Positions 1-64,000 of a stretch of 64,000 bases of DNA are shown here, one piece after another (position 1 is the stretch's first letter; each line of letters begins with the position of its first letter). This stretch comes from Streptacidiphilus neutrinimicus (GTDB taxonomy: Bacteria; Actinomycetota; Actinomycetes; Streptomycetales; Streptomycetaceae), in assembly GCF_000787815.1 (NCBI RefSeq), contig NZ_BBPO01000032.1, positions 1-64,000 on the forward strand, written 5' to 3'. Under the pieces are notes generated by a model. The model saw nothing but the letters and a program-made list of their open reading frames with translations, was not told the DNA's origin and searched no databases. The position numbers and the translations under genes are program-made.

Positions 1-246
1 GGCCCAGGACCTGCCGGCCGACAGCAGCCGGCCGCACCATCCGGCCCGGTCAGACCAGCGCTCCCGCCGCCCCAGAACGTCAGGCCGCCGCATGCCGCTG
101 CGGCCACGCCCCCGGCGGGACCACCGCCCTCCAGCCTGCCGCCTGCTCGCCGGGCGCTGCCGCCCGCGACACCGCGCCCCGCCCTGCCCGCGCCCCCGCT
201 GCCCGGCGGACCGAAACCCCGCCCCAATCGAAAAGGGAGGCCATGA
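1..246 (+). CDS. C-terminal tail of an upstream protein, proline/alanine-rich (5' partial)
   Basis: Frame 1 is open from the left edge to a TGA at 244-246 and codes for about 81 residues. It is very rich in Pro and Ala with scattered Arg and Gln, and there is no recognisable fold. The stop lies 3 bases before the GTG of the PrgI-like gene, and the GGGAGG ribosome site of that gene sits inside this tail, which suggests one operon. In actinobacterial conjugation clusters the gene before prgI is usually a multi-membrane TrbL/VirB6-like protein with a low-complexity C terminus, so that is the likely identity, by inference from position only. Biased composition can also give open frames by chance. 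Confidence 0.5.
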   Translation, partial: GPGPAGRQQPAAPSGPVRPALPPPQNVRPPHAAAATPPAGPPPSSLPPARRALPPATPRPALPAPPLPGGPKPRPNRKGRP

Positions 247-249
247 CCC

Positions 250-1158
250 GTGAGCCGCCGCGACACGGAACCCGACACACACGACACGCTGCTGAGACTC
301 CCCGCCGACGTCGAACAGAGCGACCGCCTGGTCGCCAACCTGACCGCCCGACAACTCGTGCAACTCGCCGCCGCCGCAATCCTGCTGTGGTTCGGCTGGC
401 AGATCAGCAGGCCCCTGCCGTGGACGGCCTTCGCCGTCTTCGGTCTCCCGGTCACCGGGGTCACGGTCGCGATCGTGCTCGGGCGCAGGGACGGGCTCGG
501 CATGGACCGCTGGCTCGCCGGCGCCGTCCGACACCTGCGCAGGCCGAGGCACCTCCTGCCCGCACCGCTGGCCGCGCCGCCGCCGGGCGTGGCGGAACTC
601 CCGCTGCCGGTCACGGGCATCGACGCCGAGGGAGTTCTCGCCCTGCACGAGGGCTGCGCGGTGCTCACCCGAACCGGGACCGTGAACTTCGCCCTGCGCA
701 CCACGGGCGAGCAGCAGGCCCTCGTGGCCGGTGTCGGCAGGTGGCTCAACGCCCTGACCGGACCGGCGCAGATCCTCGTCCGTTCCCGCCGTCTCGACCT
801 CGCCCCGCTGGCCGCCCACCTGCGGGAGCAAGCACCCACCCTGCCCCATCCACTGCTGGAGGACGCCGCACTGGAACACGCCGACTTCCTCGCCTGGTTG
901 GAGGCCGAGCGGGACCTGCTCACCCGCGACGTCCTCGTCGCCCACCGCGAGCCGACGTCGGATGAGGCGGCCCGGCTGCGGGCCCTGCGCCGCGCTCACG
1001 AGAGCGGATCCCTCCTCGCCGCCGCCGAGGTCGACGTCCGCGTGCTCGACGCGCACCACTGCTGGTCGGTGCTGGGCGCCGCCTGCGACGGCACCGCCCC
1101 GCCCCATCCCCGACCGGCTCTGCCGGGCGACACCGTCACCCACGAAGGAGGGCGATGA
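250..1158 (+). CDS. PrgI-family membrane protein of a type IV secretion/conjugation system (SCO6880-like)
   Basis: A 302-residue protein with two adjacent hydrophobic segments near the N terminus (about residues 36-52 and 57-76), separated by a short polar turn, followed by a soluble domain. This is the usual layout of the PrgI family, whose genes precede virB4 in Gram-positive and actinobacterial secretion loci. It is expected to anchor the translocation machine in the cytoplasmic membrane. The GTG start at 250 has a GGGAGG ribosome site 9 bases upstream. The 3' end overlaps the virB4 start by 4 bases, so the two are translationally coupled. The C-terminal 200 residues are not recognised beyond belonging to this family. 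Confidence 0.75.
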   Translation: MSRRDTEPDTHDTLLRLPADVEQSDRLVANLTARQLVQLAAAAILLWFGWQISRPLPWTAFAVFGLPVTGVTVAIVLGRRDGLGMDRWLAGAVRHLRRPRHLLPAPLAAPPPGVAELPLPVTGIDAEGVLALHEGCAVLTRTGTVNFALRTTGEQQALVAGVGRWLNALTGPAQILVRSRRLDLAPLAAHLREQAPTLPHPLLEDAALEHADFLAWLEAERDLLTRDVLVAHREPTSDEAARLRALRRAHESGSLLAAAEVDVRVLDAHHCWSVLGAACDGTAPPHPRPALPGDTVTHEGGR

Positions 1159-2918
1159 CCACCGGACTCGTGCAGCTCCTCCGCTCCGGTTCCCCACGCC
1201 CGGGGGCGCCAGGACTCGGCCCGGACAGCGTGCAGGTCGAGGCGCGACGCCTCAGCGTCGGCGACCAGGTCGCCGCCACGCTGATCGTGACCGGCTACCC
1301 GGCCGAGGTCGCACCAGGATGGCTCGATCCGCTCCTCGCCTATCCCGGCCGCCTCGACGTCTCGCTGCACATCACCCCCGTGCCCCAGCAAGTCGCGGCC
1401 GACCGGCTGCGCCGGCAACGCGCCCGCCTGGAGTCCCACCGCCGAACCGCCTTGCGCGACGGCCGCCTGGACGACCCCGACACCGAAGCAGCCGCCATCG
1501 ACGCCGCAGAGCTCGCATGGCGGATCGCCCGGGGCGAGGGAAAGCTGTTCAGGACCGGCTTGTACCTCACCGTCTATGCACTCGGCCCCGACGAGCTCGC
1601 CGACGAGGTCTCGGCCGTCCGCGCGCTCGCCGAGTCCATGCTCCTGCGGGTCCACCCCGCCACCTGGCGCGCCCTGGAGGGCTGGACCACCTGCCTGCCG
1701 CTCGGCACCGACCAGTTGCAGGTGACCCGCACCTTCGACACCGCCGCCCTCGCGTCGGCGTTCCCTTTCGCCTCACCCGAACTGCCGACCGCCGCCGAAG
1801 GCGACGCGGTGACGGGGGTGCTGTACGGGGTCACGGCCGGCGCCACCGGGGCGCTGGTGTGGGACCGGTGGCGCCAGGACAACCACAACTCCGTCACCCT
1901 CGCCCGCTCCGGCGCCGGAAAGTCCTACCTGACCAAACTCGACGTCCTGCGCTCCCTCTACCAAGGCGTCGAGATCCACGTCGTCGATCCGGAAGACGAG
2001 TACACGGGCCTGGCCGACGCGGTCGGCGGCACCCTGGTACGGCTCGGCGCGCCAGACGTCCGGCTCAACCCACTCGACCTCGTCGCCGAGGACGGTCCCG
2101 AAGCCCTGACCCGCCGAGCACTGTTCACCCACACGTTCCTCCAAGTGCTGCTCGGCACACCCTTCACCGGCGCGGAGAAAGCGCTGCTGGACAAAGCGAT
2201 CCTCGCCGCCTACCGCCGGCGCGGCATCACCACCGACCCGCGCACCCACACCCGCCCGGCGCCGCTGCTCGCCGACCTGGCCGACGCGCTGGCCGGACTC
2301 CCGGATCCGTCCGCCACCGCCCTTGCCGACCGGCTCGCCCCGTACACCACGGGCTCGCACCGTCAGCTCTTCGACGCCCCCACCACCGGCCGACCGGGTG
2401 GTCATCTCACCGTCTACAGCCTGCGCGACCTGCCCGACGAGCTCGCCGCCGCGGGCACCCTGCTCGCCCTGGACCGGATCTGGCGGACCGTCAGCACCCC
2501 TCAGGGGGTGCGCCGGCGTCTGGTCGTCGTCGACGAGGCGTGGCTGCTCATGCGCGACGGCGAGGGCGCCCGGTTCCTGTTCAAGATGGCGAAGGCCGCC
2601 CGCAAGTACCGCGCGGGCCTCGCGGTGGTCACCCAGGACGCCGCGGACCTGTTGTCCACAGACCTGGGGAAGGCGGTTGTGGCCAACGCGGCCACGCAGA
2701 TCCTGCTTCGGCAGGCTCCGCAGGCGATCGACGTGGTTGCCGAAGCGTTCGGGCTCTCGGCGGGGGAGGCCGCCTACCTGCTCGCAGCCCAGCGCGGTGA
2801 AGCGCTGCTGTGCGCGGGGCCCGGCCGTCGGGCCGCGTTCCGCAGCGTCGCCTCCGCGCGGGAAGAGGAACTCATCACCACCGGAATCGACCACAACGAC
2901 ACCAGGGACGGACGATGA
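1155..2918 (+). CDS. VirB4/TraC-like conjugation ATPase
   Basis: A 587-residue ATPase expected to energise substrate transfer or pilus/channel assembly at the inner face of the membrane. A Walker A motif (SGAGKSYL) lies near residue 252 and a Walker B (VVVDEAWLLM) near 456. Between them is the HVVDPEDEYTGL stretch typical of VirB4/HerA-like ATPases. The N-terminal third is the variable VirB4 domain. The length is normal for the actinobacterial form. The start overlaps the stop of the PrgI-like gene, and the stop overlaps the start of the coupling protein (ATGA at 2915-2918), so these genes form one translationally coupled operon. Confidence 0.9.
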   Translation: MTTGLVQLLRSGSPRPGAPGLGPDSVQVEARRLSVGDQVAATLIVTGYPAEVAPGWLDPLLAYPGRLDVSLHITPVPQQVAADRLRRQRARLESHRRTALRDGRLDDPDTEAAAIDAAELAWRIARGEGKLFRTGLYLTVYALGPDELADEVSAVRALAESMLLRVHPATWRALEGWTTCLPLGTDQLQVTRTFDTAALASAFPFASPELPTAAEGDAVTGVLYGVTAGATGALVWDRWRQDNHNSVTLARSGAGKSYLTKLDVLRSLYQGVEIHVVDPEDEYTGLADAVGGTLVRLGAPDVRLNPLDLVAEDGPEALTRRALFTHTFLQVLLGTPFTGAEKALLDKAILAAYRRRGITTDPRTHTRPAPLLADLADALAGLPDPSATALADRLAPYTTGSHRQLFDAPTTGRPGGHLTVYSLRDLPDELAAAGTLLALDRIWRTVSTPQGVRRRLVVVDEAWLLMRDGEGARFLFKMAKAARKYRAGLAVVTQDAADLLSTDLGKAVVANAATQILLRQAPQAIDVVAEAFGLSAGEAAYLLAAQRGEALLCAGPGRRAAFRSVASAREEELITTGIDHNDTRDGR

Positions 2919-5314
2919 CCGCTGGAACCGGCGGCGTTCTCGGCCGCTTCCTTCTCGACCCCACTTCCCCGCTCACCACGGTGGCCGGCCTGGCGGCGAG
3001 CGACTGGATGCCCGTGCTCGCCGCGGTGACCGGCGCTGTCGGCACGGCCGCGGCGGGAGTCGTGCTGTGGCACCGGGCCGGCCAGCGCAGGCTGACAGGC
3101 CGAGGGCACAGCCTGGAGATCCTCGTCCCGGCCGGCGTCGACGCTGCCGGTGCCAACGCGCTGTGGGCGCACCTGCGCGGACTTCTGCGCCCCTGGTGGC
3201 GACGGCTGCTCGGTGAGCAGCCGCACCTCGCCTTCGAGTACCTGTTCACCGCGTCCGGACTGAGCCTGCGCCTGTGGGCACCGGGCGTCGTCCCGCTCGC
3301 ACTGCTGCAACGGGCGGTGGAAGCGGCCTGGCCCGGCGCTCACACCCATCCGGTCCCCGCTCCCTCCGCCGGGCTGGGGCTGGCGCCGGTGGCGAGCGGG
3401 GGACGGCTGCGACTCGCCCGTCCGGACATCTGGCCGATCGAGCACCGCCACGACGCCGACCCGCTGCGCGCGCTCCTCGGCGCGGGCCAGAACCTCGACG
3501 ACGGGGAACAGATCACGGTCCAGATCCTGGCCCGGCCGGCCACCGGGCTCCGCCTCCGGCGAGCGAAGCGCAAACTGCGGGCGCTCCACCAGGGCAGCGA
3601 CGAACCGGCTCGCCCAGGTCGGGTCTTCGACCTGCTCACCCACCGCGCCCAGCGCGGCACCGCCACCCGGCGCGACCCCGAACGCGCCGACCAGCTCCGC
3701 GCGGCCCTCACCAAGACCGCAGCGCCGCTGTGGGACACCGCGGTCCGCTACGCCGTCATCCGCACGTCGGCCGAGGAGACCGAAGCGGCAAGCGAGACGG
3801 ACCGGCGTGTGCGGGGGCGTGCCCACCAGGTCGCCTCGGCCTTCGCCGTGTACGCGGGCCGCAACTGGTACGCCCGCCACCGCCTCCGCCAGCCGGAGCG
3901 TGCACTCGCACGCCGTCACTTCCCGCTGCGCGGCGACCTCCTGTCCGTGCCCGAACTCGCAGCCATCGCCCACCTGCCCCTGGACCCGGCAGCGCCCGGG
4001 GTCACCCGGGCAGGCGCCCGCTCCGTCCTCCCGCCGGCCCGCACCCCCGAACCCGGACCGGACAGCAAGCCGCTCGGTCGAGCCGACCTGGGCCCGCCCC
4101 GCAGGATCGGACTCCGCGTCTCCGACGGGCGGCACCACCTCCACGTCATGGGCGCCACCGGCTCCGGCAAGTCGACCCTGCTCGCCAACCTCATCCTCGC
4201 CGACGCCGAAGCCGGCCGCGGCGCCCTCGTCGTCGACCCCAAAGGCGACCTGGTCCTCGACATCCTCGCCCGGCTCCCCGAACACGCCCTTACCCGCACC
4301 GTCGTCCTCGACCCCGCCGACACCGCCAAACCCCCGCGCCTGAACGTCCTGGAGGCCGGCACCGACGACGCGGACGTGGTTGTGGACAACCTGGTCGGCA
4401 TCTTCCGCCGCATCTTCACCGCGTTCTGGGGCCCGCGCACCGACGACGTCATGCGCGCCGCCTGCCTCACCCTCATCCACACCCGCCTCCCCGGACAACC
4501 GGTCACCCTGGCCGACATCCCGCTCCTGCTCACCTCCGCCGCGATGCGCCGCCGCACCGTCGCCCGTCTCGACCCGCACGAGAAGACCCTGCGCGGCTTC
4601 TGGAGCTGGTACGAGCAACTGTCCGAACCCACCAGGGCCAGCATCACTGGCCCGCTGATGAACAAGCTCCGCGCGTTCCTCCTTCGCACCTTCGTCTCCG
4701 ACACCATCGCCGCCGGCGCGTCCACCTTCGACCTGGCGGACGTACTCGACGGCGGCATCGCCCTGGTCCGCCTGCCCAAGGGCGTCCTCGGCGAGGAGAC
4801 CGCCCGGCTGCTCGGCTCCTTCGTCGTCGCCAAGACCTGGCAGGCCGCCGCCCGCCGCGCCGCGACCGGAGAGCACACCCGCAAAGACGCGACCTTGGTG
4901 CTGGACGAGTGCCACAACTTCCTCACCCTGCCCTACCCGCTGGAAGACATGCTCGCCGAGGCACGCGGCTACCGGCTCTCCCTGGTCCTGGCCCACCAGA
5001 ACCAGGCCCAGCTCCCCGCGGATCTGCGTGAAGGCATCTCCGCCAACGCCCGCAACAAGATCTTCTTCAACTGCTCGCCGGAGGACGCCCGCCAACTCGA
5101 GCGGCACGTCACCCCGTTCCTCGCGGCGCACGACCTCGCCCACCTCGGCGCGTTCCAGGCAGCCGCCCGCCTGGTCGTCCACGCCGCCGACCAGCCCGCG
5201 TTCACCCTCGCCACGCGCCCGCTGCCCGCCCCGATCGCGGGCCGCGAGTTCCAGGCCCGAGCCGCCTCCCGACGCAACTTCGGACCCAACGCACCCACCA
5301 GCCCCCGCCACTGA
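2915..5314 (+). CDS. VirD4/TraG-type coupling ATPase (type IV secretory DNA transfer protein)
   Basis: A 799-residue protein. The ATG at 2915 is chosen because it overlaps the virB4 stop; an in-frame upstream ATG at 2810 would lie inside virB4. A hydrophobic segment at about residues 20-47 probably anchors it in the membrane. The ATPase core has a Walker A (GATGSGKSTLLANL) near residue 411, a VDPKGDL motif near 440 and a Walker B-like LVLDECHNF near 662, followed by AHQNQAQL, the sensor-like segment of TraG/VirD4 proteins. Family role: it recruits DNA or protein substrates and pumps them into the secretion channel. No relaxase is visible in the window, so the substrate is unknown. Confidence 0.85.
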   Translation: MTAGTGGVLGRFLLDPTSPLTTVAGLAASDWMPVLAAVTGAVGTAAAGVVLWHRAGQRRLTGRGHSLEILVPAGVDAAGANALWAHLRGLLRPWWRRLLGEQPHLAFEYLFTASGLSLRLWAPGVVPLALLQRAVEAAWPGAHTHPVPAPSAGLGLAPVASGGRLRLARPDIWPIEHRHDADPLRALLGAGQNLDDGEQITVQILARPATGLRLRRAKRKLRALHQGSDEPARPGRVFDLLTHRAQRGTATRRDPERADQLRAALTKTAAPLWDTAVRYAVIRTSAEETEAASETDRRVRGRAHQVASAFAVYAGRNWYARHRLRQPERALARRHFPLRGDLLSVPELAAIAHLPLDPAAPGVTRAGARSVLPPARTPEPGPDSKPLGRADLGPPRRIGLRVSDGRHHLHVMGATGSGKSTLLANLILADAEAGRGALVVDPKGDLVLDILARLPEHALTRTVVLDPADTAKPPRLNVLEAGTDDADVVVDNLVGIFRRIFTAFWGPRTDDVMRAACLTLIHTRLPGQPVTLADIPLLLTSAAMRRRTVARLDPHEKTLRGFWSWYEQLSEPTRASITGPLMNKLRAFLLRTFVSDTIAAGASTFDLADVLDGGIALVRLPKGVLGEETARLLGSFVVAKTWQAAARRAATGEHTRKDATLVLDECHNFLTLPYPLEDMLAEARGYRLSLVLAHQNQAQLPADLREGISANARNKIFFNCSPEDARQLERHVTPFLAAHDLAHLGAFQAAARLVVHAADQPAFTLATRPLPAPIAGREFQARAASRRNFGPNAPTSPRH

Positions 5315-5326
5315 AGGAGCCGGAAC

Positions 5327-6334
5327 ATGACGACGCGGCGCAATCCCGCACCCGCACCCCTGCTCCGAGGGGGACCCCGGCCCGTCCCGGCCTCCGCCCG
5401 TGGCGTACGGGCGGGACGCAGGCGGACGGCCCTGGCCGAGCTGATGCCCCGGCTCACCGACCGCGACGTCTGGCTCCTGGAGATGCTCGCCGAGCACACC
5501 GTCCTCACCTCCGCCCACGTCAACGCCCTGTGGAACAACAGCCTGCGCAACACCAACCGCCGCCTGCTCACCCTCTACCGCCTCGGACTGCTCGACTCCT
5601 TCCGTCCCCGCACCGCCCGCGGCGCCGCCCCCGAGCACTACCTCCTCGCCTGCGACGGCGCCGGCATCCTCGCCGCCCGCCACGCCACCACCCCCGCGGC
5701 GCTGGGCTGGAGCCCCGACCTGATCACCCGCACCGGGTACTCACCCACCCTCGCCCACGACCTCGGCGCCACCACCTTCTTCACCACCCTCGCCTCCGCC
5801 TCCCGCACCCGCGCCCACCACGGGCTCCTCGACGCCTGGTGGTCCGAGCAACGGTGCGCCCGCGTCTGGGGCGACCTGGTCCGGCCCGACGCCCACGGCC
5901 GGCTCACCCGTGGCGACGGCGGCACCGTCGGGTTCTTCCTGGAGTACGACACCGGAACCGAACCCCACGCCCGACTCGCCACCAAGCTCGACGCCTACGC
6001 CGACGCCGCCCCGGCCCTCGGCGGCCGCCCCCTCGTGCTCTTCACCCTCCCGAGCAGCCGCCGGGAAGCCCACCTCCACGAACGCCTCGCCGGGTACCCC
6101 GCCCTCCACGCCATTGACGTCGCCACCACGGCCCGCGACCACATCCCGCCCGCAGGAACGACCCACGACCCGCTCGGCCCCGTCTGGCTCCTCCTGGGAC
6201 GCCCAGCCCACCGCCAACTCCTCGCCCAACTCCCCACCGAGCACTTCGAGGCAGCACAGCGCCGCGACGCCGCCGCAGCACTCGCCGGGCCGCCCGCACC
6301 CCACCCGCTCACGTACGACCTGCGGGGCCTGTAG
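5327..6334 (+). CDS. Replication-relaxation family protein
   Basis: A 335-residue protein with an N-terminal winged-helix region (about residues 40-85: LTDRDVWLLEMLAEHTVLTS followed by an NRRLLTLYRLGLLD stretch), as in the replication-relaxation family found in actinobacterial plasmids and integrative elements. The rest contains a conserved alpha/beta region (FFLEYDTGTE, about 203-212, then LVLFTLPSSRREAHL). The family name comes from association with conjugative replication; the exact activity is unproven, though the FLEYDTGTE segment recalls nuclease-like folds. A GGAG-type ribosome site lies 8 bases before the ATG, and the gene is 12 bases after the coupling protein, so it belongs to the same operon. 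Confidence 0.8.
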   Translation: MTTRRNPAPAPLLRGGPRPVPASARGVRAGRRRTALAELMPRLTDRDVWLLEMLAEHTVLTSAHVNALWNNSLRNTNRRLLTLYRLGLLDSFRPRTARGAAPEHYLLACDGAGILAARHATTPAALGWSPDLITRTGYSPTLAHDLGATTFFTTLASASRTRAHHGLLDAWWSEQRCARVWGDLVRPDAHGRLTRGDGGTVGFFLEYDTGTEPHARLATKLDAYADAAPALGGRPLVLFTLPSSRREAHLHERLAGYPALHAIDVATTARDHIPPAGTTHDPLGPVWLLLGRPAHRQLLAQLPTEHFEAAQRRDAAAALAGPPAPHPLTYDLRGL

Positions 6335-6340
6335 GCACCC

Positions 6341-7291
6341 GTGTCGACCAGCTCCGCACCTGTCCGCGCCGCAGTCGGGGGAACCCTTGGCTGCGGCGCG
6401 GGCCTCATCCTGGCCGTCGCAGCAACCGTCACCGCCTGCCTCGTCGCGCTCGCCACGATGGCGACCGGCGGCCTCCTCGCCCCGGACGCCGCCGCACCCG
6501 GCCGCACGGCCCTCGCGGACATCCCCTCCGGCATGCTGACGCTCTACCAGCAAGCCGCCGCCTCGTGCCCCGGCCTGCCCTGGAGCGTCCTCGCGGCCAT
6601 CGGCAAGGTCGAATCCGACCACGGCCGGGCCAAGGACCAGATCTCCAGCGCCGGAGCCCTCGGGCCCATGCAGTTCCTGCCCGCCACCTTCGCCGCCTAC
6701 GACCACCCGGTCCCATCCGGCGGCGCCAACCCGCCCACGCCCTGGGACCCCACCGACGCCGTCTGGGCCGCAGCCCGGCTGCTCTGCGCGAACGGCGCCC
6801 GCGGCGGCAAGGACATCCCCGGTGCGATCTACCAGTACAACCACGACCACACCTACGTGACCCAAGTCCTCGACATCGCCCGCGGCTACGCCGCGGCATC
6901 CCCGGCCGCCGGTGCTCCCGGTCCCGCAGCCGCCCGAGCGGTCGCCTACGCCCGCTCCCAACTCGGCGTCCCCTACCAGTGGGGCGCGGAAGCCCCAGGT
7001 CGCGCCTTCGACTGCTCCGGCCTCACTCAGGCCGCCTACGCCGCCGCCGGCATCCAACTCCCACGCACCGCACAACAGCAGTACGACCACGGACCCGACC
7101 TTCCACGCGGATCCGCCATCCAGCCCGGCGATCTCGTCTTCTTCGGCGCGGACACGGCCCACATCGTCCACGTCGGCATCGCCACCTCACCCACCGACAT
7201 GATCGATGCTCCGCACACGGGGGCCCTCACCCGTCTCGAACGGATCGGAGTCGACCTGATCGGCGAGACCAGACCGGCGGGCAGACCATGA
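6341..7291 (+). CDS. Bifunctional lytic transglycosylase / NlpC-P60 (C40) peptidase
   Basis: A 316-residue cell wall enzyme starting at GTG 6341, 6 bases after the preceding stop. A hydrophobic segment at about residues 15-45 is a signal or anchor. Next comes an SLT-type transglycosylase domain with the catalytic Glu in GKVESDHG and the GALGPMQFLPATF motif. The C-terminal C40 domain has the nucleophile in FDCSGLTQAAY (near residue 225) and the His in HIVHVGIA. Together they would cut glycan strands and peptide stems of peptidoglycan, opening the wall for the secretion channel. It is the VirB1/TrbN-like last gene of the conjugation operon. Confidence 0.9.
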   Translation: MSTSSAPVRAAVGGTLGCGAGLILAVAATVTACLVALATMATGGLLAPDAAAPGRTALADIPSGMLTLYQQAAASCPGLPWSVLAAIGKVESDHGRAKDQISSAGALGPMQFLPATFAAYDHPVPSGGANPPTPWDPTDAVWAAARLLCANGARGGKDIPGAIYQYNHDHTYVTQVLDIARGYAAASPAAGAPGPAAARAVAYARSQLGVPYQWGAEAPGRAFDCSGLTQAAYAAAGIQLPRTAQQQYDHGPDLPRGSAIQPGDLVFFGADTAHIVHVGIATSPTDMIDAPHTGALTRLERIGVDLIGETRPAGRP

Positions 7292-7406
7292 CGACCTGAC
7301 CGGGAGCTGCACGGAGGAACAACGCTGCCGCGCGTCCAGGTGTCCAGCCAGCTGGCACGCTGATGCGGATGCGTGAAATTGGCTCTGACGGGAATTGCGT
7401 GAATGA

Positions 7407-7697
7407 TCAAGGAGCGGTGCCGGTCAGTTTTGCCGAGTGGGCAGGGCTCGTCCGGGTCGGCACAGGTACCGAGTACATCAGGGCGAGGACGACGCACCGT
7501 GCATCGCGACGGTTGCATCCGGTCGATGAGCGGATCTCATCGATGGCCGCGATGATCTTTCCCCTGTGGATGAGTTCCTGAGCACGTTCCTGCACCGCCT
7601 GCGGCACCGGCAGCTGCAGAGCTCTCACGATGTCGGGATCCCAGCCGCTCCTTCGCAAACGCCACGCGCGGAAGCGCCGTCCAATCGTCCATCCCAT
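7407..7697 (-). CDS. Small protein with an L7/L12 C-terminal-like helix-rich segment
   Basis: About 96 residues from the ATG at 7697, which has a GGGGGAG just upstream. A longer in-frame start at 7817 would overlap the preceding gene by 8 bases. The middle contains RGKIIAAIDEIRSSTG, resembling the GKKIxAIKxxREATGLGLxEA pattern of ribosomal protein L7/L12 C-terminal domains and of short Streptomyces proteins that borrow that fold. Function unknown. It lies downstream of, and is probably co-transcribed with, the hypothetical gene at 7810-8325. The reading frame is moderately supported. Confidence 0.5.
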   Translation of the reverse strand: MGWTIGRRFRAWRLRRSGWDPDIVRALQLPVPQAVQERAQELIHRGKIIAAIDEIRSSTGCNRRDARCVVLALMYSVPVPTRTSPAHSAKLTGTAP

Positions 7698-7809
7698 CGC
7701 TCCCCCGAACCCGCGCCGGTACGTCACTTCAGTGGCCGCAGGTGAGGATACGGATGCGAAGGAGCCGGAAGGAAGCCCGGCCGTGAAGCCTCCGCGGGAG
7801 GTCGCGTGG

Positions 7810-8325
7810 TCAGTCATCAGCCGCGACGAAGAGAGTCAGGACCCGCCGATCGTCGTCGATGGCAACGAACTCGTGAAAGTCGATGTGGACACCGCCCCAG
7901 TCGTGGAAGGCGTCACGGCCCAGGTCTCGGAGACGATAGAGGCGGCTGGCCGTGTTCACCGCCGCGAAGAGCGTTGCCTCGAGCGCGTCCTCCAGTGGGC
8001 CTGGAAGGCTGCCGTGCTGATTCGCCCACTCCGTAAGCACATGCGTGGCCTCGGCGCGAGTGACCGGCTGGTAGTCGCCGGGCTTGACCGCGCGAAGCCA
8101 GTAAGGGCCGTGGCGCGTGCCGTCGGGATCGACGCCACCCCCGGCATAGTCGTCGCGGAACTGTTCGTGGGCGACGACAGCGGGCAGCAAGTCGGAGTCC
8201 TTGCTGCCCTGCGGAAAGCGAAAGGACTTCAGGTCGACCCAGCGGAACCCGTGGGCATGACCATCGGGGAAGGGATGGTCTCGAAAGTTCACGAAGGTCA
8301 AGCCAATGAAGTCGAGCTCGGTCAC
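7810..8325 (-). CDS. Conserved hypothetical protein
   Basis: A 171-residue soluble, acidic protein with no signal peptide or membrane segment. It ends in a strand-rich region (FHDWGGVHIDFHEFVAIDD) that looks like a folded domain, but I cannot assign a family. It starts at ATG 8325 and overlaps the alternative long start of the next gene, so the pair is probably an operon. The codon pattern fits the GC-rich third-position bias of the neighbouring genes. No catalytic motif is evident. Confidence 0.65.
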   Translation of the reverse strand: MTELDFIGLTFVNFRDHPFPDGHAHGFRWVDLKSFRFPQGSKDSDLLPAVVAHEQFRDDYAGGGVDPDGTRHGPYWLRAVKPGDYQPVTRAEATHVLTEWANQHGSLPGPLEDALEATLFAAVNTASRLYRLRDLGRDAFHDWGGVHIDFHEFVAIDDDRRVLTLFVAADD

Positions 8326-8421
8326 CGAATCACGCTACCCCGAGGCCGACGACTCTCTGCGACGGCTTCACGGGCTTCCGGCCAAAGCCGATTTCGGCGG
8401 TCGTCATCACCGGCAACTGGC

Positions 8422-9234
8422 TCAGCTGACGTAGCCGTCCACGGTGGGCGAACAGTACGGCCCTCCGAGGTATCGCTCGTCGTACTCGCTTGTGAGCTGC
8501 TCCACTTCGGCTGCGAACACCTCAGCGTCGTCGTGCGGCCGATATCCGATCCGCTCGGCTTCCTCCAGGCTCCACCAGCGCCGGGTGTTGGCCGAGACGC
8601 CCCAGGCGACGACGAAGCCCGGCCGCTCGCAGGCGAGCGCGGCTTCCAGCAATCGGGCGCAGTCGTCGGGGGAGAGCCATGTGGAGAGCGCCCGTGCGGT
8701 CGAAGGAACTTCGGTGCAGGAGCCGATGCGCAGGCAGACCACGTCGAGTCCGTAGCGGTCGTGGTAGAGGCTCCCCAGGGCCTCGCCCGCCGCCTTGCTG
8801 ACGCCGTAGAGGGTGTCGGGCCGCGGGTAGAGGTAGTCCCCGACCTGTCCGCCGTTCTTCGGTTCGAAGCCCACCGCGTGGTTGCTGCTCGCGAACACCA
8901 CCCGGGGCACGCCGGCCCAGCGGGCCGCTTCGAAGACCGTGCGGGTGCCGTGGATGTTCACCTCCAGGATCTGTTCCCAGGGCCGCTCGCAGGCCAAGGC
9001 ACCCAAGTGGATCACGGCATCTACGGCCGCACAGGCTTCGGTCATGCCGTCCAGGTCCGTCACCGACGCCTGCACGATCTCTACGGCCTCGCCTTGGGTT
9101 GCGGCCGGGACGGGAGTCACGTCGAGCAGTCGGAGCACCCGACCCGCCCGTGCCAGGCGAACGCGCATCAGCGTGCCCACTCCACCGGCAGCTCCGGTGA
9201 TCAGCAACCGTTGGACCGAACGCCCTGTGGTCAC
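8422..9234 (-). CDS. NAD-dependent epimerase/dehydratase, uronate dehydrogenase-like
   Basis: A 270-residue extended short-chain dehydrogenase. The GTG at 9234 is preceded by a GGGAG ribosome site; longer in-frame starts add an unlikely 58 residues. The nucleotide-binding loop is TGAAGGVG near residue 14, followed by the IHLGALACE and VVFASSNHAVGF blocks and the catalytic YGVSK (YxxxK). The blocks VCLRIGSC, LSTWLSPDDCARL and WGVSANTRRWW closely follow bacterial uronate dehydrogenases, which oxidise galacturonate or glucuronate to the aldaro-lactone with NAD+. No uronate catabolic neighbours are present, so the substrate is uncertain. Confidence 0.8.
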   Translation of the reverse strand: MTTGRSVQRLLITGAAGGVGTLMRVRLARAGRVLRLLDVTPVPAATQGEAVEIVQASVTDLDGMTEACAAVDAVIHLGALACERPWEQILEVNIHGTRTVFEAARWAGVPRVVFASSNHAVGFEPKNGGQVGDYLYPRPDTLYGVSKAAGEALGSLYHDRYGLDVVCLRIGSCTEVPSTARALSTWLSPDDCARLLEAALACERPGFVVAWGVSANTRRWWSLEEAERIGYRPHDDAEVFAAEVEQLTSEYDERYLGGPYCSPTVDGYVS

Positions 9235-9425
9235 GCGGCACTCCCTTCCCGCTTCCTTCGTGCCACCCGGTGCGCGCGGCACGTTGTCGTCGATTATCTC
9301 GAACACGCTTGACTTGGACGGGGGTTGAGAGCGATCGATGGACCACGACCCGATCAGCGCGGTGGCCACCGCCCGGGTCGCCCGGCCGGGGACCCACGAC
9401 AGCACCACTGCGACCGGAGGTCCCG

Positions 9426-10136
9426 ATGACCCTCACTGCCGTTCCCGACGTTCCCGATGGCCTCACCCCCAGCGCTGCCCGGATCCAAGCGGCCCTGCAC
9501 GCTTCGCCCGGCAGCACCGTGGCCGAGCTGGCCCGCGCAGCTCAGACCGGCAAGTCCACCGCCGCCAACCTGCTCAAGCAGATGGAACAGGATGGTCTCG
9601 TCCGGCGAACCCTGGGCGGGAGCGACGGCAACCGCCGCTTCCCCGACCACTGGTACGCCACCGCTACGCTCCCGGCGGAGAGCGAGGTGTCCAACGCTCC
9701 GGACCGGGGCGGGGAGGGCGCCGACCTGTCGAGCACCAACGACGACGCCGCCGACAACGATGAAACTGTCGCCCAGACCTCGGCGGCACCCGAGGACGAA
9801 CTTCCCCGGGACGCCCAGCCCGACCGCCGCGGCGACGAACAGGGACCGGGCGGGGCAATCGGCGCTGAGCCGCGGGTTGTGCCGGTCGCCGCCTCGGGCG
9901 AAGCGCCGCCGAACGGGCGACTCGGCCAGGGAGGCCTCAGGGCACTGGTCCTGGGCTTCCTCGCCGATCATGCCGACACGGCCCACTCGCCGACCAAGAT
10001 CTCCCGACAGCTGGGCCGTAGTTCCGGGGCGGTCGCGAACGCGCTCGTGACGCTGGTCAACCTGCGGCAAGCGGAGATGGTGACGGCAAAGCCCCGTACC
10101 TACCGGCTCGCGGCGTCTGCGGCGCAGCTGAAGTGA
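9426..10136 (+). CDS. Winged-helix regulator with two DNA-binding modules
   Basis: A 236-residue protein; the ATG at 9426 has a GGAGG ribosome site 5 bases upstream. An N-terminal MarR-like winged helix (about residues 18-65: STVAELARAAQTGKSTAANL, then a recognition helix and GLVRRT wing) is joined by an acidic, disordered linker (about 75-165) to a second winged-helix module (GRSSGAVANALVTLVN). A very similar second module is found at the N terminus of the AAA ATPase at 17726-18874, which suggests both recognise related DNA or partners. It is transcribed away from the dehydrogenase, so 9235-9425 is a divergent control region. Confidence 0.7.
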   Translation: MTLTAVPDVPDGLTPSAARIQAALHASPGSTVAELARAAQTGKSTAANLLKQMEQDGLVRRTLGGSDGNRRFPDHWYATATLPAESEVSNAPDRGGEGADLSSTNDDAADNDETVAQTSAAPEDELPRDAQPDRRGDEQGPGGAIGAEPRVVPVAASGEAPPNGRLGQGGLRALVLGFLADHADTAHSPTKISRQLGRSSGAVANALVTLVNLRQAEMVTAKPRTYRLAASAAQLK

Positions 10137-10266
10137 TCGGTCGCCGGGGGCGGGCCGACGCGACTCGTGAGCTCGGCCCGCCCCGGCCGCCGTGATCGGC
10201 GCGTCTGCGACGACTGGCAGGATGAGGCGCTGGTCAGGCGCGACCGCGCCCGGGAAGGAGACCGAG

Positions 10267-12462
10267 GTGGGGCAGGGCAGTCAGCGCAGGGCCGTGTATG
10301 GGCGCGCGCAGCGGCTGGCGGAGACGGCACGGCAGACCCTCGGCGAGCGGCGCATCGCAGTGGATCGCGTGCGTGCGGGCGCCCGGCAGTTGCGAGAGCA
10401 GCAAGCGGTGGCCGCGCTGGAGGAGATCCCGGTCGCACGGCTCAACGATGTGACCGAGGGACGGCTGCGCGTCGGCGTGCTGGAGGCGGCCGGCTACGGG
10501 ACCGTCGGCCGGGTCCACCGCGCGGAGCCGTACGACCTGCTGCGCGTGCCGGGCATCGGCCGCGCCACCGCCGCCCAAGCCAAGGCCGCCGCGGCGGCGC
10601 TGGCGCAGGCCGCGCTCGACGCCACCGCGGTGCGCATCGACCCGGACGACCGGACCGAGGCCGCGACCGACCTGGTCACCGCGCTGTACCCGTTCGTCCA
10701 GGCCGGCCGCGCACTGCCCGCCGCCTGCGAACAGGCCGCGGGACTCGCGGCCGGGCTCGAGCCACTGCTCACCACTGCAGCCCCGGCCCACTCCTTTGCC
10801 ACCTGGTGGTTCACCAGCGGGCGGCGCCGCTCCGCCGCGAATGACGCGCTCGCCTCGCTGGAGTCGGTGCTCGGCGACGCGTACCGGAACAGCGCGGACG
10901 AGGCGTGCGCGCAGGCGCTCACCGATCTGCTGCGCCGTCCCGGATCGGTGGACGAGGCGTGGTGGGAGTTCGTCACCCGGCCGGTCGAGTTCTACACCGT
11001 GCTGGGCGAACTCGCAGAGACCGGCCCCGTGGACACCTCCGCGGCCGAGGGGCACATGCCCGACGAGCTGGCCGCGCAGGTCCGCACGCAGCCGCTGGAT
11101 GTGACCGGGCTCAAGGTCTCCCTGCGTGGCTATCAGGCCTTCGGCGCCCGCTACGCGCTCGCGCGGCGCAAGGTCGTCCTCGGGGACGAGATGGGTCTGG
11201 GCAAGACCATCCAGGCGATCGCGACGCTGGCGCATCTGGCCTCCGACGGAGAGCGGCACTTCCTGGTCGTCTGCCCGGCGAGCGTGCTGGTCAACTGGCT
11301 GCGCGAGATCGAGACCCGCTCCACGCTGGCCGCGTTCCGACTCCACGGCCCCGAGCGCGTGCTCGCCCACAACGCGTGGCGCGAGCGCGGCGGGGTCGCC
11401 GTCACCACCTTCGAGGGCCTGCGCCACCTCGACCATGCTCCCGGAACGGGCGCGGCCGATGTGCCGCAGCTGGCCATGACGGTGGTCGACGAAGCGCACT
11501 ACGTGAAGAACCCGGCCGCCCAACGCGCCAAGAATGTGGGCGCCCTCGTCGAGTGCAGCGACCGCGCCCTCTACCTGACCGGCACCGTCATGGAGAACCA
11601 CGTCGGGGAGTTCCGCAACCTGCTCGGCCAACTCCAGCCCGAGCTCGTGGCCGCACTGCGCGACACCGACCAGCTCGCCGGCGCGGCGGCCTTCCGGCGC
11701 GCGGTCGCGCCCGCCTACCTGCGGCGTAACCAGCAGGACGTCCTCACCGAGCTCCCCGAGGTCGTGCACACCGACGAGTGGGCCGAGTTCAGCCCGGGCG
11801 ACGCCGCCGTCTACCACGACGCCGTGCTCGCCGGGAACTTCCAGGCCATGCGCCGCGCCGCCTACGCCGCACCGGGCGAGTCGGCGAAGCTGGACCGCCT
11901 CGCCGAGATCGTGCGGGAGGCCGCGGCGGCGGGGGAGAAGGTCCTCGTCTTCTCCTTCTACCGGGACGTCCTGGCCGCGGTCGCACACCGCCTGACCGCC
12001 GACCAGGGCACGGGCCCGGCGCTGTTCGGACCGCTGTCCGGCAGCACCGGCGCAGCCGCACGCCAGGACACCGTCGACGCGTTCACCGCTCACGGCGGCC
12101 CGGCCGTCCTGCTGTCCCAGATTCAGGCCGGCGGCGTCGGACTCAACCTCCAGGCCGCCAGCGTGGTCATCCTGTGCGAGCCGCAGATCAAGCCCGCACT
12201 CGAACAGCAGGCCGTCGCCCGCGCCCACCGCATGGGCCAGACCCGCCGCGTGCGGGTCCACCGGCTCCTCACCCCGGACAGCGTCGACCAGCGCCTCCTG
12301 ACTCTGCTCAGCCGCAAGGAGCGCTTGTTCGACGCCTACGCCCGCCGCAGCGACGCGGCCGAGCTCAGCCCGGAGGCCCTCGACGTCGCCGACACCAGCC
12401 TGGCGCGGCAGATCATCGAGGAGGAACAGCAGCGCCTCGCCAGTCGGCCCGAGCGCGTGTGA
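10267..12462 (+). CDS. SNF2-family DNA helicase with helix-hairpin-helix N terminus
   Basis: A 731-residue protein from GTG 10267, with GGAAGGAG 8 bases upstream. The N-terminal 250 residues include a helix-hairpin-helix-like stretch (LLRVPGIGRATAAQAKAAA). The SNF2 ATPase follows: GDEMGLGKTIQAIATL (Walker A, about 306), VVDEAHYVKNP (motif II, about 406), LTGTVMEN (motif III), and in the second RecA lobe QIQAGGVGLNLQAAS and QAVARAHRMGQ (motifs V and VI). Such proteins translocate on duplex DNA and remodel protein-DNA complexes. It stands alone after the regulator. A repair or defence role is possible but not shown. Confidence 0.85.
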   Translation: MGQGSQRRAVYGRAQRLAETARQTLGERRIAVDRVRAGARQLREQQAVAALEEIPVARLNDVTEGRLRVGVLEAAGYGTVGRVHRAEPYDLLRVPGIGRATAAQAKAAAAALAQAALDATAVRIDPDDRTEAATDLVTALYPFVQAGRALPAACEQAAGLAAGLEPLLTTAAPAHSFATWWFTSGRRRSAANDALASLESVLGDAYRNSADEACAQALTDLLRRPGSVDEAWWEFVTRPVEFYTVLGELAETGPVDTSAAEGHMPDELAAQVRTQPLDVTGLKVSLRGYQAFGARYALARRKVVLGDEMGLGKTIQAIATLAHLASDGERHFLVVCPASVLVNWLREIETRSTLAAFRLHGPERVLAHNAWRERGGVAVTTFEGLRHLDHAPGTGAADVPQLAMTVVDEAHYVKNPAAQRAKNVGALVECSDRALYLTGTVMENHVGEFRNLLGQLQPELVAALRDTDQLAGAAAFRRAVAPAYLRRNQQDVLTELPEVVHTDEWAEFSPGDAAVYHDAVLAGNFQAMRRAAYAAPGESAKLDRLAEIVREAAAAGEKVLVFSFYRDVLAAVAHRLTADQGTGPALFGPLSGSTGAAARQDTVDAFTAHGGPAVLLSQIQAGGVGLNLQAASVVILCEPQIKPALEQQAVARAHRMGQTRRVRVHRLLTPDSVDQRLLTLLSRKERLFDAYARRSDAAELSPEALDVADTSLARQIIEEEQQRLASRPERV

Positions 12463-12763
12463 GCGCTGCTGGCCGTGCCCTTCCCGTCAGCCTGTGTGGG
12501 CACTCCAGCTTCGGCTCTCGTCACGTGACGACAGGACTCCGGTTGCCCCGCGGTCGGAGTCGACTTCGGTGGGCAGCGCGCACTTCGTCAGTCCGCCCGT
12601 AGTCCTGCAGCGGCGACCGCGAAGGAGGGGTGTTCACGAGTAGGGCTGACCAGCTGCGGGAATCTCTGGGTGGAGATCACTTCCCATGTCATCTGTGATC
12701 GTTTTCCAAGGCGTGCGTCACCAGCTGGGCACTTCGGTGGCGGCGTGTGGCAGCTTTCTTTGG
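12463..12763. promoter_or_regulatory. Intergenic region with a 14-bp perfect palindrome
   Basis: About 300 bases between the SNF2 gene and the convergent gene at 12764. It holds the perfect palindrome TCGTCACGTGACGA at 12518-12531, which is a plausible dimeric regulator site. No G+C-rich hairpin followed by a T-run is evident, and no convincing reading frame crosses the region. Confidence 0.35.
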
Positions 12764-13288
12764 TCAGTTCTTGATCAGCGGTTCGTAGGGTTCGCCCTCC
12801 GGCGTGAAGATCAGAACGTAGTCCTCGCCAGCCCCGGTTGCGATCTGGCGCAAGCGAGCCATGACGTCTGCCGTGGCAGGCAGCTCCAGGTCGAGGGCCT
12901 GGGCCGCCCGAGTTCGACGAACGGCCAGGTCGGGAATGTCCTCCGTGTACGCGGCTTCCAGCTCCGCGCTCTGCTGCACCGTGAATGCCCGACAGTCGCG
13001 CCACCAAGGGACGACGAGGAGCAGCTGGAGCAGTTCGCGCAGGCCGATCGCCACCAGGGCAGCCCTGCCTTCGGAGTCGGCGTAGAGCACCGGCCGGTCC
13101 TCGCCACCGTCACCGCAGAAGAAGTACGTGCCCCCGGCGCCGTCGCCGGCGAAGCCCTCCAGCGCCGCGCCGGATGCGAGGTGGACCTCCTCGACGTGAT
13201 CGCCGCGGTCTAGGTCGAAGTCTCCCGGCCAGGCCAGAAAGCGGGCGGCGGCCTCGTGTTCACGGATGGCGGTGATCAGCGGATTCAT
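12764..13288 (-). CDS. Hypothetical protein, possibly SUKH/SMI1-KNR4-like
   Basis: A 174-residue soluble acidic protein. The ATG at 13288 (MNPLITAIREHE) fits better than an in-frame GTG 30 bases upstream. The region GTYFFCGDGGEDRPVLYADS resembles the strand-turn-strand core seen in SUKH immunity-type proteins, but the match is weak. It is the first of several small soluble proteins of the kind found in immunity-gene collections (see DUF4240, DUF4265 and barstar nearby). No toxin gene is visible. Confidence 0.6.
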   Translation of the reverse strand: MNPLITAIREHEAAARFLAWPGDFDLDRGDHVEEVHLASGAALEGFAGDGAGGTYFFCGDGGEDRPVLYADSEGRAALVAIGLRELLQLLLVVPWWRDCRAFTVQQSAELEAAYTEDIPDLAVRRTRAAQALDLELPATADVMARLRQIATGAGEDYVLIFTPEGEPYEPLIKN

Positions 13289-13324
13289 GCGGCACACGGT
13301 AGCGGCGGCCACCGTCATCCTGAG

Positions 13325-13861
13325 CTAGGGCCGGTAGAGGGCGGTCAGGCGGGGCAGGCGTCGTGCCAGTTCGTCGCGGTCGTCGAAGTTGAAGTTCCAC
13401 TCGGGGTCGAGGGCCGGGTAGCGGATGGTGAACGAGTTGCTCGGTGGTTCCTCGCCAGTGGCTGTCTGGTGTGCGTCCCAGGCGATGACCAGGGCTGCTT
13501 CGCAGTCGATGTCGATCCCGGCCGCTGCGAAGGCGCGTACGGCGGGCAGGTCGGCGAGTGCATCTGGGTCGGCGACGACTCGCTCGAATGTCTGACTGCC
13601 TTGGGTGATCAGCCACCCTCGGAAGTAGTCGAAGCCGTCGTCGGAGCATCCGCCGTTGGTGATGTAGGCGGCTGCCCAGAGCGGGGCTCGGTAGGAGTCG
13701 GCCATGAGGTCCCAGAACACCTGCTCCGCGGCGACGATCTCCGAGGCCGGTCGGAGAGCGAGCAGTTCGGTTACCCGCGCAGCAACAGCGTCACCCTGCG
13801 TCGGGTCGGGGACCTGCGACCGAGCCTCCTCGATCATGTGCCAGAGTTGCTGCGTGTTCAT
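13325..13861 (-). CDS. DUF4240 domain protein
   Basis: A 178-residue protein starting at ATG 13861 (MNTQQLWHMIEEA). The family's characteristic blocks are present: an N-terminal helix with FWxxIE/A-like residues (LWHMIEEARSQV), a central ITNGGCSDDGFDYFRGWLI and a VFWDLM segment. DUF4240 proteins are widespread in actinobacteria; their biochemical role is unknown. The gene lies 36 bases upstream of the hypothetical gene at 12764-13288 on the same strand, probably as an operon, and is divergent from the gene at 13943. Confidence 0.8.
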   Translation of the reverse strand: MNTQQLWHMIEEARSQVPDPTQGDAVAARVTELLALRPASEIVAAEQVFWDLMADSYRAPLWAAAYITNGGCSDDGFDYFRGWLITQGSQTFERVVADPDALADLPAVRAFAAAGIDIDCEAALVIAWDAHQTATGEEPPSNSFTIRYPALDPEWNFNFDDRDELARRLPRLTALYRP

Positions 13862-13942
13862 GGCCGCAGAGCATGCCACCCTCCACTGACAACAGGGGGA
13901 GGTGGGTATGAGCCGATCAACATGTCAGCGGCGGAAGGCAGA

Positions 13943-14374
13943 ATGCGGCCCGTGAGCCTCCACTTTGAAGTCGTCTTCACCTGCTTCCTTCGCGACGACA
14001 CTCCGAACGAGGTCCTGGATGCCCTGCGATGGCACCTCGGCCTCCTTCCTGATCGGCCAGCGGGAATCGACCCCGACGAGCACACCTATCCTGTGCTCGT
14101 CCCGGACCCCGATGGCCGCCTCCCCGGCGGTGATGTCGCCTCCTTGCAGCGCCAGAGCCGAGGCTTCGCAGCCGGCAGGGAGCTCCACGCATGGGGGCTG
14201 TTCAGCCGCAATCTCTGGCTGGACGACGAGATGGGCGAGCTTGTCACGATCTTGGATCTGGTCGCGCCGCATGTGGACGAACCTGGTTATGGCGGGTTCT
14301 TCCGGGAGGAATACGACGCCGAGCCGACCGTCTTCACGTTCAACAACGGCACCTACGGTCCTGTGCAGCTCTGA
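13943..14374 (+). CDS. Conserved hypothetical protein
   Basis: A 143-residue protein from ATG 13943, with GGAAGG 5 bases upstream. It begins with a strand (SLHFEVVFTCFLRDDTP) and ends with FTFNNGTYGP. It appears fully soluble and rich in acidic and aromatic residues. I do not recognise the family. It is divergent from the DUF4240 gene (81-base gap) and followed 70 bases later by a DUF4265 gene on the same strand, so the two may be co-expressed. Confidence 0.65.
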   Translation: MRPVSLHFEVVFTCFLRDDTPNEVLDALRWHLGLLPDRPAGIDPDEHTYPVLVPDPDGRLPGGDVASLQRQSRGFAAGRELHAWGLFSRNLWLDDEMGELVTILDLVAPHVDEPGYGGFFREEYDAEPTVFTFNNGTYGPVQL

Positions 14375-14444
14375 CGATCCTTGGCCACGCCGCCGAGCGC
14401 TCGCCTCCAGGCTGTCACCGTCTGCGGTGCGCGTCGAGGGCACC

Positions 14445-14948
14445 GTGCATGATGACGCCGTGACCAACATCAGCGAGAACCACGTGAAGGTGCACTTCCG
14501 GATGGAGGTGGACGAGGACGGCTGGCCGCCGGTGAGCGTGGAGAGCCTGTGGGCCGTGGACCTCGGCGACGGGACGGTGCGCCTGGACAACACCCCGTGG
14601 TTCGTGCGCGGGGTTGCCAGCGACGACGTCATTCGGGTCGACATCGACGAGGACGGTCTGCGCTGGGCCGGGGAGACGGTCCGTGTGTCGGAGAACTGCA
14701 CGATCCGGCTGATCGTCATGAAGGACGGCGGCTCGACGGCCGCCCGGCAGAGCGTGCTTGACGTCTTTCATCGGCTCGGCACGACGGGTGAAGGCATCGA
14801 GCAGTTCCGGATGGTGGCGTTGGACGTCCCGCCGGAGGCGGATCTCCCCAGGATTCGGAAGCTCTTGGAGCACGGTGCCGCCAAGGAGTGGTGGCACTGG
14901 GAGGAAGGGTGTGTCACGGCCGCCTGGAGAGCCACCGCGCCGGCGTGA
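14445..14948 (+). CDS. DUF4265 domain protein
   Basis: About 167 residues from GTG 14445, with GAGGG 4 bases upstream; a GTG at 14460 (VTNISENH) matches the usual family start but lacks a ribosome site at normal distance. The DUF4265 hallmark DEDGWPPVSVESLWAVDLGD lies near the N terminus, followed by FVRGVASDDVI and a C-terminal alpha/beta part ending near WHWEEG. The function of this family is not established. The gene converges with the S1-barstar gene, with a 15-base gap. Confidence 0.8.
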   Translation: MHDDAVTNISENHVKVHFRMEVDEDGWPPVSVESLWAVDLGDGTVRLDNTPWFVRGVASDDVIRVDIDEDGLRWAGETVRVSENCTIRLIVMKDGGSTAARQSVLDVFHRLGTTGEGIEQFRMVALDVPPEADLPRIRKLLEHGAAKEWWHWEEGCVTAAWRATAPA

Positions 14949-14963
14949 CCAGCACTCTGTCGG

Positions 14964-15809
14964 TCAGGGCTGGGTGGTTCCGGGCTGGCGCCGAGCGCTG
15001 AGCCATTCAGCTCTGTTCCAAGCGACTGGCGTCGAGCCGACGGGCTCGAAGGTGATGTCCGGGTTGTCGCTGTGGACCAGGCACAGCACGCGCTGGCCGA
15101 GTACCGCCGCCATGCGGCCGTGGTCAGCGAGGATGTCCAGGACGATCTGGGCTTCGCGCGGGCAGGCTTGCGCGAAGCGGTCGTAGTGGGTGAAGCCGAG
15201 GACGAAGCCGCTGACGTCCGCCGGAATGCCGTATTCGCCTGCGACGACGTCGTGCAGGCAGTCGTTGAGGGCATCGAGGTTGCGGCCGTAGTAGTCCGGG
15301 AAGTCCAAGGCCGTCGCGATGTCCCGGTGCATCGCCGCCGCGGTCGTCCACGCGGAGGCGTCGACTTCCACAACTGCGAAGTGTTGCTCCCGCAACTTCT
15401 CAGCCGTCCGGTCGAAGATCTCCCGGCGCCAGTAGAGCGTCACGAAGGCGTTGGCTGCCAGTTCTTGGTAAAGGACCTGAGCGGGGGACGTCTCTCGGTT
15501 GGCCGCTGCTGTTTCCGTGGTGAGCCTGGCTTTGACCTGGTGGTTGTGATCTGCGTGGTCGACGACCTCGGCGGTCACTCGTGCCCCGACCTCCGGCAGG
15601 GCCGCATCCGTGGGCATGGTGGTGACCTCTGCCAGGCCGATTGCGTCGGGATGTCCATCGATCCGGAGGAAGACCCCGAAGGGCTGTCGGCCGATGACTT
15701 CACCGGTGATCACGGTGCCGACGGGCAGTTCCTGGCACGCGGCTGGCCATGCAGCTCGAACACGTGCCGCGTGTCCGGGGTCATCGTCGGGCCAGGAGTA
15801 CTCGCTCAT
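14964..15809 (-). CDS. S1-like RNA-binding domain fused to a barstar-like domain
   Basis: A 281-residue protein. Residues of about 29-95 form an S1-type OB fold (GTVITGEVIGRQPFGVFLRI, then DAIGLAEV and a GARVTAEVVDHAD strand). The C-terminal half is barstar-like: a VEVDASAWTT start, then a signature FPDYYGRNLDALNDCL helix near residue 190, the segment by which barstar-family proteins plug a ribonuclease active site. Known barstar proteins inhibit barnase-type RNases. Joining that to an S1 domain suggests a protein that senses or protects RNA. No barnase-like gene is seen nearby. It starts at ATG 15809. Confidence 0.8.
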   Translation of the reverse strand: MSEYSWPDDDPGHAARVRAAWPAACQELPVGTVITGEVIGRQPFGVFLRIDGHPDAIGLAEVTTMPTDAALPEVGARVTAEVVDHADHNHQVKARLTTETAAANRETSPAQVLYQELAANAFVTLYWRREIFDRTAEKLREQHFAVVEVDASAWTTAAAMHRDIATALDFPDYYGRNLDALNDCLHDVVAGEYGIPADVSGFVLGFTHYDRFAQACPREAQIVLDILADHGRMAAVLGQRVLCLVHSDNPDITFEPVGSTPVAWNRAEWLSARRQPGTTQP

Positions 15810-15860
15810 GGGCTGATCATGGCAGGGCGGGTCGCCTCTGGGCGGGTTCGTCCACGGACC

Positions 15861-17695
15861 TCAACTTGTTCGGGACAGACCCGTGGTGGCCGCGCGGGCG
15901 ATGGCAGTGACGGCGTCGGTGGGGTTGGCGAGTTCGAGGAGCGTGACTCCGGGCGGTGGAGTGGTGTTCTGGTGGAAGGTGAGCCAGAGGATGGCGCAGC
16001 CGGTGGCGTTCAGGTCCTTGATGCGCCTTGTGGCGCGGGTGGTTTCGTCGGGGTTGTAGCGGGCGTCGGAGGCGATGACGAGGAGGCGGGCGGCGCCGGC
16101 GCGGGTGAGGTCGAGGCCGGCGGTGAGGGCGTCGATGGCTTCGGCGAGGCTGTGGCCTGCGCCAGTGGCGGTGAACTCGCTGACCTGGGTGGGAGTGCGG
16201 CCGGGGGCGGTGACGGCGGTGAGGTGGGCGTCGAAGGCGACGGTGGCGGCGCGCGAGGCGGGGTCGGTCAGTGCGGTGGCCTTGGCGAGGATCCACGCGG
16301 CGGACGCGATCGGTGCGGTGGCGGCGCTCATGGATCCGGAGATGTCGACCGCGATGCCGACGCGCAGGGGCGGGTTGGGGGTGTGGCGGCGCTGGACGCT
16401 GGTCCAGGGCTGGGCGGTGGGGGTGGCTCCGGCGGCTTGCTGGGCGGCGCGGGCGAGGGCGGCGCGCATGTTGAGGCGTCCGGGTGGGGCGGCGCTGGTG
16501 GTGACGGTGTCGGTGCGCTCGCGGTAGGCGGCGGCGCGTAGGGCGCGGGCGAGGTGGGCGGCGGCGCGCTGCTCGACCTGGGTGGGGGTCGGGTGCCGGT
16601 GATGGGGGAGCGGGGGCGTCGTCCGGCGCGAGTCGCCGCGCTGGCGGGGGTGTGGGGGCGGGCTCCGGGGGCGAAGACGGCCTTGGCTGTGGCGGCGGCC
16701 TCGCGCTGACGTGCCGTCTGCTCGGCCTTGGCGGCGCTGCGTCGGGCGCTGGCGGCCCGGGCGGACTGTTCGGCGGAAGCCTGGGCGCGCTCGTTCACGA
16801 CGATGCGGCCGGTGACCTGGGTGACCGCGTCGGCCAGCGGCCCGGGCCCGTGCGTCGCGCCGCTGTGGTTGCCGAGCGGGGGCGGCGGGGTGACGGGGTC
16901 GGCGCGGAGGGCTTCGCACCAGGCGCGGGCGTGGTCGAGCATGGCGGTGGTGTCGGTGTCGGCAGTGGCGTGGGCGGCCTGCCAGATCCGGGCGAGCTGG
17001 TTCAGGAGGTCGGGGCCGAGGATCTGTTCGGCGAGATCCTGGAGGGGCTGGGCTTCGTCCGTGTCGAGGATTCCGGCGTCGCGGCGGGCGAGGACGAGGG
17101 CGGCAGCGTGCGCGGTATGCCACCGGGTCGACGGCGGGTTGGTTCCGAGGTCGTCGAGGATCAGCTGGCGGACGACGGCCCGCAGGTAGCGGCGGTCGGC
17201 GGGTCGTCGCCCGAGGTGGGCGTGTTCGGCGCGGGACTCCTCTAGGAGTTGGGCGGCGGCGTCGAGGGCGGTGCCGAGGAGATGGGTGGGGGTGGTCCAG
17301 ACGGAGTGGGCGGCGTGGGCAGCTTCGTGGACGAGCGCTCCCCAGGCGGCGGGGTATCGGTCCTCATCCCCGGGCCGGTCGGGGTGGATGCGGGCGGGGT
17401 GCTGTGGGGCGAAGACGCTGGTGGAGACCTCGATGCTGGCGAGGGTGGGGTAGAAGGCGGCGGGGGCTCCGGAGCGGGTGGCGTGTTCGCAGGTGACGAT
17501 GATGTCGTCGCGTCCGGCCAGGTCGGGCAGGCGGGCGGTGAGGGCGGCGGAGATTCGTAGCCAGTGCCGCTCCAGCTCGGCGGCCCGTGGGGATGGTGTG
17601 GGGATCGCGCCGCCGTCGTCGGCCCACCGGGCGAGGTCGGCGTCGGGGCCGGACTGGGCGGGCGGGGTGGGGTGGACGTGCCGGTGGCCGGTCAT
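15861..17695 (-). pseudogene. VWA-domain protein (CobT/MoxR-partner type) interrupted by a -1 frame offset
   Basis: Reading starts at ATG 17695 (MTGHRHVHP) and gives a metallopeptidase-like N-terminal region with ALVHEAAHAAHS (HExxH-like, near residue 125) and a helical linker. The continuation, including the VWA domain (VGIAVDISGSMSAATAP with the MIDAS DxSxS, then LLVIASDARY), lies in another frame. The total of 1,835 bases is one short of a multiple of three, and the frames meet near 16,585 at a G-run. One added base would restore a 611-residue protein. It lies 30 bases downstream of its AAA ATPase partner. A true mutation, a sequencing error or programmed slippage are all possible. Confidence 0.75.
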
Positions 17696-17725
17696 GCGGG
17701 ACTCCTTCGGGAACGTCGTGGGTGG

Positions 17726-18874
17726 TCAGATCTGGCGGCCAAGGGTTAGGGCGGTGACGGGGCGTCCGACAGCCTTGGTGACGATCTCGGCGATGAGGTC
17801 TCGGTCTTCCGGGGGCGCGATGCCGACGAGGTTGGCGAAGGCGGTGTCGGCGCCGAGGACATCGGAGATCTTCTGGAAGGCGATGAGTTCGCGCAGTTGC
17901 GGTGCCCAGCCGAGGTCGCCCGCCTGTTGGCGGGCGGCGAGGTGGCGGGCGATCCGCACCGCGCGGCCGTCGATGCGGAGCGCTTGGGCAAGGTCGTAAT
18001 CCGAGCCCACCTGGATCTGCACGCTGAAGCGTGAGCCGAGGGCCTGGGTGAGGATCGCGCCGTGAACGCCGGGGTTATGACCTGCTACCACGTAGAAGCC
18101 GGGGGCAGCGGTGATCGTCTCACCCTTGTGTGCCTTGACCTGGATCTGCCGACGGCCGTCCATGGCGGGGTAGAGGGCGGCGAGGACCTTGGGCGAGATG
18201 AGGGTGGCGTCGTCGATCAGCAGGGCGCGGCCCTCGGTCATCGCCGTGACGAGCGGCCCGTACTGGAACTCGTAGCCACCGCTCGCGGTTTGGGTGTACT
18301 CGCCGATCAGGTCGGCGACGGTGGTGTCGCCGTCTCCGGCGACGGTGATCAGGTCGTCGAAGGCGGCCTCGATCAGGCTGGTCTTCCCGGTGCCGGGCGG
18401 CCCGTACAGGAGTACCGGCACCTGGGCGGCGCGGAGTCGGCGCAGGGCTTCGACGTCCGGCAGTCCGGCGAGTGACCTGGGGCGATAGGTCTGCCCGTTG
18501 GGGCGCACGATCGCGTTGGGTTGCGCGGGTGCCGCCGACGTCACTGGTCCTCCTGGCGCCGCTTGGGCTGCGGGCGCGGGTTGGTTCGGCACGGTGGCCG
18601 TCGGCGAGGTGCCCGGGCGCGGCGGAGGCGGTGTTGTCGCAGCGACGGTGACGGTGGTGGAGGTGGCCTGGTAGCGGCGGGGGTTGGTGGCGGCGAGTTG
18701 GGCCTGGCCACGCGAGGTGAGGGCCTGGCAGGCGTTCCCGACGGCTCCTCCGGAGTGGCCGAGCAGCTTGGCGATCTCGGTGACGCTGAAGGCGTGCGGT
18801 GCGTTCCGGCAGAGGACTCGGGCGACCTGGGCGCGCAGGTGGCCGGGGCGGGTCTTGGGGTCGGACGGAGCCAT
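17726..18874 (-). CDS. MoxR/CobS-like AAA+ ATPase with N-terminal winged helix
   Basis: A 382-residue protein from ATG 18874, with GGAGGA 9 bases upstream. The N-terminal winged helix (about residues 15-65: VTEIAKLLGHSGGAVGNACQ) resembles the C-terminal module of the regulator at 9426. A Pro/Ala/Thr linker follows. The AAA+ core has Walker A GPPGTGKTSLIEAA (about 155) and Walker B ALLIDDATLI (about 213), with the GHNPGVHGA and GSRFSVQIQVG segments typical of MoxR/CobS chaperone ATPases. Family role: it works with a VWA protein to remodel or insert metal into a client protein. The VWA partner is the next gene downstream. Confidence 0.85.
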   Translation of the reverse strand: MAPSDPKTRPGHLRAQVARVLCRNAPHAFSVTEIAKLLGHSGGAVGNACQALTSRGQAQLAATNPRRYQATSTTVTVAATTPPPPRPGTSPTATVPNQPAPAAQAAPGGPVTSAAPAQPNAIVRPNGQTYRPRSLAGLPDVEALRRLRAAQVPVLLYGPPGTGKTSLIEAAFDDLITVAGDGDTTVADLIGEYTQTASGGYEFQYGPLVTAMTEGRALLIDDATLISPKVLAALYPAMDGRRQIQVKAHKGETITAAPGFYVVAGHNPGVHGAILTQALGSRFSVQIQVGSDYDLAQALRIDGRAVRIARHLAARQQAGDLGWAPQLRELIAFQKISDVLGADTAFANLVGIAPPEDRDLIAEIVTKAVGRPVTALTLGRQI

Positions 18875-18951
18875 CGCGGGTGTTCCTCCGGAGCTGGGTT
18901 GGTGCGGGGTGGCGGGGCCGCCGCTCCGGGCGGCCCCGTGCTGGTGGTGGG

Positions 18952-19725
18952 TCAGGCCGAGACGTTGCTGATGTCGAGGTGGTGGCTCTGCCACAGGCGG
19001 CGGTCGAGCTGGTGGGGTTCGCGGATCAGGCCGTCGGGGTCGGCGAGGGCGTCGGCGAAGGCCGCGATGTAGTGGGCGGGGGTCTGGGCGGTGAAGGTGG
19101 CGGTCCAGATCGGCTGGCCGTCCAGGCCCGGGGTGGCGGTGGCGGTCCAGGCTCGCTGCCCGGGCGTGCCGTCTTGGTGGGGGCGGTGGGAGAGGCGGGC
19201 CTGTCCGTCGCGGGCGAAGGCGTCGCTGCCGTCCGGGCCGCCGCCGATGACGACCCAGCCGCGCTCGTACAGGACCGACCACACCAGGTCGGTGTCTCCG
19301 GGCCCGGCGAGGAAGGCGGGTGGCTCGCCGATGGTGGCTTCCGCGTCGGGGCTCGTGCGGTGCCAGTCGTGGGCGAGGGCGGTGCCGAGTGTGCCGACCA
19401 GTTCGGCGGGGATGTTGGAGTTGGCGCTGAAGGACCAGGCGAGCGGGGCCTTGCGGTGGGGGCGGGCCCAGATTCGCCACAGCTCGCGACCCGGGCGGAT
19501 TCCGGGCTCGGGCAGGAATCCGGCGTAGAGGCGCTGGCAGGGGGAGAAGGTGTGGCAGTTCGCGGAGTCGTCGTCGAACCAGGACCACCCGGGGATGTCC
19601 AGTCGGTCGAGTGCGGCGTCGGGCTGGCCCGGACCGGCCAGGTAGCGGGGGCGCACGGTGAGCAGGGGGAAGTCGAGGGCCGGTCCGGGCTCGTCGGGCG
19701 TGGGCATGGAGGACGTGGCGGTCAT
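18952..19725 (-). CDS. DUF317 domain protein
   Basis: A 257-residue protein of the Streptomyces-specific DUF317 family. It contains tandem copies of the unit: WSWFDDDSANCHTFSPCQRL and RIWARPHRKAPLAWSFSANS in the first half, and an AWTATATPG...PIWTATFTAQTPAHYIAAFAD segment in the second. The family occurs on linear plasmids, integrative elements and chromosome arms; no activity is known. The ATG is at 19725. The gene lies 77 bases upstream of the AAA ATPase on the same strand. Confidence 0.8.
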   Translation of the reverse strand: MTATSSMPTPDEPGPALDFPLLTVRPRYLAGPGQPDAALDRLDIPGWSWFDDDSANCHTFSPCQRLYAGFLPEPGIRPGRELWRIWARPHRKAPLAWSFSANSNIPAELVGTLGTALAHDWHRTSPDAEATIGEPPAFLAGPGDTDLVWSVLYERGWVVIGGGPDGSDAFARDGQARLSHRPHQDGTPGQRAWTATATPGLDGQPIWTATFTAQTPAHYIAAFADALADPDGLIREPHQLDRRLWQSHHLDISNVSA

Positions 19726-19795
19726 GGGATGCGTGCTCCTTCGGCTGCTGCGGGGCGGCTGGCGGAGCCGCCCCGCAGCTGGGTGTGATCGGGCG

Positions 19796-20206
19796 TCAGA
19801 GGCGGAGGTCGGCGGGGGAGGCGGTCCAGGGGAGCCGGTAGGGGGTTTGCCAGCTGGTGCCGCTGGGGTGGGCGGGCAGGATCTGGAGGTGGTCGGGGTG
19901 GAGGATGTAGACCGCCTCGTGCCACAGCGGGTCGGCTTCGCGTTCGGTGAGCACCTGGGGTCCGTCGCCGAAGTCGTTGTGGCAGTAGCAGCAGCCGCCC
20001 GGGCGGTTGGGGGTGGGCAGGGTGGCCCATCCGGCGTGGTGGGCGTTGATCAGCAGGTCGGCCATCGCCTGCGTGCTGCCCGCGAAGCGGCCTTGGCGCA
20101 GGGTGAGGAGGAGGGGGACGCGGGTGCGCGGGTCGCCGCCGTGGTGGACGTAGCGCCCGAAGAAGCCGGACTCGGTCGGGGTCGCGATGATCGATCGGAT
20201 GCTCAC
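19796..20206 (-). CDS. Hypothetical protein with a CxxC pair
   Basis: A 136-residue protein. GTG 20206 is preferred (GGAG about 9 bases upstream) over a TTG at 20221. It contains GGCCYCHNDF in the middle, which could bind metal, and ends with SWQTPYRLPWTASPADLRL. It looks like a conserved accessory protein of Streptomyces mobile elements, but I do not recognise a named family. Same strand and close spacing as the DUF317 and AAA genes, so probably one transcription unit. Confidence 0.6.
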   Translation of the reverse strand: MSIRSIIATPTESGFFGRYVHHGGDPRTRVPLLLTLRQGRFAGSTQAMADLLINAHHAGWATLPTPNRPGGCCYCHNDFGDGPQVLTEREADPLWHEAVYILHPDHLQILPAHPSGTSWQTPYRLPWTASPADLRL

Positions 20207-20287
20207 GGGTATCAACTCCAAGGCAGGGAAGGGCTGGGTGGTGGTGCCGCCCGCCCGGCGGGCGGCACCGTGTGAGGCAGGCAGGGA

Positions 20288-20800
20288 TCAGCGGGCGGTG
20301 CATCCGGCGTGGCCGCAGCCGCAGGGCCGGGCACAGGCGCAGGGGCAGGGTCCGGCGGTTCGGTGGCCGCGCTGTCCGGGCACCGCCCGCAGCGGCGTGG
20401 GCTCAGTGAGCGGAGTCGGCTGGGTGAGGTGCTCGTAGGCGTCGATCAGCTGGTCGAGGTGGTCCAGGGTCTGGTCGAGCTGGGCGGTGAGCTGGTCGAT
20501 CTCGGCCCCGAGGGTCGTCATGACCGTGGTCCCGCGTCCGGCGGCGAGGCGGCCACCCGAGCTGAGGCGGGCCAGGTTGTCGCGGGCCTGGCCGATCCGT
20601 CGGCGCAGGGTGTCGGCGTGGGTGTCGGCGTCGCGGGCGGTGCCGGTGATCAGGCGGGCAACCGCCAGTCGGGCGGGGGAGCCGCTCGCGTGACGGGTCA
20701 GCTCGCGGGCGGTGGTGCCGAGGCGTTCGTGCAGGCGGTGCTCGCCCGGGCGTTGGGCCGGGTCGGGGTTGCCGGTGGGGTCGGTCACGGTGGTGGTCAT
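20288..20800 (-). CDS. Coiled-coil hypothetical protein with Cys-rich tail
   Basis: A 170-residue protein from ATG 20800 with an AAGGAG ribosome site. The centre is strongly helical and heptad-like (about residues 75-130, LGAEIDQLTAQLDQTLDHLD). The last 25 residues contain five Cys and one His (CPCACARPCGCGHAGC), which could hold a metal or be oxidised. Role unknown. It belongs to the same minus-strand series as the DUF317 gene. Confidence 0.6.
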   Translation of the reverse strand: MTTTVTDPTGNPDPAQRPGEHRLHERLGTTARELTRHASGSPARLAVARLITGTARDADTHADTLRRRIGQARDNLARLSSGGRLAAGRGTTVMTTLGAEIDQLTAQLDQTLDHLDQLIDAYEHLTQPTPLTEPTPLRAVPGQRGHRTAGPCPCACARPCGCGHAGCTAR

Positions 20801-20864
20801 TGCGGGGTCTCCTTCGTCGCGGGTGCGGTTCGGTGTGCTGGGGGGCGGTGACGCCCCGCGCGGG

Positions 20865-21221
20865 TCAGGCGTTCTGGTGCAGGTCGGGGTGGACCGGGCA
20901 GGGCGTCCAGGCGGCGGGCTGGTCGGCGGAGGCGTCCAGGTCGAGGTCGGGGGCGATGTGGACCTGGTAGTGGCAGGCGCGCAGCATCCGGGCGGCGTCG
21001 GTGGCCATGCGCTCGGCGGCCCCGTCCGGGAGGTCGTAGGGCAGACGGTGGTAGCGCTGGTGGAAGTACTGCTCGGTGATGAACCCGGCGCGGTGGAGCA
21101 GGAGACTCACCAGCGGGTCGTGGCCGTGGGCGGTGGTGCCGGTGCACCCGTGTCGGCAGATGTGGACGACCGGGTCGTCGCGCCGGGCCATCGTTCGGCC
21201 GCCTTCAGGGAGGGTTTCCAT
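20865..21221 (-). CDS. Small hypothetical protein, first gene of the AAA/VWA series
   Basis: About 118 residues from ATG 21221 (AAAGGG 8 bases upstream); an ATG at 21191 with GAAGG upstream is the alternative. Near the N terminus is VVHICRHGCTGTTAHGHD, a Cys/His group that may bind zinc, and later HQRYHRLPYDLPDGAAERMA. No family recognised. Its upstream side is the roughly 700-base region with GAATTC palindromes, which probably carries the promoter of this series. Confidence 0.55.
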   Translation of the reverse strand: METLPEGGRTMARRDDPVVHICRHGCTGTTAHGHDPLVSLLLHRAGFITEQYFHQRYHRLPYDLPDGAAERMATDAARMLRACHYQVHIAPDLDLDASADQPAAWTPCPVHPDLHQNA

Positions 21222-21923
21222 TCGCATTCCCTTTCTCGCGCCCGGATTTAGGGCGCACTCGTCCCCGGTCGGAGTTCTCCTGGGGAATTCGCTGCGATTC
21301 TTTCTTTTGCCGCCGCCCGGTTCTCCCGGGCACATTTCGAAGGTAGCTCTGGTCGGGCGGACAAGTCGAGCCGGAATGGGGCTGGGAAATGCTGGAATTC
21401 TCGCGAATTCACGACGCCTTCTGTCGTGGAATTCGGATTCGACGACCGAAGGCGTCGCGCGGCCGCAGCGGTGCGACGCGATCGCAGGCACGCCTGCCGG
21501 TCGGCGGACACGGGGCGCATCGATGCCGCCCGCGCGCCCCGGCGCGCGCGGGTGCGCAGGGTGGGACGGACCACCGGCGTCGGCTGCCCCTGCGGTACGG
21601 GCGCGGGCGTGCGGGACCCCGGTGCCGGTTGCCAGTGACGCCGGCGTACGGCGGAGAAGTGGGGAGAGGCCGGCCGGGAACGGGCAGGGAAGTTGGCCGA
21701 CGCGGGAGATGCAGGCCGGACGGGCCGCCCGCGCGCGAAGACCGGGGGTTACAGGCTCCCCGGGTATGGAGTCGGGATACTCAAGCGCGCGGAGAAATGG
21801 GCTGCGACCTGCGGCTTTCCACCCGTCGGGGGTATCCCGTCTGTGGGTGGACGGGGTGGTGGACACCCAGTCTGGACGGGGGTGGTTGGACGGGGCGCTG
21901 GCCTTTGCCGACTGAGGGGAGCC
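21222..21923. promoter_or_regulatory. Gene-free region with clustered palindromes and direct repeats
   Basis: About 700 bases without a supported gene. GAATTC occurs at 21285, 21395, 21405 and 21429, which is dense for such GC-rich DNA. The last two are the ends of a near-perfect inverted repeat (GAATTCACGAC, 7-base loop, GTCGTGGAATTC, 21405-21434). TGGACGGGG is repeated at 21848, 21873 and 21887. The region is locally AT-richer at 21230-21440. It should hold the promoter of the leftward AAA/VWA genes; an operator, partition site or origin role is possible. Confidence 0.45.
21405..21434. repeat. Inverted repeat with GAATTC ends
   Basis: Arms GAATTCACGAC and GTCGTGGAATTC (one extra G) are separated by 7 bases. 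There is no T-run after it, so an operator or protein-binding site is more likely than a terminator. Confidence 0.5.
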
Positions 21924-21927
21924 TCAG
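21912..21927. terminator. Short hairpin over the stop of the LysM-BTAD gene
   Basis: CTGAGG and CCTCAG form a perfect 6-bp stem with a 4-base loop, overlapping the stop codon at 21924. No T-run follows, so termination activity is uncertain. Confidence 0.3.
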
Positions 21928-24668
21928 CGTGGCGCTCCGGGACGGGCGGCAAGGTGTCCCCGGCCTCGGAGGAGGTCTTCGAAGGCGCGGTTGGTGGCAG
22001 GCGTCAGGCGCGTGTCGATTTCGCTGAGCGCGCGTGTCATCAGGTCCCTCGTGCGGCTGATGGCCGCGAGATTGCCTGTGCGCGCGTGGAGCTGAGCCTG
22101 CTCGAGGTAGAGCGCCTCGTCCGTCGGCGCGAGTGACACGGCCTGCTGAAGCCGGGACAGGGCTTCATCGATGCCTTCGGCAGTGCGAGCCAGCTCGGTC
22201 AGTGCCGCGACGGCTTGGACGCGCGCGTGCTCGCGGTAGGCGTCAATCCAGCCGAACGTGCTGCCGGCGCACAGCTCGCCCCGGTGCAGTGCTGCTGCTC
22301 GCTCACGCGCGGTGCGTCGGGCTTCGGGGGTCGAGGCGGCGTCTGCTTCGCGTCGGGCCAGGTGGAAGGCCGCGAGGTCGCTCTTGAAGTGCTGTGGGTC
22401 CAGGTGCCAGCGACCGGTGCCGTTGCCGAGGATCAACTGTGCGCCGGGTCCGGCACCGAGGGCTTCGCGCAGGCGAGCGCGGGCGTTGCTGGAGGTGCGA
22501 TAGAAGGTGTCCCTGGCGCTTGTGCCGTCGCGGTCGGGCCACAGGTCTTGCCAGATGCTGTCGCCGGTCACTCCTTCGTCGTGGACGGCGAGGTAGGCGA
22601 GCAGTTCCGCGATCTTGCCTCGCGACAGGCCGGCGTTCTGGGTCCCGTTGACGTGCACGGTGAACGGTCCGAGGAGCGTGAGGGTGATCGGCGCGACGTG
22701 GGGCGCAGGCGGGTCGAGGACTTGGCAGAGGCTGACAAGGGAGGCAGGGTGGCGGTCGTCGGCCGGAGCCTGATCCGTTGAATTCGCAGGCGGGCCGGCT
22801 GGTTGCGGGATTTCGGTTACCGATGTCGCAGTGGTAGATGAATCATCTGAATCCGCCTCGGTGTCGCTTTCCGGTCTTGGGTCCGATGGAGGGTCATTTT
22901 CTGGATCCGGCGGATTCTCTCGGGCTGAGCCATCGCTTTCCGTGCCGTCCGGATCTGAGCCCGCGGGGAGCTCCTCTCCCCGGTGCGCGACGTGTTCTGC
23001 GGTCTGGAGCAGCCGGACGAAAGCCTGCGCACCTTCGACGCGCAGGTGGAAGAGGCGTAGCGGGCCGGCCGTCACGCCGTGCAGGCGGGCGGTGCCGTCG
23101 TGGTGGACTTCGACGGTCGCGCCTTCGTCGAGTTCCGTGTCCAGGAGGATCGTGCTGACTCCGAGCCCGGCGCCGACGTCGAGCATGGACAGGAGCCGAC
23201 GCCGCTGGCGATCCGCTAGCTGACCGGTGACCAGATACAGCGGCGGGGACGGAGTGTGCGTGTCCTGGTCTTGCTGGTCGCGCACGCGGCCGATCAGGAG
23301 CTCCTCAAGGCGGGCGAGGGCGTCCTCGATGTCGTCCGCGACGGTGATCTGCACGGGCAGAACGGCAGGAGCCTCCATGCCGAGAAGCCGCCGAAGGTCG
23401 TCGGCGGTGCTGATGACACTGGCAGGGCTCGTGTGCGGCATGAGGATGTGGAGCAGCAGGGCGCGGACCGCGTCGTGCGCACCGGGGCCGGTGGCCGACA
23501 GCGCGCGGACCGGCAGGTCGTGAAGCAGTGCGTCCAGCGTGAGCAGGTCTTTGCCTTGCTCGCCGAGCGGTACTCCAGGGAGGAACTGCTCCTGCGGGGT
23601 GAGGTTCTCCTGGACCTGAAGGGCACGGAGGTCTGCGACCAGGGGGTGGTGCTCGGCGCGCTGCTTGATCTGTTCGAGCGTCGGCGGTTCCTCGCCATCC
23701 GGTACGCGGACGATGCGGCGACGCTTGATCTGGAGCGCGTTCACGGCCAGCGCTGTGGCGAGGGCGACGGAGACGTACCCGGCCTCGCGGGGGAGTCGGA
23801 GCCCGTGAGGTGTCCGGATGGCGGCATGCTGCGGCGCGGGAGAGCTGTGGTGGTCCTCCGCCCCTGATGGCTCCGGCCTCGACACGGATCCACTGCCGTC
23901 GGGAGAAGTTGATGACGCGCTACCGGACGTGGTCCGTGGGGTCGGCGCGGAGACCGGAGGCCGCTGCCTGTCCGGCAGGTCCAACGTCCAGCCCGGGTAG
24001 ATGAGGTTCGGGTCGAGGAATCGTCGGCCGTCGGCTTCGGTGTCGTGCGTGTTGAGTGCGTAGATCTCCGGCCAGCGCAGGGGGTCACCCAGGCGGGAGT
24101 CCGCCAGATGCCACAGAGTGTCACCGGGCCGGACGACCAAGCGGGACGGGCCGTTCTCGTCGGGCGTCGTGAGGAGCGGGGCGGTGGCGGCGGTTGGAGC
24201 GGCGCCGATCTGGCTGCCCTCCGCCGACGCGTCCGGTGCCGGGGTGCGGGCGGAGGCGAGCAGGGCGACGAGGACGCCGCCGATAAGCAGCGAGCCGAGC
24301 GTGCGGCGTGCCGTCACCAGTGCGATGCCCCTCGGCCCGCGTAGGGCGGAGAAGTGCCGCAGCGCCCAGCACACTTCGAGGAGCACGCTGACGGCCAGCA
24401 CGCCCCAGGTGATCCAGCCGGCGAGCGCGAGGACGGCGAACAGCAGCCGGTCGTCGATCGGCTGCTCCACCGCAGCGATGACCTCCGACGAGCCGGGCAG
24501 GTGATCTCCCAGCGCAGCGGACAGCCGCGGCGTGCCGACGAGGAGCAGTGGCAACGCCGTCAGCAGTGCTACGACGAACGCCGCCTGGACGACCCCGGAG
24601 AGCGCCGAGCGCAGTTGTCCGGCACGGTGGCTCGCTAGGCGAGAGGTGCGGCGGGTCGGCTGGTTCAC
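21924..24668 (-). CDS. Large membrane protein with LysM and BTAD domains
   Basis: A 914-residue protein. There are three hydrophobic segments in the first 145 residues and a fourth near 300. An extracytoplasmic-type LysM motif (LVVRPGDTLWHLADSRLGD, about 177-225) should bind peptidoglycan. The C-terminal third (about 690-900) has an OmpR-like winged helix (LLGPFTVHVNG, GKIAELLAYLA, TFYRTSSNARARLREALG) followed by a bacterial transcriptional activator (BTAD) helical repeat, as in SARP regulators. This combination suggests a membrane-bound regulator or scaffold sensing the wall or pilus. The start overlaps the preceding TadG-like gene (GTGA), so it is the last gene of the Tad operon. Confidence 0.8.
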   Translation of the reverse strand: MNQPTRRTSRLASHRAGQLRSALSGVVQAAFVVALLTALPLLLVGTPRLSAALGDHLPGSSEVIAAVEQPIDDRLLFAVLALAGWITWGVLAVSVLLEVCWALRHFSALRGPRGIALVTARRTLGSLLIGGVLVALLASARTPAPDASAEGSQIGAAPTAATAPLLTTPDENGPSRLVVRPGDTLWHLADSRLGDPLRWPEIYALNTHDTEADGRRFLDPNLIYPGWTLDLPDRQRPPVSAPTPRTTSGSASSTSPDGSGSVSRPEPSGAEDHHSSPAPQHAAIRTPHGLRLPREAGYVSVALATALAVNALQIKRRRIVRVPDGEEPPTLEQIKQRAEHHPLVADLRALQVQENLTPQEQFLPGVPLGEQGKDLLTLDALLHDLPVRALSATGPGAHDAVRALLLHILMPHTSPASVISTADDLRRLLGMEAPAVLPVQITVADDIEDALARLEELLIGRVRDQQDQDTHTPSPPLYLVTGQLADRQRRRLLSMLDVGAGLGVSTILLDTELDEGATVEVHHDGTARLHGVTAGPLRLFHLRVEGAQAFVRLLQTAEHVAHRGEELPAGSDPDGTESDGSARENPPDPENDPPSDPRPESDTEADSDDSSTTATSVTEIPQPAGPPANSTDQAPADDRHPASLVSLCQVLDPPAPHVAPITLTLLGPFTVHVNGTQNAGLSRGKIAELLAYLAVHDEGVTGDSIWQDLWPDRDGTSARDTFYRTSSNARARLREALGAGPGAQLILGNGTGRWHLDPQHFKSDLAAFHLARREADAASTPEARRTARERAAALHRGELCAGSTFGWIDAYREHARVQAVAALTELARTAEGIDEALSRLQQAVSLAPTDEALYLEQAQLHARTGNLAAISRTRDLMTRALSEIDTRLTPATNRAFEDLLRGRGHLAARPGAPR

Positions 24669-25114
24669 GGGGCGCTCTGCTCCGCGTGCGCGGTGGTGCT
24701 GGCATGGACGGTGAGGCTGGAGATGCCGACCAGGGTCAGCAGGTGCGTGGGCACGGTTCGGGTGACGGACACCGTGATGTCGTCCGTGCCGACAGTGACC
24801 TTCCCGGCGACGCCGACCTGAGCCAGGTAGGCACGTGCGTCCTGTGCCGCGGCGGAGGGGCGCAACCGCACCGTGCCGCTGGAGCGCAGTGCGCTGAGGT
24901 CCAGGGCCTGGGCGCCGGCGCGGGCGGCATCCTGGGCTTCGCCCAGAGCCTGCACCTTCGCGGCCAGCGCCTGGCCGAGGTCGACCGTGATCGCCAGGAA
25001 CAGCAGCACACCGGTCAGCGCGACGACGGTGAACGCGGTCACCGATCCGTCGTCGACTCCACCTGAGCGCAGCGCATGACGCCTGCTCTGGTAGATCACG
25101 AACCTCGGGCTCAT
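24665..25114 (-). CDS. TadG/TadE-like pilus assembly protein
   Basis: A 149-residue protein with an N-terminal prepilin-like hydrophobic helix (about residues 23-45, DGSVTAFTVVALTGVLLFLA) after a charged leader, then a soluble domain with AQALGEAQDAARAGAQALD. This matches the TadE/G minor pseudopilins of Flp pilus systems. Its ATG immediately follows the stop of the preceding gene with no gap. Expected location: inner membrane and pilus base. Confidence 0.75.
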   Translation of the reverse strand: MSPRFVIYQSRRHALRSGGVDDGSVTAFTVVALTGVLLFLAITVDLGQALAAKVQALGEAQDAARAGAQALDLSALRSSGTVRLRPSAAAQDARAYLAQVGVAGKVTVGTDDITVSVTRTVPTHLLTLVGISSLTVHASTTAHAEQSAP

Positions 25115-25558
25115 CTACTGCCTCCCGTCAGCGACGTACTCGTAGGAGTCGACGGGCACTGAGGCCGTCGAACGGGACACGTGACTACCCGGGAGCGGAA
25201 GCCCCAGGTCGGACAGCTCGGTGGTGCAGGCGACGGTGACGGCAACGGCGCCGCCTGCCGTGAAGCGGCTGGTGTCGGCCGTGACGTCGATGCTCCGGCA
25301 GGCGCGACCGGTTTCCAGAAGAGCGGCACGCGCGGTCTGGTCCGCGACCTGCTGCGCCCGGCCGGGCAGGCGCAGCAACGACGCTGCTCGTGCCGCCTGC
25401 TGTGCGGCGGAGGCGACATCGAGGCGGGCGTTGACCAGCCGCCCCAGTGCGACGGCGCAGAGCAGAAGCAGCAGCAGAGCTGGGGCGACCAGCATGACTT
25501 CGACGCTCGCGGAGCCGCGGTCGCGCGGGTCTTCGGGAGCACGTTGAGGCTTTGGCAC
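25115..25558 (-). CDS. TadE-like pseudopilin
   Basis: About 147 residues from GTG 25558, with GAGGA 7 bases upstream; a TTG at 25603 overlapping the previous stop is an alternative. The segment DRGSASVEVMLVAPALLLLL is the classic TadE signature: a G-S/A-x-x-V-E processing region followed by a hydrophobic helix. A variable extracytoplasmic domain follows with one Cys pair candidate (ACRSIDV, VACTTEL). Family role: minor pilin of the Tad machine. Confidence 0.75.
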   Translation of the reverse strand: MPKPQRAPEDPRDRGSASVEVMLVAPALLLLLLCAVALGRLVNARLDVASAAQQAARAASLLRLPGRAQQVADQTARAALLETGRACRSIDVTADTSRFTAGGAVAVTVACTTELSDLGLPLPGSHVSRSTASVPVDSYEYVADGRQ

Positions 25559-25599
25559 GAAGATTCCTCGAACTGGGGCCGCAGGTACGGAAATGGCGG

Positions 25600-26034
25600 T
25601 CAAGGCGCCGGCGCCGCGACCCGTTCGACCGGACCCGCGGCCCGGGCGGTCACGGGCAGGTGCAGTCCCGGGAACACACTCAGGACCTGGCCGTGGATCA
25701 CCGCGGTCACCTGGTCGGGCGTCCGGACCACCGTCACTCCCGCGTTCTGGAGTACGTCGCCGCCCAGTTCGCTGAGCGCCTGCGCCCCGGCGCTACGCCC
25801 GTCGGCCGCTGAGCCGTCCTCCGTCTGGGCCTGGGCGAGCGCAGCTGTGGCGGCGGCTTTGGCGATGTGCGACGCGTGCTCCAGCAGCGCGAACTGCACG
25901 ACGCCCATCAGGAGCAGCATCAACAGGACCATCGCCAGGGCGGTCTCGACCGTCGCCGAGCCCTCGTCCCGCGGCGACGCGTCCTCGGCATCCGGTACAG
26001 GCGGCAGTTGTCCGCCGCTGGGGTTGCGCTTCAT
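25600..26034 (-). CDS. TadE-like pseudopilin
   Basis: A 144-residue protein from ATG 26034 with GAGGA 7 bases upstream. The TadE signature DEGSATVETALAMVLLMLLL is at about residues 23-42, with the conserved Glu of the prepilin helix. The C-terminal part is a small Ala/Val-rich domain. It is the third TadE/G-type protein of this operon. The short prepilin gene at 26059 lies just upstream. Confidence 0.75.
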   Translation of the reverse strand: MKRNPSGGQLPPVPDAEDASPRDEGSATVETALAMVLLMLLLMGVVQFALLEHASHIAKAAATAALAQAQTEDGSAADGRSAGAQALSELGGDVLQNAGVTVVRTPDQVTAVIHGQVLSVFPGLHLPVTARAAGPVERVAAPAP

Positions 26035-26058
26035 CACGGGTTCCTCGCTTCACCGGGG

Positions 26059-26247
26059 TCACATGTTGATGCTGTTGACCTTGGCGATGACCTTCGCGCT
26101 GATCACGCCGATAACGGTGATGGCGAGGATGACCAGCAGGGCGGTGACGATGACGGCCTCGGTGCTGTAGCCGTCGTCACCGAGGTCCTTGAGCCGCGCG
26201 GCGAGAGCGCGGAGACGGGCGGTGGCGTACGCGAGTTCGTGGTGCAT
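26059..26247 (-). CDS. Small Flp-type pilin candidate
   Basis: A 62-residue protein. A positively charged helical leader of about 24 residues (ARLRALAARLKDLGDDG) is followed by YSTEAVIVTALLVILAITVI, a prepilin-like cleavage region and hydrophobic helix with the conserved Glu, ending shortly after. Size and layout fit the major subunit of the pilus, processed by the peptidase encoded at 32708. It lies between tadC and tadE-like genes, as expected. Confidence 0.75.
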   Translation of the reverse strand: MHHELAYATARLRALAARLKDLGDDGYSTEAVIVTALLVILAITVIGVISAKVIAKVNSINM

Positions 26248-26293
26248 GACGGTCCTGGTTCCTTGAATGCCGCAATGGGGAAGGGGAGTTCGG

Positions 26294-27217
26294 TCAGAGG
26301 GACTGCATGGCGTGGGCCAGTGAGGGGTAGGCGAGGAGGCCGAGGAAGCCGGTCATCATCAGGGCGACGGGGATCGCCATCCGCTCCGTCGCCGAGGAGG
26401 CCGCCGCTTCGGCGTCCGCGAGCAGGTGGGCGCGCAGCGAGGACGCCTTGGCCATGAGGGTGTTGCGGACACGGGCTCCCTCGCCGCCGGCAAGCGCGAT
26501 CGAGCAGGCGAGCTCGTCCAGGTCGGCGACTCCCAGGCGCAGTCCGAGGTCGCGGAGCCGGTCCCAGGGCGGGGTGCGCGTGATCTCTGCCTCGCGCAGG
26601 ACGAGGCGGAAGGCGTCGAAGGCCTCCCCTTCCCCCTCCATGGCGGCGTCGCGCAGCGCCTGCTCGACGCCCGCGCCTCCGGACAACGCGACGCCGGTCA
26701 TGTCCAGCCAGGCCGAGAGCGCGTGGCGCACCGTGTGCCGCCACTCCGCGGCGGTGGAGCGAAGCGCAAGGTCGGGGGAGAAGAAGCCCGCCGCCGCGAG
26801 CAGCAGGGCGAATCCACACGGAGCCGTCCACACCGGTTGGATGCCGAGGACGCTGACCGCCAGACGCAGGGGCCAGGGGGCGATCAACCCGAGGACCGCG
26901 GCCAGGGCCTTCTCCGCCAGATGACGCTCGACGGGCTTGCCCAGCGAGGCGAGGTCCGCCCTCGCCTTCGGCCCCGGCAGTCCGCAAGCGGCCAGGGCCG
27001 GAGCGAACCGCGAGCCGAGCCGTCCGGCCCAGCCCTCCGCGATCCCCATCACCTCAGGAGTGGGCACCGTCCGCTCACCGCGCGCCGCGGCTGGGGCCGG
27101 CGCTGTGAGACGGGCGACCTCGACGGAGAGCGGGACGCGCTGCGGCCGCAGAGCGGCCACGGCCATCCACAAGCCGCCGCCGACGGCAGCGGACAGAAGC
27201 AGCACGAGCATCGTCAT
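26294..27217 (-). CDS. TadC-like type II secretion F domain protein
   Basis: A 307-residue inner-membrane protein from ATG 27217 with GGAGG 8 bases upstream. An N-terminal hydrophobic segment, a central pair of segments (about residues 115-145) and a C-terminal segment (IPVALMMTGFLGLLAYPSL) surround a T2SSF domain with LSAWLDMTGVALSGGAGVEQ and LACSIALAGGEG. TadB and TadC form the membrane platform driven by the CpaF ATPase. The start overlaps the end of tadB by 4 bases. Confidence 0.85.
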   Translation of the reverse strand: MTMLVLLLSAAVGGGLWMAVAALRPQRVPLSVEVARLTAPAPAAARGERTVPTPEVMGIAEGWAGRLGSRFAPALAACGLPGPKARADLASLGKPVERHLAEKALAAVLGLIAPWPLRLAVSVLGIQPVWTAPCGFALLLAAAGFFSPDLALRSTAAEWRHTVRHALSAWLDMTGVALSGGAGVEQALRDAAMEGEGEAFDAFRLVLREAEITRTPPWDRLRDLGLRLGVADLDELACSIALAGGEGARVRNTLMAKASSLRAHLLADAEAAASSATERMAIPVALMMTGFLGLLAYPSLAHAMQSL

Positions 27218-28119
27218 CGCGAACCTCCTGCGGACGGGACGAGTGCACCGGAGCCCGAGGTCAGCAGGCGCGGACCTTCGCGGAACCGGGCCAGGCGCCG
27301 GATCATCGCGAATCCTGCGGCGAAGACCAGCGCGATCCACAGCAGGACCAGTTGTCCGGCCGCGGTGCCGAAGGGGGACATGAAGGACGCGTCCAGCAGC
27401 ATCAGGCCGACCGGCATGGCCAGGGCGACGCCGGTGATGATCCGCTGCGCCGTGCGGACCCGCGCCTGCGAGGTGTGCACGCGGAGCCGGGCACGGGCCT
27501 GCTCGCGCGTGGTGTCGGCGAGTGCGGCGAGCAGCTCGGTCAGCCGGCCGGACTGCCGACGCGACGCCGTCACCAGCGCCACGACCACCAGGTCCGCCAG
27601 CGGGTCGGCGAGCTCGTTCGCGAACTCCCGCAGAGCGGTCGCCAGCGGCACGCCTCCGTCCATCCGCGCCACCATGGCTCCCACCTGGGGGCGGATCGGC
27701 ACGGGGGCCAGCGGGCCGGTGGCGCGGACCGCCTGTGTGAGTCCGGCAGCGGCAGACAGGGTGTCGCGCAGTTGCTCCGTCCAGGCCGCCACGGCCTCGA
27801 CCTGAGCCAGCCGCTGCCGGTGTTCCCGATCGGGGCCGAGCAGGCCTGGTAGCGCCCACGCCGCCCAGGCGGCGATCAGCCCGAGCACCGGCCACCCTGA
27901 AACGGCCGCTGCAGCGACGCCGGTAGCCGCGCAGACCAAGACCCGCAGCCCCGCGGGGTTCCTGCCGAGTCCATGGCTGCGCTTGCGGCCCCCAATCAGG
28001 GCTTCTCGTGGAAGCAGCCTGGTGAGCGGGATGCCGGCCACCCCGCAGTACGCGGTGACCACTCCCACACCCAGCAGCGCGCCGCACCCCGTCGCGGCAA
28101 AGGTGTCCCAGGAGGACAT
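27214..28119 (-). CDS. TadB-like type II secretion F domain protein
   Basis: A 301-residue inner-membrane protein. ATG 28119 (MSSWDTFAATG) is chosen because a longer frame would overlap the ATPase gene. Hydrophobic segments occur near residues 8-28, 55-92 and 245-285, and the T2SSF domain contains WTEQLRDTLSAAAGLTQAVR and LADLVVVALVTASRRQSGRL. It is the partner of TadC; both lie directly downstream of cpaF, in the usual tadABC order. Confidence 0.85.
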   Translation of the reverse strand: MSSWDTFAATGCGALLGVGVVTAYCGVAGIPLTRLLPREALIGGRKRSHGLGRNPAGLRVLVCAATGVAAAAVSGWPVLGLIAAWAAWALPGLLGPDREHRQRLAQVEAVAAWTEQLRDTLSAAAGLTQAVRATGPLAPVPIRPQVGAMVARMDGGVPLATALREFANELADPLADLVVVALVTASRRQSGRLTELLAALADTTREQARARLRVHTSQARVRTAQRIITGVALAMPVGLMLLDASFMSPFGTAAGQLVLLWIALVFAAGFAMIRRLARFREGPRLLTSGSGALVPSAGGSR

Positions 28120-28192
28120 CAACCCACCGTCCTCGTCGTGGTAGACGTCATCGAAGTTGTCGTTCCTTCTGGTGTGTTGGACAAGAGAGCGG

Positions 28193-29482
28193 TCAGCGGC
28201 CGTAGCCGGGTAGGAGCTGGTCCAGGAGTTCGCGCAGGTGCGGGGACGGTGGAGCTGCGCGGCGGGCGCGTCGGTCGGGGCCTGGTTCCCACAGCTCGTT
28301 GGAGATGATCTGCACACCGTCGGCGTCGATGATCTCCCGCACCGAGGAGACCACCCGCGTGCCGTCCGTGGCCCGCGACAGCTGCACCACGACGTGCAGC
28401 GAGGACGCGATCAGCTGGTTGGTGGCCTCCACCGTCAGCTTCTCCGGGCCTTGGGCGGCGTAGGCGGCCAGCTTCATGAACGCGCCCCGTGAAGTCGCCG
28501 CGTGGATCGAGGACATCGAGCCCTCGTTGCCGACGGAGAACGCGTTGAGCATCGCGACCACTTCGGGTCCGCGGCATTCACCGACGATGACCCGGTCCGG
28601 GCTCATCCGCAGTGACCAGCGCACCAGCTCCGCCTGCGTGATCTCGCCGACGCCCTCCAGGTTCGCCTCCCTGGCCTGCAACGGGACCACGTTGCGATGG
28701 CGGCCGTTGCGGTGGAGGTTCAGCTCCAGGGTGTCCTCGATCGTGATGATTCGCTCGCTCGGGTCCGTCTCGTTCAGACAGGCGGACATGACCGTGGTCT
28801 TGCCCACTCCCGGTCCGCCGGCGAACAGCATGCTCAGCCGGGCGCGGACCATCAGGCGTAGTTCCTCCGCCAGTTCGCGGTTCATCATGCCCAGGCCCAC
28901 GAGGTCCTCCAGCGTGGCCGTGCGCAACCTGTGTCGGCGGATCGACAGCGTCGGGGTGCCGTGCGCGTCGAACGCGGCGAAGAGGCGGGACCCGTCCGGC
29001 AACTGCGCCGAGAGGAACGGGCTGGCGCGGTCGAACCGCCGCTCCTCGGCGCCGCAGGACACGGCCACCTGTCGCACCATCTCCGTCAACGCTTCGACGG
29101 AGTCGGCGGCTTGGCGGTCCAGCCGTTCGCGACGGCTTCCGGCGTAGTGGACGAACACGTGCTCAAGGTCATTGACGAGGATGTCCTCCACCTCGCTGTC
29201 CGCGAGCAGGTCCCCGAGGGTGCCCAGCACCGTCATCCCCGCGCGGACCTCGTCGCAGACCCTGGCCTCCGTCTCCTCGTCCAGCGGCGACTCGGCCCGC
29301 CGAAGTCGTGCGACCGCGTCCTGCCGCAGCTCCTGCTGGAGCAGTTGCTCGGCCAGTGCCCAGCGGGCTTCCGACGTAAGGCCACGCGACCCGGCCTGCT
29401 GCTCTGCTGCCACGAGCTGCCGGCCGATCCTCGTGCGGAACTCCGTGGCGAGAGTCCGGGCCGCCTCGTCCGTCACGCTCAC
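28193..29482 (-). CDS. CpaF/TadA-family secretion ATPase
   Basis: A 429-residue GspE-superfamily ATPase powering Flp/Tad pilus assembly. It has an N-terminal helical domain, then EVEDILVNDLEHVFVHY and SPFLSAQLPDGSRL blocks typical of CpaF. The Walker A is FAGGPGVGKTTV near residue 219, the Asp box DTLEL and the Walker B RVIVGECRGPEVVAML near 294, followed by NEGSMSSIHAATSRGAFMKL. GTG 29482 overlaps the stop of the CpaE-like gene (GTGA). Confidence 0.9.
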   Translation of the reverse strand: MSVTDEAARTLATEFRTRIGRQLVAAEQQAGSRGLTSEARWALAEQLLQQELRQDAVARLRRAESPLDEETEARVCDEVRAGMTVLGTLGDLLADSEVEDILVNDLEHVFVHYAGSRRERLDRQAADSVEALTEMVRQVAVSCGAEERRFDRASPFLSAQLPDGSRLFAAFDAHGTPTLSIRRHRLRTATLEDLVGLGMMNRELAEELRLMVRARLSMLFAGGPGVGKTTVMSACLNETDPSERIITIEDTLELNLHRNGRHRNVVPLQAREANLEGVGEITQAELVRWSLRMSPDRVIVGECRGPEVVAMLNAFSVGNEGSMSSIHAATSRGAFMKLAAYAAQGPEKLTVEATNQLIASSLHVVVQLSRATDGTRVVSSVREIIDADGVQIISNELWEPGPDRRARRAAPPSPHLRELLDQLLPGYGR

Positions 29483-30321
29483 GAGCCGCCCCGCAAGGCC
29501 GGCGGCCCCACCTCCAGGAGTGCGCGCGGAGCCGTCCCGTCGGTGCCGAGCAGCCGTTCCAGCTCACGGGCCAGGGCCGACGCAGCCGTGACCAACGGAT
29601 ACTCGGGCCGTCGGGGCCGTCCTGTGAGCCAGCCCTCGAAGGGGGCACGCCGCCCTGGCAGGCCACCGGTCCACTGGCCGCGCAGCACCGCCGCGGTGAA
29701 CGGATCCCACGGCAGGCGGACCACGCCGGCCGCGCCGAGCGCGCGCAGGACCTCCCGGTCGCTCTCCGGACAGTCGCCGACCACGGCGATCACCGTGGGC
29801 AGCCCTCGCTCCGACGCCCGCCGCGCGATCAGGGCCCCGTAAAGCAGCGCGTGCCGGTGGCCCCGCGTGACCAGCACGAGGGCGTCAGCGCATCCCCACA
29901 CTCCGTGCGGCAGGGGGAGGGAAGGGTCGAGCCGGCCGATGTCGACCAACCACGGCAACGGTCCCGTCCGGGCCGACTCCCACTGCGGGGCCAGTTCCTC
30001 CAGGGCGGCCTTCGCCTGACCGGGATGCAGCGGCGCGGTGACCACGGGGACGCCACCCACCAGTTGGCCGGCGAACTCCATTACCTTGCCGTGGAGCAGG
30101 CCCTCCCGCCGCGCGATGCCCGCGACCGTCACCAGACCGGCCTCACCACCGGGATTGATCACCTGCTGAAGGACTCCGCCCGCCGGATCCGCCTCCCACA
30201 CCAGTGGTCGTCCCAGATCCGATCGCCAGGCGGCCGACGTCGCACCGACGACAGTCGTCACTCCGGGCGAACCTGTCACGGCGCCGAAGGCGGCGATCCG
30301 CCGCATCCCGGGCGCGCTCAC
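29479..30321 (-). CDS. CpaE/TadZ-like protein with degenerate P-loop
   Basis: A 280-residue ParA/MinD-type protein from GTG 30321, which overlaps the preceding stop. The P-loop region reads GAVTGSPGVTTVVGATSAAW, so the signature Lys of the deviant Walker A is not in its usual place; ATP binding may be weak or lost. The blocks LVDIGRLDPSLPLP, ALVLVTRGH and GVVRLPWDP fit TadZ/CpaE proteins, which localise the pilus machine at a cell pole or membrane site. Position directly upstream of cpaF is standard. Confidence 0.75.
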   Translation of the reverse strand: MSAPGMRRIAAFGAVTGSPGVTTVVGATSAAWRSDLGRPLVWEADPAGGVLQQVINPGGEAGLVTVAGIARREGLLHGKVMEFAGQLVGGVPVVTAPLHPGQAKAALEELAPQWESARTGPLPWLVDIGRLDPSLPLPHGVWGCADALVLVTRGHRHALLYGALIARRASERGLPTVIAVVGDCPESDREVLRALGAAGVVRLPWDPFTAAVLRGQWTGGLPGRRAPFEGWLTGRPRRPEYPLVTAASALARELERLLGTDGTAPRALLEVGPPALRGGS

Positions 30322-31010
30322 TGGTTCGCTCCGGACCGCGCGCCGGTCAGCACCACAGCGGGGGCCGCCATCGACGCCAGCCGCAGCGCCTCCGCGTCGG
30401 CAACGGATACCGTGAGCACGATCGACCCCGCTCCACTCGCCGTGTCCGCGGCCTGCTGAACGGACAGCACTGAAGCCTCGACCGCCTGACTCTCCGCCCC
30501 GGACACCGTCGGCGAGGACGAACTCCCGGTGTCCTCGATCCGCACCAAGTCGCCGACGCCCAACGCCGGGTAGTGACCCTCCTTGACCACCAGCGACACC
30601 GCGTCCTGTCCCGTCGCCAGAGCGGAGGCGTCGACGAGCGCGGCCGTCAGCAGCGTCCCGGCGGGCAACGAGGCCGCAGCCCGGTGCCCGACGACCACGT
30701 CGGTCTCCGATGCTGCGAGCGCCGGAACCCCCGGCAGTGAGGACGCGTTCACGACCCGCACGTCCCCCGGACCGATCACCTGCCCGAAGGACACGGAACG
30801 CGCCAGCGCCAGCACCTCGGTCCGCTGCTGCGTCGCCGACCACAACGCCATGCCGGCCCCGGCCGCGACGACGACCGTCGCCACGCCGGCGGCTGCGCGA
30901 ACCAACGACCGTCGACGTTCCTGGCCGGCCTGTTCAAGGCCGGTCGCGACCTGGGCCGCCCAGTCGTCGTTCTCAGGCTGCGGCTTCTGCCGCTGCGCCA
31001 CGAGGCGCAT
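30318..31010 (-). CDS. SAF-domain protein, CpaB/RcpC-like
   Basis: A 230-residue protein with a cytoplasmic N terminus, one membrane helix (about residues 39-58) and an SAF domain (about 66-130: ARSVSFGQVIGPGDVRVV, AASLPAGTLLTAALVD), then a beta-rich C terminus. CpaB/RcpC proteins sit in the envelope of Tad systems and assist pilus export. It lies at the head of the cpaE-cpaF-tadB-tadC run. Confidence 0.75.
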   Translation of the reverse strand: MRLVAQRQKPQPENDDWAAQVATGLEQAGQERRRSLVRAAAGVATVVVAAGAGMALWSATQQRTEVLALARSVSFGQVIGPGDVRVVNASSLPGVPALAASETDVVVGHRAAASLPAGTLLTAALVDASALATGQDAVSLVVKEGHYPALGVGDLVRIEDTGSSSSPTVSGAESQAVEASVLSVQQAADTASGAGSIVLTVSVADAEALRLASMAAPAVVLTGARSGANQ

Positions 31011-31067
31011 GCCAACCTCCTGGATCGGTACAAGGGATGTAGAAGAGGGAGGGGGAGGGGTGATGGG

Positions 31068-31907
31068 TCAGCGCGTCTGGTTGCCCGTCACCAAGGAGTG
31101 GACCTCGTCCACCCGGACCTGGCTCGTCGTCGTGGAGGACAGGTCAGGGAACACGCCCTGCTGGCCACCACCGGCCCAGTCCACGCGCCAGTGCACCCGG
31201 GCCGTGACCGCATAGGCCCCACCCGGCTGATCCGCCGATGGACGCAGGAAGACGTGCCCGCAGTCGGGAGACGCCGCTGCGGGATTGTCGCCAGGCCGCC
31301 AAGGCGTGCCCGGCCCAGCGCATGTGACCTGCGTCCCGTCTCCCAGATCCCACTGCACGGACGTCGGCGTCGCCGTCGCGGTCACGCTCACACCGGGGAC
31401 CTGCGCCGTGGCCCTGACCGGATCCCACTGGACCGGTGCGATCCACATCCACGTCGGCACCCGGACGACCTGGAATCCGGCCGGGCTGAACGACACCTGC
31501 GGAGACGGCAGCACGAGCTGACTCTCGGCCTGCCGGGCCACGACGACCGGGCTCAAAGCTGGAGCGGGTTGTCCTGCCGGAGCCCACAGAGGCAGGGCGG
31601 GCCCACCGAGCATGCCCTGATCGAAACCCTTGCCGCAGTCGAGGCGATACCACTGCCCCCTCGACCCGTCGGCCGCCGTCGTGATCCCACCCGCCGGTAC
31701 GTAAGCGCAGACCGGAGCCGAGCCGGAGGACTTCGAGGAGCCCGAGACCGAGTCCTGTGAGGTGGTGCTCGCCGCCCCGAACGCGCAGCTGTTGGCTTGG
31801 CATGCCGCGCTGACGTGGGAGTGCACTCCGCCGTCGGCGGAGGCGGCAGTCGGCACCACGCCCGTCAGCGCAGCAGAGGCAAGGAGGACCGCCGCGAGCC
31901 TCAGCAC
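31068..31907 (-). CDS. Secreted beta-rich protein, Tad-operon associated
   Basis: About 279 residues from GTG 31907, with GAGG 7-8 bases upstream; a longer TTG start at 31946 overlaps the previous gene by 46 bases. A signal peptide (LAAVLLASAALTGVVPTAASA) is followed by a Ser/Gly-rich stretch and a PKD-like region (SVQWDLGDGTQVTC). Probably exported and surface-exposed; similar proteins accompany Streptomyces Tad loci. Cys residues in the mature part could form disulfides. Exact role unknown. Confidence 0.65.
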   Translation of the reverse strand: MLRLAAVLLASAALTGVVPTAASADGGVHSHVSAACQANSCAFGAASTTSQDSVSGSSKSSGSAPVCAYVPAGGITTAADGSRGQWYRLDCGKGFDQGMLGGPALPLWAPAGQPAPALSPVVVARQAESQLVLPSPQVSFSPAGFQVVRVPTWMWIAPVQWDPVRATAQVPGVSVTATATPTSVQWDLGDGTQVTCAGPGTPWRPGDNPAAASPDCGHVFLRPSADQPGGAYAVTARVHWRVDWAGGGQQGVFPDLSSTTTSQVRVDEVHSLVTGNQTR

Positions 31908-32536
31908 GAGCCGACCTCGCCGATCATCTGCTGACTCACCAACCAACGCTGCCAGCCTGTGTCGTAGGTGACGACGGCCTCACTGCGGTGACGTCCACCG
32001 GGGGTGTCGTTGGCCGGCTTGCCCGTCGCAGCCACGTACTGCAGCCAGTCGCCGTCGTCGACGCAGTCGGCGATCTCGACGCGCGTCGGCTGCTCCGCAG
32101 GGGACACGGAGACCACCCGAGGTGCGTCCTTCGTCGCACCGCGCAGTACGAGACCTTGGCGCTTGTTCTGGGCCAGGGTCGTGGACCAACTGGAGAGCAC
32201 GTCGGCCGTCATGTAGCGGCCCAGCTTGGGGTTCTTCCAGTCTGACGTGGCGCCGAGCCGGGCCAGGTCGGTCCACATTCCCTGGTAGGCGGCGAGCGCA
32301 GCCTGCGCAGCGGCCTGCTGGGCGGGTGTGCCTTGAGCCGAGGCCCAGGGCGACGGCAGCGCAGGGGCGGGGTGGGCCGATACCCGAGGAGTGGTGCTGC
32401 CAACACCACGACTTGCTGACGCAGCGTCGCCGGTGCTTTGCGGCGGCTGCCGGGTGGTACATCCGGTGATGGCTCCCAACGCGGTTGCTGCGACCAGCAC
32501 CGAAGCCCACAACGGTCGCCTGATCCTCGGCATCAT
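31901..32536 (-). CDS. Putative lipoprotein, Tad-operon associated
   Basis: A 211-residue protein from ATG 32536, with GGGGAGG 8 bases upstream. A signal sequence ends in a lipobox (LGAITGCT, lipidated Cys near residue 26), a Ser/Pro/Ala linker and a domain with AALAAYQGMWTDLARLGATS and WLQYVAATGKPAND. It is the membrane-anchored first gene of the run going left to the pseudopilins. It may be a counterpart of TadD or another assembly lipoprotein, but the sequence does not show TPRs. Confidence 0.65.
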   Translation of the reverse strand: MMPRIRRPLWASVLVAATALGAITGCTTRQPPQSTGDAASASRGVGSTTPRVSAHPAPALPSPWASAQGTPAQQAAAQAALAAYQGMWTDLARLGATSDWKNPKLGRYMTADVLSSWSTTLAQNKRQGLVLRGATKDAPRVVSVSPAEQPTRVEIADCVDDGDWLQYVAATGKPANDTPGGRHRSEAVVTYDTGWQRWLVSQQMIGEVGSC

Positions 32537-32707
32537 GCGTACGCACCTCCCCAGAGTCGCGGGTCTGCCCGCGTCCGGTTCGCGACTGTCTGTCACGACT
32601 GGAGATGCCAGAATGCCCCTGATGTTTCCCGTCTTGTGCGGAAGTCACCCCTGGGTGGTACGGATACGTCTCAATCAACGCTCGTTCAAGGGAAATTCCG
32701 GCCCAAC

Positions 32708-33298
32708 TTACGACGGTGGGTTGACGAGGATCACGAGCAGGGCTGCCCCGAACAGGAAGGGACCGAGCGGAATCCGGGCCAACTTCCTGTCGCGGCGCAG
32801 AAAGAGAACCGCGACCGTCGCACTGCTGAAGGCGAGCAAGCCAGTCGCCGCCAGCGCCCACCACCCGACGATGCCGAGCACCGGCCCGAGCAGTCCCGCG
32901 CACACCTTCACGTCGCCCCAGCCGAGGCCGCCGTGCGAGAGGAGTGCCAGGCCGGCCATGACCAGGCCGGAGGCCAGGCCGGTCGCCAGCGAACGCGAAA
33001 GTGGACTCGTGCTCCCGTGAACGGAGCCGGAGGCTGCGAGAAGCGCCAACACGACGGGCGAGGCGGGCAGCACGATGGCGTCGGGGAGGCGGAAGAGCGC
33101 CATGTCGAGGACGCTCAGTACGGGGCCGAGCACCGCCAAGACGAGCCATGCTGCTGCCGTCCCCAGCCGAAGCGGGAGTTGTTCCTGCATCAGGGCTGCG
33201 ATTGCCGCAGTGACCGTCACCACGACCAGCCATCGCCCCCTCAGCACGCTGACGACGGCGCCCATCTCCGCTCGTCGCTGCTTCCGCTGAGCGGGCAC
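32708..33298 (-). CDS. A24-family prepilin peptidase (TadV/CpaA-like)
   Basis: A 196-residue membrane peptidase from GTG 33298, with GGAAGGA 5 bases upstream. Five or six hydrophobic segments are visible. The two catalytic aspartates are in FRLPDAIVLP and in the GxGD-type motif GLGWGDVKVCAGLLGP. It should process the Flp-type pilin and TadE/G proteins encoded downstream. A 171-base gap separates it from the lipoprotein gene, so it may have its own promoter. Lacks the N-terminal methylase domain, as is normal for Tad peptidases. Confidence 0.85.
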   Translation of the reverse strand: MPAQRKQRRAEMGAVVSVLRGRWLVVVTVTAAIAALMQEQLPLRLGTAAAWLVLAVLGPVLSVLDMALFRLPDAIVLPASPVVLALLAASGSVHGSTSPLSRSLATGLASGLVMAGLALLSHGGLGWGDVKVCAGLLGPVLGIVGWWALAATGLLAFSSATVAVLFLRRDRKLARIPLGPFLFGAALLVILVNPPS

Positions 33299-33544
33299 AG
33301 AAGTCCTTCCGATCAACCACTGGCCCTTATCGCCCTGGTCAGGGTGTCGTGGTGCTCCGCCCAGCGTGGATCGGAGGCCCGAGGTGTTCATGCTCGTCCT
33401 GCTCGTCTTGCTCGACACGTTCCGGTACGGCCCGTTCAACGTCACGCTCGTCGCCCGGGACACGCGCTCGTGCCTGCGTCCGGGCCGAGGACGCCATCGA
33501 CGCCGGCGTCGGCACGCCCGCCCGGTCCTCAACTGGGCTGCGGC

Positions 33545-34006
33545 ATGAACAGCCGCTCGGACTCGAAGAGCGTGACCGTCTGCAACTGGAACGCCGCCAC
33601 CGCGCAGCCCGCCCGGCTCGCCCGGTCGTGCCTCCGCCCCGAGCTTCTCCGACTGAATCTCAACGAGAGCGTCGTGGACGACGTGCTGCTGGCGGCTTCC
33701 GAACTCGTGGCCAACGCGACTGAGCACGCCGCCGGGCCGTACGAACTGCGGCTGCTGAGTGAGGGCAGCGAGTACGTCCTCGAGTGCCACGACAGCAGTC
33801 CAGATCTTCCGCCGATCTCGCTGGTCCCGACCGGCCCGCCACCGGATGAGACGACCGGGCAGGCGATGCCCGACTGGGACGAGCTGGGGGAGCGGGGCCG
33901 AGGGCTGAGCCTTCTGAGCAGACTGTTCCATGGTTGCCTGTCGGCGAGGCGGACGCCGTCGGGAAAGGCGGTGTTCGTCGCCTTCGGGGCCGGTGTCCCG
34001 TGGTGA
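33545..34006 (+). CDS. Anti-sigma-factor-type ATP-binding protein (RsbW/HATPase family)
   Basis: A 153-residue HATPase_c protein of the small stand-alone type abundant in Streptomyces. The N box is LLAASELVANATEHA, and the G-box region reads WDELGERGRGLSLLSRL. Homologues bind an anti-anti-sigma factor or sigma factor and regulate it through serine phosphorylation. It is divergent from the prepilin peptidase; no ribosome site stands out before ATG 33545. The partner is not in the window. Confidence 0.75.
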   Translation: MNSRSDSKSVTVCNWNAATAQPARLARSCLRPELLRLNLNESVVDDVLLAASELVANATEHAAGPYELRLLSEGSEYVLECHDSSPDLPPISLVPTGPPPDETTGQAMPDWDELGERGRGLSLLSRLFHGCLSARRTPSGKAVFVAFGAGVPW

Positions 34007-34203
34007 AGGACCTTGAGCGAGCCGCGTGATCCGGCGCGTGCGTCAGCCGCTTGCCAGGGAGGAGGCCGGGGAACGCGTCGTCCCTTCACCCAGGTCCGGC
34101 GCCCCGGTTGTTGATTCCGCCTGCTTCGCCTTCCCGGCGTCGGTGTCAGCGCAGCGTGATACTTCTGGAAGTCGGCATCGTCGACGGCCAGGGGGAGGGC
34201 GAC

Positions 34204-34815
34204 GTGGATCTGCGGGAGCGTTACCAGGGGCTCTGTGACGGGGTGCTGTATGCGGCCGAGACGGCGGAGGACATGTACCGGCTCGGCGGGATCGACAACC
34301 TCTTGGTTCCCCGGCTGCGCGAGACCGTCGAACGGCTCCGGCCACTGGTGGACAGTGCCGACAGTCGACGTGACCTGGCGGAGGACGCCGCCCGCCTCAT
34401 CCGTCTCGGCCACGACTACCTGGAGCTGCGCCGCAGCCTTTTCGGTGACATGACCTGGCTCGGTCCTGAGCCACCGTGGCGGATCTTCGGCAAGGGCCCG
34501 ACGGCGCTCGCGGTGCGGGCCCGGAAGACCGTGATCGCCAGAGACCTGCCTGCCTATCTGCTCGCCCGTGCCACGGCCGACGCGGACGGTCGCGAATCCT
34601 GGTCTTTCACGATCTTGGACCGCCCCGCCTGGGCGAACGAGCCGGGCCGCACCTGGACGGTGTCCCTCTTCGGCGAGCCGGACTCCGGCGAGCGCACCCT
34701 CCACGCCCCGCCCGACATCGAAGAGCGGCGTACCGAGTACCAGGAGCTGCTGTATGGCTTCCACGCCCTGGGCATCACGGTGCGCCCCGGGATGCTGTTC
34801 CAACTCGATCGCTGA
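34204..34815 (+). CDS. Conserved hypothetical protein
   Basis: A 203-residue protein from GTG 34204, with GGGGGAGGG 4 bases upstream. Mostly helical N-terminal half (RLRETVERLRPLVDSADSRR) and a mixed C-terminal half containing FTILDRPAWANEPGRTWTVS. It is soluble, with no membrane segment or recognised motif. It stands alone between the HATPase gene and the HD-domain gene. Confidence 0.6.
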   Translation: MDLRERYQGLCDGVLYAAETAEDMYRLGGIDNLLVPRLRETVERLRPLVDSADSRRDLAEDAARLIRLGHDYLELRRSLFGDMTWLGPEPPWRIFGKGPTALAVRARKTVIARDLPAYLLARATADADGRESWSFTILDRPAWANEPGRTWTVSLFGEPDSGERTLHAPPDIEERRTEYQELLYGFHALGITVRPGMLFQLDR

Positions 34816-35072
34816 TCGCTGACCGGTCGCTGCGCGCGGGTGAGCGGCTTCCTAGCGCGGCGCTGCGAGGGAGCGGGGCCGATGCGGTGCTGACGGTCGC
34901 CAGGGGTCGGGCACCTCACGGCGGCACGCCCGCCGTCGACAGAGACACGCACCAGCCAGGTTCGCCTGTTCGGCGCAACCCAGCATGCCTGTGCACCGGA
35001 CAACGGCTCTGATGGAACCGCGGGGGCGGAATGTGCTGCCCGAGATGGATGCTGCTGAGGCGGAGGTGGATG

Positions 35073-35687
35073 ATGACCCCGCCTGCTGCCGGGGAGACGC
35101 GCCGTTATCGCCTGTCGTCGTATGCCGACGAGGTACGCCCGCTCTATGAGGCGAAGGACCCGGCCCACGACTTCGTGCACATCGAGCGGATCCTCGCGCG
35201 CGTCGAACTGCTGGCCGAGGGGGAGGCCCCGAGATGGGATCTGCTGTACTTCCTGGTCTGCTTCCACGGCCTGGTCCCGAGGATGGCGGACTCCGGCTTC
35301 CGTCAGGGGACCGCGCAGTTCTTGGAAGGCCTCGGCTGGAACCCCGCCGAGGCGGATGAGGGCGTTGCGGCGTTGGAGCGCCATCTGACCGGGCCGGTGT
35401 CCCTGGAGGAGCAACTGGTGCACGACGCCAACTACTGGGAAGCGATCGGTCCCTTCGGCATCGCCAAGGCGTTCACGACCGGAGGCGCGCGCGGTCAGCG
35501 GATCGAGGAGACGCTCCGGCTCGCAAGGGTATTTGTGGACCGTCCGGTGTTCCGGACATCCACGGCCCGGCGCCTCGCCCCTGCTCGTCGGGCATACGCC
35601 CACAGCTTCCTGGACGAACTGGAGCGGGAGCTGAACAGCCCGTGGTGCCGAACGGCCGCTGAGGCGTCCGGCACCACGGGGGGCTGA
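35073..35687 (+). CDS. HD-domain-like protein with altered metal motif
   Basis: A 204-residue protein from ATG 35073 (GGAGG 6 bases upstream; ATG 35070 also possible). Layout follows small HD phosphohydrolases: DPAHDFVHIERIL near the N terminus, LLYFLVCFHGLVPRMADS where the HD doublet is expected, and LVHDANYWEAIGPFGIAKAF. The doublet is HG rather than HD, so metal binding and hydrolysis may be impaired or the substrate different. The gene ends one base from the end of the convergent seryl-tRNA synthetase gene. Confidence 0.65.
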   Translation: MTPPAAGETRRYRLSSYADEVRPLYEAKDPAHDFVHIERILARVELLAEGEAPRWDLLYFLVCFHGLVPRMADSGFRQGTAQFLEGLGWNPAEADEGVAALERHLTGPVSLEEQLVHDANYWEAIGPFGIAKAFTTGGARGQRIEETLRLARVFVDRPVFRTSTARRLAPARRAYAHSFLDELERELNSPWCRTAAEASGTTGG

Positions 35688-35688
35688 A

Positions 35689-36933
35689 TCAGTCGGTGGC
35701 TCCGAGTTGTGCCGGCGCCCCGAACTTCTGGAGGACCTCGGGGACGGCCACGATGCCGTTCTCGTCCTGGAAGTTCTCCATGACCGCGAGCAGGGCACGG
35801 GCGGTGATGCCGGTGCCGTTGACGGTGTGGAGGAACTCGCTTCCGTGTTCGCGCCGGACGCGGGTGTTGAGGCGCCGTGCCTGGTAGTCGGTGGTGTTCG
35901 AGCAGGAGGTGACTTCCCGGTAGCGTTGCTGGGCCGGGAACCAGGCCTCGATGTCGTACTTCTTCGCGGCCGGGTTGCCCAGGTCTCCGACGGCGATGTT
36001 GACCACCTGGTACGGCAGGCCGAGCGCCTGAACGATCTCCTCCTCGATGGCGAGGATCTCGTTGTGGATACGCTCGGAGTCCTCGGGGAGGCAGAAGACG
36101 AACATCTCCACCTTGTCGAACTGGTGCACCCGGAACATGCCTCGGGTGTCCTTGCCGGCCGAGCCCGCCTCCCGGCGGAAGTTCGTCGAGAAGGCGGTGT
36201 AACGGGCCGGCAGTTCTCCCTCTTCCAAGCGCTCGTCCATGTGGAAGCCACCGAGAGCGACCTCGGAGGTGCCGCTCAGGTACAGCTCGTCCTTGTCGAG
36301 CCGGTAGAGGTTGCTCTCCTCGTTCGGCAAGTACCCGGTTCCGTACATGGCCGCTTCGTTGACCAGGACCGGGGGCAGCAGGTAGGTGAAGCCCTTGCTG
36401 ATCACGTGGTCCAGTACGAAGCGGTAGAGGGCGGTCTCGGCGAGGGCGACGTCGCCGACCCGGTACGCGAAGCGCGAACCGGACAACCGGGCGCCGCGCT
36501 TCATGTCGACCCAGCCGGCCCGCGAACCGAGCTCCAGGTGGTCCTTGGGTGCGAAGTCGAACGTGGGGATCGATCCCCAAGTCCGCACGATCTCGCCCTC
36601 GTCCTCGCCGCCGTCGGGCGCGGTGGGGTGCGGCAGGTTGGGAAGGCGGTCGAGCAGGTACTGGCGCTTCTCGGCGGCCTGGGCAAGTTCGTCCTCGGCG
36701 AGGCGCAGCTGCTCCTTGAGCTGCTTGAGCTGCTCGATCTGCTCGGGAGTCGGGGCTCCCTTCGGCTTGTTCTGAGATCGAAGCCGGTCCACGCGCTCGG
36801 TCAGTTCGCGCCAACTCGCGTCCACGGCAAGCAGGGCATCGAAGTCGTCAGCCGCACCTCGTCGGGCGAGGGCGGCACGGTAGGTCTCTGGCTCCAGGCG
36901 TGCGGCCTTCAGATCGATCACCTGCCTCATCAT
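35689..36933 (-). CDS. serS: Second, divergent seryl-tRNA synthetase
   Basis: About 414 residues. The N-terminal tRNA-binding coiled coil (about 27-115) and class II core are intact: motif 2 in FRREAGSAGKDTRGMFRVHQ, and a motif 3 region reading NGTGITARALLAVMENFQ. Compared with the usual NGSGLAVGRTLVAVLENYQ-like pattern, motif 3 is one residue shorter before the Arg. The enzyme should charge tRNA-Ser with serine via seryl-adenylate. As last gene of a seven-gene biosynthetic-type operon it is probably not the housekeeping copy: it may feed Ser-tRNA to a pathway enzyme or provide resistance. The start ATG 36933 has no strong ribosome site. Confidence 0.85.
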   Translation of the reverse strand: MMRQVIDLKAARLEPETYRAALARRGAADDFDALLAVDASWRELTERVDRLRSQNKPKGAPTPEQIEQLKQLKEQLRLAEDELAQAAEKRQYLLDRLPNLPHPTAPDGGEDEGEIVRTWGSIPTFDFAPKDHLELGSRAGWVDMKRGARLSGSRFAYRVGDVALAETALYRFVLDHVISKGFTYLLPPVLVNEAAMYGTGYLPNEESNLYRLDKDELYLSGTSEVALGGFHMDERLEEGELPARYTAFSTNFRREAGSAGKDTRGMFRVHQFDKVEMFVFCLPEDSERIHNEILAIEEEIVQALGLPYQVVNIAVGDLGNPAAKKYDIEAWFPAQQRYREVTSCSNTTDYQARRLNTRVRREHGSEFLHTVNGTGITARALLAVMENFQDENGIVAVPEVLQKFGAPAQLGATD

Positions 36934-36988
36934 AGTGACGCGGCGGCCAGTCTTCGATTCGGTTTGGGATGTCAATGCTCCGCTCCTA

Positions 36989-37813
36989 TTACCTGATTGA
37001 CGTAGCGTCACTCGTGATCGAATCGACGGCGGCGAGCATCGGGGACAGCGGGGCCCTGTGGCAGCCGGTCTGCAGCTCGACCTGGCGAGCTGCCTGATGG
37101 ACGAGCATGGAGAGCCCGCCAACGGTCGTCCGCCCGGCGCGATGCGCCGCGACGGCGAGTGGGGTGGGCCAGGGCCGGTAGACCACGTCGAGCAGCACGC
37201 CGGACCCGGACCGCCAGCCCGTCGTCAGGCCGTCGGCCGCGCCGGGCGGCACGGTGGAGACGATCAGTGGCGCGTCGAGATGTTCGGGCGCTGCCGTCCA
37301 GGGCAGGACACGGAGACGCATCCCGAACCGGCGCGCGGTCTCGTGCACGCCTGAAGCACGGCTGGGGTCCCGAAGCAGCACGGTGGCTGTTCCCGCGCCG
37401 AGGCGGTGGGCAGCGGCCAGGGCCGAGCAGGCTGTCGCGCCGCCGCCGAGGACCACGATTTCCTCGGCGGTGGGCAGGACCTCGTTCAGTGCGGCGGTCA
37501 TCCCGTGGACGTCGGTGTTGTCGCCGATCAGGCGGCCGTCCCGTGCGGTGACGCAGTTGACCGTTCCCGTCTGCCGGGCGGTGTCGCCGATCTCGTCCAG
37601 CAAGGGGACGGCCGCTTGTTTGAGGGGCATGGTCAGGGAGAACCCGCTCCAGGCCCCCGCCCGGCACTCGTCCAGCCGACGGCCGAGTTCGCTGAGCGGG
37701 CAGTCGATGGCCTCATAGGTCCAGGGCAGTCCGAGCGCGCGGTACGCGGCCCGGTGGAGGGCGGGGGAGAGGGCTCCGGCGGTGGCGGAGCCCAGGAGGG
37801 CGAGTCGGGGCAT
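36989..37813 (-). CDS. aroE: Shikimate dehydrogenase-like oxidoreductase
   Basis: A 274-residue AroE-family protein from ATG 37813. N-terminal substrate domain with GFSLTMPLKQAAVPLLDEI, containing the catalytic Lys (usual motif GFNVTIPHK), and VTARDGRLIGDNTDVHGM containing the Asp of the NTDxxG motif. The NAD(P)-binding loop is VLGGGATACSAL. The C terminus retains QAARQVELQTG. Expected reaction: reversible reduction of a dehydroshikimate/dehydroquinate-type ketone. In this operon the true substrate may be a related cyclic or amino-sugar ketone. It lies 15 bases after the nucleotidyltransferase gene. Confidence 0.85.
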   Translation of the reverse strand: MPRLALLGSATAGALSPALHRAAYRALGLPWTYEAIDCPLSELGRRLDECRAGAWSGFSLTMPLKQAAVPLLDEIGDTARQTGTVNCVTARDGRLIGDNTDVHGMTAALNEVLPTAEEIVVLGGGATACSALAAAHRLGAGTATVLLRDPSRASGVHETARRFGMRLRVLPWTAAPEHLDAPLIVSTVPPGAADGLTTGWRSGSGVLLDVVYRPWPTPLAVAAHRAGRTTVGGLSMLVHQAARQVELQTGCHRAPLSPMLAAVDSITSDATSIR

Positions 37814-37828
37814 CTTCGGGGTCCGCCT

Positions 37829-39364
37829 TCAGGTGAAGAGGTTCTCGTACTTCCAGTACTGGACCTCCCACTGGCTCGCCAGGGGATCGGCGACGTCCCG
37901 CGGGTCGAGCAGTTGCTGTCGGACCAGGTGCTCCTGCAGCTCGGCGAGGTCCTCCCAGCCCTGCGACAGGAATGCGCTGACGTCCGCGAGGCCGGCGTCC
38001 GGGTGAGCTTCGCCCGGCAGTCCGACGAGGCAGGGTCGAGGGAAGCCGTCAAGGGTGGTGGTCAGCCGGTGCAGGGGTCGCGCGTGCGTTCCGGTCAGGA
38101 GAGCCTGGGCTTCCAGGAAGTGGTCGACGACCTGCAGTTGGTACCAGCGGCAGGTGAAGATGAGGCCGCGCCGCTCGGCCTTGTCGACCACGCGGAGCTT
38201 GCGCCAGAGCACGAAGTTCAGATACCGCCAGCGAAGGTGTCGGACGGTTCGTGTGTCTTCGGCGGGCGCGCCGCCGAGGCCGTGCTCCTGCATCCAGCGC
38301 AGCGGCTCGGACACGCGCATCGCGTGGTCGTAGCTCGCGCGCGGCGACAGCAGACCGTCGTATCCGGTCTCGCCAGCGAGGTAGACGGTCTCGCCCGCCT
38401 GCGCCGCGGCGCGGGCCGCGCCCAGGACCGGGGCACCGGGGGCACGGCTGCGCAGCAAGCGGATGCGACCGTGGTCGTCGGTGAAGGTTTCTGCCGCACG
38501 AGTCAGTACCTGGTGCCAGTCGGAGCAGGGCGCCTGCCCGTCGGTTGCGGGCTGCTGCTGATCCTGGTGCCGTTCGAGCACGTCGGCGAGGACCTCTGTC
38601 CGGTAGGGCGGGTGAGCGAGGACCTCGGCGAGTCGCTGCTGGGCGGCGAGCACGCGGCCGGCATTCGGTGAGTGCGCGAGGTGGTGGCGGGCGTAGGACT
38701 CGCGCCACTTGGGGTGCGGGGCGAAGCGTCCGGCGCGCAGGTACGCGGCCTCCAGGCCCGCGGTCGCGGCGCGGAACGCGGCTCGGACGGCCGGATAGGT
38801 GGTGCCGTCGCGCTTCAGCAGCCGCAGGGCCGTGGCCGTCCACGTGGTGATCCTGGTCCAGGCTTCGTCCTGGCGTGCCGCGAGAACGTCGGGCGGCCAC
38901 GCGCCCGCGAGTCGGCGCATCCGCGCGTGGACGCCAGCCGGGTCGTGGAGGGGTGAGGAGTCGAGAAACCAGGCGAGAAGCCATTCGCTCTGCTGGTGCC
39001 AGGTTTCGGGGTTCTCGGGGTGGTGGTAGAGGCGTGAGAGATCGGCCCGGGGCAGGCTCTCGATCTCGAAGCGCATGCCCTTGTCGCAGATATCTCCGTA
39101 AAGCTCGTCGAGGCGGAGGCCGTCGATGAGGGAACCAAGGGCAGCCGCGTGTTCGCGGTAGTCCCGTTCGCGCCGGAAGACCAGGAACACGTCGAGGTCG
39201 GAGTGCTGGTCGGCGGCGCCGTAGGCGACGGAGGAGGTGACCGTCGCGGTCAGCAGGTCCTCCACACCCGGCAGGCGTGTGCGGATCGCGGGAAGGACGT
39301 GGCGCTGGAAAGCGTCCGCGGCGGCATCGCGAAGGCGCACTGAGTCGGCGGTGGCGGTGGTCAT
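37829..39364 (-). CDS. Nucleotidyltransferase-superfamily protein (DUF4037-like)
   Basis: A 511-residue protein from ATG 39364 (AAAGG 8 bases upstream). The N-terminal domain has the polymerase-beta-type nucleotidyltransferase motif SSVAYGAADQHSDLDVFLVF (near residues 42-61), with the DxD-type metal pair. The remaining 400 residues are helical (HQQSEWLLAWFLD; LSPRASYDHAMRV; WRYLNFVLWRKLRVVDKAE), as in proteins that bind a sugar, aminoglycoside or tRNA. It may transfer a nucleotide to the pathway intermediate. The gene is 11 bases downstream of the radical SAM gene, clearly co-transcribed. Confidence 0.7.
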   Translation of the reverse strand: MTTATADSVRLRDAAADAFQRHVLPAIRTRLPGVEDLLTATVTSSVAYGAADQHSDLDVFLVFRRERDYREHAAALGSLIDGLRLDELYGDICDKGMRFEIESLPRADLSRLYHHPENPETWHQQSEWLLAWFLDSSPLHDPAGVHARMRRLAGAWPPDVLAARQDEAWTRITTWTATALRLLKRDGTTYPAVRAAFRAATAGLEAAYLRAGRFAPHPKWRESYARHHLAHSPNAGRVLAAQQRLAEVLAHPPYRTEVLADVLERHQDQQQPATDGQAPCSDWHQVLTRAAETFTDDHGRIRLLRSRAPGAPVLGAARAAAQAGETVYLAGETGYDGLLSPRASYDHAMRVSEPLRWMQEHGLGGAPAEDTRTVRHLRWRYLNFVLWRKLRVVDKAERRGLIFTCRWYQLQVVDHFLEAQALLTGTHARPLHRLTTTLDGFPRPCLVGLPGEAHPDAGLADVSAFLSQGWEDLAELQEHLVRQQLLDPRDVADPLASQWEVQYWKYENLFT

Positions 39365-39375
39365 GGACGGGCCTT

Positions 39376-41076
39376 TCAGTCGAGCGTCTGGTGGCCGATG
39401 GAGTACGACAGGGTGCGCGGGCGTGCGGCCACCGCGCCGAGCAGCCGCCTCCGCTCCTCGCCGCTGGGAACGTGCCACCAGGTAGCGGGAACGGGACCGG
39501 CCGGTCGCACCTGGTCGAACAGGTCCCGCACGAAGAGCTGGTTGAAGCGCTGGGTGTAGTGGCAGCTGCGCACGTCGATGGCCATCTCGTCCCCGCTGTG
39601 GACCAGGGCGTCGTAGGCGCATCCGTTGCCGCACATCCCGCGGGCCGCGCAGCCGTCGCAGTGCTGGTAGTAGATCGGCGAACGCTTGCGCCAGCGAGTG
39701 ACCACGGTGTCCCGGTAGGCGTCGATGTCCAGGGTGCGCAACGCGAGCTTGTCCATGACCAGGAAGCTCTTGCAGGGGCCGACGTTGCCCTTGGCGTCCA
39801 CGTTGAGGTTGGTGCCGCCCGCTGCGCCGCAGTCGTGGAAGCGGTAACGCCGCTCCACGAAGGGCTGCAGCTTGCGGTGGACGAGCTCCAGGAACAGGCC
39901 CCGGTCGCGGAAGGCCTGGTGGATCGCGTACATGCGGTCGGCGTAGCGGTCGGGGTCGATGAGTTGGGCGTAGTCCTGCTGGTCAGGAGTGGGCGGCTTC
40001 ATGAAGTTCACCCCGAGACCGGTCGGCTGGTAGGTGTCGAGGAACCAGGCGATGATCTCCTCGGCCCGGTCGAGGTTGTGCTGTCCCAGGACCATGGACA
40101 GGGACACCTCCGCGCCGGCGCGCTGGAGCTGTCGGACACCGGCGTCGACCATCCGCCAGGAGCCGTGACCTCCGTGGTTGCGGCGCAGCTGGTCGTGGAT
40201 CTCGGCGGGTCCGTCCATGGATACGATGCACTTGACGTCGTGCTCGGCCAGGAAGGCGGCGTGCCGTTCGCGGATGAGGACCGCGTTCGTGCCGATGACG
40301 AACCAGAAGTTCTCGCCCGGGCGGGCCAGCCGCTCGGCGGTGGTCACGACATGCTGGACCTGGTGGAAGAAGAGCGTCGGTTCGCCGCCCGTGATGTGGA
40401 TGATCTTCGGACGGGCGGGGTCGGAGTGGGCGAAGAAGAACGCGATGGTCTCGGTGAGCCGGTCGGCGTCGGTCGGCTCGGCCTGCGGGGCGAGCACGTT
40501 GGGGATGACCTTGCAGTACTGGCAGGAGAGGTTGCAGACGTCGGTCAGCAGGATGCGCAGGAGCGTGAACGACGGCTCGGTCTCCTTCTTGGAGTCCTCC
40601 TGCGCCATCAGCCGACGGTGGAACGTCTCGGGGGCACCACTGGCGTCCACGACGAAGCCCTCCGCGACGAGCCTCGCCACCAGGTCCGGTGCCAGAGGCG
40701 TTCGTCCGGCCCGCAGATCCTCGACGGCGTCGCGAAGTAACGTCCCGCCGAAGACCTGCTGCTGGCGCAGCGCGTGGTTGAGACACCAGGCGCCGTCGCC
40801 GAGGTCGATCAGCTGGGTGTTGGACTCCAGTTGCGGGCCGTCGTCGCGCCGGGGCACCGCCGGGAGCGCGTCGGCGTCGGCGTGGACCGCGGTCAGGACC
40901 GCGTCCGCGCCGGCGGGGAGTGCGGGCAGGCCGTCGCGCGAGTCACCGGCATCGGTGCCCGCTCGCCGCGGTCTGGGTAGGGGCAGTAGCACCGGAGTAC
41001 TGCTGCCCGCGGGACGGGGGCCGCAGGAACCGCAGCCCCCGTCGTGGACGGAGTGGGGGGAGAAGGGCTCAGTCAT
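39376..41076 (-). CDS. Radical SAM enzyme with SPASM domain
   Basis: A 566-residue protein. The radical SAM cluster motif is CNLSCQYC (Cys 181, 185, 188), with the GGEP-type motif ITGGEPTLFF. The C-terminal SPASM region has CDGCAARGMCGNGCAYDALV plus further Cys in FHDCGAAGGT, GPCKSF and SCHYTQ, enough for two auxiliary Fe-S clusters. The first 160 residues include a CGSCG pair and a domain (NTQLIDLGDGAWCLNHALRQ) like the N-terminal parts of peptide-modifying SPASM enzymes. Such enzymes modify peptides or small molecules by radical chemistry. No precursor peptide gene is seen in the operon. Confidence 0.85.
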   Translation of the reverse strand: MTEPFSPHSVHDGGCGSCGPRPAGSSTPVLLPLPRPRRAGTDAGDSRDGLPALPAGADAVLTAVHADADALPAVPRRDDGPQLESNTQLIDLGDGAWCLNHALRQQQVFGGTLLRDAVEDLRAGRTPLAPDLVARLVAEGFVVDASGAPETFHRRLMAQEDSKKETEPSFTLLRILLTDVCNLSCQYCKVIPNVLAPQAEPTDADRLTETIAFFFAHSDPARPKIIHITGGEPTLFFHQVQHVVTTAERLARPGENFWFVIGTNAVLIRERHAAFLAEHDVKCIVSMDGPAEIHDQLRRNHGGHGSWRMVDAGVRQLQRAGAEVSLSMVLGQHNLDRAEEIIAWFLDTYQPTGLGVNFMKPPTPDQQDYAQLIDPDRYADRMYAIHQAFRDRGLFLELVHRKLQPFVERRYRFHDCGAAGGTNLNVDAKGNVGPCKSFLVMDKLALRTLDIDAYRDTVVTRWRKRSPIYYQHCDGCAARGMCGNGCAYDALVHSGDEMAIDVRSCHYTQRFNQLFVRDLFDQVRPAGPVPATWWHVPSGEERRRLLGAVAARPRTLSYSIGHQTLD

Positions 41077-41134
41077 CGATTTGCGCTCCTTGTCTGGGGA
41101 GTGGCCGTTCGTTGCCGGACCGGCGTGGGCCCGG

Positions 41135-42850
41135 TCAGTTCGCGGCGCGGGTGACGACGCGGTCCTCGAAGACCAGCGCGTCGAGCCCGAGCTTGAGGAA
41201 CTCCGCGACAGCGTCGGCGGGGGTTTCGACGATGGGGTTCCCGGCCGCGTTGAACGAGGTGTTGAGCAGGACCGGGACGCCGGTGAAGGCGGCGAACCGC
41301 TCGATCAGCGCGTGATAGCGCGGTTGGATCTCCGGCCGCACCACATGGACACGTGCTGTGCCGTCGGCGTGGACGACGGCCGGGATGCGCTCGCGCCGCT
41401 CCGGCAAGACCCGGACCGCCTGGAGCATGAACGTGGCCGGGCCGGCGGCAGCCGCCTCCGCCGGGCGGACGTCGAACCAGTCGCCCGCGGCGCCCGCCGT
41501 GACGCTCGGGGCGTAGGGACGGAACGCCTCGCGTCTCTTGACCTCCGCGTCCAGCCGCGGCTTGGTGTCGGCCCGGCGAGGGTCGGCGAGGAGGCTGCGC
41601 TGGCCCAGCGCTCTGATGCCGTACTCGCTGCCGCCGTCGAACCAGCCGACGACTTGTCCGTCGGCGATCCGGGCGGCCGCTTCGGCGACGGTGTCGTCGG
41701 GCCGGGTGACCCGCACCCGGTCGCTCCATGGCGCGAGCGCGGCGTCGATCTCCGCCGTGGTGTAGGCACGGCCAAGGGCGCTGCTGGTCATCGTCCACCG
41801 CTCGCCGCCACCGAGCCGCCGGTGGGCCCAGAGGGCGTTGCCCAGCGCCTGGCCCACGTCCGAGGCCGCAGGCTGGACGAAGAGACCGTCGAGGTCGAGC
41901 TCGCGGGCGATCCGGTGGTTGGCGACGCAGTTCAGTGCGACCCCGCCGGCCAGGCACACCGAGCGCAGGCCCGTCCGCTCGACGGCGTCGCCGATGAGAC
42001 GGAGCAGAGCGTTCTCCAGCGCCGCCTGGGCGAGAGCGGCCACTTCGTGGTGCGTCACGTCCAGGGCAGCCCCGGGTGTGCGCGGGGGAACGCTGATGCC
42101 CACCTGCTCGTGGAGCCAGTCGGAGACGGCCTCGGTCTTGGCCCGGTGACGCTGCGGCATACGGCACACCAGGCGTCCGTCGCGCCAGGTGAACAGCTCG
42201 GCGTCGGTCCACTTGCCGGTCCCGTATGCGGCCAGCGCCATGGTCTGGCCGGCGTCGTGATAGCTGGGGAAGCCCAACCATCGCGTGAAGTAGCCGTACG
42301 CCGAGCCAAGGGACAGCTCGTCCGGACCGTCGCCGTGACGCCCTACCGGCTCCAGGCGCAGCCGCCCGTCGTCACGGCAGTCCCACACAGTGGTGCGCTC
42401 CAGTGCGTTGCGCCAGTAGTCGCTGTGGAGCCGTGGACCGAGGATGTTCCCCTCGTTGTCCGCCACGACGGTGACGGCCTCGCGGAACGGGCTGGGCAGG
42501 AAGGCGCTGGCCGCATGGGACAGGTGGTGGGAGGGCACGACGACGACCTGGTCGTCCCGCACCTGGACACCCTCACGCCGAAGAGCGGAGGCGGCCCATC
42601 GCGGCGACGGCGTCAGCTCGCAGCAGATGCTGACTGCGACGGCGTCGACCGCGTCGATCCCGATGCCCGTCTCCACCAGGCAGTAGCCGACGGCCTGCCT
42701 GACTCCGCCGCTGTGCTTGCGCCGGGTCAACCGCTCCTCGGCGATGGCAGCCACGGGCACGCCGTCGCGCAGCAGCGCCGCTGCGCCGTCGTCCAGCCCG
42801 ATGCCGGTGGAGGTACGCGTCAGGTTCACGCCCAGGACGTGTGAAGACAC
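41135..42850 (-). CDS. NodU/CmcH-family O-carbamoyltransferase
   Basis: A 571-residue enzyme from GTG 42850, with GAGGAGG 6 bases upstream and 1 base after the previous stop. The N-terminal Kae1-like domain shows VVPSHHLSHAASAFLPSPF (metal and carbamoyl-adenylate site) and LAGGVALNCVANHRI. The C-terminal domain has GWFDGGSEYGIRALGQRSLL and VLLNTSFNAAGNPIVETPAD. Family reaction: transfer of a carbamoyl group from carbamoyl phosphate, via an adenylate, to a hydroxyl group on a natural product. This is the clearest tailoring enzyme of the operon. Confidence 0.9.
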   Translation of the reverse strand: MSSHVLGVNLTRTSTGIGLDDGAAALLRDGVPVAAIAEERLTRRKHSGGVRQAVGYCLVETGIGIDAVDAVAVSICCELTPSPRWAASALRREGVQVRDDQVVVVPSHHLSHAASAFLPSPFREAVTVVADNEGNILGPRLHSDYWRNALERTTVWDCRDDGRLRLEPVGRHGDGPDELSLGSAYGYFTRWLGFPSYHDAGQTMALAAYGTGKWTDAELFTWRDGRLVCRMPQRHRAKTEAVSDWLHEQVGISVPPRTPGAALDVTHHEVAALAQAALENALLRLIGDAVERTGLRSVCLAGGVALNCVANHRIARELDLDGLFVQPAASDVGQALGNALWAHRRLGGGERWTMTSSALGRAYTTAEIDAALAPWSDRVRVTRPDDTVAEAAARIADGQVVGWFDGGSEYGIRALGQRSLLADPRRADTKPRLDAEVKRREAFRPYAPSVTAGAAGDWFDVRPAEAAAAGPATFMLQAVRVLPERRERIPAVVHADGTARVHVVRPEIQPRYHALIERFAAFTGVPVLLNTSFNAAGNPIVETPADAVAEFLKLGLDALVFEDRVVTRAAN

Positions 42851-42851
42851 G

Positions 42852-43925
42852 TCAGACCTCCTCAGTCGCGAACTCGTGGACCCCGGACAGGGGCGACCCG
42901 GGAGCCGTGAGCGCAGGCGCGACAGGCGCCAGACGATAGGGAAGGCCGCCCAGAGCCGCGGAGTACTCGGCCGCCTCCAGAACTGCGGTGACCGCCAGCA
43001 GGTGATTCGGGCCTGTGAGGGTGGTAACCCCCGTACGGCAGGCGGCCACGAACTCCTCCAACTGCACCCGCAGCGGCTCGCCGTACCCGCCGAGCGCACC
43101 GCGGCTGTCGCGTTCACAGCCCGCCGCGAGCGCGGCGTCCGCAGCGGGACCCTCACCGAGGCCGCCGAGCAGCATGACGTCCCCGCCGTCGAGGTGTCCG
43201 TGCCGGTATCGCAGCACCCAGTCCTCCCCGAGCAGCCGCAGCGAACGCTTGGCCCCGGCGTGCCGCCACCCGAGGTAGATCTCGCCCCGCACCCCGGAGG
43301 AGAAGGTCACGTCTACCGTCACGGTGTCCAGGTGACCGCCTCCGGGGAAGTGGTGTCCTCGCGCGGCCACCTCCACCACTGGGTCACCGACCAGGTGCAG
43401 CAGGAGCGACACGTCGTGCGGACCGAAGTTCCACAGCACGCTGCAGTCCCCGCGGCGCTGCCCGCCCAGCCGCTCGCTCCGGATCAGCCACGGCGCGCTG
43501 GGTGCTCCCTCGCGTAGCCAGGCCGCCATGTTCCGGACGGGCCGCGAGTAGAGGAACGTGTGCCCGGCGGAGAGTTGCACACCCTTCTCCTGCGCGGCAC
43601 GGACCAGAGCGGTCGCATCCGCGACGCTCATCGCCGCCGGCTTCTCGACCAGCACGTGCCGTCCGGAGACCAGACCCCGCGCCACCAGATCGCTGTGCGT
43701 CGTCGCGGGCGTCGCGATTACCACGGCTTCCACGCGTGGGTCCTCCAGGGCCTGCTCCAGGTGTGACCAGCCCGTCACCGCGTGATCACGCGCCACCCGG
43801 TCGCGCTGCGCGCGGTCGGGGTCCACGACGCCGACCAGGGTCACGTTCGTCGCGCTGGCGGCCACTCGGACGTGGTTACGCCCCCAACGCCCGCAGCCCA
43901 CCACGGCCAGCCCCAGCGGCCTCAC
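42852..43925 (-). CDS. Gfo/Idh/MocA-family oxidoreductase
   Basis: A 357-residue NAD(P)-dependent dehydrogenase from GTG 43925, overlapping the previous stop (GTGA). The Rossmann motif is AVVGCGRWGRNHVRVA, the cyclic-sugar signature Lys is in VLVEKPAAMS, and the catalytic-type His is in WNFGPHDVSLLLHLVG. Family members oxidise or reduce hydroxyl groups of sugars and inositols. Together with the TIM-barrel protein it suggests a sugar or cyclitol-derived intermediate. Confidence 0.85.
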   Translation of the reverse strand: MRPLGLAVVGCGRWGRNHVRVAASATNVTLVGVVDPDRAQRDRVARDHAVTGWSHLEQALEDPRVEAVVIATPATTHSDLVARGLVSGRHVLVEKPAAMSVADATALVRAAQEKGVQLSAGHTFLYSRPVRNMAAWLREGAPSAPWLIRSERLGGQRRGDCSVLWNFGPHDVSLLLHLVGDPVVEVAARGHHFPGGGHLDTVTVDVTFSSGVRGEIYLGWRHAGAKRSLRLLGEDWVLRYRHGHLDGGDVMLLGGLGEGPAADAALAAGCERDSRGALGGYGEPLRVQLEEFVAACRTGVTTLTGPNHLLAVTAVLEAAEYSAALGGLPYRLAPVAPALTAPGSPLSGVHEFATEEV

Positions 43926-44740
43926 GAGGCGACCAGCCGCGTGAGAGCCCGCAGCGACGCCTCGACGCCGTCGAGGTCGCCGCGCAGATGCGACTCCAGC
44001 GTCACGGTGCCGCCGTACCCGAGTTGACGCAGACGCTCGAAGATCTGCTGCCACCGGAGCTCGCCGTCGCCCACCGGGACGTAACGCGCACCGGACCGGT
44101 CCTTGACGTGCACGTCCGCCGTCGCGGCCAGCAGTTCAGCGGTCATGTGCTCCAGACCGTCGGAGTCGCCGGCGAGGAGGCCGTTGCACGGATCCGCGAC
44201 GACGCGCCAACCGCTCAGTCGCCCGAACGCCGCGAGTTCGGGGAGGGTCTTCACCTTGCAGACGAACTCGTTCTCGATGACGGGCTCCACCCCGGACGGC
44301 CAGTCGGTCACGGCCTCCCGCATCGTGGCGAGCTCCGATGCCCCGACCTGACAGGGCCGCCCGGCCGGAGACGGATCGAGGAACGTGAAGATGCGGACCA
44401 GTGGAGTGGAGAGCGCGTCCGCGATCTGCCCGAGCCGGCCCGCGACCGCGACGTGCTGGTCGAAGACCGGCGGGAGCCCGACGAAGTGCGGGTCGACCAG
44501 ACCCGAGTCGGCCGCGCCAGGGACATGGCACTTGAAGAGCGGGGACATGACGCTGGACACCCCGATGCCGCGGCGGGCGAAGAGCTTCGCCAGCCTGTCG
44601 ACCGCTGGTCGGTCGAGCAGGGCGACGTTCGTGCCCCAGACCGATCGCACGGCGACCTTCCGAAGGCCGTGACCGAGGGCCAGGTCGATCGCTTCTTCTG
44701 GATCCTGACTGACCTCGTCCGTGATGAGGGAAAGTTCCAT
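43922..44740 (-). CDS. Xylose isomerase-like TIM-barrel protein
   Basis: A 272-residue protein of the AP-endonuclease family 2/sugar isomerase superfamily. ATG 44740 (MELSLITDEVSQD) has GCGAGG 6 bases upstream and is preferred over a start 8 codons earlier. Candidate metal ligands are spread as usual: Glu in IENEFVCKVKT, Asp in VVADPCNGLL, His/Asp in HVKDRSG and Glu in TLESHLRGD. Expected reaction: aldose-ketose isomerisation or epimerisation. It is the first gene of the operon; the 122 bases upstream should hold the promoter. Confidence 0.8.
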   Translation of the reverse strand: MELSLITDEVSQDPEEAIDLALGHGLRKVAVRSVWGTNVALLDRPAVDRLAKLFARRGIGVSSVMSPLFKCHVPGAADSGLVDPHFVGLPPVFDQHVAVAGRLGQIADALSTPLVRIFTFLDPSPAGRPCQVGASELATMREAVTDWPSGVEPVIENEFVCKVKTLPELAAFGRLSGWRVVADPCNGLLAGDSDGLEHMTAELLAATADVHVKDRSGARYVPVGDGELRWQQIFERLRQLGYGGTVTLESHLRGDLDGVEASLRALTRLVAS

Positions 44741-44862
44741 GGAAACCTCGCAGACTTGTGGCACGGGGCGGGGGTACGGGGCGCCGCCCGTAAAAGGGCA
44801 TGGTTCTCCAGCGCCTCTGCGGCGCCTGACTGCAGTCCCGGCGGGGCCGTCAAGCGTGATGG

Positions 44863-45378
44863 CTAGGCCGGAGCGGGTGACCCGTGCTGAGCGTTGGAGA
44901 TCCGGCAGAGAGCCCAGACGACCTTGCCGGGGTCCTGCGGGTGCCAGCCCCAGTCAGGACACAGCGCGGATACGAGCAGGAGGCCTCGACCTTCCTGGTC
45001 CCAGGTGGTCGGCTGCCGCACGCATGGCGGCTGAGGACTCGCGTCGATCACCTCTATGAGGAGGCCCGCCGGCATCTGACGCAGCGCCACACGAACGAGC
45101 TCGTGCGTCGGACTCGCAGTCACCGCGTTCGTGACCAGCTCCGTCAGAACCAGTTGCACATCCGACAGGACCTCGTGGTCGAGGAGCTGCCCGAAGCGCT
45201 CTCGCAGCCAATCTCTGGCCGTTGGAACAGCATCCGGTCTGGCCGGCATTTCGAAGACCAGGTCGGGGACCCAGCGCGGCGGCTGAGTGGCGGGCGTCGA
45301 TTCGGCGTGGTGTCCGGGGCCCGCTCGCGACCTCAGTTGCAGCGTCGTGCCGCTCCCAGGCGCGGCAATGTGTCCCAC
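44863..45378 (-). CDS. Anti-sigma-factor-type ATP-binding protein (RsbW/HATPase family)
   Basis: About 171 residues. GTG 45378 has GGAGGG at a good distance; ATG 45384 is too close to it. The N box is VLTELVTNAVTASP and the G-box region is WDQEGRGLLLVSALCPDWGW, as in the Streptomyces family of small HATPase proteins. An N-terminal extension of about 50 residues looks disordered. It is divergent from the HTH-DUF5919 gene and probably shares the GGGACGT-repeat control region with it. Confidence 0.75.
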   Translation of the reverse strand: MGHIAAPGSGTTLQLRSRAGPGHHAESTPATQPPRWVPDLVFEMPARPDAVPTARDWLRERFGQLLDHEVLSDVQLVLTELVTNAVTASPTHELVRVALRQMPAGLLIEVIDASPQPPCVRQPTTWDQEGRGLLLVSALCPDWGWHPQDPGKVVWALCRISNAQHGSPAPA

Positions 45379-45493
45379 TCGCATCCCTCCTTCGTCCGTG
45401 AACGGACCGGAACGTGCCAAGCCCGGGTTTCCGATCGGCCGCACCGGCGTTGACGATGCTCCGGCGGTCCGGGGGACGCCGGAACCGCACGAA

Positions 45494-45528
45494 GGGACGT
45501 TGTCGGGACGTCCTCGGGACGTCCCGAC
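45494..45528. promoter_or_regulatory. Triple GGGACGT repeat, putative operator
   Basis: GGGACGT occurs at 45494, 45505 and 45516, exactly 11 bases apart, so all three face the same side of the helix. The third copy is part of the palindrome GGGACGTCCC (45516-45525), and GTCGGGAC/GTCCCGAC form 8-bp inverted arms at 45502-45528. It lies between the divergent HATPase and HTH-DUF5919 genes, 37 bases before the latter. Confidence 0.55.
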
Positions 45529-45564
45529 GAGTGAGCCGAGTACCTGCTGGGTACGGCAGTTGAC

Positions 45565-46312
45565 GTGAAGCCGAATGAACGCCTGCGTTCCGCGCTGCAG
45601 GGACGCGGACTCACGGCCCAGGATCTGGCACCCGCTGTCGGAGTGGACGCGAAGACCATCGAGCGGTGGATCACCACTGGCCGGTTTCCCTACCCGCGGC
45701 ACCGTCATGCCGCGGCATCACACCTGGGTCTGGACGTGGAGGAGCTCTGGCCGACCGGCTTCACCCGCAGATTCGACGGACGCCGTGGCCGGAGAGGTCG
45801 TGCGTGTCTACCCGCAGCGCTCCGCGGTGCCCGGAGAGCTCTGGCGAAATGTGCTGGACCGGGCTCAGCAGGAGATCGGTGTTCTTGTCTACAGCGGGCT
45901 GTTCCTGTCCGAGGACAGGGCGGCGCAGGAGATCATGCGGGTCAAGGCAGAGCAGGGGGTTCGGGTTCGGATCCTGCTCGGAGACCCTGCCGGTGCGCAG
46001 ATCAGTCGCCGCGGTGAGGACGAAGGCGTCGGCGGGGCGATGGCCGCGAAGATCAATAACGCTCTCGTGATGTACGCCCCGTTACGAGAACTGCTCGGGA
46101 TCGAGTTCCGCTTCCACGACACGATCCTCTATAACTCGATCTACCGCGCCGACGACGAACTGCTGGTCAACACCCACCTGTACGGGCTCACGGCCGCTCA
46201 CGCGCCTGTCCTGCATCTGCGCCGGACCGTGGATGGCAGCATGGTCAACACCTACCTGGACAGCTTCGAGCGCGTCTGGGCCTCCGCTGTCCCCCTGTCC
46301 CCACCGGAGTGA
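45565..46312 (+). pseudogene. HTH-DUF5919 regulator, copy 1, frameshifted
   Basis: The N terminus (GTG 45565) encodes an XRE-like helix-turn-helix (LTAQDLAPAVGVDAKTIERW, then a PYPRHRHAAASHLGLDVEELWP block). After residue 70 the meaningful reading moves to the +1 frame: VVRVYPQRSAVPGELW, IGVLVYSGLFLSEDRA, VRVRILLGDPAGAQI, FRFHDTILYNSIYRADDEL, ending at 46312. The 748 bases exceed a multiple of three by one, and an extra base near 45,778 would explain it. The copy at 48272 shows the intact form. The C-terminal domain resembles a phospholipase D-like fold without the usual HxK residues. Error or real inactivation cannot be told apart here. Confidence 0.7.
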
Positions 46313-46319
46313 TGCCGAC

Positions 46320-46802
46320 ATGACGCGCGCGAGCCGGATCGACTACTTCGACGACCCCAAGGCGCCGACCGCCAACAGCATCGTGCCGGCCGTGAACGTC
46401 ATCGTCGTCGACGACCAGGAACGGCTGCTGATGATCCGCCGGTCCGACAACGGGAACTGGGCCGTCCCGGGAGGTGCCGTCGACCTGGGGGAGTCCGTGC
46501 CAGAGGCCGCGGTGCGCGAGACCCTCGAAGAGACCGGCGTTCACTGTGAGATCACCGGCTTGTCCGGCATCTACACCGATCCCAGGCACGTCATCCACTA
46601 CACCAGCAACGACGAGGTACGCCAGGAGTTCTCGCTCGTGCTCACCGCCCGACCGACCGGCGGCGAGCCAAGGCCGAGCAGCGAATCCCGCGAGGTCAGG
46701 TGGATCGTGCCGGGCGATTTGGCCGACCTGACCATGGACCGGTCCATGCGCCTCCGGATCGATCACCATCTCCACGGAACGGGGCACCCGCACATCGGCT
46801 GA
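46320..46802 (+). CDS. NUDIX hydrolase, module copy 1
   Basis: A 160-residue protein from ATG 46320, 7 bases after the DUF5919 gene. A complete Nudix box GGAVDLGESVPEAAVRE + TLEETGVHCE (GX5EX7REUXEEXGU) lies near residue 55. Expected to hydrolyse a nucleoside diphosphate linked to another group. It is 50% or so similar by eye to the copy at 49040, including an N-terminal YFDDPKAPTANSIVPA segment matching YYDPEAPKANTLIPA. Confidence 0.9.
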   Translation: MTRASRIDYFDDPKAPTANSIVPAVNVIVVDDQERLLMIRRSDNGNWAVPGGAVDLGESVPEAAVRETLEETGVHCEITGLSGIYTDPRHVIHYTSNDEVRQEFSLVLTARPTGGEPRPSSESREVRWIVPGDLADLTMDRSMRLRIDHHLHGTGHPHIG

Positions 46803-46822
46803 CGCCGGGATGGCGAGCGACC

Positions 46823-47380
46823 TCAACGACTTCCGAGCGAGTACTGGAGCTGCCGTACCTTGGCGACCGCGCGAAGGATCTGGGGCCGGGCTTCCGCGAT
46901 CGACTCGGACACGAGATGTCCTTGGCCGTACCGGGTGAGGATCTCCCCCAGCCGCACTTCGGCCTCGACCGGCAGTCCGTCGGGGGAGGTCGTCATGTCG
47001 CAGAAGGTAAGCGCGTCGGACAGGATCCCGTTGACGGGACTGAACTCGGCCGTGAGTCGCTCAGCCAGGCCGCGGTGGGCTGCCTCGACGTGCGCGCTCG
47101 AGTGATAGGCGACAAGCGCGCACAGCCGCGGATCGGCGCACGCGACGTCGCGGAGGTAGATGGCGCCGTCGAGGGGGTGGAACCCGGTGTCGACCAGGTC
47201 AGGGGAGTAGCCCAGATCGTGAAGCCATCCGGCTGCAGCCAGCAGCGGGGCGTCGGTGCCGACCAGCGCGGCCAGCGACTCGGCCTTCCGGCCGACCCCT
47301 TGGGTGTGCGCCCACCTGCGGGGCAGTGGCTGCGCGAGGTGTCGTTCCGCCAGACTGACGGCCCACTCGACCAGGTCCAT
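46823..47380 (-). CDS. HD-domain phosphohydrolase
   Basis: A 185-residue protein from ATG 47380. Metal ligands are in order: RRWAHTQGVG, AAGWLHDLGYSPDLV (HD doublet, near residue 53), FHPLDGAIYLRD and LSDALTFCDM. Such enzymes hydrolyse phosphate esters of nucleotides or related molecules. It sits between the two HTH-DUF5919/NUDIX modules, opposite in strand, and converges with NUDIX copy 1 (20-base gap). Confidence 0.85.
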   Translation of the reverse strand: MDLVEWAVSLAERHLAQPLPRRWAHTQGVGRKAESLAALVGTDAPLLAAAGWLHDLGYSPDLVDTGFHPLDGAIYLRDVACADPRLCALVAYHSSAHVEAAHRGLAERLTAEFSPVNGILSDALTFCDMTTSPDGLPVEAEVRLGEILTRYGQGHLVSESIAEARPQILRAVAKVRQLQYSLGSR

Positions 47381-47427
47381 GCCTGCGACCCTATCCCGAT
47401 GGCGGCAGGCGCGACCCGTCGCGCGGC

Positions 47428-47446
47428 GGGACGTTCAGGACGTCCC
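47428..47446. promoter_or_regulatory. GGGACGT inverted repeat
   Basis: GGGACGT and ACGTCCC form 7-bp arms separated by 5 bases, at the end of the HAD gene and 48 bases upstream of the HD gene start. The same heptamer is in the operator-like site at 45494-45528. Confidence 0.45.
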
Positions 47447-48178
47447 ACCGCGTCCCCGTCCCGGCCGCGCCGGAGCGCCGCGCTGCGCGATCGCGGATAG
47501 GTGGGTCAGGAGACCGGCTGTGTCCCGCAGGTCGGGGAGGACGGTGTCGGCTCCTGCGGCCACGAGCTCGTCGGGGTCGTGGCTTCCCGATGCCACCGCG
47601 ACGACGGCCGCGCCGCCCCGAAGGCCAGCCTCGACATCCCGAGGCGTGTCACCGATCAGCACTACCGGGGTGCCCAAGGGCAGCGCGTAAGCCATGGCGG
47701 TGCGACGGCGCGCGACATCGACGAGTTCGAACCGCTCCTTGCCGTCGGCGCCGTAGGCCCCCACACTCAGGTCCAGCATTTCGTCCAGCCCGAAGGCGCG
47801 GAGCTTCACGAGAGCGTTCGCCCTGATGTTCCCGGTCAGCACGGACGAGACCGTTGACTCACCCAGCTCCCGCAGCTGCTCCAACGCGTCGCGGACACCA
47901 GGAAGCACGTAGCCGCGACGGGCGAGCTCCTGCTCCCTGGCCTCCCCCGCATCCGACAGGGCCTGTTCCACCGCTGCCCACGGGGGCGGCACCAGGCCGT
48001 GGCGCTGGAACAGGTCGCCCATGATCGACCGGTCGGTCCGGCCCTCGGTCACCACAGGGTGGACGGGACCATGGCCGATCAGTTCCGCGAATGCTGCGGC
48101 GTAGATCTCCTTGCTGACACCGCAGTTCTCGATCAGAGTGTGGTCGACATCCCAGAGCACGATCAAAGGCACTGCCAC
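47435..48178 (-). CDS. HAD-family hydrolase
   Basis: A 247-residue phosphatase-type protein. GTG 48178 (VAVPLIVLWDVD) is chosen as the first start close to the motif; no clear ribosome site, so leaderless translation is possible. Motif I is WDVDHTLIEN (DxD), motif II LTGNI, and motif IV GDTPRDVEAGL. A helical cap (about residues 25-100) suggests a small substrate, as in phosphoglycolate phosphatase-like enzymes. It is divergent from HTH-DUF5919 copy 2 with a 93-base control region containing one GGGACGT at 48217. Confidence 0.85.
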   Translation of the reverse strand: MAVPLIVLWDVDHTLIENCGVSKEIYAAAFAELIGHGPVHPVVTEGRTDRSIMGDLFQRHGLVPPPWAAVEQALSDAGEAREQELARRGYVLPGVRDALEQLRELGESTVSSVLTGNIRANALVKLRAFGLDEMLDLSVGAYGADGKERFELVDVARRRTAMAYALPLGTPVVLIGDTPRDVEAGLRGGAAVVAVASGSHDPDELVAAGADTVLPDLRDTAGLLTHLSAIAQRGAPARPGRGRGGTS

Positions 48179-48271
48179 AGCGTATGTGCGGGATGACCGA
48201 GAAAGGATCTGGCTGCGGGACGTTCTGGAACGCACTTGAAGGTCTCGGAAGCAGCCGGTTGACTGTACTCC

Positions 48272-49033
48272 GTGAACGAGCGACTGCGCTTAGCGATGAC
48301 CAAGCGCGGCGTCAGCCCCGAAGCCCTGGCGGCCGCATGCGAGGTCGACCCAAAGACGGTCGGACGATGGCTCGCCGGCCGGCTGCCGCACCCGCGCCAC
48401 CGGTGGACTGCCTCCGAACTGCTCCGCGCCGACGCGACCGAGATCTGGCCACAGTCGACGGCCGCGCCGGCAGTCAGCGCCGGGCCGGATGCGCTGGTGG
48501 CCGCGACTTACGCGAACCGAGCGAGCGTCCCGAGGGACCTGTGGCTCCGCCTCCTCGAACACGCTGAGCGGCATGTCGACGTCCTCGTCTACTCGGGCAC
48601 GTTCTTCGCCCAGAGCAATCCACACGTCGCCGAGATGTTGGCGACGCGGGCTCGCCATGGGGCACAAGTCCGCCTGTGCTTCGCCGACCCGATGGGGCAG
48701 GCCGTCGCCCGCCGCGACCAGGAGGAAGAGCTCGATGGCACTATGGCGGCGAAGATCCGCGCCTCGCTCACTTACTACCGACCGCTCCTGGGCCAGGACC
48801 GTTGTGAGGTCCGCCTCCATGACGCGACGGTCTACGCGTCGCTGTTCCGGTACGACGACGAGCTGCTCGCCAACCCGCACATCTGGGGCCAGCCCGCCAG
48901 CGCCAACCCCCTCCTGCATCTGCGCCGAGCTCCCGCACGGGGATGGTTCGACCACTACGCGGCCAGCTTCGACGCTGTCTGGACCGCCGCCCGGCCCTGG
49001 GACGGCACGACCGCACGTACCAGCAAGGAGTAG
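48272..49033 (+). CDS. HTH-DUF5919 regulator, copy 2
   Basis: A 253-residue protein from GTG 48272. XRE-like helix-turn-helix at the N terminus (VSPEALAAACEVDPKTVGRW, then HPRHRWTASELLRADATEIWP), then the DUF5919 domain: ASVPRDLWLRLLEHAERHV, VLVYSGTFFAQS, VRLCFADPMGQAV, LDGTMAAKIRASLTYY, RLHDATVYASLFRYDDELLA. The domain resembles a degenerate phospholipase D-like fold and may bind a nucleotide ligand. It is followed 6 bases later by its NUDIX partner, repeating the arrangement of copy 1. Confidence 0.85.
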   Translation: MNERLRLAMTKRGVSPEALAAACEVDPKTVGRWLAGRLPHPRHRWTASELLRADATEIWPQSTAAPAVSAGPDALVAATYANRASVPRDLWLRLLEHAERHVDVLVYSGTFFAQSNPHVAEMLATRARHGAQVRLCFADPMGQAVARRDQEEELDGTMAAKIRASLTYYRPLLGQDRCEVRLHDATVYASLFRYDDELLANPHIWGQPASANPLLHLRRAPARGWFDHYAASFDAVWTAARPWDGTTARTSKE

Positions 49034-49039
49034 CCGCCA

Positions 49040-49507
49040 ATGGGCAGGACCGAGTACTACTACGACCCCGAGGCCCCCAAAGCCAACACCTTGATCCCGG
49101 CCAGCAATCTCCTCGTCGTCAACGACGCCGGCGAGATCCTGCTCCAGCGCCGCCGCGACACCGGCCAGTGGGCACTTCCCGGTGGTGCCCAGGACATCGG
49201 CGAGACTGCGGCTGAGTGTGCCCTCCGCGAGTGTCAGGAGGAGACCGGCATCCTCGCAGAGATCACCGGCTTCCTCGGCGTCTACACCAACCCGCACCAC
49301 ATCGTCGCGTACAGCGACGGAGAGATCCGCCAGCAGTACGAGAACACCTACATCGGCAAGCCGCTCGGCGGAGAGCCCACCATCAACGATGAAGCAGATG
49401 GTGTTCGCTGGGTCGCCGTGGACGGCCTCGATACTCTCGACATCCACCCCAGCATGCGCCAGCAGATCGGTGACTACCTCGGTGGGCGCTATCCACACCT
49501 GGGCTGA
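49040..49507 (+). CDS. NUDIX hydrolase, module copy 2
   Basis: A 155-residue protein with the full Nudix box GGAQDIGETAAECALRE + CQEETGILAE. ATG 49040 follows the DUF5919 stop by 6 bases, so the pair is translationally linked. The C-terminal part (GVRWVAVDGLDTLDIHPSMR) matches the equivalent region of copy 1. The pairing of a small-molecule hydrolase with an HTH sensor-like protein suggests that the hydrolase substrate or product is the signal. Confidence 0.9.
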   Translation: MGRTEYYYDPEAPKANTLIPASNLLVVNDAGEILLQRRRDTGQWALPGGAQDIGETAAECALRECQEETGILAEITGFLGVYTNPHHIVAYSDGEIRQQYENTYIGKPLGGEPTINDEADGVRWVAVDGLDTLDIHPSMRQQIGDYLGGRYPHLG

Positions 49508-49596
49508 GTGATCTACTCAAGGGAGCTTGCCCCCGGTTGATTGCGGACCGCAGACGATCCGAGCGGCGGCAGGCTCGGCCATAGGACACTTATCCC

Positions 49597-50097
49597 GTGA
49601 CCCCCGTTGCATCGTCCCCGGCTGTAGCGGCTCGGATGAGTCGGCAGGCTTCTCGTAACACCTCACAGGAAGTCGCGGTTCGACGACTGCTCTATCACGC
49701 CGGCTTCCGGTACCGCGTGAACGTTCCGGTGCCGGGCATGCCTCGGCGAACCGTAGACATCCTGTTCCGGGGGCCGAAGGTTGCGGTCTTCCTCGACGGG
49801 TGCTTCTGGCACGGCTGTCCGCAACACGCGACGAGCCCGAAGTCCAACGCGCAGTGGTGGAGGAGCAAGCTCGATCGCAACATCGCCCGCGACCAGGAAA
49901 CAACAGACCATCTCAGGGGAGAGGGATGGACTGTACTGCGGTTCTGGGAGCATGAGCCGTCCGACCGGATTGCTGCGAGCGTGGCTGGCGCGGTGAGGGG
50001 AGCTGTGGCTTCCAAGGCGGCGCCTTCCGGGGCACCTCGGCTGTCAGCGCCGGTTGATAGCGTGCGGTGCTCACGTCGACCGAAGGAGACTGAGTGA
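49597..50097 (+). CDS. vsr: Very short patch repair endonuclease
   Basis: A 166-residue Vsr protein from GTG 49597 (an ATG at 49636 is the alternative, but homologues usually include the upstream SSPAVxARM segment). Motifs: RTVDILFRGPKVAVFLDGCF containing the catalytic Asp, WHGCPQH (zinc-type His/Cys), WWRSKLDRNIARDQ and VLRFWEHE. It nicks next to T:G mismatches made by deamination of 5-methylcytosine, which fits a neighbouring C5 methyltransferase. Its 3' end overlaps the NgoMIV-like gene by 4 bases. Confidence 0.9.
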   Translation: MTPVASSPAVAARMSRQASRNTSQEVAVRRLLYHAGFRYRVNVPVPGMPRRTVDILFRGPKVAVFLDGCFWHGCPQHATSPKSNAQWWRSKLDRNIARDQETTDHLRGEGWTVLRFWEHEPSDRIAASVAGAVRGAVASKAAPSGAPRLSAPVDSVRCSRRPKETE

Positions 50098-50963
50098 CAG
50101 CACCTTTCACGGCAGGGCTTTGTGGCTTCCGCAATGGCCTCCCGAACACCAGCGACTCGAGCGACAAGTTCTCGATCGAGATCGGGCAGGCATTGTTCTT
50201 CGAGCTGGGGGTACCACCGGCGGCTGAGGCTGGCCCCGTGGCGAAGCCCTGGGCTGCCGCCATGGTGGCCGACCTCACTGGTCAGCTCAGCACTGCCGCT
50301 CCCCACCTGACCGTGAGCGCAGAGCGACAGCTCTTGCAGTTCGAGCAGTATGCGCACCTCGGCGTGGCCAAGAACCTCGGGGACGACGCCGGGTTCGAGG
50401 TCGCCTCCGCCATCAGCGCCCTCGAAGGAGCCCTGGAGGCCGACCCGGGGCTGATCCCGGGGGGAGTCCTTACGGCCGTCGACGGCCTGCGAGCAGCCGT
50501 TGCCGGTGCGGAAGAGCGGCGCAGATTGTTGCTCGATCTGATGGCGGACGAGTCACCGCTCAACCTCGACCTTGCGGTGGAGCGGGAGACAATCACGGAC
50601 CAGCCGAGTGCGGTTCCGCCGCACCTTGTTGCGGGGTTTTCACTCAAGTGGTCGCTCCGGACGGACAGGCTGCAGGATCCTCGCACCCAGGGAGCACAGA
50701 TGGCTGCGCTCCGCCGGGGCAGGATGCCGCATTTTGCCGCCGTGACCATGGAGCCGCGGCCCTACTTTCTCGGCCGACTTGGCATGGGTACCGGTGATCT
50801 GGACTGCGTGTACCACCTGGCCCTCCCGGAACTGGACAAGGCGGTGAACGCCGTCTGCGTCGGTCCCCGGCGAGTCAAGCACCGGGACACGTTCAGGCGG
50901 ATGGTGGATCAGCGGAGACTACGGGACTACGGCGAGCTCGTCGCGTATCTCTCCTCGCTGTGA
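50094..50963 (+). CDS. NgoMIV-family type II restriction endonuclease
   Basis: A 289-residue nuclease; GTG 50094 overlaps the vsr stop. The C-terminal half contains AGFSLKWSLRTDRLQDPRTQ (the S-x-K catalytic segment), RRGRMPHFAAVTMEPRP and GTGDLDCVYHLALPELD, which fit the NgoMIV family; the length also fits (286 residues for the reference enzyme). NgoMIV cuts GCCGGC as a tetramer. The recognition site here is inferred from the family only. It converges with the NaeI-like gene (7-base gap). Confidence 0.8.
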   Translation: MTAPFTAGLCGFRNGLPNTSDSSDKFSIEIGQALFFELGVPPAAEAGPVAKPWAAAMVADLTGQLSTAAPHLTVSAERQLLQFEQYAHLGVAKNLGDDAGFEVASAISALEGALEADPGLIPGGVLTAVDGLRAAVAGAEERRRLLLDLMADESPLNLDLAVERETITDQPSAVPPHLVAGFSLKWSLRTDRLQDPRTQGAQMAALRRGRMPHFAAVTMEPRPYFLGRLGMGTGDLDCVYHLALPELDKAVNAVCVGPRRVKHRDTFRRMVDQRRLRDYGELVAYLSSL

Positions 50964-50970
50964 GGCCTGG

Positions 50971-51954
50971 TCAGTAGAGGCTGGGTGCAACGACCCTGTC
51001 GTCCCCCTCGCGCCAAGCTACGTACCGTGTGCGACCGATCTCCACGCAGGGTCGGTGAGTATCGGTCGGTGCCGGCGCGAGGCGGACAGCCACGAAGGTG
51101 CCCTTGGCGGGCACGGGGAGATCCAGAGCGCGAGCAATCCGAGGGTGATCATTCTGGTGGCCCAGAATGAGGATTCCTTCCTCGCGCAGGACCTTGCGGG
51201 CGTCTCTCGCACGCTTGAGCCCGTCCTCCTGACTGGCGACCGTCACAAGGGTGTTGCGATCGACTATCTGTTCCTGGACTTGCCGGAACAGCTCGTTGGT
51301 ACGGAGCTGCCCGCCGTTGCCACCTCCGCGGTACCCGTCGGACGCACGGAAGATCGCCTCTCGCTTCTCCTGCGGCAGGCCGAGGAGTAGGTTGCGGGGC
51401 AGGTCACCCTCGGCGACCAACCAGCGGATTCGGGCCCGCCCGGTGATGTTGAGGGACCGCTTGCCGTCGCGGTTCCGGCCCGCATTGAGCGCATCGTCGG
51501 TGATGCGAACGAGCCCGACGCGAAACTTGGAACGCCGGTCGTCCACGGCCATCAGCAGGCACAGATGGCCCATGGCTTCGATCGGAATCGTCCAGTTGAC
51601 ACTCTTGGTGCCGCTCGTGAACTTCGCATCCACTTCGTGGCCCGCGATCGAGTAGTCCATGTCGTCGCCCCGATCGAGTTGGAACGCCGAGCGCGCGACG
51701 ATCTCGACTTTCGTGCCGAGGTACGTCTTCTCGGTCGACTCGAGCAGGTCGAGGTCGAACCGACCTGTCCGCTGGCCATCGAGGACCTCGTCGATCGACT
51801 GTCGCAGCACGGCACCGAAGCGCTGCTCCGTGTGCGCTTGCCGGCGGAACCAACCGAGTACGTCAAGCAGCCCCTCGTCCTCGGCAAGGTCTGGCTCGAG
51901 GTGCAAAGGCAGAGGCTCGGCTACGTGCCCTGCGTGTGACGCATGAGTATCCAC
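50971..51954 (-). CDS. NaeI-family type II restriction endonuclease
   Basis: A 327-residue protein (reference NaeI is 317 residues) from GTG 51954. Endonuclease domain: STEKTYLGTKVEIVARSAF, DDMDYSIAGHEVDAKFTSG (catalytic D-x-K, preceded by MDY), then IEAMGHLCLLMAV and RKVGLVRITDD-like positions FRVGLVRITDDALN. The C-terminal region (LPQEKREAIFRAS onwards) fits the allosteric DNA-binding (topo-like) domain. NaeI recognises GCCGGC and needs two sites. It is oriented toward the NgoMIV-like gene, so the chromosome carries two nucleases of the same likely specificity. Confidence 0.85.
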   Translation of the reverse strand: MDTHASHAGHVAEPLPLHLEPDLAEDEGLLDVLGWFRRQAHTEQRFGAVLRQSIDEVLDGQRTGRFDLDLLESTEKTYLGTKVEIVARSAFQLDRGDDMDYSIAGHEVDAKFTSGTKSVNWTIPIEAMGHLCLLMAVDDRRSKFRVGLVRITDDALNAGRNRDGKRSLNITGRARIRWLVAEGDLPRNLLLGLPQEKREAIFRASDGYRGGGNGGQLRTNELFRQVQEQIVDRNTLVTVASQEDGLKRARDARKVLREEGILILGHQNDHPRIARALDLPVPAKGTFVAVRLAPAPTDTHRPCVEIGRTRYVAWREGDDRVVAPSLY

Positions 51955-51999
51955 CGCCGGACCCTATCGGAGCAGAGCCTCCGGCGATGAGTACTTTTG

Positions 52000-52021
52000 T
52001 CAGACCTGCTCCGTAGTCTGA
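52000..52021. promoter_or_regulatory. Inverted repeat in the divergent region before the NaeI-like gene and the unknown gene
   Basis: TCAGAC (52000-52005) and GTCTGA (52016-52021) are perfect 6-bp arms with a 10-base spacer, immediately before the + strand gene and 46 bases upstream of the NaeI-like start. It may be an operator for the nuclease gene. Confidence 0.35.
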
Positions 52022-52024
52022 TCT

Positions 52025-52891
52025 ATGACTGAGCGTCATGACACTTCGGGGTGGGGGACGATGGCGAACGGCGGGACAGTGACGACCGCGGACGAGGTCC
52101 TGGCGCACTTCAGGGTGACTCCCGTTGCCGAAGCGGAGTATCGCCGGTGGGAGGGGGATGAGCGCCGCAAAGAGGTGGTATGCCATGTCCTTCGACACAG
52201 GAGCGAGGCTGTGTATCGGCTCGACCGTCGGGACATTGGGACGGCCTGCGAGGCCACGAGTCAGCCCCACGGCCATGCCCTCGGCAACGTGCGGCGGAAC
52301 GTGGCGGAAAAGGTCACCTTGATTGCCGACTGGAATCCTCCTTTTGCTTTCACCCATGTGCTTCATTACATGCTGGAGCAGAGTGGAAAGATTCCGACTT
52401 GGCTGGAATTCATCCACTTCATCCGGGGAACGAATCAGGGTCGGAACATGCTCGGCTGGGCCAGCGAGGCGGCGAGGAGCGAAGCCTTACGGGCGTTGGA
52501 TCCGCGCGGCCAGCAGCGCTGGAGCCCGAGCGAAGTAGACGATGCGCTTCGGTGGCGTCTCGGGAACGCCTACTACTCCTTTGTGCGAGAGCTGCACGTC
52601 CTGGTCCACATGCGCTCCAAAGGGCTTGATGTCCGAGTCCATCCCCTGGCAGACGCACTGTTTCGCACGGATGCCTGGGTGAGCAGAGCCGTTTTCAGTA
52701 TCTACGTTGGGAATCGCAAGTACAGGAGCAATCACGAGGGGCGCAAGAAGGAAGCTGTGCGCATTCTTGGTGGAGCTCAACCATCGTTCTGCTTCGAGTC
52801 CATTCACTTGCCGAGTGCGGCTGAGCGGGGCAAAGTTTACCTCGCCAGCGAAAGTCAATTGGAGGCGCGCTTGAGGAAGCTTCTCCCTTGA
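52025..52891 (+). CDS. Hypothetical protein in the defence island
   Basis: A 288-residue protein from ATG 52025; ATG 52061 with GGTGGGGGA upstream is an alternative. It has no membrane segment. A mostly helical core includes FTHVLHYMLEQSGKIPTWLE, FVRELHVLVHMRSKGLDVRV and FRTDAWVSRAVFSIYVGN, and it ends with QLEARLRKLLP. I do not recognise a family. Lower GC than the left half of the window suggests transfer with the island. Between the nuclease pair and the methyltransferase, a regulatory or accessory restriction role is plausible but not shown. Confidence 0.65.
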   Translation: MTERHDTSGWGTMANGGTVTTADEVLAHFRVTPVAEAEYRRWEGDERRKEVVCHVLRHRSEAVYRLDRRDIGTACEATSQPHGHALGNVRRNVAEKVTLIADWNPPFAFTHVLHYMLEQSGKIPTWLEFIHFIRGTNQGRNMLGWASEAARSEALRALDPRGQQRWSPSEVDDALRWRLGNAYYSFVRELHVLVHMRSKGLDVRVHPLADALFRTDAWVSRAVFSIYVGNRKYRSNHEGRKKEAVRILGGAQPSFCFESIHLPSAAERGKVYLASESQLEARLRKLLP

Positions 52892-52925
52892 TGGGCGGAT
52901 CGATCGCAGTGGTGATGCTCGAAAT

Positions 52926-52965
52926 GCCCCGGCAGCGGTTCCACGGCTGTCCGTGGAACCGGGGC
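52926..52965. terminator. Strong bidirectional hairpin between convergent genes
   Basis: GGTTCCACGG (52937-52946) and CCGTGGAACC (52951-52960) form a perfect 10-bp stem with loop CTGT. Outer GCCCC (52926) and GGGGC (52961) can extend it. It lies in the 79-base gap between the hypothetical gene and the methyltransferase gene. Confidence 0.75.
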
Positions 52966-52970
52966 GTGCC

Positions 52971-54134
52971 TCAAGCCGCGTCCGAGGCGGCCTCTTCCGC
53001 CGCCCCGGGGCTTCGCCGGGGCCTGAGGGCCCGCTGGATGTAGGGCTTGATATGCCGGGCAATCGCCTCCGCCAGGATGGGTGGGACTGCGTTGCCGATC
53101 TGCTTGGCAATATCGATCTTGCTTCCGCACCATACAAAGTCGTCCGGGAATGTTTGGAGGCGGGCAGCCTCCCGATGAGTAATGGGTCGATTGATCGAAT
53201 TTTCCTGATTGCTCGGATCCCATTGAGGATGAAGATATTGGCCCTTCTCCGGCTTGAAGAATTCTGTCCTGATGGTCAGGGAAGGGCGATCCCAGCGCAT
53301 CCGACCCATCACGTCAGTGGTTCCGCTTTTCTTCTCCCGCCAGCATCGGGGGAGTAGGTGATCCGGCAGGTCGAAGCGACCGCCACCCGGTGGAATGTGG
53401 TGATAGCGCTCCAGGGAGAGCGCTGTGGGAGTGCGGCCCAGGTGGAGATGGCTGCTGTTGAAGATTCCGGGGACCTGCTTGCCGAAGAACTCTTCGCGGT
53501 GGTCGGGTAGCTCGGTTGTTGCGGGCACGGGTGGAAGATCAGCGATGGCGTCTCTCACGGTGCGCCAGGGCTTGAGGCCGAGAAGCTCCGATGGCTCGTG
53601 TGTAGCAAAGGGCATCCCGATCCTGCCGATCCGCGAGCCGATGACGATCGCGCGCTTGCGACGCTGAGGGGCGCCGAAGTCCGTGGCAAGAAGCAGCGAG
53701 TGAGAAAGGGTGTACTCCTCGAGGAGCCCACCTGGCTGAGTCTCCTGGCGGAGCAGCGCGAACTCGGATGACCCTATGAAGCGGTCGACGTTTTCGATCA
53801 CGAAGACCATGGGCCTGGCCTGGAGCACGAAGCGGATGTACTGCTTCCACAGCTTGTTGCGGGGGTCGTTCACATCGCGTGACCCAAGGTTTGAGAACCC
53901 CTGGCACGGCGGACCACCGATGATCACGTCCGCGTCAGGGATCTCCTCGTCCTTGATCTCGGCAATGTCTCCCCACCGCATGTGCCCCTTGCCGAAGTTC
54001 GCCTCATAGGTGGCCGCGGCAGAGAGATCCCATTCGACGGCCATGACGGGCTGGTAGCCCGCGGCATCCTTGAAGCCACGGCTCATGCCGCCACAGCCGG
54101 CGAACAGATCGATCACGGTGATTGGTCGCGCCAT
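52971..54134 (-). CDS. DNA (cytosine-5-)-methyltransferase
   Basis: A 387-residue enzyme from ATG 54134. Motif I DLFAGCGGMSRGF, motif IV GGPPCQGFSNLGS with the catalytic Cys, motif VI FVIENVDRF, motif VIII QRRKRAIVIGSR and motif X QIGNAVPP are all present. The target-recognition region lies at about residues 180-300 (FFKPEKGQYLHPQ downstream). It could protect GCCGGC sites against the two neighbouring nucleases, and/or act as drmMII of the DISARM-like genes upstream on the same strand. Confidence 0.9.
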   Translation of the reverse strand: MARPITVIDLFAGCGGMSRGFKDAAGYQPVMAVEWDLSAAATYEANFGKGHMRWGDIAEIKDEEIPDADVIIGGPPCQGFSNLGSRDVNDPRNKLWKQYIRFVLQARPMVFVIENVDRFIGSSEFALLRQETQPGGLLEEYTLSHSLLLATDFGAPQRRKRAIVIGSRIGRIGMPFATHEPSELLGLKPWRTVRDAIADLPPVPATTELPDHREEFFGKQVPGIFNSSHLHLGRTPTALSLERYHHIPPGGGRFDLPDHLLPRCWREKKSGTTDVMGRMRWDRPSLTIRTEFFKPEKGQYLHPQWDPSNQENSINRPITHREAARLQTFPDDFVWCGSKIDIAKQIGNAVPPILAEAIARHIKPYIQRALRPRRSPGAAEEAASDAA

Positions 54135-54259
54135 GCTGGATACGTTAGACGGACTCTGTGACAGTGGATGGCTCTCTATCCATTCCGATGCACAGGCGTC
54201 GCACGGGCACGGCTCCGGGAGGGTGACCCGAATTCTGCAGTCGTTCCGGGTATCCCGGG

Positions 54260-54448
54260 CTACAACGTTCCTTGCTCAAGCAGGTCGCGCACGGCATCGG
54301 AGAAGCGGCGCAGCTCGAGCCGTCCATCTCCGTTGCTGAACGCCAGGACGCGGTCGCCCGGGTTGAGCCCTGCTTCGGCAAGAAGACCGAGGGGTAGGGC
54401 TACGCGCCCGTGCTCATCGATCACGAGCTCGCTGGGGGTGCGGATCAC
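54260..54448 (-). CDS. AbrB/MazE-like DNA-binding protein
   Basis: A 62-residue swapped-hairpin protein: LVIDEHGRVALPLGLLAEAG then GLNPGDRVLAFSNGDG. GTG 54448 is the first standard start, with AAGGA 9 bases upstream. The coding-like frame extends further up to a position (ATC at 54476-54478) preceded by a perfect GGAGGA at 9 bases, so the real N terminus may be IANKTSRTTTV with an unusual start. Family members are transition-state regulators or antitoxin repressors. No toxin gene adjoins it; it lies between drmB and the methyltransferase and may repress the island. Confidence 0.65.
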   Translation of the reverse strand: MIRTPSELVIDEHGRVALPLGLLAEAGLNPGDRVLAFSNGDGRLELRRFSDAVRDLLEQGTL

Positions 54449-54548
54449 CGTCGTTGTCCTTGAGGTCTTGTTGGCGATGGCGAAGCGTCCTCCGTAGGAG
54501 GGGTGGGACCAGCGTATGTGGTTCGAGCTGCACGAGTCGTCACCAGTA

Positions 54549-56351
54549 CTACGGGCGTTTGCGGACCTCTGGCAGGACTTCATCCAGGAGACCCCGCACC
54601 TCGCTCCCACCGAGCACCAGCTGTCGGTCAAGGAGGCGGTTTCCCGTCTCGCACGATGTCTCGCTCACGAGGGCGCAACCGTGGCAGGCCGATAGGTTCA
54701 GGTGTGAAGACCCTTGGCGGTCGCTCTCGATGCAGACCGGGTCGTTGGAGCAGAAATCTGCGTCGTCCAAGGCCGAAACGAGGAGCGGGATCAACTTGTC
54801 AGGCCCTCCGAGCCTGACAAGTCCCCCAAGGGTTCCTTGCGCATCTCCAGCCGCGGTGTAGATGAGGATGCCCGCGGTCTTATCCGTACGGTCCGAGTTC
54901 GCATAGATCCGCTCCTGGAGCGCCGCAGAAGCGTAGCCGCTCGCGAACGCCAAGCGGCGGATCAGCAGATGGGCGAGGGTATGGAGCGCGACGTACCTGG
55001 GCTCGGGTACGTCGAGACGGTCGGCCCACGAGGACTCGGCTCGACGCTTGATCAGGAGGCCCGCACGCGCCTGCACCTCTGGTCGGGCCTCCCAGGTTGC
55101 CAGCTTCTCTTCCTCGAACTGGAGGAAGATCCCCTCGCCGAACAGCTCGACCGCCGGGTAGGTCGGCCACCGCTTCTGATCTGATCCCAGATCGACACTG
55201 ATCAAGGCGGCGTCCGCGTGATAGCGGCGGAATCCACGAAGAGCACGGACCTCACGAACCCGCCGCACCTGACCGATGCCATGGATCTTGTCGAGCAGGC
55301 TCTGCGGCCCAGCCGCACCCTCCAAGCTGCGTCCATCGACGACAAAGTCGCTACCTGTGCGGTCGCGCCCGCTGTCGAGCTTCTTCAAGAACGCGGCCCA
55401 CTCGCCGTCCTTCAGGTCCAGCAGCATGTCGTCCGCGCCGGTTTCCTCTCCTCTGGCAACGGCCAGGACGGTCTCGGCCGTGACCCCCAGCTCGTCCGCA
55501 ATCCATCCGGCCACCATTTCGGCTTGCGGTCCACCGTTGTCCGTCACGACCTTCTCGAAGAAGACGTGGCCACGGATCTCATCCTTCGCCTCGACAGACC
55601 GAGGGCGTTCTTCCGGGATGTCGAGGGCCGAGATCTTCTGGGCCATGTAGTTGCCAGTGGCGCCACGTTGTACGGCGACGAGCTCGAACGAGCAAGGGGC
55701 TTTTGCCGAGGCGTCCGGTTCCCAGGGTTGCCTTCCCACGCACCGGATCCCGTCCCGCTGCAAGGCACCCTTGGACACGAGCTCCGCGAAGGTACGGGAG
55801 TTCCCGCATCCGTGGCATTTGACCACCAGAGACCCAAGGCCCTCCCCGCGGCTTGCCGACTTCTTGAACGTGAGCGACTTGTAGTCACGGCAGAACCGGA
55901 CTGCCTCATTCAGACTGGCCTCGCGGCCGCGATGCACCCACTGGACCCAGTTGATGTCCTGGATGTGGCTGCCCCGTTCGCAGACAGCAACGTAGCGCAT
56001 CGGCACCAGGAGACCCCCGCAAGCGCAGGTGTTGCTCCATTTGCCTCTGTTCTTCCCGGTCAACTTGGAGAGCTTGTCGCAGCGCTCACAGAACCGCCAG
56101 GCCGGGAACCGCCAATATTGCAACGCGGGCGTGTCTTTGCCTGCATGGCCGGCATGCGTGGGCGGCTGTCGCAGGACACCGGCGCCGAGGCGGGCCAACA
56201 GCCTTTCACAGCTGATCTCGTGGGCGAACTTCGTCTTCCACCAGGAGGTGTCCGGCGCCATGAGAGACTCACCTCGGATGTCGACGACGGCACCAACACC
56301 GAACGGCGAGATCGTTTCCGACAGCCGCAAATCATGCTTGATCTTCTCCAC
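54549..56351 (-). CDS. drmB: DISARM-type DrmB (DUF1998) protein
   Basis: A 600-residue protein. The N terminus LRLSETISPFGVGAVVDIRG follows DrmB proteins, and zinc-type Cys clusters occur at 88/91 and 109/111 (CERCDKL, CACGG), in VKCHGCGNSRTF, and in the C-terminal CSNDPVCIESD and CHGCALVSETSC. The DUF1998 region (LHTLAHLLIRRLAFASGYAS) is near residue 460. In DISARM, DrmB pairs with the helicase DrmA on phage DNA. The gene overlaps drmA by 20 bases, as expected for tightly coupled subunits. Confidence 0.85.
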   Translation of the reverse strand: MEKIKHDLRLSETISPFGVGAVVDIRGESLMAPDTSWWKTKFAHEISCERLLARLGAGVLRQPPTHAGHAGKDTPALQYWRFPAWRFCERCDKLSKLTGKNRGKWSNTCACGGLLVPMRYVAVCERGSHIQDINWVQWVHRGREASLNEAVRFCRDYKSLTFKKSASRGEGLGSLVVKCHGCGNSRTFAELVSKGALQRDGIRCVGRQPWEPDASAKAPCSFELVAVQRGATGNYMAQKISALDIPEERPRSVEAKDEIRGHVFFEKVVTDNGGPQAEMVAGWIADELGVTAETVLAVARGEETGADDMLLDLKDGEWAAFLKKLDSGRDRTGSDFVVDGRSLEGAAGPQSLLDKIHGIGQVRRVREVRALRGFRRYHADAALISVDLGSDQKRWPTYPAVELFGEGIFLQFEEEKLATWEARPEVQARAGLLIKRRAESSWADRLDVPEPRYVALHTLAHLLIRRLAFASGYASAALQERIYANSDRTDKTAGILIYTAAGDAQGTLGGLVRLGGPDKLIPLLVSALDDADFCSNDPVCIESDRQGSSHLNLSACHGCALVSETSCETGNRLLDRQLVLGGSEVRGLLDEVLPEVRKRP

Positions 56352-59300
56352 GATGCACCTCCTCCTGGGGCTCCTGGACCTCGACGGCGACGTTGGGCTC
56401 GACGGATCTCATCGAATCTGCGACGAGCCACCCTTCGCCGGATTGACCGAATCTCTTCAGCAGAGCGGCTGGCTCGGACTTCGAACGCTCGTAACGCAGG
56501 TTCTCGCCGGACTCACGCGCCTGCGCGGCCCGGCGGTCCCAGTCCTTCAGTTGGCTCCATACGGTGCCCCTCGTCTCGTCCGCTTCGACGGCGTCGGAGC
56601 GCGTCACATACCCGAGGAAGCGTTCAACAAGCCGCTCGACCGCGCTGCTCTGGTTGACGTCTGTCAGGTCGAATCTGACCGCGGTGTCGTTGTTGGCGAG
56701 CGTAGTGAACGACTGCCTCAGTAGTGCAACTAGAGCACCCGCCAGGGACCGGTCGCGTGAAGCGAGGGACCAGGGCGTGACGCTGGTCGGTTCAACGCTG
56801 CGATACAGGGCCTCGTGGTAGCCACGGAACGTCTCGAAATGGGATCTGTCCCTGGCCCGGCTCGACCTGAAGAGGGTGACGACGACGCCGCTCGTGTCTC
56901 CGCGGCCGACCCGGCTGGTCGCCTGGATGTACTCCGACGTGGTTTTTGGTTGTCCCACCATGAGCATCAGGGCGAGTCTCGGGATGTCGATGCCGACAGA
57001 GAGCATGTTGGACGAGAGGACGACGTCGACCGCCTCCGACGAATTATTGGCGCTGATGCGTAGCGCGCGGAGATCCTGGGGCAGCTCCTCGGCTCCGCGG
57101 CGGCTCGTCAGTTCCAGCACCTTCCCTGCCCTCACTGGACGCAGAGGGAGCTCCAGTCGATCGGCTCGGGGCTCAAGTCGGCCGTTCACGTCGTCGACGA
57201 CGAGGGTCGCGGACCGACCCAGCTCGCGCAGGCTGTTGTGATACATCACTAGCGTCCAATACGCGTCCCGGGACGCGGAGGACGGAGCACGCGAGCCCAG
57301 CACTTCAGGGATCTCGAGCATGGGGGTGACAGCAGAGATCACGGCCGATGGCTGAGATACCGATTGCGGCATCAGACCGATGTAGAGGCGTCCTTCTCCA
57401 CTTTCCACGGGACGGGAGAAGAAGGTGCGGTCGTCCTCCAGTCCTGATGGCGGATACAGGGCCACTGCACGCCCGTAGAGTCCTTGAACCTGTTCCTCGG
57501 AGGCACGGATCGTGGCCGTTGACGCGACGATCTTGGGGATAATGCCAAGTTGGCTCGAGAGGAGTTGGATGACTGCGTCGAACACCGCCACCGTGGTGCC
57601 GAGCGGCCCCGCCAGCAAGTGCAGCTCATCCTGGATGATCAGGGACGGCTGCTTGAAGCCGGTTCCGATACCGAGCAGCCTGCCGGCTCGGGGATTGAAC
57701 TGCAGGCGAGCGAACTTGTCGACGGTGGCCAGCAGGATAGTGGGCGGGTCGTCGTAGATAGCCTGATCGACAACTGCGAGCGGCAGCTCGCTGCTGAAGG
57801 GACAGGACATGTCGACGCAGTGGAGCACGACCTCCTTCCCGACCAGGCCCATGCCGTAGTCCTCCGGCTTGCTCCTGCCTCTTGGCACCATCGGCGTCCA
57901 GCACCACGGACAGCTCTCGACCTGGAACTCGTTGGCCTCCTCAGGAGCAGTCGCTTTGAGCAGACGTTCACGCGCCTTCTCCGCCTCCGTACGTGTGCTG
58001 GGCGTGACCTCGTTGCCCACCCAGAGGCCAATCGAGAAGGGGGCCATCCCCTTAGCCCGGCTGTCCGTGGCTCGCAGTATCTCCATGGCGCAGACCAGGG
58101 CCGCCGCCCGTTGAAACTGTTGGGACGTCAAAAGGCGCAGTGTGTAACGCGTGATCACGGCGGTGCCACCCCCGGCGATGCCGTGAATGAGCCGACGGTG
58201 GAAGATCTCGATCGCTGCGAGAGCGAGATAGGCCTCCGTCTTGCCGCCGCCCGTCGGGAACCAGATCAGGTCGACAAGCTCCCGTTCTTGATGCCTCGTC
58301 TCGACCGTGGAGGCCAACGAAACAAGCAGGAAGCCGAGCTGGAAGGGCCGCCATTGCGGTTCCTTCACGGGACAGTCATCGCCATCCCGGTTGATCGACG
58401 CCTGCCGGAGCTGGAGTCGCATCGCGGCCATGGCGAGGGAGAAGGCTGTTCGCAAGTCCTGCTGATCGTGCGTCCGAAGAAGGTCCACTCCTTCCCGCAT
58501 CCGGGTCACCGCATCCACAGACCGCCGGGCGATCCGGATCGCCACCGGCTGAGCTTCCCTGAATGTCTGTGCTCGCTCCAGCTCATCGGAGGCCCAGTTG
58601 GCGAAGGCGCTCACAAAGGCGTCCAGAGAGCGAAGCACCGCGTCGGGCTCCGTGTCGATTTCTTGGAGATGCTCGAGTGCCAAGGCCTTCGCCTCCGGCG
58701 TCGCCTCGTCGAAGGCTGTCGTCTCGACCGTGGGTACCACGAAAGCCGGCACAGGTTCGAGGAACGCTCTGGTGCAGCGACCTTCCGTGAATTCCCAGCT
58801 CGCAGCCATACCGTGGCCGACTGCGTAGACCTTCTTGTTGCGGTAGCGGAGTCGCAGCTCGGCGGTCTCGGGGTCGGTATCGATCGAGCGGGTGGTGTCG
58901 TACTCCAGGATTTCCGCACCCGCGGAAGCGGAGACCGACAGGTGGACCTGGAAGAGCATTCGAGCGATGTCGAGTCGGTCGTCGGCGGTCGACTCGGTCA
59001 GAACACGGACGTGCACCGTGACCAGCGAGTCACCCTTGAAGTCGCGCCAGCGGGACCCGATCTCGATGGATACATCTCCAACGGACAGAGCGGCAGGTCC
59101 TTCACCGCGACGGAGAACAAGTGGGTCGCCGTGGTACGGAGTGCGACGCCACCGGGGCGGTCCTTCCCCGCCGACCGAAGCGTAGGTGCCGCAGGAGAAA
59201 TCGACCGCGACGGAGTCACTGTTAGTAACGAACGAGATTGCAACCGACGAGGGACGCCAATCTTCGGCCAAGGGGACGCCCGCACCGTCTTCCTCGACGT

Positions 59301-59526
59301 CACCGTCGGGAACATCGGCAGACAGGACTTCGTCCGGGTGCTCGGCTTCTCCGTCCGGGTCCTCGGCTTCGGGGAGGGAAGCAGAGGGTTCACGCGGGAA
59401 CAGCATTCCGACGGAGTACTGACGATGGGGCAGATTTGCCGTGAGTTCCTCATCCCCTGCCTCGGGGCCCACGTACGACGCGCGCAGGTGTTTCAACGCC
59501 TCCTGCTGGGCACTCGTGAGGTTCAC
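56332..59526 (-). CDS. drmA: DISARM-type helicase DrmA
   Basis: A 1,064-residue superfamily 2 helicase. Walker A WFPTGGGKTEAYLALAA near residue 421, DEXH-type box IIQDELHLLAG near 632, STATIRASEEQ (motif III), SVGIDIPRLALM (motif V) and YIQATSRVGRGDTSG (motif VI, near 870). A Cys pair (CPWCWTPM) and CVDMSCPF between lobes suggest a zinc site. DrmA with DrmB forms the DISARM core, which senses and blocks incoming DNA. The start overlaps the NERD/UvrD gene by 4 bases. Confidence 0.85.
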   Translation of the reverse strand: MNLTSAQQEALKHLRASYVGPEAGDEELTANLPHRQYSVGMLFPREPSASLPEAEDPDGEAEHPDEVLSADVPDGDVEEDGAGVPLAEDWRPSSVAISFVTNSDSVAVDFSCGTYASVGGEGPPRWRRTPYHGDPLVLRRGEGPAALSVGDVSIEIGSRWRDFKGDSLVTVHVRVLTESTADDRLDIARMLFQVHLSVSASAGAEILEYDTTRSIDTDPETAELRLRYRNKKVYAVGHGMAASWEFTEGRCTRAFLEPVPAFVVPTVETTAFDEATPEAKALALEHLQEIDTEPDAVLRSLDAFVSAFANWASDELERAQTFREAQPVAIRIARRSVDAVTRMREGVDLLRTHDQQDLRTAFSLAMAAMRLQLRQASINRDGDDCPVKEPQWRPFQLGFLLVSLASTVETRHQERELVDLIWFPTGGGKTEAYLALAAIEIFHRRLIHGIAGGGTAVITRYTLRLLTSQQFQRAAALVCAMEILRATDSRAKGMAPFSIGLWVGNEVTPSTRTEAEKARERLLKATAPEEANEFQVESCPWCWTPMVPRGRSKPEDYGMGLVGKEVVLHCVDMSCPFSSELPLAVVDQAIYDDPPTILLATVDKFARLQFNPRAGRLLGIGTGFKQPSLIIQDELHLLAGPLGTTVAVFDAVIQLLSSQLGIIPKIVASTATIRASEEQVQGLYGRAVALYPPSGLEDDRTFFSRPVESGEGRLYIGLMPQSVSQPSAVISAVTPMLEIPEVLGSRAPSSASRDAYWTLVMYHNSLRELGRSATLVVDDVNGRLEPRADRLELPLRPVRAGKVLELTSRRGAEELPQDLRALRISANNSSEAVDVVLSSNMLSVGIDIPRLALMLMVGQPKTTSEYIQATSRVGRGDTSGVVVTLFRSSRARDRSHFETFRGYHEALYRSVEPTSVTPWSLASRDRSLAGALVALLRQSFTTLANNDTAVRFDLTDVNQSSAVERLVERFLGYVTRSDAVEADETRGTVWSQLKDWDRRAAQARESGENLRYERSKSEPAALLKRFGQSGEGWLVADSMRSVEPNVAVEVQEPQEEVHRGEDQA

Positions 59527-61043
59527 CTGGCGACCTGCTTTCGAACGAGGTCCTGGAGCCGCTTCTTGTCCCCCGCGGACGCAACCACGTGGAGCGTGAC
59601 GCGGGCTCGGGTGACGGCCACGTAGAACGCAGCCGTTCCCGGGCTGTCGTACTCCTGGGGCAGATCACAGACAATGACGTGCTCTGCTTCCAGTCCCTTG
59701 GCGAAACGCGGGCTGGTCACCACGAACCCGGCCTTGGTCTTCCGGGGTTCCTCGTCTGAGGCGACACTGATGATCCAGATGTCTTCGCGGCGCGCACCGT
59801 TCGAAACGAGGTCGCGAGCCACAGTCTCGGCAGCCTCGACATCCGCGGCCCTCTCGGTGAACCAGCGCCACTCGACTCTGTCACCATGAACGATGCCCGG
59901 GTCTCCGACGTCCGCGCCGAGATACTCCTGGACGACATGGACAATCGCTCGGGTATTTCGCACGTTCCTGTCGAGGTCGTACTGAAGCGCTTCCTGCTGC
60001 ACAAGCTCGCATACCTCTGGGTCGAACTCGCCGTCCACTCGCGCCTGGTTGTTGGGATCGAGGAACATCCTCCATCTACCACCGGCACGACCCCCGTGGA
60101 TCACGGAATCCAGCGCATCCATGCCTTCGGCATTCATCAGGTCCTGTGCTTCGTCGACGAAGACGACGTCGTACTGCCTCTCACCGGTCAGCTCGGCGAA
60201 GGGAAGCAAGTCGATGTCTCTCCCCGCGATCCGTGGACCGAAGAAGCCGACCAGGGAGGGGGAGTGGAAGGTGATGAGGACCGAGCGCCCCTTGCCGGCC
60301 TCCAGCTTGGCGCCCTCCGCCAGGACCAAGGACTTTCCGGTTCCCGCGCCGCCGAAGACGAGCATCCTCGGGTTGCGCGAAAGCGCGGCCAACACGTGGG
60401 CCTGGCCGTCAGTGGCCCGGTTCTGCTCCTCGATCACCGCACCGCGCTGGGCATCGATGACGGGCATCCGCGTGAACTCGCCGAACAAGCGCTCGCGCAA
60501 ATCCTTGTATCGTGCAACTCTGACGCCGGACGGGGCAGTCCGCGCCTTCGAGGCGACGCTTTCAAAGGCCTGCGTCATGGCGGAGATGCTCATCTGGTCC
60601 TTGGCCCACCAATGGCTCCCCTTCCACTCGATCGCAGGGGGAGGGGAATCGATGTCAGGCGTGATCGCGACGGCCTCGGTCGCAAACCAGCCGATGCCGT
60701 CCTCGTGCAGGATGTTCCGCAACGCATACATGGCAGACTGCGCCTGATCCATCGGGGATTCACGCAGCTTCTTCCAGTCACCGTAGCGGTCGATGCTGTA
60801 CCAGATGCCGTCGTGCTTCCTGACACCTCCGCCCTTGACCTCGATGAGGATCACGATGCCGTCCCAGAGGACGACGAAGTCTGCCTCGCCTTGCTGCTTG
60901 GCTGCGTGGCTTCGAAGCTTGACGGAGTGGAAGGCCACGGCATGCTCTGGCCCGTCGATCGCATGCAGCAGGCGCGCTACGCGACGTTCGGCGTTGCTTG
61001 TGGTCGTCGACTCGATATCGGCGAGGTCCGGTACGAGGATCAT
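59523..61043 (-). CDS. NERD nuclease-like domain fused to a UvrD/Rep-type helicase
   Basis: A 506-residue protein. ATG 61043 overlaps the upstream helicase stop (ATGA). The N-terminal NERD region (about 15-110) has GEADFVVLWDGIVILIEVKG, with Asp and the ExK pair as in nuclease-related domains. The helicase part has Walker A FGGAGTGKSLVLAEG near residue 228, Walker B DVVFVDEAQDLM near 297, and FYVAVTRARVTLHVVAS (motif VI). It may process DNA ends for the DISARM-like genes, but this is not a standard DISARM component. Confidence 0.85.
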   Translation of the reverse strand: MILVPDLADIESTTTSNAERRVARLLHAIDGPEHAVAFHSVKLRSHAAKQQGEADFVVLWDGIVILIEVKGGGVRKHDGIWYSIDRYGDWKKLRESPMDQAQSAMYALRNILHEDGIGWFATEAVAITPDIDSPPPAIEWKGSHWWAKDQMSISAMTQAFESVASKARTAPSGVRVARYKDLRERLFGEFTRMPVIDAQRGAVIEEQNRATDGQAHVLAALSRNPRMLVFGGAGTGKSLVLAEGAKLEAGKGRSVLITFHSPSLVGFFGPRIAGRDIDLLPFAELTGERQYDVVFVDEAQDLMNAEGMDALDSVIHGGRAGGRWRMFLDPNNQARVDGEFDPEVCELVQQEALQYDLDRNVRNTRAIVHVVQEYLGADVGDPGIVHGDRVEWRWFTERAADVEAAETVARDLVSNGARREDIWIISVASDEEPRKTKAGFVVTSPRFAKGLEAEHVIVCDLPQEYDSPGTAAFYVAVTRARVTLHVVASAGDKKRLQDLVRKQVAR

Positions 61044-64000
61044 GATCCCTGCTCCAGCCAGAGGTCTTCGTAGGCGCGGTAGCCGAGGAAGTCGTTGTAT
61101 GCCCCGAAGTTGTCCGCGACGTCCACGATGAGGCACTCGTCCTTGCCGCCGTTGGCCTTGCCGCGCAGGCCGCGGCCGGCCATCTGGATGTATGCGCTGG
61201 GACTGAATGTCGGCCGTGCAATGTAGAGAGCTTGGACCCCAGGTGCGTCGAAGCCCTGGATGAGCAGATCACAGTTGGTCAAAACCCGAATATGTCCCTG
61301 CTTGAACTGGTCGATGATGTGGCGGCGCTGTTGCCGCCCAGTCTGGCCGCTGACCGAGGCGGCCTGGACGTTCCTGTAGCTAAGTGTCGCTGCAAGCACC
61401 TGGGCAGACAGGACATTCGGCGTGAACACGAGGATCGACCACTCGGGATTGTGTTCCAGCTGCCCCATGATGTGGTTCACAAGAGCCTTCATGCGTGCCT
61501 GGTTCCGGCCGATGCGATCGAGCACCTGAGGTTCGAGCTGCCCCATTGACTGGGCGCGCGCAAACTCAGCCGACCCGAGGTTGACATCCATGCCGACCAG
61601 CACGTCATGCTTCACCCGTGCGAGGACACCGATTTTCGAGAGTTCCTCGTATGCGTCGAACCCTTCGAACGCCTTCATCTTGCGCTTGCCGAACCGAGAG
61701 GCGAGCTCTTTGGTCGGCTCGTTGTCGTACGCCCTGCCTTTGAACGGGGTCGCCGAGAGGCCGACCAATGGCCGCTCCTGGCTGTGGCCGTCGACGCCAA
61801 GCCATCTGAGGATCTTGGTGTATCGCTTCGAACCGCCAGCTCGGTGAGCCTCGTCGATGAAGACGGCAGCGGGACGACTCAGCCACTCGTACTCGGCTGT
61901 GCCAACCACCTTCTCAAGTTTGGCGTCGGTGGCAACGATCACGCTGAACTCGGTGTCAGGCTGGTGAACGTTGTTGTTCTCCCAGAGCCGGCCGATGGTC
62001 AACGGACGCTCGTCGCCGAGCCAACGCCATACAGTTTCGAAGGTCTGCACTGCCTGCTCGCAGAGCTCCATCGACTGCGCGATCCAAAGCACGGTGCCGC
62101 TCAACCTGTCGTCGGCGAGGAGCCGGAGCACAGTCTCCGTCGCCACACGGGTCTTGCCCGCCCCTGTGGGCAGTTCGACGAGACCCTTGAGTGCGTCGCC
62201 GTTTGCTTCCCGGAGAGTCAGAACGTCCCGCAGTTGTCGACTGATCTGCTTCTGGAATTCGTGCAAGTCGCCGAGGGATACAGCGCCGGGCACAATGAAC
62301 TCTTCATCCTGACGGTCGTTCCGTCGCCCTGCGTACTTGGTTCCGAAGCCCATCTTCCGAAGCCAGGCTATTGTCGGTGCGCTACCAGCCCAGACTGTAG
62401 GGACATCTGTGTACCCTGCTTCACTGAACTGCTCTTTGAGCAGCCGTATTGAGTCGCTACCGTACACAGTGAGGAGGAGATCGCCGACGGAAGTTGAAGC
62501 ATTCACCAAGCCTTGTGCTTCGAGAGCCTGCCAGAGTCCTTTGGGAAGAACCTCCTTCAGTGTGTCGTCACCAAAGAAGACCTCCAGGCGCTCTGCGTCG
62601 TCGGACGCAGAGCGTGCAGCCTGGCGCTGCTCCTCGAGGCGTTGGTCGAGGCCTGCCTGAAGAACGTCGCTCAGGTCGGCATTTGTCAACCTCAGTTCGA
62701 AGGCAGCGTTGATGATCTCCAGGATTTGTCTCTCGTCAAGGTCCGCGCGGACCATGAGCGCGAGTCCCTCCAGATGCGATTCGAGCGTCTCGTCCTCGAC
62801 ACCGTCTCCGTCCGCCGTGGTCACGCGCTTTGTGATGTGAACAGCCTTGATCACGGTTGCGTTCAAGACCTTGTCTGCAACGAAGGTCGAACGGAGCCCG
62901 GTGTACAGGTCGATGACCGGCTCGGGGTCCCGCTGGCCGTCGATGAGGATGGAGGCAGCGAAGCTGTCTTCGAACCTTCGGCAGCCGATCACCCTTACCA
63001 ACTGCTCCGTCTGAAGCTCGTTGGAGCGGAGGAATGGCTTCTGCTTTGTGCTGAGGAAGGCGACTTGCTCGTCGGTGGTCGCGAGGTACACCGTGTCAGG
63101 CCGCCGCAACTCGATGTTGCGACCGACCCGGGCGGGGATCAGAGGCGGATGCACGTCGGGGAACGCGATCCGGCCAGCCGTGAGGACAAACTTCGTAAGG
63201 GTGCCGTCTTTGATCTGCGACGGGATAAGTCCCGACTCGAGGGAACCACGGAGTACGTCAGGGGGCACGTCGTCCAGCTCCTTCGGCAGAGCCAGAGCAT
63301 CTTCGACGTGCCGCGGCCCGCGGAAGAGCGGGAGCAACGCCTCGAACTCGATCAGCGATGCAGACACGACCTGGCTCGGAGCGCGGAAGCCGCGATTCGA
63401 CTTGAGTAGACCTGCTCGCTCCACGGCCCACCGAACGGGGGACAGGACATTGCGGCTCTGCCGAGTGTCGATGTCCTCGCAGGCCCAGTAGGCGTCTCCG
63501 TCAAACCGGAGAAGCTCAGATGTCCACAACTCACGGATGTGGTCCGGAGCTTGACCCTCCTGCAGCATGAGGAGCACAGAGAACGGCCCAGGGCCTTCGT
63601 TCCTGTCGAATTCGATTCGCTCGATGGGACGCTCTCCAGGACCGAGTCTGCGGTTGAGCTCGTCTATAACGTCTCTGGAGTACTCGTGGAAGTAGACCTC
63701 GTCCTCGACCGAGTAAGTTGGCACCGCAGCATGAATAACTCCAGCAGCATGTGCGACTTGAGGTACGCAGCGCGTTCGGTCCAGCAGTCGGCCTTCGATG
63801 CCGTCACCGAGTCCGTCGATGTCGATCACTTGCCCGGGCCAGGACCAGCCACCATCGCGGGTTGGCACCTTGATGCAGCTCTGAGTGTCGTGTGAGACGA
63901 CTTTGCTGGCCACGTCCACGCGTACGTCGAGGACAGAGTCCCAGAACTTCGCAAGTTCCTCGTCGCTCGACCCCGCTGAGAGCTTGGCCATCCTGGCTCT
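61040..64000 (-). CDS. Large DEAD/DEAH-type helicase, 5' end outside the window
   Basis: The frame is open to the right edge; an ATG at 63991 would give 983 residues, but the frame continues upstream of it without a stop and that ATG lacks a properly spaced ribosome site, so the true start is probably beyond 64000. The N-terminal 500 residues are not recognised for certain; they may be the end of a sacsin-like ATP-binding region. The helicase core follows: VELPTGAGKTRVATETVL (Walker A, about 605 from that ATG), AAVFIDEAHRAGG (about 707), LVGLSATPFKG and QMAGRGLRG (about 935). Four-base overlap with the NERD/UvrD gene. Confidence 0.8.
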   Translation of the reverse strand, partial: RARMAKLSAGSSDEELAKFWDSVLDVRVDVASKVVSHDTQSCIKVPTRDGGWSWPGQVIDIDGLGDGIEGRLLDRTRCVPQVAHAAGVIHAAVPTYSVEDEVYFHEYSRDVIDELNRRLGPGERPIERIEFDRNEGPGPFSVLLMLQEGQAPDHIRELWTSELLRFDGDAYWACEDIDTRQSRNVLSPVRWAVERAGLLKSNRGFRAPSQVVSASLIEFEALLPLFRGPRHVEDALALPKELDDVPPDVLRGSLESGLIPSQIKDGTLTKFVLTAGRIAFPDVHPPLIPARVGRNIELRRPDTVYLATTDEQVAFLSTKQKPFLRSNELQTEQLVRVIGCRRFEDSFAASILIDGQRDPEPVIDLYTGLRSTFVADKVLNATVIKAVHITKRVTTADGDGVEDETLESHLEGLALMVRADLDERQILEIINAAFELRLTNADLSDVLQAGLDQRLEEQRQAARSASDDAERLEVFFGDDTLKEVLPKGLWQALEAQGLVNASTSVGDLLLTVYGSDSIRLLKEQFSEAGYTDVPTVWAGSAPTIAWLRKMGFGTKYAGRRNDRQDEEFIVPGAVSLGDLHEFQKQISRQLRDVLTLREANGDALKGLVELPTGAGKTRVATETVLRLLADDRLSGTVLWIAQSMELCEQAVQTFETVWRWLGDERPLTIGRLWENNNVHQPDTEFSVIVATDAKLEKVVGTAEYEWLSRPAAVFIDEAHRAGGSKRYTKILRWLGVDGHSQERPLVGLSATPFKGRAYDNEPTKELASRFGKRKMKAFEGFDAYEELSKIGVLARVKHDVLVGMDVNLGSAEFARAQSMGQLEPQVLDRIGRNQARMKALVNHIMGQLEHNPEWSILVFTPNVLSAQVLAATLSYRNVQAASVSGQTGRQQRRHIIDQFKQGHIRVLTNCDLLIQGFDAPGVQALYIARPTFSPSAYIQMAGRGLRGKANGGKDECLIVDVADNFGAYNDFLGYRAYEDLWLEQGS

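Follow-up and report, generated by a model that had tools for sequence, protein, structure and literature searches.

A Four-Gene, drmAB-Based Operon of Actinobacteria: A Predicted Defense System Akin to, but Separate from, DISARM of Classes 1 and 2

Overall architecture of the locus

The window, namely the whole stretch of 64,000 nucleotides analyzed here, makes up the initial 64 kb of a contig that measures 88.6 kb and belongs to an 8.4-Mb genome. Four minus-strand genes, all overlapping, extend to its right edge and, as read from the sequence, follow the order GHKL-SF2, NERD-UvrD, drmA, and drmB. These genes and those lying to the left of them are as follows.

61040 to 64000, minus strand: gene for a GHKL (sacsin/Hsp90-like)-SF2 helicase, its 5' end outside the window at contig position 65818 (Pfam, NCBIfam, PADLOC, and PDB profiles; AF2 model)
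59523 to 61043, minus strand: fusion of a NERD nuclease and a UvrD-type SF1 helicase, 506 aa (Pfam NERD, alignment A2, motifs)
56332 to 59526, minus strand: drmA, YprA-family SF2 helicase, 1064 aa (PADLOC, PDB 7s9v)
54549 to 56351, minus strand: drmB, DUF1998/MZB, 600 aa (NCBIfam DrmB_fam)
54260 to 54448, minus strand: AbrB-like small ORF, 62 aa, a sporadic accessory (TIGR01439, below cut-off)
52971 to 54134, minus strand: C5-cytosine methyltransferase (PF00145, 1.6e-62)
52061 to 52891, plus strand: uncharacterized ORF, lying within the cassette between its M and R genes (homologue in locus L126)
50971 to 51954, minus strand: NaeI-family restriction endonuclease, outside the drmAB operon (PF09126, 6e-89)
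50094 to 50963, plus strand: NgoMIV-family restriction endonuclease, outside the drmAB operon (PF09015, 4.3e-25)

A first-pass annotation of this DNA had described drmA and drmB as recognizable and overlapping, and both assignments are supported by profile matches. It had also described four-base overlaps throughout, which is correct for the GHKL-SF2/NERD-UvrD and NERD-UvrD/drmA junctions (4 bases each) but not for that between drmA and drmB, where 20 bases are shared. The two genes that it had placed after drmB are likewise present: the C5 methyltransferase is clear, and the AbrB-like ORF is matched weakly (TIGR01439, E=0.0046). An AbrB-like ORF is also located downstream of drmB in related loci L092, L098, and L099, and on the opposite strand in L123. 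With respect to mobility, the operon shows no phage match and a single, partial plasmid match. Note that in the left flank (43-49 kb) Pfam profiling covered a minority of the genes.

The drmA and drmB gene products

The relationship of the operon to DISARM is defined by the presence of drmA with drmB (DUF1998) adjoining and overlapping it. DrmB matches the NCBIfam DrmB_fam model at 4e-123, with a score of 412 bits versus a cut-off of 240. DrmA matches the PADLOC DrmA profile at 4.5e-196 and the NCBIfam DrmAS model at 8e-244, yet its score of 812 bits falls below the equivalog cut-off of 950. Residues 18-1047 of DrmA can be aligned with residues 148-1301 of the Serratia enzyme (PDB 7s9v, 1e-140), such that the N-terminal ∼147 residues of the latter, the end to which Bell et al. 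assigned an EVE-like domain, have no counterpart here. An acidic, low-complexity stretch extending from roughly residues 46 to 93 occupies the position of the Serratia trigger loop (residues 176-232), and on the basis of this correspondence it may be regarded as a putative trigger loop. By inspection, the PTGGGKT and DELH motifs of DrmA are intact.

The GHKL-SF2 and NERD-UvrD proteins

The more distinctive gene of the operon is that encoding the GHKL-SF2 protein. Its open reading frame spans contig positions 65818-61040 and corresponds to 1592 residues, although the likely start is the ATG at contig position 65773, leading to a protein of 1577 residues, and conservation within the family begins near this ATG at residue 16. 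The first-pass annotation had termed the gene a large DEAD/DEAH helicase. The helicase domains are indeed there, but the N-terminal GHKL ATPase lies beyond the window edge and was not visible to that annotation. The polypeptide chain consists of an N-terminal ATPase of the sacsin/Hsp90 type, a middle region of ∼700 residues, and a C-terminal RadD-like SF2 helicase. The N-terminus is matched by Pfam SACS at 2e-7 (just under the cut-off) and by NCBIfam P_loop_sacsin at 6e-19 (above it), as well as by the PADLOC TmtA profile at 7.7e-54, the latter match being confined to residues 27-438 of 1592; we take TmtA to denote Tiamat. The helicase portion matches Pfam ResIII (4e-17), Helicase_C (1e-14), and DEAD, together with a RadD profile (6e-28), and profile matches from the PDB include sacsin SR1 and RadD (6jde, 3e-37). 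The N-box and GRFGLGF motifs of the GHKL module, and the LPTGAGKT and DEAH motifs of the SF2 module, are intact by inspection.

The AF2 model of the N and middle domains of the GHKL-SF2 protein has a pLDDT of 87.6, and the top 50 Foldseek matches to it include Hsp90 and sacsin. In the model, the GHKL and middle domains resemble those of Hsp90 and sacsin. A nuclease concealed in the middle region was considered, but none was identified from the model and Foldseek. Past about residue 400, there is no invariant charged residue among 68 sequences, and thus a catalytic site in the middle region is unlikely.

The NERD/UvrD fusion that had been assigned to the gene preceding drmA is borne out by matches to Pfam NERD (2.2e-9) and UvrD_C_2 and by the presence of Walker motifs. 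In alignment A2, Glu 53, Asp 55, Glu 68, and Lys 70 of the NERD domain are invariant, as are the Walker residues. The motifs GEAD...EVK of the NERD domain, and GGAGTGKS and DEAQD of the UvrD portion, are all intact by inspection, and of 44 type I loci (defined below) searched by regular expression, 41 retain the NERD and Walker motifs intact.

Distribution and subtypes

When 84,980 species genomes were searched with an alignment of GHKL-SF2 proteins, 79 loci from about 40 actinobacterial genera were recovered, and their neighboring genes were located by tblastn. In 77 of the 79 loci, drmA and drmB lie directly downstream of the GHKL-SF2 gene on the same strand. The two exceptions are L148, which runs off its contig, and L132. 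The latter looks rearranged, with drmB and drmA opposite in orientation and separated from the GHKL-SF2 gene, beyond NaeI and C5 methyltransferase genes.

Three types can be distinguished by the SF1 helicase. Type I, to which the window belongs, contains NERD-UvrD and accounts for 47 loci in nearly 30 genera, including Streptomyces, Nocardia, Microbacterium, Amycolatopsis, and Micromonospora; these loci mostly retain the 4/4/20-base overlaps. Type II (26 loci) contains a UvrD protein without a NERD domain, and type III (L115, L116, and L118-L120) contains no UvrD. In the type II UvrD protein, Pfam finds essentially helicase domains only, and the C-terminal extension of the protein is modeled as a β-rich domain. 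This extension was considered as a nuclease candidate; the Foldseek matches were dominated by UvrD proteins and did not identify the β-rich domain. In four of the five type III loci (L115, L118, L119, and L120), and in none of the other relatives, a divergent upstream SNF2 helicase and an N6-methyltransferase match DrmD and DrmMI as a pair, and these hybrids may link the family to class 1 DISARM. The record for L115 is titled Planococcus sp. APC 4015 and is possibly mislabeled; the operon is otherwise actinobacterial, and the DrmA of L115 lies near that of Microbacterium L118 on the tree.

In a survey of 395 Actinomycetes genomes selected without regard to the gene, the full GHKL-SF2 protein was observed in 17 genomes (18 copies), and 17 of the 18 copies are situated just upstream of drmA. 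The exception, G118 (L153), shows no drmA in the 2.4 kb that remain before the contig end. For NERD-UvrD in this same survey, each of the nine strongest matches (E<1e-180) is encoded upstream of drmA, after which the E value falls to 4e-75. The co-occurrence of the extra helicase genes with drmAB is thereby upheld, and among homologous loci the NERD and helicase genes are not sporadic additions. Pairwise distances for the genes of the operon correlate with r = 0.92-0.99, values reached in 0 of 999 permutations. Such correlations rest on shared ancestry and linkage, yet they speak against independent assembly.

A tree of DrmA sequences was rooted on four drmC-bearing loci, which lie outside the family. 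Type I is monophyletic and positioned near type III, and type II forms a separate clade that includes L057, a locus without GHKL-SF2 in the neighborhood of drmA. A wider survey of the phylum provided L152, in which the genes are arranged as NgoMIV, C5 methyltransferase, GHKL-SF2, UvrD, DrmA, DrmB, and NERD-UvrD. It thus appears as a type II operon followed by a separate NERD-UvrD gene after drmB, with the C5 methyltransferase and NgoMIV genes upstream.

The C5 methyltransferase and neighboring restriction genes

The C5 methyltransferase of the window (METHYLTRANSFERASE) begins 415 bp after drmB, and its best PADLOC match is DruM, not DrmMII. It is followed in order by the uncharacterized ORF and the NaeI-type endonuclease, with the NgoMIV-type endonuclease beyond. 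The region from 50094 to 54134 constitutes a restriction-modification (R-M) cassette in which a single C5 methyltransferase gene accompanies endonuclease genes of two families, NaeI and NgoMIV. Endonucleases of either family are known to recognize GCCGGC. The same order of methyltransferase, ORF, and NaeI is found in L126, where the homologue of the ORF (260 bits) again lies between the methyltransferase and NaeI genes. Given this recurrence, the methyltransferase of the window is, from gene order, most likely the M gene of a NaeI-type R-M cassette, and its reading as a simple drmMII is disfavored. A C5 methyltransferase accompanied by both endonucleases also occurs in L045, L110, and L124.

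In L089, L111, L121, and L145, a C5 methyltransferase gene lies 21-78 bp downstream of drmB in the same orientation, and for these loci the drmMII reading may hold. Across the family, 55 of 80 operons have a C5 methyltransferase gene no more than 6 kb away, as compared with about four such genes in the entire 8.4-Mb genome of the window. These positions hint at a functional link without proving one, because the loci are related and defense genes cluster in any case. R-M genes cluster around the operon, and among the loci compared no methyltransferase is consistently part of it. Most of the type II loci in the range L129-L151 share a conserved divergent module upstream of the GHKL-SF2 gene, coding for an HTH protein of ∼700 residues, a protein of unknown function of ∼330 residues, a DUF6339 protein of ∼295 residues, and a C5 methyltransferase; this module is possibly an uncharacterized R-M system.

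Relationship to DISARM and to other defense systems

The absence of a visible drmC, as had been remarked at the outset, extends beyond position 64000. A DrmC HMM gave zero matches in the 40-80 kb region of the contig and in the 79 related loci; this model was built from four drmC-bearing loci and recovers only those four training sequences. The genes for PLD-domain proteins in this genome are on other contigs. DrmE is without a profile match among the proteins of the window and right flank scanned with PADLOC, from the C5 methyltransferase gene rightward, and neither DrmD nor DrmMI appears among the profile matches of the scanned proteins of the locus. DrmC has been reported as nonessential and often missing from DISARM operons (PMC9142583), and thus its absence alone is unremarkable. 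What is striking is the stable architecture that replaces it.

With class 1 and class 2 DISARM the operon shares separate, adjoining genes for DrmA and DrmB, a DrmA that can be aligned with that of Serratia, and a defense-island setting with R-M genes. It differs in lacking DrmC, DrmE, and DrmD/DrmMI, in its shorter DrmA, and in the addition of the GHKL-SF2 and NERD-UvrD proteins. The most serious rival explanation holds that the locus is nevertheless plain DISARM of the class 2 kind, in which the NERD domain substitutes for the PLD nuclease DrmC and the GHKL-helicase is an incidental accessory. Such an arrangement would explain an intact NERD domain beside drmA and drmB where drmC is missing and a C5 methyltransferase is close by, and in six loci (L034, L035, L045, L062, L065, and L066) NERD-UvrD indeed partners drmAB in the absence of GHKL-SF2. 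The type II operons, however, have GHKL-SF2 and UvrD but neither NERD nor DrmC, and the GHKL-SF2 gene is co-inherited with drmAB as tightly as are the others. The comparison with class 2 drawn in the first-pass annotation is further weakened by the lack of a DrmE match and by the assignment of the methyltransferase to the NaeI cassette. We therefore consider this explanation unlikely. The suggestion that the NERD protein replaces DrmC fares only partly well, because type II has neither, and it is one possibility only. The broader proposal, a variant built on drmAB that carries additional helicases but lacks drmC, is upheld by the right flank and by the relatives.

A role in DNA repair, with YprA/MrfA-, RadD-, UvrD-, and MutL/Hsp90-like components processing damaged DNA, might be entertained from the RadD-like character of the SF2 portion and from the repair enzymes found among the relatives of YprA and UvrD. 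It is nonetheless improbable in light of the patchy distribution of the operon (17 of 395 genomes), its clustering with R-M genes, and the affiliation of its DrmA with the DISARM enzymes and not with MrfA. That a GHKL-helicase/NERD-UvrD unit simply stands beside an unrelated drmAB pair is scarcely credible given the four-base overlaps, the fixed-order adjacency, and the distance correlations, even though NERD-UvrD and GHKL-SF2 each have relatives outside the operon and drmAB also occurs without either.

The other known systems overlap with the operon in individual components. Tiamat shares the TmtA-like N-terminal ∼400 residues of GHKL-SF2, but there is no full-length TmtA match, and here the protein carries a RadD-like SF2 C-terminus within a four-gene operon. 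Gabija shares a UvrD/GajB-like SF1 helicase (the GajB profile matches being weak), but in the present operon UvrD forms a single protein with NERD and is associated with drmAB. GajA is absent from the operon, and its sole match among the scanned flanking genes (3.5e-6) is an FHA-ABC transporter. ARMADA is built upon a PglX-like methyltransferase and a BrxHII-like helicase, with RelE-UvrD in addition in type II, and TALON, which is largely confined to the Chloroflexota, upon TPR-CSD and TBP genes, an ARMADA-like YprA, and NERD (PMC12458937). Like the window operon, ARMADA types I and II combine a YprA-family helicase with further helicases, that of type II being a GajB-like UvrD, and TALON combines a YprA-family helicase with a NERD nuclease. 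By profile scans, however, the window operon contains neither a PglX-like methyltransferase nor a full match to BrxHII; RelE-UvrD, TPR-CSD, TBP, and the ARMADA-like YprA are also missing, DrmA is of the DISARM type with DrmB separate, and NERD is fused to UvrD. By the definitions of PMC12458937, the operon is neither ARMADA nor TALON. In the Shedu system, the protein VcSduA has been proposed to place a PD-(D/E)xK nuclease under the control of a GHKL ATPase (PMC12137116). There, the two functions reside in one protein, whereas here they are distributed over separate proteins with helicases and drmAB. A search of the open-licence literature revealed no description of a GHKL-SF2/(NERD-)UvrD/drmAB combination, and such absence is not proof.

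Proposed function

Taken together, the four genes probably constitute a drmAB-based system directed against phage, or foreign DNA in general, that is related to yet distinct from class 1 and class 2 DISARM. We infer this function from gene content and context, and the operon is most likely a previously undescribed sister to classical DISARM. It could be named as a separate class. With somewhat less assurance, we favor an actinobacterial class of drmAB immunity in which GHKL-SF2 acts as a gatekeeper alongside an interchangeable SF1 helicase, either NERD-UvrD or UvrD, that may also be lacking, the response being controlled by an Hsp90-like clamp rather than by a PLD nuclease.

For Serratia DrmAB, a mode of DNA loading has been proposed from structures and binding assays (PMC9142583). 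By homology, the DrmAB core here would load onto single-stranded or 5'-overhang DNA, behind the acidic trigger-loop-like segment, at phage DNA ends or replication intermediates. NERD-UvrD, a putative translocating helicase-nuclease, would then unwind and cut the DNA that DrmAB has opened. The GHKL-SF2 protein may function as an ATP-driven, dimerizing Hsp90-like clamp or gate on a RadD-like translocase, thereby licensing or assembling the effector. Self-protection might arise from the DNA-structure preference of DrmAB, possibly aided by methylation from the nearby C5 methyltransferase. Type II operons are devoid of a recognizable nuclease, and thus a NERD effector cannot be universal; in these, either a host nuclease would be recruited or a helicase blockade would suffice.

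How DISARM destroys foreign DNA when DrmC is not essential is an open question (PMC9142583). In many actinobacteria, as described here, drmAB is tightly co-inherited not with the usual nuclease but with GHKL-SF2 and a nuclease-helicase, and the family as a whole shows drmAB stably partnered with other helicase and nuclease modules. Types I, II, and III offer a natural comparison as to which partner supplies the effector. The family also connects a sacsin/Hsp90-type ATPase to a DNA-helicase system with a presumed role in immunity. It further suggests that only a portion of it is captured by the PADLOC v2 models and by the NCBIfam cut-off for DrmA.

Finally, other drmAB arrangements without drmC were observed in L036, L037, L041, L046, L047, and L038-L044. 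In these, drmAB is followed either by a protein of ∼940 residues, whose sigma-70 region resembles that of MzaA as ascertained in L037, or by a short helicase similar to UvrD, as ascertained in L043.
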